Source of the DNA: Candidatus Nitrosopumilus sp.
Lineage (GTDB): Archaea > Thermoproteota > Nitrososphaeria > Nitrososphaerales > Nitrosopumilaceae
NCBI GenBank assembly: GCA_018263505.1
Contig: JAANXA010000022.1
Coordinates: 1 to 35,832, forward strand
DNA length: 35,832 nucleotides
Direction: 5' to 3'
Both the position numbers and the translations under genes were made by a program. Of the stretch, positions 1 to 35,832 are shown one piece after another. The notes beneath the pieces were generated by a model. The model was not told the DNA's origin. It saw only the letters and a list, made by a program, of their open reading frames with translations, and searched no databases. The number at the start of each line of letters is the position of its first letter. Position 1 is the first letter of the stretch.

Positions 1-81
1 TTACAGAAATTTTTTGACTAGATGAGAGGGGTTATTTTCTAGATTTAGATGTGTAGAAAAAATCTAATTACAAAATCATGG

Positions 82-124
82 TTGTTTCTATTGTTTCTAT
101 TGTTTCTATTGTTTCTATTGTTTC
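82..124. repeat. Tandem 9-bp repeat TTGTTTCTA, four full copies plus a partial
   Basis: Four exact copies of TTGTTTCTA start at 82, 91, 100 and 109, followed by TTGTTTC at 118-124. The array sits in a gene-free AT-rich stretch (1-346) upstream of a putative DNA-binding protein. I see no protein-coding or structured-RNA gene in positions 1-346. It is either a simple slippage-generated repeat or a binding-site array; the sequence alone cannot tell. Confidence 0.9.
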
Positions 125-264
125 AAAAAGATTTTCTTGAGTTTTGATTTAATCTACACATGATCTTACTGTAAATCATACCCATGTTGGAAATAATTTT
201 AACAGTATAATATGTAAAAAAATCTCAAAAACAAGAATTCTAAGAAAAACAATTTTGTAAGAAA

Positions 265-281
265 AGAAACAAGAGAAACAA
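265..281. repeat. Two inverted copies of the same repeat core (AGAAACAA)
   Basis: AGAAACAA occurs at 265-272 and again at 274-281. It is the reverse complement of TTGTTTCT, the core of the array at 82-124, and keeps the same 9-bp period. The pair lies about 35-50 bp upstream of the TATA-like box CTTATATA (314-321) of the gene starting at 347, where an archaeal regulator could bind. The regulatory role is inference. Confidence 0.6.
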
Positions 282-313
282 AAATTCATAATTTTAATAG
301 ATCAACAAATTGT

Positions 314-321
314 CTTATATA
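314..321 (+). promoter_or_regulatory. TATA box for the gene at 347
   Basis: CTTATATA is centred about 29 bp before the ATG at 347. That fits an archaeal promoter giving a leaderless or nearly leaderless transcript. No Shine-Dalgarno sequence precedes the ATG, which agrees. Confidence 0.5.
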
Positions 322-346
322 CAACTCGATATAAATTACGCACATA

Positions 347-850
347 ATGCCAAGTAAATCTCAAAAATTTGAATTTGAAACAATTGAACAAGCAGAATTA
401 GAAGTATTGAAACAAGTCAATAACGGGACAAACTATAGAGAAATCTCCCAAATAGTATTTACAATAGGAGAAAATAAAAAGAAATTTTCTATTAGTCAAA
501 TTAGCAAAATCAAACAAAAATTCTCAAATGAAGACAGTCCAATAATGTTAGAATCAAAATTGGATCCTAAAACAAAAGCAAAATTGTTCGAATTTTTCAA
601 AAATAAAATTAATGTGGTAGATGTAGTGATTAAAACAAAATTAGACAGTAAACTGATTAATGAAGCATTTCAAGAGTTTACAAAACTAAGTGATATGCGT
701 ATAGTAGACAAGGAAAATTTGAAATACATGACAAAAAAACTGTACCAATTAGACAAAAAATATGGGTATGATTATGGAGTGTATGAGACTCCTGATGAAA
801 TACTTATTTCTGCATGTGATTATTTGGACATGTTAAAAAATGATCGATAA
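347..850 (+). CDS. Hypothetical protein, possible helix-turn-helix DNA-binding protein
   Basis: I do not recognise a named family for this 167-residue, Lys/Glu-rich soluble protein. Residues about 27-65 (GTNYREISQIV, then FSISQISKIKQKF) have the spacing and pattern of a helix-turn-helix, with the second helix resembling a recognition helix. No signal peptide or membrane segment is visible. It is transcribed alone, with a TATA box at 314-321 and repeated 9-bp motifs further upstream that might be its own operators. The ATG at 347 is supported by the promoter distance. DNA binding is inferred only from the helix pattern; coding potential is convincing. Confidence 0.7.
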   Translation: MPSKSQKFEFETIEQAELEVLKQVNNGTNYREISQIVFTIGENKKKFSISQISKIKQKFSNEDSPIMLESKLDPKTKAKLFEFFKNKINVVDVVIKTKLDSKLINEAFQEFTKLSDMRIVDKENLKYMTKKLYQLDKKYGYDYGVYETPDEILISACDYLDMLKNDR

Positions 851-982
851 CTCATGAAGATGTATCAAAAATTTTAAAACTTGATCAACTATTGATTGTT
901 AAATAGAAAGAAAACAATAGAAAATCAATTCTTAATTTACAAGAATTGCTATTAGATGAATTTTTTTATTTCTGCAAATAAT

Positions 983-2002
983 TTATTTTTTAGACAATAG
1001 AGTTAATGAAAAGTATTTTTTTTCATCGAACCAAGTATGATTAACATCAAACCCAATATCTTCAAAGAGAGAATTCAATTGAGATAGTTTGAATTTATGA
1101 GAATATTCAGTGTGGATTAGTTCATTTTTTCTTAATTGTATTTTCATATCAGATTGAGATATCACAACTGTCTGATTTACCAAAGATTTGAGATACATTT
1201 CAATTCGTTGTGCTGATTCATTATACACAGAATGGTGTGCAAAATTATTCAAATCAAAATCAGCATCCAATTCATCATTAATCCTAGATAACACATTGAG
1301 ATTAAATGCAGCAGTTACTCCTGCTGAATCATTATAAGCTGATTCCAAAATGGAATAATCCTTTACCAAATCCAGTCCAATTAAAAATAGATCACCTGAT
1401 TTCATCGTAGAGTGAATTTTTTTCAAAAATTCCACACCATCATCAGGTGAGAAATTACCAAAACTAGAACCCAAAAATATTATCAAATTCTTTTTTGTAT
1501 CATAGTTTTTGAGAAATTCCAATCCTCCTTCATAAGTATCAATTATTCCTGTAATGTGCAAATTCTCATAGTTAGATAGTAAGATTTCAGAGGATTCAGT
1601 CAAAATTTCAGAAATATCAATTGGAAAATACTCTATTTTGCTCTGAAATTTCTCAAAAATATCCAAAATTAATCGTGTTTTAGTAGAAGAGCCACTTCCA
1701 AGCTCAACTAACCGAAATGAATCATCCAAGTATTCAAGTAAATCCTCTTGTAATTGCTCCAAAATACTAACTTCTGTACGGGTAGGATAGTATTCAGGAA
1801 GTGAGCAAATACTCTCAAAGAGTTCAGAGCCTTTAATATCGTAGAAAAATTTTGGAGAAATGAATTTTTTGTCTCTACTCAGACTGAATTTAATTTCATC
1901 TGCAAAAGAATTCTCGATTTTTGTAGCATGTGGTTTGAAATATTGTAATTTATCATCTAGTACGTATTTTTTATAATTAAGATGCAGTGTAGAATCACTC
2001 AA
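983..2002 (-). CDS. egtD: EgtD-like L-histidine N-alpha-methyltransferase
   Basis: A SAM-dependent methyltransferase of the EgtD/Methyltransf_33 family, which trimethylates histidine to hercynine, the first step to ergothioneine. Hallmarks are visible: PEYYPTRTE at residues 69-77, the SAM-binding LVELGSGSSTKTR at 98-110, FLGSSFGNF in mid-protein, and IHTEYSHKF near residues 296-304, matching the substrate-binding Glu/Ser segment of EgtD. Its 339 residues are close to the usual length of about 320. The start is TTG at 2002. No EgtB, EgtC or EgtE homologue lies in this window, so the end product (hercynine, ergothioneine or another betaine) cannot be read from context. It is divergent from the ABC ATPase at 2115. 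Family assignment is firm; the exact substrate is inferred. Confidence 0.85.
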   Translation of the reverse strand: MSDSTLHLNYKKYVLDDKLQYFKPHATKIENSFADEIKFSLSRDKKFISPKFFYDIKGSELFESICSLPEYYPTRTEVSILEQLQEDLLEYLDDSFRLVELGSGSSTKTRLILDIFEKFQSKIEYFPIDISEILTESSEILLSNYENLHITGIIDTYEGGLEFLKNYDTKKNLIIFLGSSFGNFSPDDGVEFLKKIHSTMKSGDLFLIGLDLVKDYSILESAYNDSAGVTAAFNLNVLSRINDELDADFDLNNFAHHSVYNESAQRIEMYLKSLVNQTVVISQSDMKIQLRKNELIHTEYSHKFKLSQLNSLFEDIGFDVNHTWFDEKKYFSLTLLSKK

Positions 2003-2114
2003 GTAATCACGATTAATTTCTAGTTACCATAAGTGTCTTATCCCAGTGTGTATGATTCTCAAGATATTTCTTGATATACAGGGATGAAAATATACCAATC
2101 ATGGATAAGATGGC

Positions 2115-3095
2115 ATGAGTGAGATATTACGAGTTGAACATTTAACAAAATATTTTACTAAAAAAGGAATATTTGGAAAAACATCAGATACGATTAGGGC
2201 AACAGATGATGTATCATTTGGGTTAAATCAAGGAGAAGTACTAGTGTTGGCTGGAGAATCAGGATCTGGAAAATCAACCATTGCAAAACTAATTTTAAAA
2301 TCAATAGAGTCAGATTCTGGAAAAATTTTCTTTGAGAATCAAGAAATAACAAACAACAAAGAAAATTTAAAAAAAATTAGAATGAATGCGCAAATGATTC
2401 AACAAGATCCGTATGACTCAATAAATCCCAGAATGCGTGTAGGAGATATAATATCTGAACCTCTTGAAATTCACAATGCAGGAAGTAAAGAGTCTAGGAA
2501 AAAAAGAGTTTTAGAAGTATTAAGAGAAGTAAAATTAGAACCAGCTGATGAAATTATTAAAAAATATCCTCACATGTTATCAGGAGGACAAAGACAAAGA
2601 GTAGTGTTAGCAAGAGCACTTTCCATAAAACCCAAAATCATTTTAGCTGATGAACCAGTATCAATGCTTGATGTATCCATACGAGCTGAAATGTTAGAAT
2701 TAATGCAACATTTACAAAAAAAATACAATATCTCATTTATTTACATCACACATGATTTGGCAACTGCATTACACTTTGGTCAAAGAATTGCCATTTTGTA
2801 TATGGGACAAATTGTAGAAATGGGTCCAATTAAAACAGTTTTAGAAAATCCATTGCACCCATACACTCAGGCATTAATTGATGCAATTTCAGAGCCAGAT
2901 CCTGAAAACAGGCACAAAATGAGAAAAATAAGAATCAAGGAGACAAATAGTGAGAATGTGTATGAAGGGTGCAGATTCAGAACAAGATGTCCTTATGTTT
3001 TAGACAAATGCAAAAATGAACCTAAATTAAAAAACATGTCAAACAATCAACATGTAGCATGTTTTGTAGATATCAAATCAGCCAGTCTTAACTGA
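2115..3095 (+). CDS. Oligopeptide/dipeptide ABC transporter ATP-binding protein (OppF/DppF type)
   Basis: A cytoplasmic ATPase subunit of a peptide/nickel-type importer. Walker A GESGSGKST is at residues 47-55, a Q-loop near 96, the signature LSGGQRQR at 155-162, and Walker B IILADE at 175-180. After the ATPase core come the oligo_HPY element (HPYTQALIDAI) and the Cys motif CRFRTRCPYVLDKC typical of OppD/OppF C-termini. Its 326 residues match the family. It stands alone, with no permease or OppD partner adjacent, although a family-5 solute-binding protein lies at 30004. Its 3' end overlaps the convergent smc gene by 18 bp. The partners and the substrate are unknown. Confidence 0.9.
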   Translation: MSEILRVEHLTKYFTKKGIFGKTSDTIRATDDVSFGLNQGEVLVLAGESGSGKSTIAKLILKSIESDSGKIFFENQEITNNKENLKKIRMNAQMIQQDPYDSINPRMRVGDIISEPLEIHNAGSKESRKKRVLEVLREVKLEPADEIIKKYPHMLSGGQRQRVVLARALSIKPKIILADEPVSMLDVSIRAEMLELMQHLQKKYNISFIYITHDLATALHFGQRIAILYMGQIVEMGPIKTVLENPLHPYTQALIDAISEPDPENRHKMRKIRIKETNSENVYEGCRFRTRCPYVLDKCKNEPKLKNMSNNQHVACFVDIKSASLN

Positions 3096-6000
3096 AGGCA
3101 TTCGTTTGTCTTTGTATACGACAACATTTGAAACACCGTTTTTAGGAAATACACCATAAATTAATTTGGCTTTTTGAATGACTGAATCTTTTAGAGATAC
3201 CATGATGAATTGACTTTCATGTGAACGTTCTTCTAAAATATTTGAAAGTTTTTCAGCATTTGGAGCATCAAGATGTGCATCAACTTCATCAAAGAGGTAA
3301 AATGGTGAAGGGTTTAGTTTTTGCAAAGCTAGCACAAATACAATTGCAGCTAGTGTTTTTTCACCACCACTAATTGATGTAGATTCTCTTTTAGGTTTGT
3401 TTGGGAATTGAATAATATAAGAAATTCCAGAAGTAAAAATTTCATCTTCGTTTTCTAATTCCAACCAAGCATTTCCACCAGTCATTTTATTGAAGATTAA
3501 TCGAATTTCTTTATCTACTACATCAAATGCATTTAGGAAAGTTTGTCGTTTGTCTTTTTCAATATCTTCAATGAATTTGTATATACGGATTCTTTCTTCT
3601 TCAAGAGAATTCTTTCGTTTAGACATTGAACGGTATCCATAAGATACATCCAAGTATGTTTCAGGGGCTTTTGCATTTAATGAATTCAGTGAATTTAATT
3701 CTACAGTAAGTCCTTGAACAATAGCAGTGACATCAAAGGTTTCCATATTTTTATCAAAGCCATATGCAGAAAGAATTTGTTTTAGACCTGTTTCACGTTC
3801 GATTAAATCACGTAAATCACGGTCAAGTGAATCAGATTTTCGCTCAAATTTGTTAATTTCTGAAGTCAATTCTTTATCTTTATCAGATAAATTTTTGATT
3901 TTATCATCAAATTCTTTTAGTTCTCCAATGGAGGAGCCAGATGTAGCAATCAATTCTTGTTCTTTTTCACGAAGTTTTTCTAAAGCTTGTTGTTTTGGTT
4001 CTTTTTGTTTTTCCAAATTAGTGATTTTAGTTTCCAAATTAGTATATTCAGATTTCAAAGAATGTTCTTCATCAGATAAACGATTAATTTGTGATTTTTC
4101 TCTACTGTCTTGAGTTTGCATTTTTGTCAGTTCAGCATCTTTGTTTCGATACTCAGTCATTATTTCACTGTGGAGTTTTTCAACATTCATTTTTTGTTCA
4201 TTAATTTTTGATAATTCTTCTGCAATTCTAGATTGTTCGCCATTTGCATAAGTTTGTTCAACTTGAATAATTTGTTCATTCAAAGATTGCACATTTGATT
4301 GGTGTACAAGTTTTTCAGATTCAATTTTGTTGTCTCTTAAAGTTAGATCAGAAATTTGTTTTGTTAACTGTTTTGAAATACCCAATATGGAATGGATTTT
4401 AGATTTTACATTTACTAGATTTTCATCAACTGAAGTTAATTCTTTTTCAGAGATAGATAATCGATCATTGTATGATTGAATAGAATCATCGATTTTTTTC
4501 AAAGAATGTTTTTGTTTTAACATGTATCTTTTGATTAACGTATTTGATTGGTGTAATACGTCAATGTCACTACTCAATGAAATTAATTTAGTTAATTTTG
4601 AAATTTTTGAGTTAATATCAATTACAACAGTACTTCCCTTGGCATCAAAATATTCACCATCTAATGTAACTGCCTTGTATCCAGATTGGGATACCTCATA
4701 TGCAGACTCGCGTGTTTCAGTAAGGAGTACATTGCCAAATAGGAAGGTTTTGAGTACAGAGTATTGGGGTTTACAGGTAACATAGTCAGAAAGCACACCA
4801 ATGACGCCTGATTTTTTTGGCAATTGTATGTTAAATTTTGGAATTGCATCTAAGGGAATAATTTTGAGTTTGTGCAGTTTTTTGCCTCTAGCAATTTCAG
4901 CAACGCCCAATAATGTTGCAAAGTCTTTTACCACTATTGCTTTAATCCAATCAGAACTTACTGCCATCATGGAGCGTTCATATTTTTTATCCCAGGAAAT
5001 CATCTCATACACTAGTCCTTCAATTCCTAGTTTGTCTGCATCTTCTTTTAATTTAGCAACAGTGTAATCTTCATGCATGTATCCTTTTACAGTTTTAATT
5101 TTAGATTCATAGTGTGTTGCAGAGTTACTTGATTTTTCTAAAATTAAATTCCATTCATCTAGATCTTTATTGATTTTTGATTTTTTGTGTCGTAGTTTTT
5201 CAATTCGTGATTTTATCTCTGTAATAGAATTAGAATGGTTATTCATTAATGATTCAAGTTTGGTTTTAGCAATAGTTAGTTCATCAACACCATCATTGTA
5301 ATTGTTAATTTTTTCAGTATTTTGTTTTATTTTATTTTCAGATAGTTCTTTTTCATGTTGAATTTTTGAAAGAGAAAGTTGTGAATCATTTAGTTGTTTT
5401 CTAAGTGTTCTAATTTTTTCATCTATTTCAGATTTTTTTGCAGCAGCTTCGGATTGTTCTGCTAACACTTTGTTTCTTTGAGAGTTTGTATTTTCTACAT
5501 TTTTAGCAATGTTGTTTTTCTTTTCATTAATTTCAGAAAGAGAATTTTGAATTTTTTGAATCTCTAAAACAATGCCTGACCGTGAATTCTCAATTGTCTC
5601 TAATTCAGTTTTAATTTCAGGAAGACGAATATCAATTCTTTCTAACCTATTTTGAGATGCAACAATTGCAGTATTATCAATTTCATATTGTTTCATAGCA
5701 TCACTGATTTCCAAATCCAATGCAGATTTTGCTTGGTTGTAGTCATTTGCCTCACCCATGATTTTTGATTTTTCTGATTCTAAACTGCTTAATTCTTCAC
5801 GTAAAGTGGTTCTCTGTGTATCAAATGTAGTGACTTGAGTAGTAATATCATTCAAATCAGCCTCCTTTGTCTCTTTTTTTGCAGATAGTATCTTCATTTT
5901 ATTTGCAGCATCAATTGCTTTGTAACGATTTAGTTCTCGTTCAATTATATCATGTCGTAATTTCTGATTTCGCTCCTCTTCTAATTCATCAATTCTGTTT

Positions 6001-6605
6001 TTGATTTCACCCATTTTTGCCAATGCAATTTCCAATCGTCTATCTGCTTCTTCTAGTTGTTTTTGAGATTCCTGTTTTTTTTCATCAAAAGAAGATAATC
6101 CAATAAGATCTTCAATGGTTTTTCTTTTTTCCTCAGAGGTAAATTCAGAAATTCTAGTTACAGTTCCTTGTTGTACTGCATTTAGTTGTCCTAAACCAGC
6201 ATTTGCAACATCAAGTAGATCAAGAATATGACTTCGGTTAGTTTTCTTTTTGTTTAGATAGTAAGTATTTTCACCATTTGCATCCATTTCTCTTGTTATC
6301 TCAACAGTATCAGTGTCAACAGGAATTTTTCTATCTGTATTATCAAAGTGAACACTTGATCGTGCCATTTTAGGTCCACGTCTATTTGGTCCTTCAATAT
6401 CATGAATTAGATTTCGAAGTTTTGGTACACGCATTACTTTTGGTTTATTCTCACCCATTGCAAAAATAATAGCATCCAAGATGTTACTTTTACCAGATCC
6501 GTTTGGTCCAGAAATCGATACAAGTCCAGGTTCAAATGGAACAGTTGTATTTTTGAATCCAAATGATTTGAAACCAAAGATCTCTACTTTTTTTACATGA
6601 ACCAA
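3078..6605 (-). CDS. smc: Chromosome segregation ATPase SMC
   Basis: A structural-maintenance-of-chromosomes ATPase that compacts and segregates DNA as a dimer. The N-terminal Walker A GPNGSGKSN is at residues 33-41. Two long coiled-coil arms flank a globular hinge around residues 510-680. The C-terminal ABC signature SISGGEKT (1077-1084) and Walker B region FDEVDAH (1105-1111) complete the head. At 1175 residues it is full length. Translation appears to begin at TTG (6605), since the preceding codons give no better start and the family pattern follows at once (VHVKKVEIFGFKSFG). ScpA or ScpB genes are not adjacent. The ORFs on the opposite strand inside this gene are shadows. Confidence 0.97.
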   Translation of the reverse strand: MVHVKKVEIFGFKSFGFKNTTVPFEPGLVSISGPNGSGKSNILDAIIFAMGENKPKVMRVPKLRNLIHDIEGPNRRGPKMARSSVHFDNTDRKIPVDTDTVEITREMDANGENTYYLNKKKTNRSHILDLLDVANAGLGQLNAVQQGTVTRISEFTSEEKRKTIEDLIGLSSFDEKKQESQKQLEEADRRLEIALAKMGEIKNRIDELEEERNQKLRHDIIERELNRYKAIDAANKMKILSAKKETKEADLNDITTQVTTFDTQRTTLREELSSLESEKSKIMGEANDYNQAKSALDLEISDAMKQYEIDNTAIVASQNRLERIDIRLPEIKTELETIENSRSGIVLEIQKIQNSLSEINEKKNNIAKNVENTNSQRNKVLAEQSEAAAKKSEIDEKIRTLRKQLNDSQLSLSKIQHEKELSENKIKQNTEKINNYNDGVDELTIAKTKLESLMNNHSNSITEIKSRIEKLRHKKSKINKDLDEWNLILEKSSNSATHYESKIKTVKGYMHEDYTVAKLKEDADKLGIEGLVYEMISWDKKYERSMMAVSSDWIKAIVVKDFATLLGVAEIARGKKLHKLKIIPLDAIPKFNIQLPKKSGVIGVLSDYVTCKPQYSVLKTFLFGNVLLTETRESAYEVSQSGYKAVTLDGEYFDAKGSTVVIDINSKISKLTKLISLSSDIDVLHQSNTLIKRYMLKQKHSLKKIDDSIQSYNDRLSISEKELTSVDENLVNVKSKIHSILGISKQLTKQISDLTLRDNKIESEKLVHQSNVQSLNEQIIQVEQTYANGEQSRIAEELSKINEQKMNVEKLHSEIMTEYRNKDAELTKMQTQDSREKSQINRLSDEEHSLKSEYTNLETKITNLEKQKEPKQQALEKLREKEQELIATSGSSIGELKEFDDKIKNLSDKDKELTSEINKFERKSDSLDRDLRDLIERETGLKQILSAYGFDKNMETFDVTAIVQGLTVELNSLNSLNAKAPETYLDVSYGYRSMSKRKNSLEEERIRIYKFIEDIEKDKRQTFLNAFDVVDKEIRLIFNKMTGGNAWLELENEDEIFTSGISYIIQFPNKPKRESTSISGGEKTLAAIVFVLALQKLNPSPFYLFDEVDAHLDAPNAEKLSNILEERSHESQFIMVSLKDSVIQKAKLIYGVFPKNGVSNVVVYKDKRMPSVKTG

Positions 6606-6757
6606 TGAGAATAATTTTCCAATTGGTATGATAATGAATACTTAACAAGTTTAGTTGACACACTTGATTAATTTTTCTTGTTGAGTTATGATATTTTTCG
6701 TAACGGTATTCCATGTAGTGGAATGATCAAATAAAATGATCGAATAAAATGTGCCTA

Positions 6758-6767
6758 GATATAATTA
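6758..6767 (+). promoter_or_regulatory. TATA box for the nitrilase-family gene
   Basis: AGATATAATT is centred near 6763, about 27 bp before the ATG at 6790. This spacing predicts a leaderless transcript starting at that ATG and argues against the in-frame GTG at 6751, which lies upstream of the box. Confidence 0.6.
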
Positions 6768-6789
6768 CCATATACACATCAAAAATAAC

Positions 6790-7527
6790 ATGATAAGGTT
6801 AGGATTAATTCAAACCACATCACATGACACAAACCAAAAAGGTATTGAACAAGTTTCAAAAAATTTGAAAAAATTAGGCAAAGATGAAACTGAGATCGTG
6901 TGTTTACCTGAGCAATGGTTAAAAAATAATGAAATAATAGATTTTGATTCAGAATTTTCAGAATTTAAAAAAATTGCTAAAGAATACCATATGACCATCA
7001 TTACTGGAGCATTTTACAAAAAGACAAGTGAAAAAACATCAATTATTTCGCCAATAATCGGACCAGAAGGAGAATTTATTGGAGAGCAAGAGAAAATTCA
7101 TCCATTTGACTATGAACAAGACACAGTAAAGCCAGGAACTGAGGCTAAAATATTCAATACTGCCTGTAAATTTGGAGTGATAATCTGTTATGATATGGTA
7201 TTTCCAGGTGTTGCAAATGTATTGACCAAAAAAGGAGCTCAAGTGTTATTTTCACCAAGTAGAATTGTGAAAAGAGGGATTCGGCCATGGAAAATGTACG
7301 TACAGGTAAGGTCTCTTGAGAACAGAATTCCAATAATTGCAGCAAATGTAGAGAGTAGTAAATTTGGAGGAAATAGTATGATAGTAGACATGCAAGAAGA
7401 TGATCGAGTGATGAATACTAAAAACATCATACTGAATGGAGAGACTAGTCATAGTGTGAAGTTTGACCTAGAAAAATACATGAAAAGTAGAACAAAGAGA
7501 TTTTCAGATTTAAATGAATTTCACTAA
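6790..7527 (+). CDS. Carbon-nitrogen hydrolase (nitrilase superfamily, omega-amidase-like)
   Basis: A soluble amidohydrolase with the Glu-Lys-Cys triad of the nitrilase superfamily. Counting from the ATG at 6790 these are E41 (CLPEQWL), K102 (GEQEKIHPF) and C133 (VIICYDMVFPG). Its 245 residues fit the Nit2/omega-amidase or N-carbamoyl-amide branch, but the substrate cannot be named from sequence. An in-frame GTG at 6751 would add 13 residues; I prefer 6790 because MIRLGLIQ is the usual family N-terminus and a TATA box sits 27 bp upstream. The stop codon directly abuts the end of the convergent inositol-phosphate synthase gene. Confidence 0.85.
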   Translation: MIRLGLIQTTSHDTNQKGIEQVSKNLKKLGKDETEIVCLPEQWLKNNEIIDFDSEFSEFKKIAKEYHMTIITGAFYKKTSEKTSIISPIIGPEGEFIGEQEKIHPFDYEQDTVKPGTEAKIFNTACKFGVIICYDMVFPGVANVLTKKGAQVLFSPSRIVKRGIRPWKMYVQVRSLENRIPIIAANVESSKFGGNSMIVDMQEDDRVMNTKNIILNGETSHSVKFDLEKYMKSRTKRFSDLNEFH

Positions 7528-8622
7528 TTAGGTTCCAGCAACAAAATCTTCACAAGCAGCTTTTGCTTTTACATCAGATGTTTGTTCAATTGGATGTTTC
7601 ATTAAATATGCACTAGCAGGTTTAATTGGTCCACCAACGCCTCTATCAAGTGCAATTCTTGCCAATCTAATTGCATCAATTACAATTCCTGCAGAATTTG
7701 CTTTATCATCCACTTCTAATCTAACTTCCATATTATATGGAATATTTGCCCATTGACGACCTTCAATTCTCATAAACATGAGTTTTGTATTACCTAAGAA
7801 TGGAATGAAATCAGAAGGTCCAACATAGATTTGATCATCATCCAATCTTTCATTTAATTGACTTTGAACACTTTCAGTTTTAGAAATTTTCTTTGAAACA
7901 AGTCTATCTTGTTCTTTCATGTTTAGAAAATCAGTATTACCACCAACATTGATTTGATATGTTTTTTCAATTTTTGTTCCTCTATCATTACACAGTTTTG
8001 CTAATGTCCTATGAACAATAGTAGCTCCTACCTGTCCTTTTATGTCATCACCAATACATGGAATATTTTTTTCAGTGAATTTTTTTGCCCAAGTTTCATC
8101 AGATGCGATAAATGATGGTATACAATTTACAAATGCAGTATTTGTATCTAAACAAATTTGTGCCCAGTATTCAGTAACCTTATCAGAGCCTACAGGCAAA
8201 TAAGAGACAATTATTTCAACACCAGTGTCTTTGATTACTTTTTTAACTTCTTCAGTAATTTCTTCTACAGATTTTGGGTTTTCAACAGGTTTGATTCTAT
8301 TTTCTACCCATAACCCAACACCATCTAAAATTGGACTTTCATAAATTTTAGCATTAGTTTTTGGCAATTCATCTTTTGGAATCCAATCAACCATGTTAGG
8401 GAATGCATAGATTGCTTCATGGAGCGGTTTTCCAACTTTATTCTCACCAACATCAAAACCACAAACAAAATCAATATCATGAATTCCGTAACCAGACAAT
8501 TTATCATGGATAATCCCAGTAACTTCTTGGCTAGGATTTTTTCTATAATATTCAATTCCCTGAATTAGTCCTGAAAAGCAGTTTCCAATACCTACCAAAC
8601 CGACTTTGATTCGTTCTGACAT
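7528..8622 (-). CDS. ino1: myo-Inositol-1-phosphate synthase
   Basis: Converts glucose 6-phosphate to inositol 1-phosphate with NAD, supplying the headgroup of archaeal phosphoinositide lipids. The N-terminal Rossmann motif GLVGIGNCFSG is at residues 8-18. GDDIKGQVGATI (191-202) and NVGGNTDFLNM (226-236) are signature segments of the short actinobacterial/archaeal form. From the ATG at 8622 it has 364 residues, as expected; a longer in-frame reading to 8673 exists. The ATG is preferred because TTTAAA (8648-8653) lies 28 bp upstream, and MSERIKVGLVG matches the family start. It shares its upstream region with the divergent deoxyhypusine synthase. Confidence 0.92.
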   Translation of the reverse strand: MSERIKVGLVGIGNCFSGLIQGIEYYRKNPSQEVTGIIHDKLSGYGIHDIDFVCGFDVGENKVGKPLHEAIYAFPNMVDWIPKDELPKTNAKIYESPILDGVGLWVENRIKPVENPKSVEEITEEVKKVIKDTGVEIIVSYLPVGSDKVTEYWAQICLDTNTAFVNCIPSFIASDETWAKKFTEKNIPCIGDDIKGQVGATIVHRTLAKLCNDRGTKIEKTYQINVGGNTDFLNMKEQDRLVSKKISKTESVQSQLNERLDDDQIYVGPSDFIPFLGNTKLMFMRIEGRQWANIPYNMEVRLEVDDKANSAGIVIDAIRLARIALDRGVGGPIKPASAYLMKHPIEQTSDVKAKAACEDFVAGT

Positions 8623-8647
8623 TCGAAAATTGGTATTATTTGGCGGG

Positions 8648-8653
8648 TTTAAA
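8648..8653 (-). promoter_or_regulatory. TATA box for inositol-1-phosphate synthase
   Basis: TTTAAA is centred 28 bp from the ATG at 8622 on the minus strand, giving a leaderless transcript. It fixes the start at 8622 rather than 8673. Confidence 0.55.
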
Positions 8654-8696
8654 GTTTTCTTAGAGAGAATCAAAAATTAATTCATCTAAGGCAGAA

Positions 8697-8703
8697 TTTT
8701 ATA
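8697..8703 (+). promoter_or_regulatory. TATA box for deoxyhypusine synthase
   Basis: TTTTATA is centred near 8700, 26 bp upstream of the ATG at 8726. The alternative TTG start at 8705 would lie only 5 bp from the box, so it should fall upstream of the transcription start. Confidence 0.55.
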
Positions 8704-8725
8704 CTTGCCACGAAAAAATAATGTC

Positions 8726-9670
8726 ATGATTGAACCAGGTCGTCCAGTCAAAGATATTCAAATTGGTTCAGAGGTAACAATTGAGAAAATCTTTGAAGAG
8801 TTATCACAGTCAGGCGGATTTGAGTCAGTTAATCTATCAACAGGATTGGAAATTTTATCAGAAATGATTCCAGACAAACAATGTCTAAAATTCATCTCAT
8901 TTGTTGGCGCAGTTGTGTCAACTGGATTACGCGGAATTATCAAAGATATGATAAAAAATAATTGGTTTGATGTAGTACTTACAACGTGTGGAGCATTAGA
9001 CCATGACATTGCAAGGCATTTTTCACATTACAAAGAAGGATCATTTACAATGGATGATAATGAATTGGCAGATCAAGACATTCATAGATTAGGAAATGTT
9101 CTAGTTCCAATGGATAGTTATGGTCCATTAATTGAAGAAAAAATGAATTCATTTCTTGAAGAAGAGTATCAAAATGGAGTAAGAGAGATGACAACTGCTG
9201 AAATTTGTAAGATGATTGGAAAACACCTAGGTGAAGATTCTTTTCTTTATTGGGCATACAAAAATAACATCAATGTAGTAGTTCCAGGAATCATGGATGG
9301 TGCAGTAGGTAGTCAAATTTGGATGTTCACACAAAGTCATAGTGATTTTAAACTAAATGTGATAGGGGATGCAAATCTTTTATCAGGATTGATTTTCAAA
9401 GCAGAAAAGTCAGGGGCATTTATGATTGGTGGAGGAATTTCAAAACACCATACGCTATGGTGGAATCAATATAGAGAAGGATTAGATTATGCATTTTACA
9501 TCACAACTGCACAAGAATTTGATGGGAGTCTCAGTGGAGCACTAGTAAGAGAGGCAATTTCATGGGGAAAGGTCACTCAAAAAGCAAAACAGTCAACATT
9601 ACATGCAGAAGTAACTACAATTTTGCCATTTATCTATGCAGCACTAGTATCTAAATTAAAAAATCAATAA
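8726..9670 (+). CDS. dys: Deoxyhypusine synthase
   Basis: Transfers the aminobutyl group of spermidine to a lysine of aIF5A, using NAD, in the cytoplasm. Family segments are clear: PGRPVKDI near the N-terminus, GGGISKHHT, ITTAQEFDGSLSGA and EAISWGKV. The last contains the lysine (about residue 282 from the ATG at 8726) corresponding to the catalytic Lys of human DHS. The protein is 314 residues from this ATG, or 321 from the in-frame TTG at 8705. The ATG is favoured by the TATA spacing. It is divergent from inositol-1-phosphate synthase and followed 32 bp later by a PAC2-family gene. Confidence 0.93.
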   Translation: MIEPGRPVKDIQIGSEVTIEKIFEELSQSGGFESVNLSTGLEILSEMIPDKQCLKFISFVGAVVSTGLRGIIKDMIKNNWFDVVLTTCGALDHDIARHFSHYKEGSFTMDDNELADQDIHRLGNVLVPMDSYGPLIEEKMNSFLEEEYQNGVREMTTAEICKMIGKHLGEDSFLYWAYKNNINVVVPGIMDGAVGSQIWMFTQSHSDFKLNVIGDANLLSGLIFKAEKSGAFMIGGGISKHHTLWWNQYREGLDYAFYITTAQEFDGSLSGALVREAISWGKVTQKAKQSTLHAEVTTILPFIYAALVSKLKNQ

Positions 9671-9702
9671 AATTATTATCTAATCAATACAGAAATTATT
9701 CA

Positions 9703-10416
9703 TTGGTATCCAAGATTAGAATTAGAGAATTAGAATCAGTGAATTTAGAAAATGGTTTTCTAATTGATGGATTTCCATCAGCGGGATTTAGTAGTGCAAT
9801 TGCTTCTGAATCCATGATTAAAACATCACAATTCAAAATTACAGGAATAGTTGATTCAGATAGTTTCCCCCCTATTAGTGTCATTAAAGATGGAAAACCA
9901 AATTTTCCATCAAGAATCTTTGTCAATGAAGAACAAAAAGTTGCAATATTTTTGTCATATCTCACACTTGAACAATCACTTCACAAAGATACTGCAAAAA
10001 CAATGTTGAAATGGGCACAAGAACACAAAATCGGATTAGTTGTTAGCAGCATTGCAATAAAATCAGATGAAGGAAATGAGGAAACAATAGGAATTGGCAG
10101 TACTGAATCTGCAAGAAATAAAATCAAAGAAGCAGGTTTGAAAGTGTTAGATCATGGAACAGTTCCAGGTATTCCAGGTACATTACTAAATGAAGGTAGA
10201 ATGATGGAACAAGATGTTGTTGTTTTAATTTTTCAAAGTGATGGAAAAGGTCCAGACTTTAAATCAAGTACACAATTGTGTGCTGCAATAACAAAATTAA
10301 TTCCAGGAGCAACTTGTAATATTTCATCATTACAACAAGAAGCAGAAAAAGCAGAAGTAATGATAAAAGAAACAGAAGAAGAATCACAACATCTCAAAAA
10401 TTCAATGTATAGATGA
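9703..10416 (+). CDS. PAC2-family protein (proteasome-assembly-chaperone-like)
   Basis: A soluble 237-residue protein of the PAC2 family, named for eukaryotic proteasome assembly chaperone 2. Archaeal members are conserved but their job is not firmly established. Typical features are the N-terminal segment LIDGFPSAGFSSAIASES, the VSSIAIK strand in the middle, and a Gly/Pro-rich GTVPGIPGTLLNEGRMM loop. The C-terminus is a charged helix (EAEKAEVMIKETEEE). The start is TTG at 9703, with an AT-rich box about 27 bp before it. It may be co-transcribed with deoxyhypusine synthase (32 bp gap). Family assignment is likely; function is inferred. Confidence 0.8.
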   Translation: MVSKIRIRELESVNLENGFLIDGFPSAGFSSAIASESMIKTSQFKITGIVDSDSFPPISVIKDGKPNFPSRIFVNEEQKVAIFLSYLTLEQSLHKDTAKTMLKWAQEHKIGLVVSSIAIKSDEGNEETIGIGSTESARNKIKEAGLKVLDHGTVPGIPGTLLNEGRMMEQDVVVLIFQSDGKGPDFKSSTQLCAAITKLIPGATCNISSLQQEAEKAEVMIKETEEESQHLKNSMYR

Positions 10417-10465
10417 AACGATTCCAGTCATGTTTGTGTTATAATAAAAAAAATAGTTAAAAATA

Positions 10466-11086
10466 ATGATAGAATTTCTAGAATTTTTTGTTTTAGTAAT
10501 TGTAGTTTCAGCATCAGGAGTAATGGCTCCAGGGCCATTATTTGCTGCAAATCTGGTATATGGGATTCAACAGGGCGTAAAATCAGGAGTCAAAATGGCA
10601 ATAGGTCATACAATTGTAGAGTTGCCATTAGTGATTTTATTAGGAATTGGAGTATTTTCTCTTGAATCATTTCCAGAATTTAGAACAGTAATTACAATTC
10701 TTGGTGCAGTCACACTTTTCGTTTTTGCTTCAATTCAAATTAAAACTTTGATTAAAAAAACAAATCTAAAAGAATATTCTCCAAAACAAGGTCCATTAAT
10801 CACAGGTGTTTTACTTAGTGCATTAAATCCATTTTTTATTATTTGGTGGTTAACAATTGGATTCAAATTAATTTCAGATGCCATGATGATTTGGGCATTT
10901 GCAGGTATATTGATTGTGTTTGTATTACATATTTGGATGGATTTTGCATGGTTAGGAATAGTTTCATATCTTGCATCAAAGAGTAAGAAAATTCTTTCAA
11001 ACAAAAATTATAAAATAATTATGGGTCTGTTAAGTGGAGTATTGATTTATTTTGGAATTACATTTATGGTAGAAATTTTTCATTAA
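10466..11086 (+). CDS. LysE-family transporter
   Basis: A membrane exporter of the LysE/RhtB type, which exports amino acids or related metabolites. About six hydrophobic segments are visible. The N-terminal APGPLFAANLVYGIQQG is the family signature around the first helix, followed by KSGVKMAIGHTIVE; LSALNPFFIIWWLTIG marks the central helices. At 206 residues it matches the family. The substrate cannot be predicted. Its stop codon overlaps that of the convergent small membrane protein in a TTAA palindrome (11083-11086). Confidence 0.88.
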   Translation: MIEFLEFFVLVIVVSASGVMAPGPLFAANLVYGIQQGVKSGVKMAIGHTIVELPLVILLGIGVFSLESFPEFRTVITILGAVTLFVFASIQIKTLIKKTNLKEYSPKQGPLITGVLLSALNPFFIIWWLTIGFKLISDAMMIWAFAGILIVFVLHIWMDFAWLGIVSYLASKSKKILSNKNYKIIMGLLSGVLIYFGITFMVEIFH

Positions 11087-11355
11087 CCGCAATCCAAAAT
11101 TTCAACTTGAGGCTCACATGTTTCATTAAACAAATCAATTCTTTCAAGAAGGTTTTCACAAAATTCAGGTTCCAGAGTGTTCTCAAAAGTATTGATATCA
11201 TTTAAAATCAACATATGAGAAATTCCACAAGAATTATCTGAAAAAATGATCAAAGACAATATAACTAGAAACAAAAAACCAATTGAAATTAAAATTAGTA
11301 GATTATTCTTTTGTGATATCAATTTCCATGTTTGAAACATTTCTTTGCTTCCCAT
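11083..11355 (-). CDS. Small single-pass membrane protein, unknown function
   Basis: I do not recognise a family. The 90-residue product has a short basic N-terminus ([12 protein letters not shown]), one transmembrane segment at about residues 18-38, then an acidic domain with four Cys (two around DNSCG and EFCEN, two in ETCEP and ILDCG), so disulfides are possible if this part is outside the cell. The first 53 bp overlap the end of the Alba gene; an internal ATG at 11340 would reduce the overlap. It lies directly downstream of the Alba gene on the same strand and may be co-transcribed. Coding status is probable because the stop sits exactly back-to-back with lysE. Confidence 0.6.
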
Positions 11356-11947
11356 CTTGGGAAGTTAAAGAATCAGAAGAAATACGTACATCACTGATAA
11401 CATAACCAACTGTATCCATTCTTTTAAGAATCATTTGAGAAACATCAACAGCCAAAGTAATTTTTTTACCTCTAGCTTTGATGGTCACATGAGGCCTAGT
11501 AGAGAGTTGAGTCAGTGTTGCAGAGACATATGTCATAACAGGTTTTGAACCAATAAAGATAATGTTACGTTCCTCTTGTTTTTGTGCAGATGTCAGTGTA
11601 GAGGTTTCTGGTTCTGCTACAGGTTCTGGTTCTGCTACAGGTTCTGGTTCTGCTACAGGTTCTGGTTCTGCTACAGGTTCTGGTTCTGCTACAGGTTCTG
11701 GTTCTGCTACAGGTTCTGGTTCTGCTACAGGTTCTGGTTCTGCTACAGGTTCTGGTTCTGCTACAGGTTCTGGTTCTGCTACAGGTTCTGGTTCTGCTAC
11801 AGGTTCTGGTTCTGCTACAGGTTCTGGTTCTGCTACAGGTTCTGGTTCTGCTACAGGTTCTGGTTCTGCTACAGGTTCTGGTTTAGTTCTAGAATCAAAT
11901 TCAGATAAAATGTCTTCAGCATCTTTAGATTTTTTAGGGTCACTCAA
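11303..11947 (-). CDS. alba: Alba-family nucleic-acid-binding protein with an EPEPVA repeat N-terminus
   Basis: The C-terminal 88 residues (about 127-214) are an Alba domain, a dimeric DNA/RNA-binding chromatin protein: [31 protein letters not shown] and [16 protein letters not shown] all match the fold. The Sulfolobus Alba segment IGKKPVMNYV reads [10 protein letters not shown] here, so the lysine known to be acetylated (K16) is replaced by Ser134 while the next lysine is kept. Residues about 22-113 are a perfect hexapeptide repeat, EPEPVA, encoded by an 18-bp tandem array; this makes an acidic, Pro-rich, probably extended tail of some 90 residues. The N-terminal 20 residues are charged. The start is TTG at 11947. 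ORFs on the opposite strand through the repeat are artefacts. Confidence 0.88.
11616..11885. repeat. 18-bp tandem repeat, 15 units, inside the Alba gene
   Basis: The unit on the plus strand is GCTACAGGTTCTGGTTCT. Copies start every 18 bp from 11616 to 11868. Fourteen are identical at every base and the fifteenth differs only in its last two bases. On the coding strand each unit encodes EPEPVA. Identity at synonymous positions indicates recent expansion by slippage or unequal recombination, so copy number probably varies between strains and assemblies. Confidence 0.97.
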
Positions 11948-11988
11948 TTTAAAATTCCTTTAATAACAAAATCATCTTTTGCTTTTAT

Positions 11989-12237
11989 TTAATTTTTAAG
12001 GTTTTGAGATTTCAAATAGTCATCAAAAAATTCTTCAAGTTCATCACTAGTAGTACATTGTTTGATTTTCTGCACTAATTCCATGTCTTCTACCTCATAG
12101 CAGTTTAAGACATCTTGAGAATCTTTAAAACCCAACATTGCTTTGTTTTTAAAAATACAGTGATAGAGTTTTTCCTTTTCCATTTTTTCAGGTTTGAATT
12201 TTATTCCATCTTCATCTGCAGAGATTGGAGAAACCAC
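11989..12237 (-). CDS. Small acidic hypothetical protein
   Basis: I do not recognise a family. The 82-residue soluble product is rich in Glu, Asp and Lys, with Cys in YHCIF, LNCYE and KQCTT, and ends in a charged helix (ELEEFFDDYLKSQNLKN). The start is GTG at 12237. A TATA-like TAAATACT on the minus strand near 12260-12268 lies about 27 bp upstream, supporting this start as leaderless. It is divergent from the Y-family polymerase gene (12311), so the two promoters share a 73-bp region. Confidence 0.6.
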   Translation of the reverse strand: MVSPISADEDGIKFKPEKMEKEKLYHCIFKNKAMLGFKDSQDVLNCYEVEDMELVQKIKQCTTSDELEEFFDDYLKSQNLKN

Positions 12238-12310
12238 AGTATATGATAAAAGATGTCAGTATTTAGATTAATGCACAATACAATAATAATCAAGATAGAG
12301 TGTAAATGTA

Positions 12311-13405
12311 TTGGAAACAAGAATAGTATTCCACATAGACTTTGATTATTTTTATGCACAATGTGAAGAAACAAGATCTCCTCAACTAAAATCAAAACCA
12401 GTTTGTGTTTGTGTGTTTTCTGACAGAGGAGGAGATAGTGGAGCAATTGCTACTTCAAATTATACTGCAAGAAAATATGGAGTAAAATCAGGGATGCCAA
12501 TTACATTTGCAAAACAAAAATTAATAGAAAGAAAAGATACAGTGTTTCTCCCAGTAGATTTTGATTTTTACACAGAGATTTCTGAAAAAGCCATGGACAT
12601 CATGAAACAATATGCAGATGTTTTTGAATATGTAGGAAGAGATGAAGCATATCTCGATGTGACCAAAAGAGTGGAAGGGAATTTTCTTAAAGCAAGTCAT
12701 TTAGCACAACAAATTAAAAATGCAATCAGAGAAAAAATCAAACTCACCTGTTCTATAGGGATTTCACCAAACAAATTGGTGTCAAAAGTCGCATCAGATT
12801 TTCAAAAACCAGATGGTCTAACGGTTGTATCACCAGAAAAAGTGGAAGTGTTTTTAGATCAACTAAGAATAAGAACAATTCCAGGTATCGGAAAAAAAAC
12901 AGAGAGTAGACTCACAGAGATGGGTTTTGAGACAATTCAAGAATTAAAAGAATTGGATGTTTTTACATTAAATAAAGAATTTGGAAGAAAAAGTGGAACA
13001 TACATCTACAACTCAGTTAGAGGAATAGATAACGAGTCAGTTAAACAAAGAGATGAAAAAATTCAATACAGTAAAATCATGACATTAAGAAAAGATTCAA
13101 CAGATTACCAATTTTTGTTAGAAAATATTTTAGAATTGTGTAAAGAGGTATTCAAAGTAGTTAAAAAAAATAACAAAATGTTCAAATCAGTTGGAATACA
13201 TTTTGTTCAATCAGACTTGACAAATAAATCAAAATCGAAAATGCTTAGAAATCCAGCTAAAAGTTTAGAAGAATTGGAAAAAAATATTATTCAATTACTT
13301 AAAGAGGCATTATCAAATCAAAAGACAAGCGTAAGACGAATAGGAGTAAAAGTTTCTGAACTTTCAGAAATTAAAGGACAAAGTAATATTACAAATTATT
13401 TTTAG
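12311..13405 (+). CDS. dinB: Y-family translesion DNA polymerase (Dpo4/DinB)
   Basis: A lesion-bypass polymerase closely similar to Sulfolobus Dpo4. Catalytic carboxylates are D10 in FHIDFDYFYAQCEE and D111-E112 in GRDEAYLD. IATSNYTARKYGVKSGMP is the finger segment, SIGISPNKLVSKVASD the palm, and IRTIPGIGKKTESRL the HhH thumb. The last eight residues, QSNITNYF (357-364), are a canonical PCNA-interacting peptide. Its 364 residues compare with 352 in Dpo4. The Ser-Ile before the catalytic Asp-Glu in Dpo4 is Gly-Arg here. The start is TTG at 12311. The end overlaps the convergent archaeosortase-like gene by 17 bp. Confidence 0.95.
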   Translation: METRIVFHIDFDYFYAQCEETRSPQLKSKPVCVCVFSDRGGDSGAIATSNYTARKYGVKSGMPITFAKQKLIERKDTVFLPVDFDFYTEISEKAMDIMKQYADVFEYVGRDEAYLDVTKRVEGNFLKASHLAQQIKNAIREKIKLTCSIGISPNKLVSKVASDFQKPDGLTVVSPEKVEVFLDQLRIRTIPGIGKKTESRLTEMGFETIQELKELDVFTLNKEFGRKSGTYIYNSVRGIDNESVKQRDEKIQYSKIMTLRKDSTDYQFLLENILELCKEVFKVVKKNNKMFKSVGIHFVQSDLTNKSKSKMLRNPAKSLEELEKNIIQLLKEALSNQKTSVRRIGVKVSELSEIKGQSNITNYF

Positions 13406-14333
13406 ATGGTTTTTGTGATTCCATTTTTTTCAAACGTCTGGATTCAATGATTATCACTACAAAGATAAATGCAAAAAGCCAAGGCAAGAACATTATTTCA
13501 CCAGCAATTTTATGATATTCCTCCCACGCAACAGGGTCTGTAGTTACTTTAAGAGCATACCAAGATAATGAAAAAATACGAATCAAATTCACTACAATTG
13601 TGCCCATAATTCCTAAAAGAAAATAGATGGTTTTTCGAGTTCTAGGAATATTCATCTTTAACATAAATGCTCCAATTACTAATGAGAAAATGATGATGCT
13701 GTGTACACCAGCAGATGGCCAAAATACCTGAAGTGCCATAGAACCATGATCACCACGCAAGAACATCACATTATCTCGTGCAACAGCAGTTCCAAGATCG
13801 AGAACAGTAATTACCCAAACATTAGCTTGTACAAAATAAGGAACAATGTATTGTAAAGGACCAAGAGTGTCATATGGGAAAAATGCGTCAAGAGATAAAA
13901 TGATTGCAGTTCCAGTAAGAAATATTGGACCAGCTGGTGCAATTCTAATCCAACGTTTGCCAAAAAAGATTGTCAAAGTAACTACAATGAAAATTGCCAT
14001 AACAATAAAATCCCACATCCACGTCCAAGAGTAAATCAGTTGGACATCAAATGAATCAGCAGATAAGACGAGGTACTCTCGTAATCCATTTTCCAATGAA
14101 ACAAGATATGCAATTGTCAATAATACCAAAGGAATAACAGAGAGTAATCGTTTTTTTGAAATAATTATTTTTAAGCCAACAAGTTCTGCAACTACAAAAA
14201 CTAATGCAAAAAGATAACCACCCCTTCCTTCATTCCAACTCCAAGCAATAGAATCAGGAAATGCAATCATTGCAAAAAGAATAGGACTTGCAATAAGTGC
14301 AATTCCTAAAATTAGATTCCAATTTTGCATCAA
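13389..14333 (-). CDS. Archaeosortase/exosortase-like membrane protein with Ser at the nucleophile position
   Basis: A polytopic membrane protein with about eight hydrophobic segments, resembling the exosortase/archaeosortase family. That family is thought to cleave C-terminal sorting signals on surface proteins by a Cys-Arg-His triad. The NxxRI motif is present (N249-I253, with R252), as is the late His (H274 in EEYHKIAGE). The usual ACSG-type nucleophile motif reads WPSAGVHS (205-212), putting Ser207 where Cys is expected. Thaumarchaea carry PEFG-CTERM type sorting signals, plausible substrates; I see no such protein in this window. The 3' end overlaps the polymerase gene. Assignment rests on motif order, so a non-sortase relative is possible. 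Confidence 0.72.
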   Translation of the reverse strand: MMQNWNLILGIALIASPILFAMIAFPDSIAWSWNEGRGGYLFALVFVVAELVGLKIIISKKRLLSVIPLVLLTIAYLVSLENGLREYLVLSADSFDVQLIYSWTWMWDFIVMAIFIVVTLTIFFGKRWIRIAPAGPIFLTGTAIILSLDAFFPYDTLGPLQYIVPYFVQANVWVITVLDLGTAVARDNVMFLRGDHGSMALQVFWPSAGVHSIIIFSLVIGAFMLKMNIPRTRKTIYFLLGIMGTIVVNLIRIFSLSWYALKVTTDPVAWEEYHKIAGEIMFLPWLFAFIFVVIIIESRRLKKMESQKPSKNNL

Positions 14334-14416
14334 TTTTAATCAAAAAATGGCAAATAAATAGCACATCTATTTAATTATCAAAATTTATGTATTATACAAA
14401 TGAGGGATAAGATGCA

Positions 14417-14494
14417 TTAGTTTTCAGCATCTTCTATTTCATCAGCTTCAGGGTCTTGTTTCCAAGGTCTTATTGGAACATAGATGTATTTCAC
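14417..14494 (-). CDS. Possible 25-residue small protein upstream of the archaeosortase-like gene
   Basis: Between the archaeosortase-like gene (14333) and the next gene (14575) lies a GTG-initiated reading frame of 25 codons. It begins with a basic/aromatic stretch (KYIYVPIRPWKQ) and ends with an acidic one (DPEADEIEDAEN). Composition is protein-like rather than random, and a weak AT-rich element (AAGTATGTA, minus strand, about 14517-14526) lies at promoter distance. It could be a small protein or a remnant. I see nothing else in 14334-14574. Confidence 0.3.
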   Translation of the reverse strand: MKYIYVPIRPWKQDPEADEIEDAEN

Positions 14495-14574
14495 ACAAAT
14501 TACTCAAAAAACTTCATGATACATACTTGGGTTGTAAAAATTTGTCAATTAGGTAATTTCTTTCAAATCAAGAG

Positions 14575-15054
14575 TCAAGAATTAAGTTTGCATTCAATCT
14601 TGAGGGATTTTACAGTAGTAAAATAAGTGATTATCAATATAATGATTGCAACAATTCGAATAGGTGTTTCATAATTGGTCAAAAAAGCAGTTGCCGTAGC
14701 TCCAACGGATCCAAAAGTGGAGATCACTGCAAAACCAATTGGACCACAGCTACATGCTCCAGCTGCTGCACCGATTATAGAACCAAAAAGTCCACCACCC
14801 ATTTTTTGTTTAGAGCTTTTTAGAATATTGATTCTAAAAATATTCATAGGGATTACCAAGGAAGATAATACAGAGATTATCAAAATGAGAAGAAACCCAA
14901 ATTCACTTCCAGAAGGAATGTGACTAACAACATAAGGTTCCAAGAAAATATACTCAGACAGTATCAACATACCAATAAACATCAATGAAAAAAAGATAGA
15001 TGAAAATAACAAATATTTGAAATTTGAGAAAACAAGTGTAATTGTTCTTAGCAT
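14575..15054 (-). CDS. Small multi-pass membrane protein with a CSCG motif, partner of a DsbA-like protein
   Basis: A 159-residue protein with about four hydrophobic segments (roughly 11-35, 52-76, 88-125, 130-148). In the third, a Gly/Ala-rich stretch ends in ACSCGPIGFAV with C101 and C103, followed by STFGSVGATATAF. The Cys pair inside a membrane helix, and the gene's position, suggest redox or metal chemistry. Its ATG (15054-15052) follows the TAA of the DsbA-like gene with no base between them, so the two are almost certainly one transcript and translationally coupled. A role as electron-transfer partner (analogous to DsbB, VKOR or CcdA) is inference; I see no direct similarity to those families. 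Confidence 0.7.
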   Translation of the reverse strand: MLRTITLVFSNFKYLLFSSIFFSLMFIGMLILSEYIFLEPYVVSHIPSGSEFGFLLILIISVLSSLVIPMNIFRINILKSSKQKMGGGLFGSIIGAAAGACSCGPIGFAVISTFGSVGATATAFLTNYETPIRIVAIIILIITYFTTVKSLKIECKLNS

Positions 15055-15711
15055 TTAGATCATAGAATCCAAAATTTGTTTAAACACAGAAAATGGTTGT
15101 GCACCACTAATCTGTTTTTGTTCATCAGAATCTATGATGAAAAATCCTGGAGTTCCACGAATACCATGTTCTTTTGCTTGAGAACTGTTGAATTGTACAC
15201 GCTTTGAATATTTTCCAGAATCAAGGCAATCCTCAAAGAGTTCCATGTCAAGACCCATTCCAAAAGCAAATGCCTTTAGTCGTTCTGTATTTGCCCAACC
15301 ATTATCAATTTGAGATTCTTGTAAAGTGTAGAGGTGGTTATGAAATTCCCAATACATTCCTTGATCTTCAGCACAATATGTTGCTTGAGCAGCTTTGGGG
15401 GAATCACGACCTAAAAATGCCAAGTCAACAAAAACTAGATTTACCTTTCCTGTATCAATATAATTTTCAGTGATTGATGGTTTTGTATTATGAAACCAAT
15501 TATAGCATTGATGGCATTGGTAATCACCAAATTCAACAATAGTGATTGGTGCTAAAGGATCACCAAGAATTGGAGAACCCATGGTAGTATCTATAGTTCC
15601 ATGGGAACGAGTTGCAACAGAAATATCCTCAGATGGCATTGAAAATGAGGCTGCAAGTATGCCAATGATTGTAATAGAAATGATGCCTAAAATAACACCT
15701 TTTTTGTTCAT
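15055..15711 (-). CDS. Membrane-anchored DsbA/thioredoxin-fold thiol oxidoreductase
   Basis: A 218-residue extracytoplasmic thioredoxin-fold protein of the DsbA/DSBA-like (Thioredoxin_4) group. An N-terminal hydrophobic segment (about 5-23) is a signal anchor or uncleaved signal. The active site is CHQC at residues 66-69 in FGDYQCHQCYNW, and the cis-Pro loop is RGTPGFF in the C-terminal half. Two further Cys (TYCAED and FEDCLDSG) could form a structural disulfide. It probably makes or isomerises disulfides in surface or periplasm-like proteins. The downstream CSCG membrane protein begins immediately after its stop codon. Family assignment is firm; direction of thiol exchange is inferred. Confidence 0.9.
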   Translation of the reverse strand: MNKKGVILGIISITIIGILAASFSMPSEDISVATRSHGTIDTTMGSPILGDPLAPITIVEFGDYQCHQCYNWFHNTKPSITENYIDTGKVNLVFVDLAFLGRDSPKAAQATYCAEDQGMYWEFHNHLYTLQESQIDNGWANTERLKAFAFGMGLDMELFEDCLDSGKYSKRVQFNSSQAKEHGIRGTPGFFIIDSDEQKQISGAQPFSVFKQILDSMI

Positions 15712-15742
15712 GTATGAATGATTTTACAGGGATTAAAAAAGA

Positions 15743-15940
15743 TTATTCTAAATTGTCTGCAGATTTTCCCTTAAAGAGATTAACAAATTTTTCAATTGCA
15801 GTATCAATTGGACATACTTCACAAGCAACTGAGGAAGAATGACCATCAAGATGCTTTTCAAATTTTTCTCTAGATTCTAAAACAAGATCACATTTTTCAC
15901 AATATACTTTTGTGATATTTTTTCTTAATGAATCAGACAT
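15743..15940 (-). CDS. Small C2H2-type zinc-finger protein
   Basis: A 65-residue protein from the ATG at 15940 (an in-frame TTG at 15946 would add two residues). One C2H2-like finger is visible: YCEKCDLVL, then FEKHLDGH, giving Cys-X2-Cys and a His pair about 12 residues later. A second CEVC pair follows, and the C-terminus is a short amphipathic helix (EKFVNLFKGK). Small C2H2 proteins are common in thaumarchaea, with mostly unknown DNA, RNA or protein targets. The start is supported by a TATA box centred 25.5 bp upstream (15963-15968), shared with the divergent gene at 15991. Confidence 0.7.
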   Translation of the reverse strand: MSDSLRKNITKVYCEKCDLVLESREKFEKHLDGHSSSVACEVCPIDTAIEKFVNLFKGKSADNLE

Positions 15941-15962
15941 AATCAAAATCTACAACTAGTGC

Positions 15963-15968
15963 TTATAA
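15963..15968. promoter_or_regulatory. Symmetrical TATA box shared by two divergent genes
   Basis: TTATAA lies exactly midway between the ATG of the minus-strand zinc-finger gene (15940) and the ATG of the plus-strand gene (15991); its centre is 25.5 bp from each. That is the standard archaeal TATA-to-start distance for leaderless mRNAs. One palindromic box may therefore drive both genes, with upstream BRE bases choosing direction. Confidence 0.6.
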
Positions 15969-15990
15969 AGATCATGTTGAAAATCAAACT

Positions 15991-16287
15991 ATGTGGGAAA
16001 TTGCAGATAAGATAATTACAGGATTTTTTGTTGTTGTATTAGGTGCATTATGGTATTGTAGTACAAAATATTATGTTAAACCAAATGATTATGAAATTAT
16101 TATTTATGATATATTTGGAAAACAAATAAAGATCAAAGAAATTAGAACAAAATTCAAAACAAGTAAGGTTGCAAAAAGTCATGTGAGAGAATATAAAAAA
16201 AGACTACCACATTATGATTTTACAATTGCAATAGACGAACCAAACATAAAACAAAATTCAATTCCAAGAATTTTTAAGATCAGTTAA
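15991..16287 (+). CDS. Small single-pass membrane protein, unknown function
   Basis: I do not recognise a family. The 98-residue product has one N-terminal transmembrane helix at about residues 8-26 (IITGFFVVVLGALWYCS), then a basic, Tyr-rich domain (YVKPNDYEIIIYDIFG, RTKFKTSKVAKSHV, YKKRLPHYDF). The strongly basic tail after the helix suggests it faces the cytoplasm. The ATG at 15991 is supported by the shared TATA box. Its stop overlaps that of the convergent zinc-finger gene in TTAA (16284-16287). Confidence 0.65.
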   Translation: MWEIADKIITGFFVVVLGALWYCSTKYYVKPNDYEIIIYDIFGKQIKIKEIRTKFKTSKVAKSHVREYKKRLPHYDFTIAIDEPNIKQNSIPRIFKIS

Positions 16288-16655
16288 AGATAATGTATTC
16301 TCATATGAACATTTAGTTCAACTTGATAACGAGTTACAAATCCACAATGAGTACAAGTAAACATTTCATTTTGAGATGTTTCAGAATCATTGGATATGAT
16401 TTTACCATTAATAGATTGAATACTTATGGTGTCATTATTTGATATAACTGCAAAATTATTATTTTCGCCTATTGAATCAAGGAATTCTTTGATTGCATTA
16501 ATCACAGAATCAATATCAAGAATTTCATCATCATCAAAAGTAGATAATGTGAATTTATGATTTTTCAGAGTAGGAATTGCAGCCACAGAATCTGAAACAT
16601 AAACAAGTAATTCATTTTTTACAGATAAAACATCTCTACAATCAACTGTAAGCAT
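16284..16655 (-). CDS. Protein with a C-terminal classical C2H2 zinc finger
   Basis: A 123-residue soluble protein. The last 26 residues hold a textbook C2H2 finger with C101, C104, H117 and H121 (FTCTHCGFVT then LNVHMRIH), spacing Cys-X2-Cys-X12-His-X3-His. The N-terminal hundred residues are acidic and have no motif I recognise (segments DDDEILDIDSVINAIKEFL and NDTISIQSINGK). It could be a nucleic-acid or protein adaptor; no target can be inferred. It faces another small zinc-finger gene 340 bp away, with a membrane protein gene between them. Confidence 0.7.
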   Translation of the reverse strand: MLTVDCRDVLSVKNELLVYVSDSVAAIPTLKNHKFTLSTFDDDEILDIDSVINAIKEFLDSIGENNNFAVISNNDTISIQSINGKIISNDSETSQNEMFTCTHCGFVTRYQVELNVHMRIHYL

Positions 16656-16697
16656 TAGATTTTAGGAGTTTCCTCAATATTTTAGTTTAACAATTAT

Positions 16698-17123
16698 TTG
16701 AAAATGATTATTATGGTTCAAATTATGTTATTAGTTATGAGGGATTCAGAAACATTTGGGATAGAAAAAAATCACGGTGAGAAAGTTATCAATTGGTTAA
16801 ACGAACATGCAAAATCTCAAAACATGAAACTAGAGGCAAGACTGTATGGATATACAGTATCTACAAAAAATTTTGGAGATTTTGAAATGTTTTCATGGAT
16901 TGGAGAAGTTCAAAATGCAAGAAAACTAATCATTAAAGCAAGTAAAAAATTCAAAATCAGAGTAATTGAGGGAGGGTATAAACCAAAAGAAAAGTTATTT
17001 AAAATGAAAAAGTTTGATTTTGCAAAAGTGAAAAAAGGAGAAAAAACAATTGGTCAATTAGAATTTGCAGTTTCAAGATTTGGAAATGATCAATGGGAAG
17101 TTCAAAATGAAGAACGACATTAG
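16698..17123 (+). CDS. Hypothetical protein, unknown function
   Basis: I do not recognise this soluble, basic protein. The start is uncertain: TTG 16698, ATG 16704 and ATG 16713 are all in frame, giving 141, 139 or 136 residues. The AT-rich TTTAGTTTAAC just after 16680 would suit 16713. The body mixes helices and strands (EKVINWLNEHAKSQNMKLEA, GDFEMFSWIGEVQNARKL, then a Lys-rich FKMKKFDFAKVKKGEK). No signal peptide, membrane segment or metal motif stands out. It is followed after 26 bp by a dehydrogenase gene with its own SD-like GAGGA, so the two may form an operon. Confidence 0.6.
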   Translation: MKMIIMVQIMLLVMRDSETFGIEKNHGEKVINWLNEHAKSQNMKLEARLYGYTVSTKNFGDFEMFSWIGEVQNARKLIIKASKKFKIRVIEGGYKPKEKLFKMKKFDFAKVKKGEKTIGQLEFAVSRFGNDQWEVQNEERH

Positions 17124-17149
17124 TTTTTCAAAAAAAAGAGGACCATAAA

Positions 17150-18028
17150 ATGAAGAGGATTGGGATTATAGGAACTGGCATGTTAGGAAATGCTGTTGCA
17201 TTACACTTGTTAGATGTAGGATTTCAGATTATAGCATTTAACAGAACAAAAACAAAAACAAATTTGTTAAAAGAAAAAGGTGCAAAAATTGTTGCATCAC
17301 CAAAAGAAGTTGCCGAAAATTCAGATATGGTGATTATTATAGTAAAAGATGCAGACGCAGTAAAAAAAATATCATTTGAAAAAAACGGAATCATAGAAGG
17401 AATACACAAAGAAATGATTGTAGCAGATATGAGTACAATTGACCCAATCGAATCAAAAAGTATTTCAAAGAAATTTCTAGAAAACAACATCAATAAACTA
17501 GACATTCCAGTGATGGGAGGCCCAAATGTTGCAATTTCAGGAGAATTAGTAATGATGGTATCAGGAAATGAAGATAGTTTTAATCAATGTAAAGAAATTT
17601 TTGAGAAAATTGCAAATAAAGTATTTTTCTTAGGAAAGGAAGGAACCGCACATTCAGTGAAACTAGCTATGAATTTACAAATTACCATGCTAGCGCTTGC
17701 ATTATCAGAAGGCATCACTTTAGTTGAAAAATCAAAAGTGGATCCAAAAATATTCTTGAATATTTTAAATTCAACATATTTCAAAACAGGGATGAGTGAA
17801 AAAAAAGCATACAAAATGATTGATGGAAAATATGATGCAACATTTACTCTGTCTAATTTAAAAAAAGATATCAATACAATGACAAATACTGCAAAAAATT
17901 TAGGAATAGAATTGCCAATGATTAAGAAAGCCCAACAAGTTTACGAAAATGCAGTGAATGCAGGGTTTGGGGAAATAGATTATACAGGAATCATTGAATA
18001 TATTAAAAAAAATAATGAACACAAGTAA
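17150..18028 (+). CDS. NAD(P)-dependent beta-hydroxyacid dehydrogenase family oxidoreductase
   Basis: A 292-residue member of the 6PGDH-like beta-hydroxyacid dehydrogenase family (3-hydroxyisobutyrate dehydrogenase, tartronate-semialdehyde reductase, glyoxylate/succinic-semialdehyde reductase). The Rossmann motif GIIGTGMLGNAV is at residues 5-16, the substrate loop DIPVMGGPNVAISGELVMM at 118-136, and the catalytic Lys K171 with N175 in HSVKLAMNL. The fold is complete with a helical C-terminal domain. The substrate is not evident. A GAGGA at 17138-17142, seven bases before the ATG, supports the start and suggests an internal operon position. An SDR gene follows 58 bp later. Confidence 0.88.
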   Translation: MKRIGIIGTGMLGNAVALHLLDVGFQIIAFNRTKTKTNLLKEKGAKIVASPKEVAENSDMVIIIVKDADAVKKISFEKNGIIEGIHKEMIVADMSTIDPIESKSISKKFLENNINKLDIPVMGGPNVAISGELVMMVSGNEDSFNQCKEIFEKIANKVFFLGKEGTAHSVKLAMNLQITMLALALSEGITLVEKSKVDPKIFLNILNSTYFKTGMSEKKAYKMIDGKYDATFTLSNLKKDINTMTNTAKNLGIELPMIKKAQQVYENAVNAGFGEIDYTGIIEYIKKNNEHK

Positions 18029-18086
18029 AGAAGATACCAATAAAACTCAACAAAAATTCTATAAACGATGAAAACTATGTCAAATC

Positions 18087-18848
18087 ATGCAATTAAATGA
18101 TAAAGTAACAATAATCACAGGAGCATCAAGTGACATAGGAAAAGGAATAGTTAAAAAATTTGTAAAAAAAGGTGCCAAAGTAATTTTAATTGCAAGAAAT
18201 TTAGAAAAATTAGAACAGACCAGGAAAGATGTAGGGGATGAAGAATCAACTGCACCAATCTCATGTGATTTGACAGATGAATCCCAAGTATTACAAACAG
18301 TAAATCAAATAATGGATACATATGGGAAGATAGACATTCTAATTAATAATGCCGGAACCATAAATGATCCAATTCATTTTCACAAAATGGAAGAATCAGA
18401 CATCAAAAAAATTATTGATGTTAACATGTTAGGATTATTCAATATAACAAAAGCAGTTCTTAACAAAATGACCGAAGTAAAAAAAGGATCAATTGTAAAT
18501 ATTGGTTCAATTGCAGGAGAGAGAGCAATCACCAAAGTTCATCTAGCAGCATATTCATCAACAAAAGCAGCTACTGCAATGTTTACAAAATCAATAGCAG
18601 TAGAATATGCAAGAAAACATATCAGATGCAATTGTATTAGTCCAGGAATTATTAATTCAGGTATGATTAAACCATATTTGGATGATCCAGAAGCACGAAA
18701 AGTCATCGAAGAGAGAATTCCACTTGTTAGGATTGGAGAACCTGAAGATGTTGCAAATGCAACAGCATTTTTAGCATCAGATGAGGCAAGTTGGATTACA
18801 GGAGCCATTCTAAATGTGGATGGCGGTAAAACAGCATCAGAAGGATAA
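18087..18848 (+). CDS. Short-chain dehydrogenase/reductase (SDR)
   Basis: A classical SDR of 253 residues. The NAD(P) motif [10 protein letters not shown] is at residues 11-20, NNAG at 87-90, and the catalytic S141, Y156 and K160 lie in NIGSIAGE and AAYSSTKAA. The C-terminal [13 protein letters not shown] is typical of FabG/glucose-dehydrogenase-like members. The substrate cannot be read from sequence. It follows the beta-hydroxyacid dehydrogenase on the same strand, so the two may act on related hydroxy/keto acids, which is only a guess from proximity. Confidence 0.9.
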
Positions 18849-18864
18849 CTGTAAAAAATGAATG

Positions 18865-18984
18865 TTATATCTCAGATGAAGATTTTTTCTTCATGAATTT
18901 ACTATAACTTAATCCAGAGATCAACATTACAATCCCAGTAACCACAGACCACATTACAAAAGAACCTATTTGATAATCTTCCAT
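18865..18984 (-). CDS. Small single-pass membrane protein (39 residues)
   Basis: A short ATG-initiated frame missed by length cut-offs. It reads MEDYQIGSF, then a hydrophobic helix (VMWSVVTGIVMLISGL, about residues 10-25), then a basic tail (SKFMKKKSSSEI) and TAA. The architecture (acidic start, one helix, basic tail) is that of a real small membrane protein with the C-terminus in the cytoplasm. A TATA-like ACTTTAGA on the minus strand (about 19008-19015) lies near 27 bp upstream of its ATG. No function can be proposed. Apart from this gene I see nothing in 18849-19090. Confidence 0.55.
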   Translation of the reverse strand: MEDYQIGSFVMWSVVTGIVMLISGLSYSKFMKKKSSSEI

Positions 18985-19090
18985 AAAAATAATTAATTTT
19001 TGAACATCTAAAGTTTGGGTTTTAGATATAAATTAAATTAGAATTTTGAAATTATGAAACATCTAAATAGATTTAATACAGAATTTTATT

Positions 19091-19300
19091 ATGCCTGATT
19101 TCGTATGCCCAGATTGTGGACATAGGTTGTTTCATGAAAATGAAACAACATTAAAAGTTCAAGAAACTGTTCATGGTAAATTTTGTAGAAAAGAAGAGGG
19201 CAAAACACATAGTTACATGCACAGAGATCCAGCACATATGGAAACTTTTGATTCAGAAAGAGAAAATGATACAGCAGGCAACCCAGTATTGAAAAAATAA
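19091..19300 (+). CDS. Small zinc-ribbon-like hypothetical protein
   Basis: A 69-residue hydrophilic protein starting with MPDFVCPDCGHRLF, a CPDC knuckle as in zinc ribbons. A single further Cys (KFCRKEEG) and several His (HSYMHRDPAHME) could complete the metal site. The C-terminus is charged and unstructured-looking. ATCTAAATAG near 19061-19070 is a plausible TATA box about 26 bp upstream of the ATG. It lies 52 bp before the geranylgeranyl-reductase-family gene. I do not recognise a named family. Confidence 0.65.
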   Translation: MPDFVCPDCGHRLFHENETTLKVQETVHGKFCRKEEGKTHSYMHRDPAHMETFDSERENDTAGNPVLKK

Positions 19301-19352
19301 TACGTTAAAAATTCCTCAAAATTATATTCAAGATGATATCAAATGCATTTAG

Positions 19353-20570
19353 TTGTCTAAAGAAGTGGATTATGATTTAGTTGTAGTTGGAGGAGGTCCT
19401 GCAGGATCATCATCAGCATGGGCAGCTGCAAAAAAAGGAATCAAAGTAGCGTTAATTGAAAAAGAGAATTCAATTGCAGAGACAGTAAGAACCAGTGGGG
19501 TTACATGGATTCAAAATATCAAAGAATTTGGAATTCCAGAAGACTGTTATAATAAAATCAAAAATTTTTCATTTTGTTCACCAAATAATGAAGTAACAAT
19601 TAGTGATTCAGAACCAAGAGCTGCAGTATTAGATGTAAGAAAAACATACAGATGGTTGGCATCCAGAGCTGAAGATAATGGTGTGGATGTTTTTGTAAAA
19701 ACTAACATCAATCAAGTAATCAAAAATGAGCAAGGGGATATCATAGGAGTCAAAGGAAGTAATCCAGAGGGAGAAATTGTATTTCATTCCAAGGTAGTTA
19801 TTGATGCCAGTGGGTTTCAATCAACAGTCAGCAAAGCCATGGGAGTAGTTACACAATGGAAAAGATTTGGAGCAGGAGCAGAATGGGAAGTAAAAGCAGA
19901 GAAGGTAGATCAAGAGACATGGTGGTTAATGGTTGGGCAACAATATTCACCTGCAGGGTATGCATGGATTTTTCCTATGGGAGAAAACATTGTAAGAATT
20001 GGGGTAGGAGTGGGAAAGCCTGAATCAAATGTAGACCCAACACAAAGATTAGAAGAATTAATAAAAAAGAAATTGGGACCGATTAAAAAACTTGGAAAAA
20101 TAACACCCATTGAATTTCATTATGGGTTGATACCAAATGATGGGTTATCAAGAAAAACTGTGTTTAATAATTTGATTCTAGTAGGAGATGTTGCAGGACA
20201 AGCAAATCCATTGGTATTAGAAGGAATTCGATACGCAATAAAATTTGGAAAAGTTGCAGGCAATGTTGCAGCTGATGCAATAAAAAATAAAAAAACAGAT
20301 GAGGTATCACTTCAACCATACGAGGATAATTGGAGAAAAGAGATAGAAGCAAAAATTAATTCTGCAAGCAAAGTGCAAGATAGATGGATAGGATTATCAG
20401 ATGATGAGTGGGATAAAGAATTAGACATTATTAAAGAATTAAAATCAGAGGAATTTTTAGATTTTATTAAAGCTGATTTTGGTTTATCAAACATGTTAAA
20501 ACTTGCAATGAATCATCCCAAACTTGCAGTTAGGCAATTATTTAATTTAGTTAGAAATAAAAAAAAATAG
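19353..20570 (+). CDS. Geranylgeranyl-reductase-family FAD-dependent oxidoreductase
   Basis: A 405-residue flavoprotein of the archaeal geranylgeranyl reductase (GGR/digeranylgeranylglycerophospholipid reductase) family. The FAD-binding VVVGGGPAGSSSAWAA is at residues 10-25, VIDASGFQSTVSKAMG in the middle, and the second FAD motif NLILVGDVAGQANPLVLEGI in the C-terminal half. Such enzymes saturate isoprenoid chains of membrane lipids or quinones. Archaea often have several paralogues, so the specific substrate is uncertain. The start is TTG at 19353; an ATG at 19343 is out of frame. A SAM methyltransferase follows after 9 bp, suggesting a lipid or quinone modification operon. Confidence 0.87.
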   Translation: MSKEVDYDLVVVGGGPAGSSSAWAAAKKGIKVALIEKENSIAETVRTSGVTWIQNIKEFGIPEDCYNKIKNFSFCSPNNEVTISDSEPRAAVLDVRKTYRWLASRAEDNGVDVFVKTNINQVIKNEQGDIIGVKGSNPEGEIVFHSKVVIDASGFQSTVSKAMGVVTQWKRFGAGAEWEVKAEKVDQETWWLMVGQQYSPAGYAWIFPMGENIVRIGVGVGKPESNVDPTQRLEELIKKKLGPIKKLGKITPIEFHYGLIPNDGLSRKTVFNNLILVGDVAGQANPLVLEGIRYAIKFGKVAGNVAADAIKNKKTDEVSLQPYEDNWRKEIEAKINSASKVQDRWIGLSDDEWDKELDIIKELKSEEFLDFIKADFGLSNMLKLAMNHPKLAVRQLFNLVRNKKK

Positions 20571-20579
20571 TGCAAAGAT

Positions 20580-21209
20580 ATGGATAAAGTCAAAAAAACT
20601 TTTGATGAGTGGGCTCAAAATGGAAGAGCAGAATTAATGGAAAAAGAACATGGAAAAAATGTTTCAAAATTTTTACAGTCAATATCATTTGATAGATCAT
20701 TTACATTTTTAGATGTAGGATGTGGAAATGGTTGGGTAGTAAGAAAAATTTCAAATGAAGATTATTGTAAAAAATCAATAGGCATTGATAAAAGTAAAAA
20801 AATGATCATTCAATCAGAAAAAAAGAAAACTAATAACAAAGAGAGTTTTTTTCATACAGACATAGAATCATGGAAATATACAGAGAAATTTGATTTTATT
20901 TTTTCGATGGAATCATTGTATTATGCAGAATCTATAGAGACAGCACTAAAGAAAATTTTCAAATTATTAAAACCAGGAGGACAATTTTTTTGTGGAACTG
21001 ATTTTTACACAGATAATAAAGCAACTACCAAATGGGCAAAGATGATGAAAATTCAAATGCATCTTCATTCAAAAAAAGAATGGAGAGAATTTTTCCAAAA
21101 TATAGGATTCAAGGTAAGTACAAAACACATCAAAGATTTGAAAAATACAAAAAAATGGAAACGTGAATGGGGAACATTGTTCATTACAGGAGTAAAACCT
21201 GAAAAGTAA
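20580..21209 (+). CDS. Class I SAM-dependent methyltransferase
   Basis: A 209-residue methyltransferase with motif I FLDVGCGNGW (about 43-52), the acidic residue after strand 2 in SIGIDKSKKM, and a post-motif LLKPGGQFFCGTDFY. The fold matches small UbiE/Methyltransf_11 enzymes. The substrate is unknown; the 9-bp gap to the reductase gene suggests the two modify the same isoprenoid lipid or quinone. Lys-rich segments are spread through the protein. It is followed by the RNase P RNA gene 31 bp after the stop. Confidence 0.87.
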   Translation: MDKVKKTFDEWAQNGRAELMEKEHGKNVSKFLQSISFDRSFTFLDVGCGNGWVVRKISNEDYCKKSIGIDKSKKMIIQSEKKKTNNKESFFHTDIESWKYTEKFDFIFSMESLYYAESIETALKKIFKLLKPGGQFFCGTDFYTDNKATTKWAKMMKIQMHLHSKKEWREFFQNIGFKVSTKHIKDLKNTKKWKREWGTLFITGVKPEK

Positions 21210-21240
21210 TACTCAAATTCAATTACCAGATTAGGACATT

Positions 21241-21525
21241 ATGTGAGCTGGAGCACGACACGCTGCTACGGCAGAGGAAACTCCTCCCTCCATACAGGAA
21301 ATGTGATTTGGAGATAAATAACCAGAGATGGTTGGCAACGGAACAGAAAAGAATCCAATATGGTACACAGTGATGGTGAAAACCTGAGATTTCCATAAAA
21401 GGAATGAAACAAGCCGCCCCACATGGAGCAAAGCCAAACAGAACTCAAGGATCCTGTACCAAGTTCAGGTAGGCTGCAAAGCGAAATATCGTGAAAACAG
21501 AAGGAGGGTTACTCCCAGCACACAT
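21241..21525 (+). ncRNA. rnpB: RNase P RNA (archaeal)
   Basis: The catalytic RNA of RNase P, which cuts the 5' leader from pre-tRNA. This stretch is visibly richer in G and C than its surroundings and holds no plausible protein. Universal elements are in order on the plus strand: CR-I GAGGAAACTCC (21274-21284); GGAGCAAAGCCAAAC (21425-21439), close to the bacterial GGAGCAAGGCCAAAT of CR-IV; and CR-V ACAGAAGGAGGG (from 21497), whose GGAGGG can pair with the CTCCCTCC after CR-I to form helix P4. The ends pair as helix P1: ATGTGAGCTGG (21241-21251) with CCAGCACACAT (21515-21525), with one mismatch. Exact ends are estimated from P1. Confidence 0.93.
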
Positions 21526-21535
21526 TATTTTTTTT
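21526..21535 (+). terminator. Oligo-T terminator of the RNase P RNA
   Basis: Eight consecutive T (21528-21535) begin two bases after the end of helix P1. Archaeal RNA polymerase terminates on T-runs without needing a hairpin. The run also separates the RNA from the convergent gene ending at 21550. Confidence 0.6.
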
Positions 21536-21549
21536 AAAAAATTAGAAAA

Positions 21550-22935
21550 TTAACTCATTGATTGCACTTGATCTTTACAGATACTTGCATTACATTTGCA
21601 TGTTGCATCACATAGACAAGAGCCATGCATCTCACAATCACATTCAGTTCCAATTTCAGCAGATGCTGCACATCCACATGCTGCCTCTTCACTAGTTGTT
21701 TGTGGAGGAGGACTTTGTTGTTGTGGTTCAGTATTTGTGTTTGTAGAATCTTCATACATACTACGTGTTTGTTGATAGTCACTAGCATCTTTTAGTTGTG
21801 CTTCACCTCTATTGGTTTGATAACCACCAGATGATGCACTGGTTTGATAGCCTACAAGATCTTCTGGACTAATTCCTGTTTGTCCTTGAGGACCTGCATT
21901 TGATTTTTTAAGTGCACGATTACTGAAAATGAAAAATCCGATTCCACCAAGTGCTGCCATTCCAGCCATACCATAAATAATCATGACTGGGAATTCACCA
22001 GTTGATGTATTTGCATAGCCATCTGGAGGAGTTGGAGTAACGCCTGCAATTTCAATACCATCTAACATATCTAATGCACCAAATCCAATTACTGCAAGAG
22101 TTGCTGCATCTGCAGATTGAATACTTCTAACAACATAAGGTTGGTCAGCAACAATATTTGCTTCATATACTCGTTCTACTTGTCTTCCTTCTCTGATACT
22201 ACTTTCACCCATAGTCCAAGTGGATACAACAAAGCCTGCAATTTCATCACTTAGTCCAAAAGTACTAGCATCAGCATTGATTCCAGTAGGGTCAAACAAA
22301 AAGTGCCAGTTGGTTAATGGTTGTTCTAAAATAAAATTAGCATTAATTAATGGTCTATTAAGAACATCTTCTGCCTCAGTTCCTGCAAAATATGTAAAAG
22401 CTGCTGGTTCTTTTTCTTTAATCAAAGACATAGGAATATTAATTTCAATACCATCAACAACAATTTCACCATTAGCAGACATACCTCTCCAACCTAAGTC
22501 AACAAGAGTTCTTTGACCATCATCAGTAATTACATAGTCAGTTAATGTACCTTCAAGGATCACTTTGTAATCAACTGAAGTGTTGATGTTTCGTGCTTTG
22601 AGATGAAAATCATAAGATACATCTAAATCAGAAATTCTTGCTTGACTGCCATCAGCAGCAATTTTTTGGTTTAATTTTGTCATAAGATCTTGAACACCAG
22701 GATCTGTAGAATCAGCAGTACCCTCCACAGTCCATTCATGTCCACGTAATTCATCAAATAGATTTCCGCCATTTGGGTATTCAATGAATACTGTTTTTTG
22801 ATAATTCATTTTAAAACTAGATTCATCAAAATTAGGTTTAACTCTGGCATCTAGTTGTGCTGCCCATGCAGGAGTACTAGTACCAACAATAATTAGTCCA
22901 GCCATTAAAATTGTTAAAATTAAAGATCTAGACAT
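21550..22935 (-). CDS. Signal-peptide membrane protein with a cysteine-rich (CxC) cytoplasmic tail
   Basis: A 461-residue protein I cannot assign to a named family. Residues 1-25 are a signal peptide ending in TPAWA-A. An ectodomain of about 290 residues follows (DFHLKARNINTSVDYKVIL, GIEINIPMSLIKEKEPAAF). A transmembrane helix at about 315-337 (FPVMIIYGMAGMAALGG onward) is followed by NRALKKS, which places the rest inside the cell. The tail is Gln/Ser/Tyr-rich, then has nine Cys between 420 and 453, including CGC, CDC, CLC and CKC, a metallothionein-like pattern. A metal-sensing or metal-storing role is inference. It runs convergent to the RNase P RNA gene. Confidence 0.85.
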   Translation of the reverse strand: MSRSLILTILMAGLIIVGTSTPAWAAQLDARVKPNFDESSFKMNYQKTVFIEYPNGGNLFDELRGHEWTVEGTADSTDPGVQDLMTKLNQKIAADGSQARISDLDVSYDFHLKARNINTSVDYKVILEGTLTDYVITDDGQRTLVDLGWRGMSANGEIVVDGIEINIPMSLIKEKEPAAFTYFAGTEAEDVLNRPLINANFILEQPLTNWHFLFDPTGINADASTFGLSDEIAGFVVSTWTMGESSIREGRQVERVYEANIVADQPYVVRSIQSADAATLAVIGFGALDMLDGIEIAGVTPTPPDGYANTSTGEFPVMIIYGMAGMAALGGIGFFIFSNRALKKSNAGPQGQTGISPEDLVGYQTSASSGGYQTNRGEAQLKDASDYQQTRSMYEDSTNTNTEPQQQSPPPQTTSEEAACGCAASAEIGTECDCEMHGSCLCDATCKCNASICKDQVQSMS

Positions 22936-23051
22936 GTGTCGTCTTTATAAAAATTAGTAATAAACTTATCCAAAGTTATCAAACAGATATTTTTTTGAAA
23001 AGGTAATATGGAGTAAGGTTTGTAGACTAGTAGTTTTAGAGGAAATATGAT

Positions 23052-23972
23052 ATGATTACAATATTAGCAGGCGGCACGGGTTCAGTCAAAGTAGTTAGAG
23101 GTTTTGTATCTCAGGAATCTAAAGTAAATGTAGTTAGTAATGTAGGGGATAATTACTGGCTTTATGGACTCTATGTGTGTCCAGATATTGATACTATTGT
23201 GTATGGTTTAGCAGATTTATTAGATCAAGAGAGAGGGTGGGGAATCAAAAAAGACACATTCAACTTTTTACGTCAAATGGAAGTATTTGGAGAAGAGACA
23301 TGGTTTAGAGTTGGAGACAGAGATGCTGCAACTCATTTGATTAGAACAAACATGTTGAAAAATGGAAAAAATCTTAGTGATATTACAAAATGGATGTGTG
23401 AAAAATTTGCAGTTAGTGCAAATATTATCCCAGTAACAGATAACACCATTGAGACTAGAATTAATACAAACAAAGGAGAATTGCACTTACAAGAATATTG
23501 GATTAAACATAGAGGTATGGATCCTGTTGAAGGGATTCAGTACATTGGTGCAGATAAAGCTCGTCCAAATCCTGAAGCAATCAATGCAATTCATGATGCA
23601 GACATGGTAATTTTAGCACCAGGAAATCCACTAACTTCAATTGGTCCAATGCTTCAGATTAAAGGGATTAGAAAAGAGTTATCAAAAATAAAAAGAAAAG
23701 TGATTGCAATTAGTCCATTGATTGGAGACAATGCCATTACAGGTCCAGCTGCAAAATATATGCAAGCAGCAGGAATTGAGTCAAATGCATATGGATTAGC
23801 AAAAATGTATTCAGATGTATGTTCAAACATCATCATAGATACTAAAGATAAAGCACTTTCCAAAAAAATTCAAAGTTTAGATATGAAAGTTTTTGAAACA
23901 AAAATTACCATGAAAAATAAAATGGCAGAAGATTCTTTAGCAAATTTCATCTTAAAACAAGTTCATCTATAA
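23052..23972 (+). CDS. cofD: 2-phospho-L-lactate transferase CofD (F420 biosynthesis)
   Basis: Joins the phospholactyl (or phosphoenolpyruvyl) group from its guanylyl carrier to the deazaflavin FO, giving F420-0 or dehydro-F420-0, in the cytoplasm. The N-terminal ILAGGTGSVKVVRGF carries the GGTG nucleotide motif, NVVSNVGDNYWLYGLYVCPD the FO-side segment, and ILAPGNPLTSIGPML a further family signature. Its 306 residues are typical. The next gene, cofC, starts one base after the stop, so the two are co-transcribed. Thaumarchaea are known to make F420. An AGAGGA at 23038-23043 may act as a ribosome binding site. Confidence 0.94.
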   Translation: MITILAGGTGSVKVVRGFVSQESKVNVVSNVGDNYWLYGLYVCPDIDTIVYGLADLLDQERGWGIKKDTFNFLRQMEVFGEETWFRVGDRDAATHLIRTNMLKNGKNLSDITKWMCEKFAVSANIIPVTDNTIETRINTNKGELHLQEYWIKHRGMDPVEGIQYIGADKARPNPEAINAIHDADMVILAPGNPLTSIGPMLQIKGIRKELSKIKRKVIAISPLIGDNAITGPAAKYMQAAGIESNAYGLAKMYSDVCSNIIIDTKDKALSKKIQSLDMKVFETKITMKNKMAEDSLANFILKQVHL

Positions 23973-23973
23973 T

Positions 23974-24606
23974 TTGAAAATAGCTGTCATCATTCCTGTA
24001 AAGACTTTCTCTAATGCAAAAACACGATTAGTGTTATCTCCATCAAAAGTAGAAGCATTATGTGAAATAATGTTAGAAGAAATTTTACACACTGTTTCAA
24101 TTTCACCACAAATAGAAAAAATAATCATAGTTACAAAAGAGAAAAAAGCAATAGATATAGGAAAAAGGTTTGATGCACAGATAATAATTGATGAAAAAGA
24201 AGAAAGTGTAAACAATGCAGTAGCACTTGCAGATAAGTACCTTTTAGAAAATAATTTTGATGCATCAATTGTTTTTCCTCAAGACATACCATACATCAAA
24301 ACTCAAGATATCGATTTTATGTTAAACTATATTGCACCACCAAATTTTGCAATAATTATTCCTTCAAGAAGATTTGACGGAACCAATGCACTTGTTAGAA
24401 TGCCAATTGATTTGATGGAGACTCATTATGATGAAGATAGTTACAAAATCCATATGAATACAGCAAAAAAACATACGCTAAATGTTGCAATGGTTTTTGT
24501 AAAAAGAATCATGTGGGATGTGGACAATAAAGAAGATTTAGAATTTTTATTAGAACAAAATGAAAAGCCGCAAATTGCTGAAAAAATTAAAAAAATTATA
24601 TCGTAA
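23974..24606 (+). CDS. cofC: 2-phospho-L-lactate guanylyltransferase CofC (F420 biosynthesis)
   Basis: Activates 2-phospholactate or phosphoenolpyruvate with GTP to give the substrate of CofD. The nucleotidyltransferase start KIAVIIPVKTFSNAKTRL matches the family IPVK...AKTRL signature; VFPQDIPYIKTQDIDFML and IIPSRRFDGTNALVR are later core segments. Its 210 residues are normal. The start is TTG at 23974, one base after the cofD stop, with no Shine-Dalgarno, so translation is probably coupled. The two genes together supply consecutive steps. Confidence 0.92.
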   Translation: MKIAVIIPVKTFSNAKTRLVLSPSKVEALCEIMLEEILHTVSISPQIEKIIIVTKEKKAIDIGKRFDAQIIIDEKEESVNNAVALADKYLLENNFDASIVFPQDIPYIKTQDIDFMLNYIAPPNFAIIIPSRRFDGTNALVRMPIDLMETHYDEDSYKIHMNTAKKHTLNVAMVFVKRIMWDVDNKEDLEFLLEQNEKPQIAEKIKKIIS

Positions 24607-24647
24607 AAATTTAGAAAATTATTCTTTGTGAAAATTTAAACAACAAG

Positions 24648-24657
24648 CTTATAAGGA
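24648..24657 (+). promoter_or_regulatory. TATA box of the TFB gene, with a leader carrying a Shine-Dalgarno
   Basis: GCTTATAAGG is centred near 24652, predicting transcription from about 24678. The resulting leader of about 30 bases contains GGAG at 24698-24701, seven bases before the ATG at 24709. This gene therefore looks led and SD-dependent, unlike the leaderless genes elsewhere in the window. An alternative box, TTAAATAT (24673-24680), would leave almost no leader. Confidence 0.45.
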
Positions 24658-24708
24658 ATGGTTTGAAAATTCTTAAATATTATCATAAAAAGTTTGTGGA
24701 GATATTAA

Positions 24709-25617
24709 ATGGTTAAAACAACAAATCCAAAAGATAGGTGTCCAAGATGTGGGCAAGGAACAATAGTTACAGATGGTAGTACAGGAGAGAATTTTTGTGG
24801 AAAATGCGGATTTGTGATAACAGATAAGATTTCAGAAGCAGGTCCAGAATGGAGATCATTTTCTAACGAAGGGGAAAATAAAAGCAGGGCAGGGGTGCCA
24901 ACATCTCTTGCCATGCACGATATGGGATTGGCAACAGTCATCAATCCTCAGAACAGAGATGCAACAGGAAAACCACTTTCAGCATCAATGAAAAGTACAA
25001 TTGAAAGATTAAGAACTTGGGATAGTAGAAGTCAAGTTCATGAACCAATTGATAGGAATTTTAGACAGGCATTTAGTGAGCTTGACAGATTAAAAGACAA
25101 ATTAGCAGTAGGTGATGCAGTTATTGAAAAAGCAGCTTACATTTACAGAAAAGCTTTGGAAAAAGGTTTGGTTAGAGGTCGTTCGATTTCAGCATTAATT
25201 GCTTCTGCACTTTATGCCGCATGTAGAGACACTGAAACACCTAGAACACTAAAAGATATTGGAGGTGCAAGTAACATTAAACGAAAAGATATTGCAAGAT
25301 GTTATCGTTTGTTGTTAAGAGAATTGAATTTAAAAATGCCAGTAGTTGATCCTGTAAAATGTATTTCACGAATTGCCAGTAAAGCAAACCTATCAGAAAA
25401 AACTAAAAGAAAAGCAACCAAAATTTTACAAACAGCAGAAGAGAAAAAGATTTCAGCAGGAAAAGATCCTATGGGACTGGCAGCAGCCGCACTATATGTT
25501 GCATGTGTAACAAATGGGGAAAATAAAACTCAAAGAGATGTTGCAGAAGCTGCAGGAGTAACTGAAGTTACAATTAGAAATAGGTACAAAGGACTCAAAG
25601 TAGCATTAGATCTTTAA
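24709..25617 (+). CDS. tfb: Transcription initiation factor TFB
   Basis: The archaeal TFIIB homologue, which binds TBP-TATA DNA and recruits RNA polymerase. The N-terminal zinc ribbon has C11, C14, C30 and C33 (RCPRCGQG and FCGKCGFV), followed by the B-finger/reader segment (EAGPEWRSFSNEGENKSRAG). Two cyclin-fold repeats span about 105-195 and 200-300; the second holds AAALYVACVTNGENKTQRD and the HTH AAGVTEVTIRNRYKGL. Its 302 residues are full length. Thaumarchaea usually carry several TFB paralogues, so this may be one of a set. It overlaps the convergent CPBP gene by 12 bp. Confidence 0.97.
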   Translation: MVKTTNPKDRCPRCGQGTIVTDGSTGENFCGKCGFVITDKISEAGPEWRSFSNEGENKSRAGVPTSLAMHDMGLATVINPQNRDATGKPLSASMKSTIERLRTWDSRSQVHEPIDRNFRQAFSELDRLKDKLAVGDAVIEKAAYIYRKALEKGLVRGRSISALIASALYAACRDTETPRTLKDIGGASNIKRKDIARCYRLLLRELNLKMPVVDPVKCISRIASKANLSEKTKRKATKILQTAEEKKISAGKDPMGLAAAALYVACVTNGENKTQRDVAEAAGVTEVTIRNRYKGLKVALDL

Positions 25618-26595
25618 ATCAGAATTTTGTTTAGAAATTACTCTATTAAGTAATAATACTGCAATTGAAAAAGAGCCAGAAACTAACAACAGTAATTCCA
25701 ATGAAGACATCAAAGAATGAGAAAAAGCACTCTCAATAGATATAAAATTAATTTGAGAGATAAAATTTGCATAAGAGAAAACAAAGTAATTGGTAGCCCA
25801 ATGAATCAACAAAGATGCAATAAATCCATATCGAAGGTAAACCCATCCTAAAATTATTCCTCCAGCAGTAGCTTGAGCAAACTTCCCTTCACTCCAAGAT
25901 TCACCAAATGCAATATGAGCAAAACCGAAAAGAGTACCTACAAAAACTATCAGTAAAATTGCTTTTTTAGAGTCATAAATTTCCAAATTCCCAGGATTCC
26001 ACAAACAACGAATGAAGTAGGTGATTGAAGTTCTACGAGAATAAAGAGCAAACAAAGGAATGCCCATCAGAATCAATCGAAAACCAAACTCTTCAATTAA
26101 CGGTGCCAAACTTACATAGAAGAATTGAATTAAATCATTTCCACCAATGGGAGGAACTGTTACAATTCCAAATTCTTCTTGAATAAAATTAATCAATGCA
26201 GAAATTAAAATTAAAATTGAAAGCCATTTGGTAATCCCAAACATGTAATTTTTTTCTAAATCAAATTTTCCTAAAGAGATAACAGAAGATAATGATTTGA
26301 AAAAGTTTCGCTTTGGTCCTAAAATAGAAATAGTAAATAGTATGGCATAAAGACTCCATAAAATTACAAACACATCACCAATTCCAATATCAATAGGATT
26401 TTGGTATATGGCAGTATTTTCAAAAAGTTCAAGATGAGTTAAAGGGTAATCAAAATTGATATCATCTCCAATATTGGTTTCAAAAACAACAAAGAGTCCA
26501 ATAGGAAATGACAATAACAAAAGACCAAAAATTACAGAAAGTAAAGCAGTAAAAGGAATGCCAATAGCTTGAAATAATTTATTTGAATTTTGCAA
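25606..26595 (-). CDS. CPBP-family intramembrane metalloprotease
   Basis: A 329-residue membrane protein of the CPBP (CAAX protease/bacteriocin-processing, ABI) family. About seven or eight hydrophobic segments are visible. The conserved motifs are PLIEEFGFR (E168, E169, R173), LFGFAHIAFGE (H227) and LLIHWATNYFVF (H265, N269), which are the catalytic and metal-binding sites. Such proteases process prenylated proteins or secreted peptides in other organisms; the archaeal substrate is unknown. The start is TTG at 26595, six bases after the stop of the eIF1-like gene, so the two probably share a transcript. Confidence 0.88.
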   Translation of the reverse strand: MQNSNKLFQAIGIPFTALLSVIFGLLLLSFPIGLFVVFETNIGDDINFDYPLTHLELFENTAIYQNPIDIGIGDVFVILWSLYAILFTISILGPKRNFFKSLSSVISLGKFDLEKNYMFGITKWLSILILISALINFIQEEFGIVTVPPIGGNDLIQFFYVSLAPLIEEFGFRLILMGIPLFALYSRRTSITYFIRCLWNPGNLEIYDSKKAILLIVFVGTLFGFAHIAFGESWSEGKFAQATAGGIILGWVYLRYGFIASLLIHWATNYFVFSYANFISQINFISIESAFSHSLMSSLELLLLVSGSFSIAVLLLNRVISKQNSDLKI

Positions 26596-26601
26596 TTTGT
26601 T

Positions 26602-26910
26602 CTAATGAAGTTCTATACTATCTTCGGCAAAACCCAATCCAACCAAAGTATCTTTGATAGTATCACGATGATCACCTTGTAGGAATACATAGCCTTCTTT
26701 GGCCGTTCCACCACAAGCATATTTACTTTTAAGATCTTTTGCAACAGTTTCCAAGTTATTGAGTTTTGGATCTAGACCTTCAATCATGGTACCTTTTTTC
26801 TTGAATCGTCTTGTTTCTAATCTGATAATGATTTTAGTACTATCTTTGGCAAGTTCACCACAAGCACACAAATCTTCTGGTAGACCACAAGTATTACAAA
26901 TTACTGCCAT
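26602..26910 (-). CDS. SUI1/eIF1-family translation factor
   Basis: A 102-residue homologue of eIF1 (SUI1), which acts on the small ribosomal subunit in start-codon selection. The N-terminus has four Cys (C5, C8, C15, C17 in CNTCGLPEDLCACGE), a zinc-binding extension seen in archaeal forms. The SUI1 core follows: IIIRLETRRFKKKGTMIEGL, KYACGGTAKEG and VFLQGDHRDTIKDTLVGLG. It lies upstream of the CPBP protease gene and divergent from the gene at 27015. Leaderless initiation is common in this genome, so start-codon discrimination by this factor is likely important. Confidence 0.93.
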   Translation of the reverse strand: MAVICNTCGLPEDLCACGELAKDSTKIIIRLETRRFKKKGTMIEGLDPKLNNLETVAKDLKSKYACGGTAKEGYVFLQGDHRDTIKDTLVGLGFAEDSIELH

Positions 26911-27014
26911 ACGTTCGAAATCAATTCAATCATTCATACTATTAAGCCTTGTTTGAGCAGAAAATAATTGTCAAAAATAATTGGATTTTTTAGATAGAAA
27001 AGAAAAGACAACTT

Positions 27015-27347
27015 ATGGCAGATGAATTAACAAAAAAAGCTGCTGAGATGTTGCTTAAAGGAGCAACATTACTTAGTGAACCATGTCCATATTGTTCTGG
27101 AGTAAGGGTGATGAAAGAAGGTCAAGCATTGTGTATTAGTTGTGGTAGAGAGCCAGAAAAGAAAAGAATTGTTGAGCAAAAGTCAAATCAAACACAAAAA
27201 TCAGGGTTGGAAGAAATTTTAGACAAAAAAATCACGATACTTTCTAAAGAATTAGAACAAGAAAAAGATCATGAAAAACAGCAAGAAATCTTAAAGTCGA
27301 TCAATTCAGCACTTGAAGCTATTCAAAAAATTAAGGATAAACAATAA
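27015..27347 (+). CDS. Autoantigen p27 (Sjogren/scleroderma autoantigen 1)-family zinc protein
   Basis: A 110-residue archaeal homologue of the eukaryotic Sjogren's syndrome/scleroderma autoantigen 1 family, whose function is not settled. The signature is an amphipathic N-terminus (KKAAEMLLKGATLLSEPC) leading into a zinc ribbon with CPYC and CISCG. The C-terminal half is a charged helix (DKKITILSKELEQEKDHEKQ), likely a coiled coil. The gene precedes sec61-beta by 32 bp on the same strand, so they could be co-transcribed, though a separate TATA-like element precedes sec61-beta. Confidence 0.85.
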   Translation: MADELTKKAAEMLLKGATLLSEPCPYCSGVRVMKEGQALCISCGREPEKKRIVEQKSNQTQKSGLEEILDKKITILSKELEQEKDHEKQQEILKSINSALEAIQKIKDKQ

Positions 27348-27379
27348 AGTTTTTATGTTAAATTTCGTGGTGTCAATTC

Positions 27380-27547
27380 ATGAGTAGCAGTAAGAAATCA
27401 GCACCACTTCCAGCATCAAGTGGAGGACTCATGAGATTCTTTGAAGATGAAACAAAAGGATTTAGAATTGATCCAAAGATTGTAGTATCAATCCCAATCA
27501 GTTTAATTACAATTTCGTGGATAATTGATTTGTTTTTAGCTACGTGA
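27380..27547 (+). CDS. secG: Preprotein translocase subunit Sec61-beta (SecG)
   Basis: A 55-residue tail-anchored subunit of the Sec translocon, easily missed because of its length. The pattern is diagnostic: KKSAPLPASSGGLMRFFEDE, then TKGFRIDPKIVV, then one C-terminal transmembrane helix (about residues 36-53). The N-terminus is cytoplasmic. A TATA-like TTTTTATG near 27350-27357 lies about 27 bp before the ATG, fitting a leaderless transcript. The DUF2070 membrane-protein gene begins seven bases after its stop. Confidence 0.92.
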   Translation: MSSSKKSAPLPASSGGLMRFFEDETKGFRIDPKIVVSIPISLITISWIIDLFLAT

Positions 27548-27554
27548 ACAAACT

Positions 27555-29294
27555 ATGGAAGACTCAGACGACGTTTCAAATATACACAATAGATTTTCAC
27601 TTACTCTAGTAAACCCTTCATCAAAATATTTTTCATTGGTTGTATCAATGGGTGTAGCAGCAGTTACAGGACTTACAATACATTTAGCATATTTAGAAGA
27701 CTTTGAACAATTATGGTACAGAATTCCTATGGTTTTAGGAGTTTTAGCAGTATCTCAAATATTAGATACCAGATTAACAAAGAAAAAAGAATATTCAAAA
27801 TCATTACATTCATCACTTTTTGGAAATATGTTATGGACAGTTACATTACTGATGGGAGTGGCAACAAGCTTTGTTTTACAAAAAGATATTCAATTATTCT
27901 TTATCACATTTGGATTAATTCTTTTTTCTAGTTTTAGGATTGGGATATACACTACAACATTAGGTTTAAGTCTCAAGAAAGCTTGGATGATTTGTTTCAT
28001 TCAACCATTAGCAATGTTTTTGGCATTAGTTCCTCATGAAATGTGGTTTTCGATTTTAAGTGAGCCGATAGGGTTGGGGTATGGGATAGCATTTATGATA
28101 ATTGCAAGTGTGTGGTCTGTTTTAACAGATAGAGCAGGGAGACCAGGAATGAAAAGTACCCATAAAACAATTCAAGCATATCTTGCATCTCAAGGAGATG
28201 ATTTTGATGATGCGGAGAAATTAATGGAAGAGCGTTCATCTGAAACCAAAGTAATCACATCACAATTAAAATTTTCAACAACTAATGGAGAAAATGAATT
28301 CAGAATGGTATTGCCAGAAATTCATCCAGGTCCATATCATCCAGTTGGTGGAAGTAACATACCATACAAAATTTATAAAAAATTATCATCATCAGCAATG
28401 GTCATGCACAGTATTTCAGATCATGCGTTAAATCTTCCTTCAAGAAGTGAAGTTGAGAATTTTCTTAAAAGTCTAGATAAAAGTAAAGTCAAAGAAGAAG
28501 GGCTGAAAGGTACTGAACCAGTAGTAGTTCAAATTAACAAAGCAAGAGTGACAGGATTGCTTTTTGGGAATAATCCATTATTGTTTTTATCATTATCCCC
28601 ACACGGAATGGAAGATATTCCAAGCTACATGAAAACTGAAATTAATCAATATGCAAAAAATAGAAACTATTCTAGAACAATGATAGTGGATTGCCATAAT
28701 GCAATGGGAGAAGAAATTTCAAAAGAAGATGGAGAAGATATGTTAAATGCAGCAAAATCATGTTTAGATACATTAATTTCAAAAGAGAGTCATTCTATTG
28801 AATTTGGATATTCAAATTCAGATGACATGGATGTGTGGACAGAGGATTTAGGAGTAGGAGGGTTAGGAGTAGTATGTTTTAAAATTAATAAAAAAAAATA
28901 TTTCTTAGGATGGGCAGATTCCAACAATATGGAAAATGGAATTAGAGAGAAAATCATAGAGAATTTTTCAAAAAGAGATTATCAATTACTAGAGATTTGT
29001 ACATCAGATACACATTATGCTCCAGTAAAAGCCAGGAACAGGCAAGGGTACTATCAGTTAGGACTGATTACAAGTGCAGATAAGTTATCAAAATGGTTTT
29101 TGGAAATTGCTAAAAAATCAGAATCCACAACAAAATCGGCAAAGTTTGAAATTTTAGAAAATGAAGCTAAAGTGAAAGTTATGGGAACTGGAATTTATGA
29201 AGATTATTCAAAAGCATTAGATAATTCTTTGAGAATTACTAAAATGTTCGTGATTGGGTGTGTCGGACTTTTCATAACTAGTCTTTTCCTATAG
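27555..29294 (+). CDS. DUF2070-like membrane protein with a His/Asp-rich soluble domain
   Basis: A 579-residue protein matching my recollection of the archaeal DUF2070 family. Residues 25-200 hold about six hydrophobic segments; a last one is at the C-terminus (MFVIGCVGLFITSLFL). The soluble part between them has conserved-looking metal-type motifs: EIHPGP (H257), ISDHALNLPS (D289, H290), LSPHGMED, VDCHNAMGEE (D379, H381) and TSDTHYAPVKARNRQGY (D485, H487). They resemble a metallohydrolase active site, but no activity is known to me. It starts seven bases after sec61-beta, and its end overlaps the nuclease gene by 17 bp. Confidence 0.8.
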   Translation: MEDSDDVSNIHNRFSLTLVNPSSKYFSLVVSMGVAAVTGLTIHLAYLEDFEQLWYRIPMVLGVLAVSQILDTRLTKKKEYSKSLHSSLFGNMLWTVTLLMGVATSFVLQKDIQLFFITFGLILFSSFRIGIYTTTLGLSLKKAWMICFIQPLAMFLALVPHEMWFSILSEPIGLGYGIAFMIIASVWSVLTDRAGRPGMKSTHKTIQAYLASQGDDFDDAEKLMEERSSETKVITSQLKFSTTNGENEFRMVLPEIHPGPYHPVGGSNIPYKIYKKLSSSAMVMHSISDHALNLPSRSEVENFLKSLDKSKVKEEGLKGTEPVVVQINKARVTGLLFGNNPLLFLSLSPHGMEDIPSYMKTEINQYAKNRNYSRTMIVDCHNAMGEEISKEDGEDMLNAAKSCLDTLISKESHSIEFGYSNSDDMDVWTEDLGVGGLGVVCFKINKKKYFLGWADSNNMENGIREKIIENFSKRDYQLLEICTSDTHYAPVKARNRQGYYQLGLITSADKLSKWFLEIAKKSESTTKSAKFEILENEAKVKVMGTGIYEDYSKALDNSLRITKMFVIGCVGLFITSLFL

Positions 29295-29931
29295 TTTTCA
29301 TTTGTTCAATATTACCATAAAATTCATCAATAAACGAAGAGAATTGGAATATAGGAACAATTGGAACATTTTCAATAAAATTCACTTTATCTTGGAATAA
29401 AGTAACAATTACAGGTACGGCAATTGAACCTTGAGTTTTTTCTACATATTTTTTTGTTCGTTCAATTTGTTTTTTGACAGCAGTTGTAAGTGAAGAAGGG
29501 GCATATCGTTTCCAATGTTTGCAATCAATCAAAATTGCAATACCCAAACGAATTCCAACTACATCAATTTCCATTCGTGGTTTTGTTAAAATCATATTTT
29601 TGATTACTGCAAAATTTTTGGAGGTTAAAATTTCTGCAGTTAAACCTTCAAAATCTCTCCAATCAAGGACTAAGGAAATTTCATCAATTGGAGATCCAGA
29701 TTCAAGCAATGATATAGCGATTTTTAGTTTATCACCAGTTTCAAAATAGTATAAACCGTCTCGTATCAAACCAATATTGTTTTTTACAAATTCATCTAAA
29801 ACAGACTTTGAATCAATAGAATTCATTTTAGTTACAGCACAAAAATCAGTGACAGAAACACCACCAGGAATAATTCCAGGTAATCCAGTAATCATTTTAG
29901 ATTGTATTCCCATACAGACATTTTGTTTCAT
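29278..29931 (-). CDS. Restriction-endonuclease-like protein (Mrr/PD-(D/E)XK type)
   Basis: A 217-residue protein with two parts. Residues about 20-85 look like a winged-helix domain (VTDFCAVTKMN, LDEFVKNNIGLIRDGLYYF). Residues 90-200 carry a PD-(D/E)XK nuclease core: E100 in DFEGLTAEIL, D123 in RMEIDVVGI, and D136-C-K138 in LIDCKHWKR. This layout is that of Mrr-like or archaeal Holliday-junction-type nucleases. No methyltransferase or other restriction partner is adjacent, so a repair or RNA/DNA housekeeping role is as likely as defence. The start could be an internal Met (MGIQSKM). Confidence 0.78.
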   Translation of the reverse strand: MKQNVCMGIQSKMITGLPGIIPGGVSVTDFCAVTKMNSIDSKSVLDEFVKNNIGLIRDGLYYFETGDKLKIAISLLESGSPIDEISLVLDWRDFEGLTAEILTSKNFAVIKNMILTKPRMEIDVVGIRLGIAILIDCKHWKRYAPSSLTTAVKKQIERTKKYVEKTQGSIAVPVIVTLFQDKVNFIENVPIVPIFQFSSFIDEFYGNIEQMKTIGKD

Positions 29932-30003
29932 AAACAGAATTTAGGTTTTAAGAGATTATAATTTCAGGGTATTATGATATAGATTTTTTTATAAGCATTA
30001 AAA

Positions 30004-32472
30004 ATGCAGAGTATGAAAAATTTGCTAGTAGTGATACTAGCTTTATCAATTGTTTTAATGATACAAAATAATGCTTTTGCAGAAAAAAATACATTTTCTG
30101 ATTCGGTAAAATTCATTCAATATTTAGATGAAAATACAGCTTTAGAAGAAGTACGTAATGGAAATTTGGATATGTATTATTATACAATTTCTCCAGACAG
30201 ATTAGAGGCACATCAAGCAAAAGAAGGATTGCAGATTTTTGATTCTACAGGGGGAAGATATAGTATTTTAGTCAATCCTGCAGAATCAGATGAATTTAAT
30301 CCGTTTTCAAATAAGGATATTAGATTTGCATTAAATTATTTGATTGATAGAAAATTAATCGTTAATGAACTAATGGGAGGGTATGGTACATCAATAATCT
30401 CATACTATAGCCCATCTGAACCAGAATATCTTTCAGTTATTGAACAGTTAGAGTTATTTGATTTTAAATATAATCCAGGACTTGCAAATAAAATAATTAC
30501 AAAAAGTCTTGACGAGAGAGGAGCTGAGAAAATTAATGAAAAATGGTTTATGAATGAAAAACCAATAGAAATTACAATTTTTATCAGAAGCGATGATCCA
30601 GTTAGAAAATCAATCGGAGAGATTTTGTCAGTAGAATTAGAGAAAATTGGATTTACAGTGAAAAAAGATTTTGGAGATTTGAATAAAGCATTTGTTGTAG
30701 TTTATGGTTCAGATCCTGCAGATTTGAAATGGAGTTTATACACTGAAGGATGGGCAAGTTCTGCATTTGTAAGATACGATTCAATAGGATTAGGACAGAT
30801 GTATTCACCATGGTTTTCAAATATGCCAGGATTTAATGATCCAACATACTGGAATTATAAAAATGAAAAACTAGATAAAATTACTCAAAAAATATACACA
30901 GGTGATTTTGCATCATCAAAAAAAAGAACTGAGTTGATTCAAAAAGCAGTAATCGAGGGAATTGATGAATCAGTCAGAATTTTTTTGGCAAGTAAAATTG
31001 ATCAATATGTAGTGAATGAAAAAATTTCAGGAGTAGTAAATGATTTTGGTGCAGGAGTTCCAAGTAGATTTACACCAATCAATGCAAAAAGTGACAATAA
31101 TGAATTAGTAATCGGGGTGAAGCAAATCTATCAAGGGGCATGGAATCCTGTGAGAGGTTTGACAGATAGTTATAGTAGACAAATTTGGGGAATCATTTCA
31201 GATCCAGGTTCATTTAAACATCCATTCACAGGAAAAACTATTCCAATTAGAGCAACATGGAATGTAGAGACGGCCGGACCGGATGGAAAATTAGAAATTC
31301 CTCAAGAATCAAAAATATGGAATCCAAAAGCACAAGAATGGGGTAAAATTTCAGCAGGAACCCTCGCTACAAGTAAAGTTGTATTTGATTTTGATTTTAG
31401 TAATTGGCATAACGGGCAAATGATGGATATGAATGACATTTTGCATTCATTGTATTTTACAATAGAATGGGGAACTCAGACAGATGAAAATGACAAAACT
31501 TTTGATACTGAATTTACACCAATTGCCACACAGAGTATTCAGACGATTAAAGGAGTGAATGTAATTGATGAGGACACAATTGAAGTTTATGTGGATTATT
31601 GGCATTTTGATGATGCAGAAATTGCAGATTGGGCAATGATGTGGAATTCAATGCCATGGGAAATTTCAGCAGCCATGGAAAAAGCAGTAACAGATGGAAA
31701 AGTTTCATTTTCCAGATCAGGGGCAACAAGCAAAAATATCAATTGGTTGTCATTAATTATTCCAAATGATGCAAATATCATCAAAAAATATCTTGAAGAA
31801 TTTAAAAACAGCAATCACATTCCAAATGGATTTGATGGAAACATCCAGGATTTAGAAGATTATCAAAACAGGTATGAATCATCAATTAAATGGATTGAGG
31901 AGAATAATCATGCAGTGATAAGTAATGGTCCATTTTATCTGGAATCATATGCACCAGAATCTAGAACAATTACAGTTAATTCATTTAATGATGAATCATA
32001 TCCATTTAAGATAGGAAAATGGTCAGAATTTGAAGAAACAAAATTTCCATTAATTAAAAATTTAGAAATGGATAAAATTATTCATAGAGGGGAAGACATC
32101 AAGATGAATATTTTTGTTGAAGATACAGACCAGATAATGTACTTTTTAACGAATAATGAAGGAGATTTGATTTTATCAGAATCAATTGAGAACACAAATG
32201 ATGAAAAAACAATCATCATTCCTCATAAAAAAACACAAGGGTTGAGTAGTGGTGCAAACAATATCAAAATTTTTGCAATTTCAAAATCAGTTTTAAGACC
32301 TGATTTTTATGAAACAAGTTTTTTTGTGACAGAAAATAAAGTAGAGATTCCAAAAAATAATTTTGAGAATGTAAAATTTTTAGAAAATGAATCAAATTAT
32401 GGATATTTAATTATTCCAATAGTCATCATTTCAGGAATTATAATGATTCTGAAAATAAAACAATCAAGATAA
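30004..32472 (+). CDS. Family-5 ABC transporter solute-binding protein, membrane-anchored, lobe order apparently permuted
   Basis: An 822-residue extracellular peptide/nickel-type binding protein. It has an N-terminal signal peptide (MKNLLVVILALSIVLM... ending NAFA) and a C-terminal transmembrane anchor (about 798-816, then KIKQSR), preceded by a beta-rich domain. The family's DIRFALNYLIDRKLIVNEL segment, normally near residue 300, is at about 103-121. The normally N-terminal NWHNGQMMDMNDILHSLYF is at about 467-485, with NPVRGLTDSYSRQIWG before it. Both lobes are thus present in swapped order. The start may be 30004 or the ATG at 30013. No permease lies next to it; an OppF-type ATPase is at 2115. 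Confidence 0.85.
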   Translation: MQSMKNLLVVILALSIVLMIQNNAFAEKNTFSDSVKFIQYLDENTALEEVRNGNLDMYYYTISPDRLEAHQAKEGLQIFDSTGGRYSILVNPAESDEFNPFSNKDIRFALNYLIDRKLIVNELMGGYGTSIISYYSPSEPEYLSVIEQLELFDFKYNPGLANKIITKSLDERGAEKINEKWFMNEKPIEITIFIRSDDPVRKSIGEILSVELEKIGFTVKKDFGDLNKAFVVVYGSDPADLKWSLYTEGWASSAFVRYDSIGLGQMYSPWFSNMPGFNDPTYWNYKNEKLDKITQKIYTGDFASSKKRTELIQKAVIEGIDESVRIFLASKIDQYVVNEKISGVVNDFGAGVPSRFTPINAKSDNNELVIGVKQIYQGAWNPVRGLTDSYSRQIWGIISDPGSFKHPFTGKTIPIRATWNVETAGPDGKLEIPQESKIWNPKAQEWGKISAGTLATSKVVFDFDFSNWHNGQMMDMNDILHSLYFTIEWGTQTDENDKTFDTEFTPIATQSIQTIKGVNVIDEDTIEVYVDYWHFDDAEIADWAMMWNSMPWEISAAMEKAVTDGKVSFSRSGATSKNINWLSLIIPNDANIIKKYLEEFKNSNHIPNGFDGNIQDLEDYQNRYESSIKWIEENNHAVISNGPFYLESYAPESRTITVNSFNDESYPFKIGKWSEFEETKFPLIKNLEMDKIIHRGEDIKMNIFVEDTDQIMYFLTNNEGDLILSESIENTNDEKTIIIPHKKTQGLSSGANNIKIFAISKSVLRPDFYETSFFVTENKVEIPKNNFENVKFLENESNYGYLIIPIVIISGIIMILKIKQSR

Positions 32473-32955
32473 TCCATAATCGGTTAAAATTGATTCTATT
32501 TGTTCCTCAGTGTCAATTTTAGAATAATCATCTAAAAGATTTTGGTTGAGATCATAGAATGTATGCCCCCATTTGAATTTGTCAAGGAGTTCTAAACCTT
32601 GGTCTTTAAAACCTAAAATGAATAAAGATGCAGATAAGGCTTCAACTGTGGTTAATTTATTAAGTTTTGAGTAATTTACAGGGTTGCCTGCAAGTAATGG
32701 AGGGAGTTTTCTTTTAATGCCATCAAATTTTTTTGAAAATGCTTTATCAGCTAAATTCCATGAACAGTCAATTCCAACAATAGAATTAATTGATTTTTTA
32801 TCTTTTGGAAGCAAAGTTTTCTCAGAGAAGGGATCTAAAACCATTCCCTTATTACCAATTTTTTTAATACTTTGAGCAAGACCAAATTTTACCATTTTAG
32901 CTGCAGTACATTTTTTTGGATCATCTTGAAAAAACATCAAAACTTGTAATTTCAT
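32464..32955 (-). CDS. tsr3: Tsr3-family rRNA aminocarboxypropyltransferase (DUF367)
   Basis: A 163-residue enzyme of the Tsr3 family, which transfers the 3-amino-3-carboxypropyl group of SAM to a hypermodified uridine of small-subunit rRNA. Signatures are DDPKKCTAAKMVKFGLA near the N-terminus, IVGIDCSWN (59-67), RKLPPLLAGNPVNYSKLNKL (82-101) and TTVEALSASLFILG (102-115), with GHTFYDLNQNLLDDY towards the end. The length is normal for archaea. It overlaps the convergent solute-binding-protein gene by 9 bp. Confidence 0.92.
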   Translation of the reverse strand: MKLQVLMFFQDDPKKCTAAKMVKFGLAQSIKKIGNKGMVLDPFSEKTLLPKDKKSINSIVGIDCSWNLADKAFSKKFDGIKRKLPPLLAGNPVNYSKLNKLTTVEALSASLFILGFKDQGLELLDKFKWGHTFYDLNQNLLDDYSKIDTEEQIESILTDYGLS

Positions 32956-32986
32956 ATTAATAATTCAAGTAGACTATGTTTTGAAT

Positions 32987-34792
32987 CTATTCTAATGTCT
33001 TGTATGTTACCTTGTAGTATAATCTTGAAATTTGTTCGTCTTTGATGACATCAATATTCCAATTTGAATCAGGTAAGAAATCATCAGATGAAGTAGGCAA
33101 TATACTAAATTTTTCCAGTCTTACATCAGGTCCACTATAACGAACATTGAAACTCATATCATCAATGATTACAGTTTCATAGATTTGGCCCTGTGACCTA
33201 GTAGAATCATGTACTAAACAATTCTCATCAGAACCAATTATACAAAGTCCAAATTCAGTTGAAACTTTGAGATTAACATTTGATTGATCATCCCTTAATG
33301 GTGTAATCAAGGAACCAGACAAAACTCTAGGTGCAATAGAAGTATCTTGAAAAAGTTTTTCTTCAGTTAAAATGGACAGGTTTTTTTCTGAGATTCTAGT
33401 TTCTTTTTCAATAACAGTATCTAATTTTGGAGGAGGTACAACTGAGAATTGTAATGATTTTGTCTCAAAATCTGCATCAACTGTGATTTCATAGAGTCCT
33501 AATGAAGAATCAGAATCACCAATAACAAAACTATGTTCAAAAGAGCCTGAAGGACTAGGTAAAATTGAAATTATAGGACCTTGATGCACTCCACAGATAA
33601 ATGAACCACACGTTACTTCAGTATCAGATTTTTGAATTATACTTACATCAAATTTATCAAGATAAATTAGTTTATTTGGTTTTCCAGTTACTGTGACAAT
33701 ATCACCAGGAAAATATTGTGATTTGTCAGTAGAGACAGTTAAAGATACATCAGCATCAAGTCCAAAAGTGAAATCATTTACAACACTAAAAGTAGATTGT
33801 TCAGATAAACTGCCATACATTGCATTGATTTTGTATTCTCCACTAGTGAAAACTGTTGCAGGTAAATCAAAAGTTGTTTCAAAATATCCATTTTGTTTTG
33901 AGTATACTGCACTTTCAAAAATCACATCATAAGGAAATGTCATATCTTGTACATTCAAAATAACTCGTTGAGGGACTATCAAACCATGACCATCAGAAGA
34001 ATGAGGTAAAGTACTCCCAACAATTTTTAATTTCTCACCTACAATATACATCGATTTTTCAGCAGTTACGAATAGAGGATCTTTTGAAATTACATCATTT
34101 TCAGGGTCTAATGAAACTTTGAAAAAAATATCTTTTTCATATCCAGATGCATATACATTAATTTTGTATAATCCCAAATTTGAATTCAAATTAGAAGATC
34201 TTTCAGATACATTGGTTGATGTCTTTTCAGAAATAGGGGCAACCCATGACCATGAGAAACTTTGATTGTCAATATTAGTTCCAGAACGATGAATACTGCC
34301 ATCAGGTTTTGTCAAAGATATGGAAATTGCAGGCTCTCCAGTTGGAGGAATCAAACCAGAAAGATTAACGATTTCACCTAAACCATAAACTTCTTTTTCA
34401 AGTGTCAGGGTTAATTCTGAAATATCCACAGGATCAGTTACGGAAAATGGAATAGAATAAGCCAAAGTACCATAATTGAGATGTATTACATAATCACCTG
34501 ATTCAAATTGTGCACGAGTTATAGAGAGATTAAAAGTGAAGTGTCCAGAAGGATCAGGTAAAATAGTGAAAGTTTCATCAACATTAACTACACCAACACC
34601 ACGATTAGTTTTTGTTTCATCTGCATCATGACCTACAATACTGAGAGAATCACCATTAACATCAACGATATTCAAAATAATGGAGTCAGTATAGAATTCA
34701 GATTTTTCTACAGGGTTAGAAATTTTTCCAGAAAGAATCAATGTTTCACCAATAGGGTAAATATCAGAATCCAATGAAGCGGAAATAGGCAT
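32987..34792 (-). CDS. Large repeat-domain surface protein, 3' part of a frame-broken gene
   Basis: This 601-residue frame encodes repeated beta-sandwich units with the motif D-x-x-x-Y-x-x-G-(E/D)-x-(L/V)-x-(I/V)-x-G: SDIYPIGETLILSGK, KEVYGLGEIVNLSG, KSMYIVGEKLKIVGS and KSQYFPGDIVTVTGK. The units are 100-140 residues long, like MG2/Ig-like domains of archaeal surface proteins. The C-terminal domain (about 480-601) differs and has no membrane anchor. The same frame stays open upstream to 35017, encoding more of the fold (LDSVIVNGDGTFTFSFDLPS, GDYSIKVSKEIGTATK), so the ATG at 34792 is probably not the true start. The gene continues in another frame at 34990; see that entry. Confidence 0.75.
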   Translation of the reverse strand: MPISASLDSDIYPIGETLILSGKISNPVEKSEFYTDSIILNIVDVNGDSLSIVGHDADETKTNRGVGVVNVDETFTILPDPSGHFTFNLSITRAQFESGDYVIHLNYGTLAYSIPFSVTDPVDISELTLTLEKEVYGLGEIVNLSGLIPPTGEPAISISLTKPDGSIHRSGTNIDNQSFSWSWVAPISEKTSTNVSERSSNLNSNLGLYKINVYASGYEKDIFFKVSLDPENDVISKDPLFVTAEKSMYIVGEKLKIVGSTLPHSSDGHGLIVPQRVILNVQDMTFPYDVIFESAVYSKQNGYFETTFDLPATVFTSGEYKINAMYGSLSEQSTFSVVNDFTFGLDADVSLTVSTDKSQYFPGDIVTVTGKPNKLIYLDKFDVSIIQKSDTEVTCGSFICGVHQGPIISILPSPSGSFEHSFVIGDSDSSLGLYEITVDADFETKSLQFSVVPPPKLDTVIEKETRISEKNLSILTEEKLFQDTSIAPRVLSGSLITPLRDDQSNVNLKVSTEFGLCIIGSDENCLVHDSTRSQGQIYETVIIDDMSFNVRYSGPDVRLEKFSILPTSSDDFLPDSNWNIDVIKDEQISRLYYKVTYKTLE

Positions 34793-34989
34793 GGTGTCTA
34801 AGGAATAATCAAGAGGGTTTTCAACAACAATGATAGATTTTGTTGCAGTACCGATTTCCTTAGATACTTTAATTGAATAATCACCTAATTTTTCATTGTT
34901 ACTTGGAAGATCAAATGAGAAAGTAAATGTTCCATCACCATTAACAATTACAGAATCAAGAATTTTGAAAATGGTACCACCACTAGAAT

Positions 34990-35832
34990 CTAGTGAACGT
35001 CTATTTGTTGTTGAATTTCAAGATCAATTGAAGGTATCCATAATTGATTTAATCGTCCAGAAATATTTACAGTTTCACCTAAACCATAAACTTCTTTATC
35101 TGTCCAAAGTGAAATTATTTTGTCTTCTTTAATATCTTCAACTACTTCAAAAGTTGCAATGGTGATTTGATCAGAATATTCACCAGTTATTTGGTAAGTT
35201 CCATAAACAGGATTTAGAGTTGAAATAAAAATATCAGTGGAGAATTTTCCATCAACAGGAAACAAGTTTCCTGAAAACAATGTTTTGTCATTTGGATCAT
35301 TAATTTGAAAATACAAACCAGGTTTTTGTGTTGGTGAATATATTTCAGAATAAGGAATTACAAAATTTGCTTCAGCAGTAATGTAAACATTAGCACCTGG
35401 AAGGTATTGTAGTTTATCAGTATTTACAGATAAAATTCGTGTCTCAATTTCATCGTCTATAATTATTTCATTACCCACTGTAAAAGATGTTTGAGAAACA
35501 GTATCACCATATTGTACTGTAACAGTATATTCACCACCAGTGATTCCTAAAACTTGTTGAAGATTTTGAGTAATTTTAAAACGTAGATTTGAATCAGGAT
35601 ACAAAGTTATTGCTTTTTCAAATGAATTGCCAGAAATAGTAATCAAAATTTTTTCAGGAATAAATGTCGGTTTCATAATAAAAACTTCTTCAGATACAGA
35701 ACCTTGAATCACTGCAACTTCATCAAACAAATAAGATGTTTTATCAGCAGAAACAGTTACAGAGACAGAAGATTCTGAATCAGTTTGAGCAAATACAGGA
35801 GTAGTAATCCCCACTAATAACAATATAGAAAA
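34990..35832 (-). CDS. Large repeat-domain surface protein, 5' part (partial at window edge)
   Basis: The 5' portion of the same surface-protein gene, running off the right edge of the window. It opens with the end of a signal peptide (ILLLVGITTPVFAQ), and the true start lies beyond 35832. Three more repeat units follow: DKTSYLFDEVAVIQGS, DKLQYLPGANVYITAEA and DKEVYGLGETVNISGR. The frame stops at 34990 after IDLEIQQQIDVH, in the middle of a domain, while the rest of that domain is encoded in the frame one base back, which is open from 35017. Adding one base in CAACAACAAATAG would join the two. Either the gene is a pseudogene or the base is a sequencing error. Confidence 0.75.
   Translation of the reverse strand, partial: FSILLLVGITTPVFAQTDSESSVSVTVSADKTSYLFDEVAVIQGSVSEEVFIMKPTFIPEKILITISGNSFEKAITLYPDSNLRFKITQNLQQVLGITGGEYTVTVQYGDTVSQTSFTVGNEIIIDDEIETRILSVNTDKLQYLPGANVYITAEANFVIPYSEIYSPTQKPGLYFQINDPNDKTLFSGNLFPVDGKFSTDIFISTLNPVYGTYQITGEYSDQITIATFEVVEDIKEDKIISLWTDKEVYGLGETVNISGRLNQLWIPSIDLEIQQQIDVH

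Follow-up and report, generated by a model that had tools for sequence, protein, structure and literature searches.

A DsbA-like protein and an uncatalogued three-cysteine membrane protein in ammonia-oxidizing archaea: a candidate thiol-exchange pair with a membrane partner distantly related to MerT

DsbA-like enzymes are re-oxidized elsewhere by DsbB or VKOR, and in both the DsbA–DsbB and the DsbA–VKOR systems an extracytoplasmic DsbA-like enzyme is joined by a small four-helix membrane protein carrying a pair of cysteines; the two proteins described here have the same general make-up. Nitrososphaeria, which are among Earth's most abundant organisms, encode several DsbA-like proteins; DsbB (PF02600) was found in none of 41 relatives (0/41), and VKOR is nearly absent alongside the membrane family considered below. 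The route by which DsbA is recycled is therefore a question, to which this family is a testable candidate answer. Expansion of Dsb proteins in ammonia oxidizers has already been described (PMC7554672). A second point of reference is MerT: in the accepted model Hg(II) passes from the CxxC of MerP to Cys24/25 in TM1 of MerT, and from there to Cys76/82 at the cytoplasmic face (PMC5715351).

The genes of interest lie in a stretch of 35,832 nucleotides (the whole of the DNA analyzed, hereafter the window) from a genome of the ammonia-oxidizing archaeal type: the membrane protein finds its closest relatives among Nitrosopumilus records, and a thaumarchaeosortase gene is also present. The features of the pair are as follows.

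15055-15711, minus strand: DsbA-like protein, predicted extracytoplasmic thiol oxidoreductase, 218 aa with an N-terminal hydrophobic anchor (PF13462, PF01323)
15505..15516, minus strand: CHQC active site (C66-C69) of the DsbA-like protein, read from the sequence
15052..15057, minus strand: TAA-ATG junction with zero spacing (translational coupling), read from the sequence; gap 0 in 59/97 family ORFs
14575-15054, minus strand: CSCG membrane protein, 159 aa, of a 4-TM three-cysteine family present in 256/400 genomes of the class
14746..14754, minus strand: C101-S102-C103, the cysteine pair of the CSCG protein's third hydrophobic stretch, invariant in alignments A1 and A2
14590..14592, minus strand: C155, third invariant cysteine (A1, A2), directly past TM4 and predicted cytoplasmic from a positive-inside count

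The DsbA-like ORF contains DYQCHQCYNW and ends in ATC TAA; the three bases directly after this stop are the ATG of the CSCG ORF. The minus-strand sequence thus confirms the zero spacing between a CHQC thiol oxidoreductase and a membrane protein from which the original prediction of a disulfide-exchange pair set out. Matches to PF13462 (Thioredoxin_4; E 3e-28, 99.5 bits against a cut-off of 23.2, CxxC present) and PF01323 (E 6e-14, over cut-off), a TP loop within GIRGTPGFFI, and BdbD (3eu3, E 2e-19) as the closest solved structure identify the upstream gene, by sequence, as a normal PF13462 member of the BdbD/DsbA type, with oxidase or isomerase activity predicted. Differences from relatives are concentrated at the third codon position (24/9/64 by position for the membrane gene, 23/10/57 for DsbA), and both reading frames are intact in most relatives; accordingly, both ORFs are real genes, translated and under selection.

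Immediately downstream of the pair lies a thaumarchaeosortase gene (13389-14333, minus strand; TIGR04297, E 3e-185). Thaumarchaeosortase is also found near the CSCG family in sponge symbionts (L109, L110) and in further genera, and the neighborhood is therefore old. A 67-aa small protein with C2H2/CxxC motifs is encoded at 15743-15946 (minus strand), 31 bp upstream of the DsbA gene, and a small protein resembling it occurs at 28/80 related loci under a strict motif. Elsewhere in the window, 11303-11947 (minus strand) encodes a protein in which VAEPEP is repeated many times in a row ahead of a folded C-terminal domain; the plus-strand ORFs that overlap it resemble repeat artifacts. No recognizable metal genes were seen at the window locus.

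The CSCG protein matches no family in Pfam or NCBIfam and has no sequence relative in the PDB; relatives were absent from viral contigs, and tblastn with the window protein found none on plasmids. Searches of the literature returned no description of the family. The class-wide search nonetheless placed it in 256/400 Nitrososphaeria genomes, so that the suspicion of an unrecognized family proved justified; among the 41 relatives it is present in 23/25 own-genus genomes and in two other families. Beyond the class, the phylum gave two weak matches only (E 3e-4 and 8e-4), which were left out of the counts. In one genome (G013; L023/L035) the direct orthologue consists of two overlapping ORFs, which suggests a frameshift; the remaining paralogues of G013 are intact.

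An alignment of 22 diverse members (A1) has ten invariant columns, three of which are the cysteines C101, C103 and C155 (the others are E34, P40, G107, F114, G115, P131 and L140), and the same three cysteines are invariant in an alignment of 39 closer members (A2). The spacing of the pair varies by subfamily: CC, CxC or CxxC. C155 had been overlooked at first, as had the wider superfamily and the distant kinship to MerT through intermediates that are set out below. The segment with C101 and C103 reads GACSCGPIGFAV. The distribution of charge puts the N-terminus, loop 2 and the C-terminus inside and loop 1 outside (N-in/C-in). AlphaFold2 places helices at 12-32, 51-80, 89-97, 104-123 and 129-154 with an overall pLDDT of 75.9, falling below 50 at 97-103, and the helix break falls exactly at CSC; a second run, on a divergent member, gave a poor model (pLDDT 62, pTM 0.46) in which the break at the cysteines recurred. 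The protein had been described as having four helices, which is approximately right, the model having four long helices and one short one; CSC does lie inside a hydrophobic segment, at a break within the third such stretch. On the model and the positive-inside rule, CSC is predicted to lie about mid-membrane and C155 on the cytoplasmic side. A Foldseek search of the AlphaFold model against the PDB gave nothing better than E 1.4.

The CSCG protein had been judged unlike DsbB, VKOR and CcdA, and family searches and profile comparisons bear this out. There was no Pfam match to DsbB (PF02600); hhalign of the CSCG profile against VKOR (PF07884) gave a probability of 0.1%, with 99/150 permutations better, and against CcdA/DsbD_TM (PF02683) a probability of 0.6%, with 7/150 permutations as good. 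With no family match and null profile comparisons, membership of all three families was rejected.

Members of the family are usually linked to a DsbA-like gene. Pooling the first-round loci with 80 loci from the genome collection gave 97 family ORFs, a partly redundant set (some genomes are in both); in about 86 of these the gene immediately upstream, in the same orientation, is DsbA-like. In 84/97 the gap is between -17 and +2 bases (exactly 0 in 59, the other 25 within that range), and two more family ORFs are adjacent to DsbA apart from an over-extended start. When each genus is given one vote, adjacency holds in 15/23 genera; a random gene would be adjacent about 0.3% of the time given five DsbA genes per genome. 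Paralogues that are 33-45% identical, including a second copy in the same genome (L031), keep the DsbA-CSCG gene order. The linkage to thioredoxin-fold genes that had been foreseen is therefore found, and homologues are not mostly unlinked. There are departures from the pattern: the DsbA-like gene stands head-to-head at two sampled loci of genus g24 and likewise at two loci of the genome collection, L115 and L117; several genera (g18, g23, g34, g36, g37, g39) keep the CSCG gene without an adjacent DsbA; and in the sponge symbionts L109 and L110 the CSCG gene sits in the same neighborhood with no DsbA next door.

DsbA-like proteins encoded beside the family also differ from the rest at the active site. 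At family loci the second residue of the CxxC dipeptide is non-aromatic in 69/71 (HQ 44, the commonest, HA 8, EQ 5, and others), compared with F or Y at that residue in 19/21 DsbA-like genes away from the family, counts that are inflated by orthology. The paralogous paired lines agree (PN, EK, HL, PM). Two unpaired genes have PN; downstream of one of these (L246:883-2630, minus strand; CPNC) is a CcdA-like gene, a hint that pairing with a membrane partner is a general trait of DsbAs whose dipeptide is non-aromatic. A distinct dipeptide is what would be expected if exchange with a partner shapes the active site.

The association extends to whole genomes. Across 400 Nitrososphaeria genomes, PF13462 DsbA is present in 246/251 with the CSCG family versus 42/149 without it, and VKOR in 5/251 versus 35/149; genomes are clustered by lineage, which confounds all of these statistics, and Fisher p-values are not to be taken literally. 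Weak matches (E about 1e-5), which come from some genomes and belong to a 280-aa sister family, were excluded from these co-occurrence counts. VKOR was found in none of the 25 own-genus genomes searched, and the VKOR genes of other Nitrososphaeria families themselves adjoin thioredoxin-fold genes. CcdA/DsbD_TM is present in 31/41 relatives independently of the CSCG family; in the genome of the window it adjoins a TlpA-like gene. This pattern is what a VKOR substitute would give, and is consistent with one without being proof.

The CSCG family (A1) does not stand alone. Profile comparisons connect it to A3, a group that includes haloarchaeal members (98.6%, E 6e-16), and to A4, the 280-aa family (95%, E 4e-8), where a further CC occupies what is predicted to be an outer loop. 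They also connect A3 to an actinobacterial family (A8; 94%, E 1e-7); all three links hold after column permutation and cysteine masking. Every one of these families has a cysteine pair in TM3, and most also have a cysteine past the last TM, which in A3, A4 and A8 falls at the place equivalent to C155. On the strength of profile relation and common cysteines we name A1, A3, A4 and A8 a three-cysteine membrane superfamily; Pfam and NCBIfam have no entry dedicated to any of its member families.

Thioredoxin-fold neighbors recur across the superfamily. A haloarchaeal member overlaps the end of a DsbA-like gene by 4 nt, another relative follows a thioredoxin-fold gene of the AhpC/TSA-redoxin type, and three actinobacterial plasmids (L209, L210, L213) carry operons of DsbA, CcdA and a CPxC membrane protein with overlaps of one to four bases. 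Because CcdA is also encoded there, the CSCG-type protein is not the sole redox partner in these three operons. A heavy-metal P-type ATPase is encoded nearby at L209. The member of the 280-aa family from the genome of the window (L144:4600-5433, minus strand, contig C29) has CPTC in a TM, the CC in the predicted outer loop and a terminal cysteine, and matches nothing in Pfam or NCBIfam. Another nitrososphaerial locus (L149:1267-10335) encodes five different small membrane proteins, each having CC or CxxC in a TM; a redoxin gene precedes one of them, DsbA precedes another, and a third adjoins a DUF3179-like gene.

It is through these intermediates that the superfamily appears, from its sequences, to be distantly related to MerT. 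The window protein itself gave no match to PF02411 at E 10, and direct hhalign of the CSCG profile against MerT gave a probability of 2.3%, with 2/150 permutations as good and nothing when cysteines were masked; the clear match to a known transporter family that would have spoken against a redox role was thus not found directly. The non-significant alignment places CSC over the CC of MerT and C155 over its Cys76. Actinobacterial relatives match PF02411 in one register (best E 1.4e-6, below the cut-off); compared with MerT as a profile they reach a probability of 92%, whether or not the cysteines are masked, so that a chain from the archaeal family through A3 and A8 to MerT holds stepwise. Several bacterial relatives lie within heavy-metal islands, and the paralogue in the genome of the window precedes a cupredoxin gene. 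Among 13 genomes of the own genus that were searched, none had a MerA match over cut-off, and a Mer operon was accordingly rejected. Given the kinship and the path of cysteines, the CSCG protein is therefore either MerT-like, with a thioredoxin-fold protein in place of MerP, or a user of that cysteine path for disulfide exchange.

The best-supported reading is that of a dedicated thiol-exchange pair, made up of a DsbA-like enzyme and a member of the uncatalogued three-cysteine superfamily; the two proteins probably carry thiols or disulfides, or perhaps a soft metal, from one side of the membrane to the other, and may stand in for the missing DsbB/VKOR. The anchored DsbA-like protein would act outside the cytoplasmic membrane, its CxxC exchanging a disulfide with C101/C103, where the third hydrophobic segment is broken; from its position at the cytoplasmic side of TM4, C155 would relay the thiol or disulfide inward or resolve a mixed disulfide. 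Net re-oxidation of DsbA, the task of DsbB or VKOR elsewhere and missing here, is the more likely direction. Physical interaction, disulfide exchange, direction of flow and the final electron acceptor are matters that we infer. Upstream linkage and co-occurrence with DsbA, the near-exclusion of VKOR, the lack of DsbB in the 41 relatives, the difference in dipeptide and the invariant cysteines all argue for this mechanism, as do the recurrence of linkage in haloarchaea and actinobacteria and the independence of CcdA/DsbD, the reductive route, from the family. Arguing against it are the predicted cytoplasmic position of the third cysteine and mid-membrane position of CSC, which are unlike DsbB and VKOR, the kinship to MerT, which suggests metal chemistry, the genera without adjacent DsbA, and the 42 genomes that have DsbA without the family. 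We favor DsbA recycling over movement of a soft metal, and hold this tentatively, as something near an even call.

The main rival, and a serious one, has a thiophilic ion, most likely Cu(I), passing from the CxxC of the thioredoxin-fold protein, which would act as MerP does, through C101/C103 and on to C155 at the cytoplasmic face. The predicted cysteine geometry resembles that of MerT in the published model (PMC5715351), with a pair in mid-TM and a cysteine ending the next TM on the cytoplasmic side, and the actinobacterial matches, the stepwise chain, the heavy-metal islands and the cupredoxin gene all point the same way. We rate this rival as possible, if somewhat unlikely; against it stand the weak direct match to MerT, the own-genus result for MerA, a partner that is a DsbA and not an HMA metallochaperone, and a window locus without recognizable metal genes. 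Mercury in particular is disfavored by the MerA result, by a gene that is near-core and by the true DsbA partner. Should metal be moved instead, thioredoxin-fold proteins would be joined to MerT-type transporters, and a candidate route for handling copper would be at hand in nitrifiers that depend on it, as the ammonia-oxidizing archaea do.

Electrons might also flow the other way, from cytoplasmic thioredoxin outward via C155 and C101/C103, keeping DsbA reduced in the manner of CcdA/DsbD. The predicted positions of C155 and CSC would suit such a conduit, as would the three actinobacterial operons with DsbA and CcdA and the CPNC DsbA upstream of a CcdA-like gene; however, most of these genomes already have CcdA irrespective of the family, and the near-exclusion of VKOR points to an oxidative role, making the conduit improbable. 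More doubtful again is the notion that the two proteins are co-expressed through ancestral operon structure, the membrane protein acting elsewhere, for example in a neighboring envelope process. It would account for the genera in which the gene has no DsbA beside it, but linkage recurs in divergent paralogues, in other families, in haloarchaea and in actinobacteria, and paired DsbAs have an active-site dipeptide different from that of unpaired ones.

If the thiol-exchange reading is taken further, the CSCG protein would be a third, hitherto unrecognized kind of membrane protein that re-oxidizes DsbA, besides DsbB and VKOR. It would serve the ammonia-oxidizing archaea, its relatives being haloarchaeal and actinobacterial, and in evolutionary terms it would be a cysteine module of the MerT type now used for exchanging disulfides. 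This larger claim is possible, if somewhat unlikely.

Set beside the known systems, the CSCG protein resembles MerT in having a cysteine pair in a TM, with GP or P after the pair, followed by a TM predicted to end in a cytoplasmic cysteine; it has two extra N-terminal TMs and lacks the third TM of MerT, it has one cytoplasmic cysteine where MerT has two (a pattern read here from the sequence and an estimate of topology), and a thioredoxin-fold partner replaces MerP outside any Mer operon. In DsbB and VKOR the active CxxC lies near the outer face and a further pair of cysteines occupies an extracytoplasmic loop; the CSCG pair is predicted near mid-membrane and the third cysteine on the cytoplasmic side, and the loop pair is missing. 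VKOR, moreover, has its CxxC in TM4 together with loop cysteines, whereas the CSCG pair is in TM3. The TM domain of CcdA/DsbD resembles the CSCG protein in having membrane cysteines in a discontinuous helix and partners of the thioredoxin fold, yet CcdA carries its two cysteines in two pseudo-symmetric halves and has no profile relation to the family. Against a typical BdbD/DsbA, finally, the enzyme of the pair is atypical in its CHQC dipeptide, and its partner belongs to a new membrane family.
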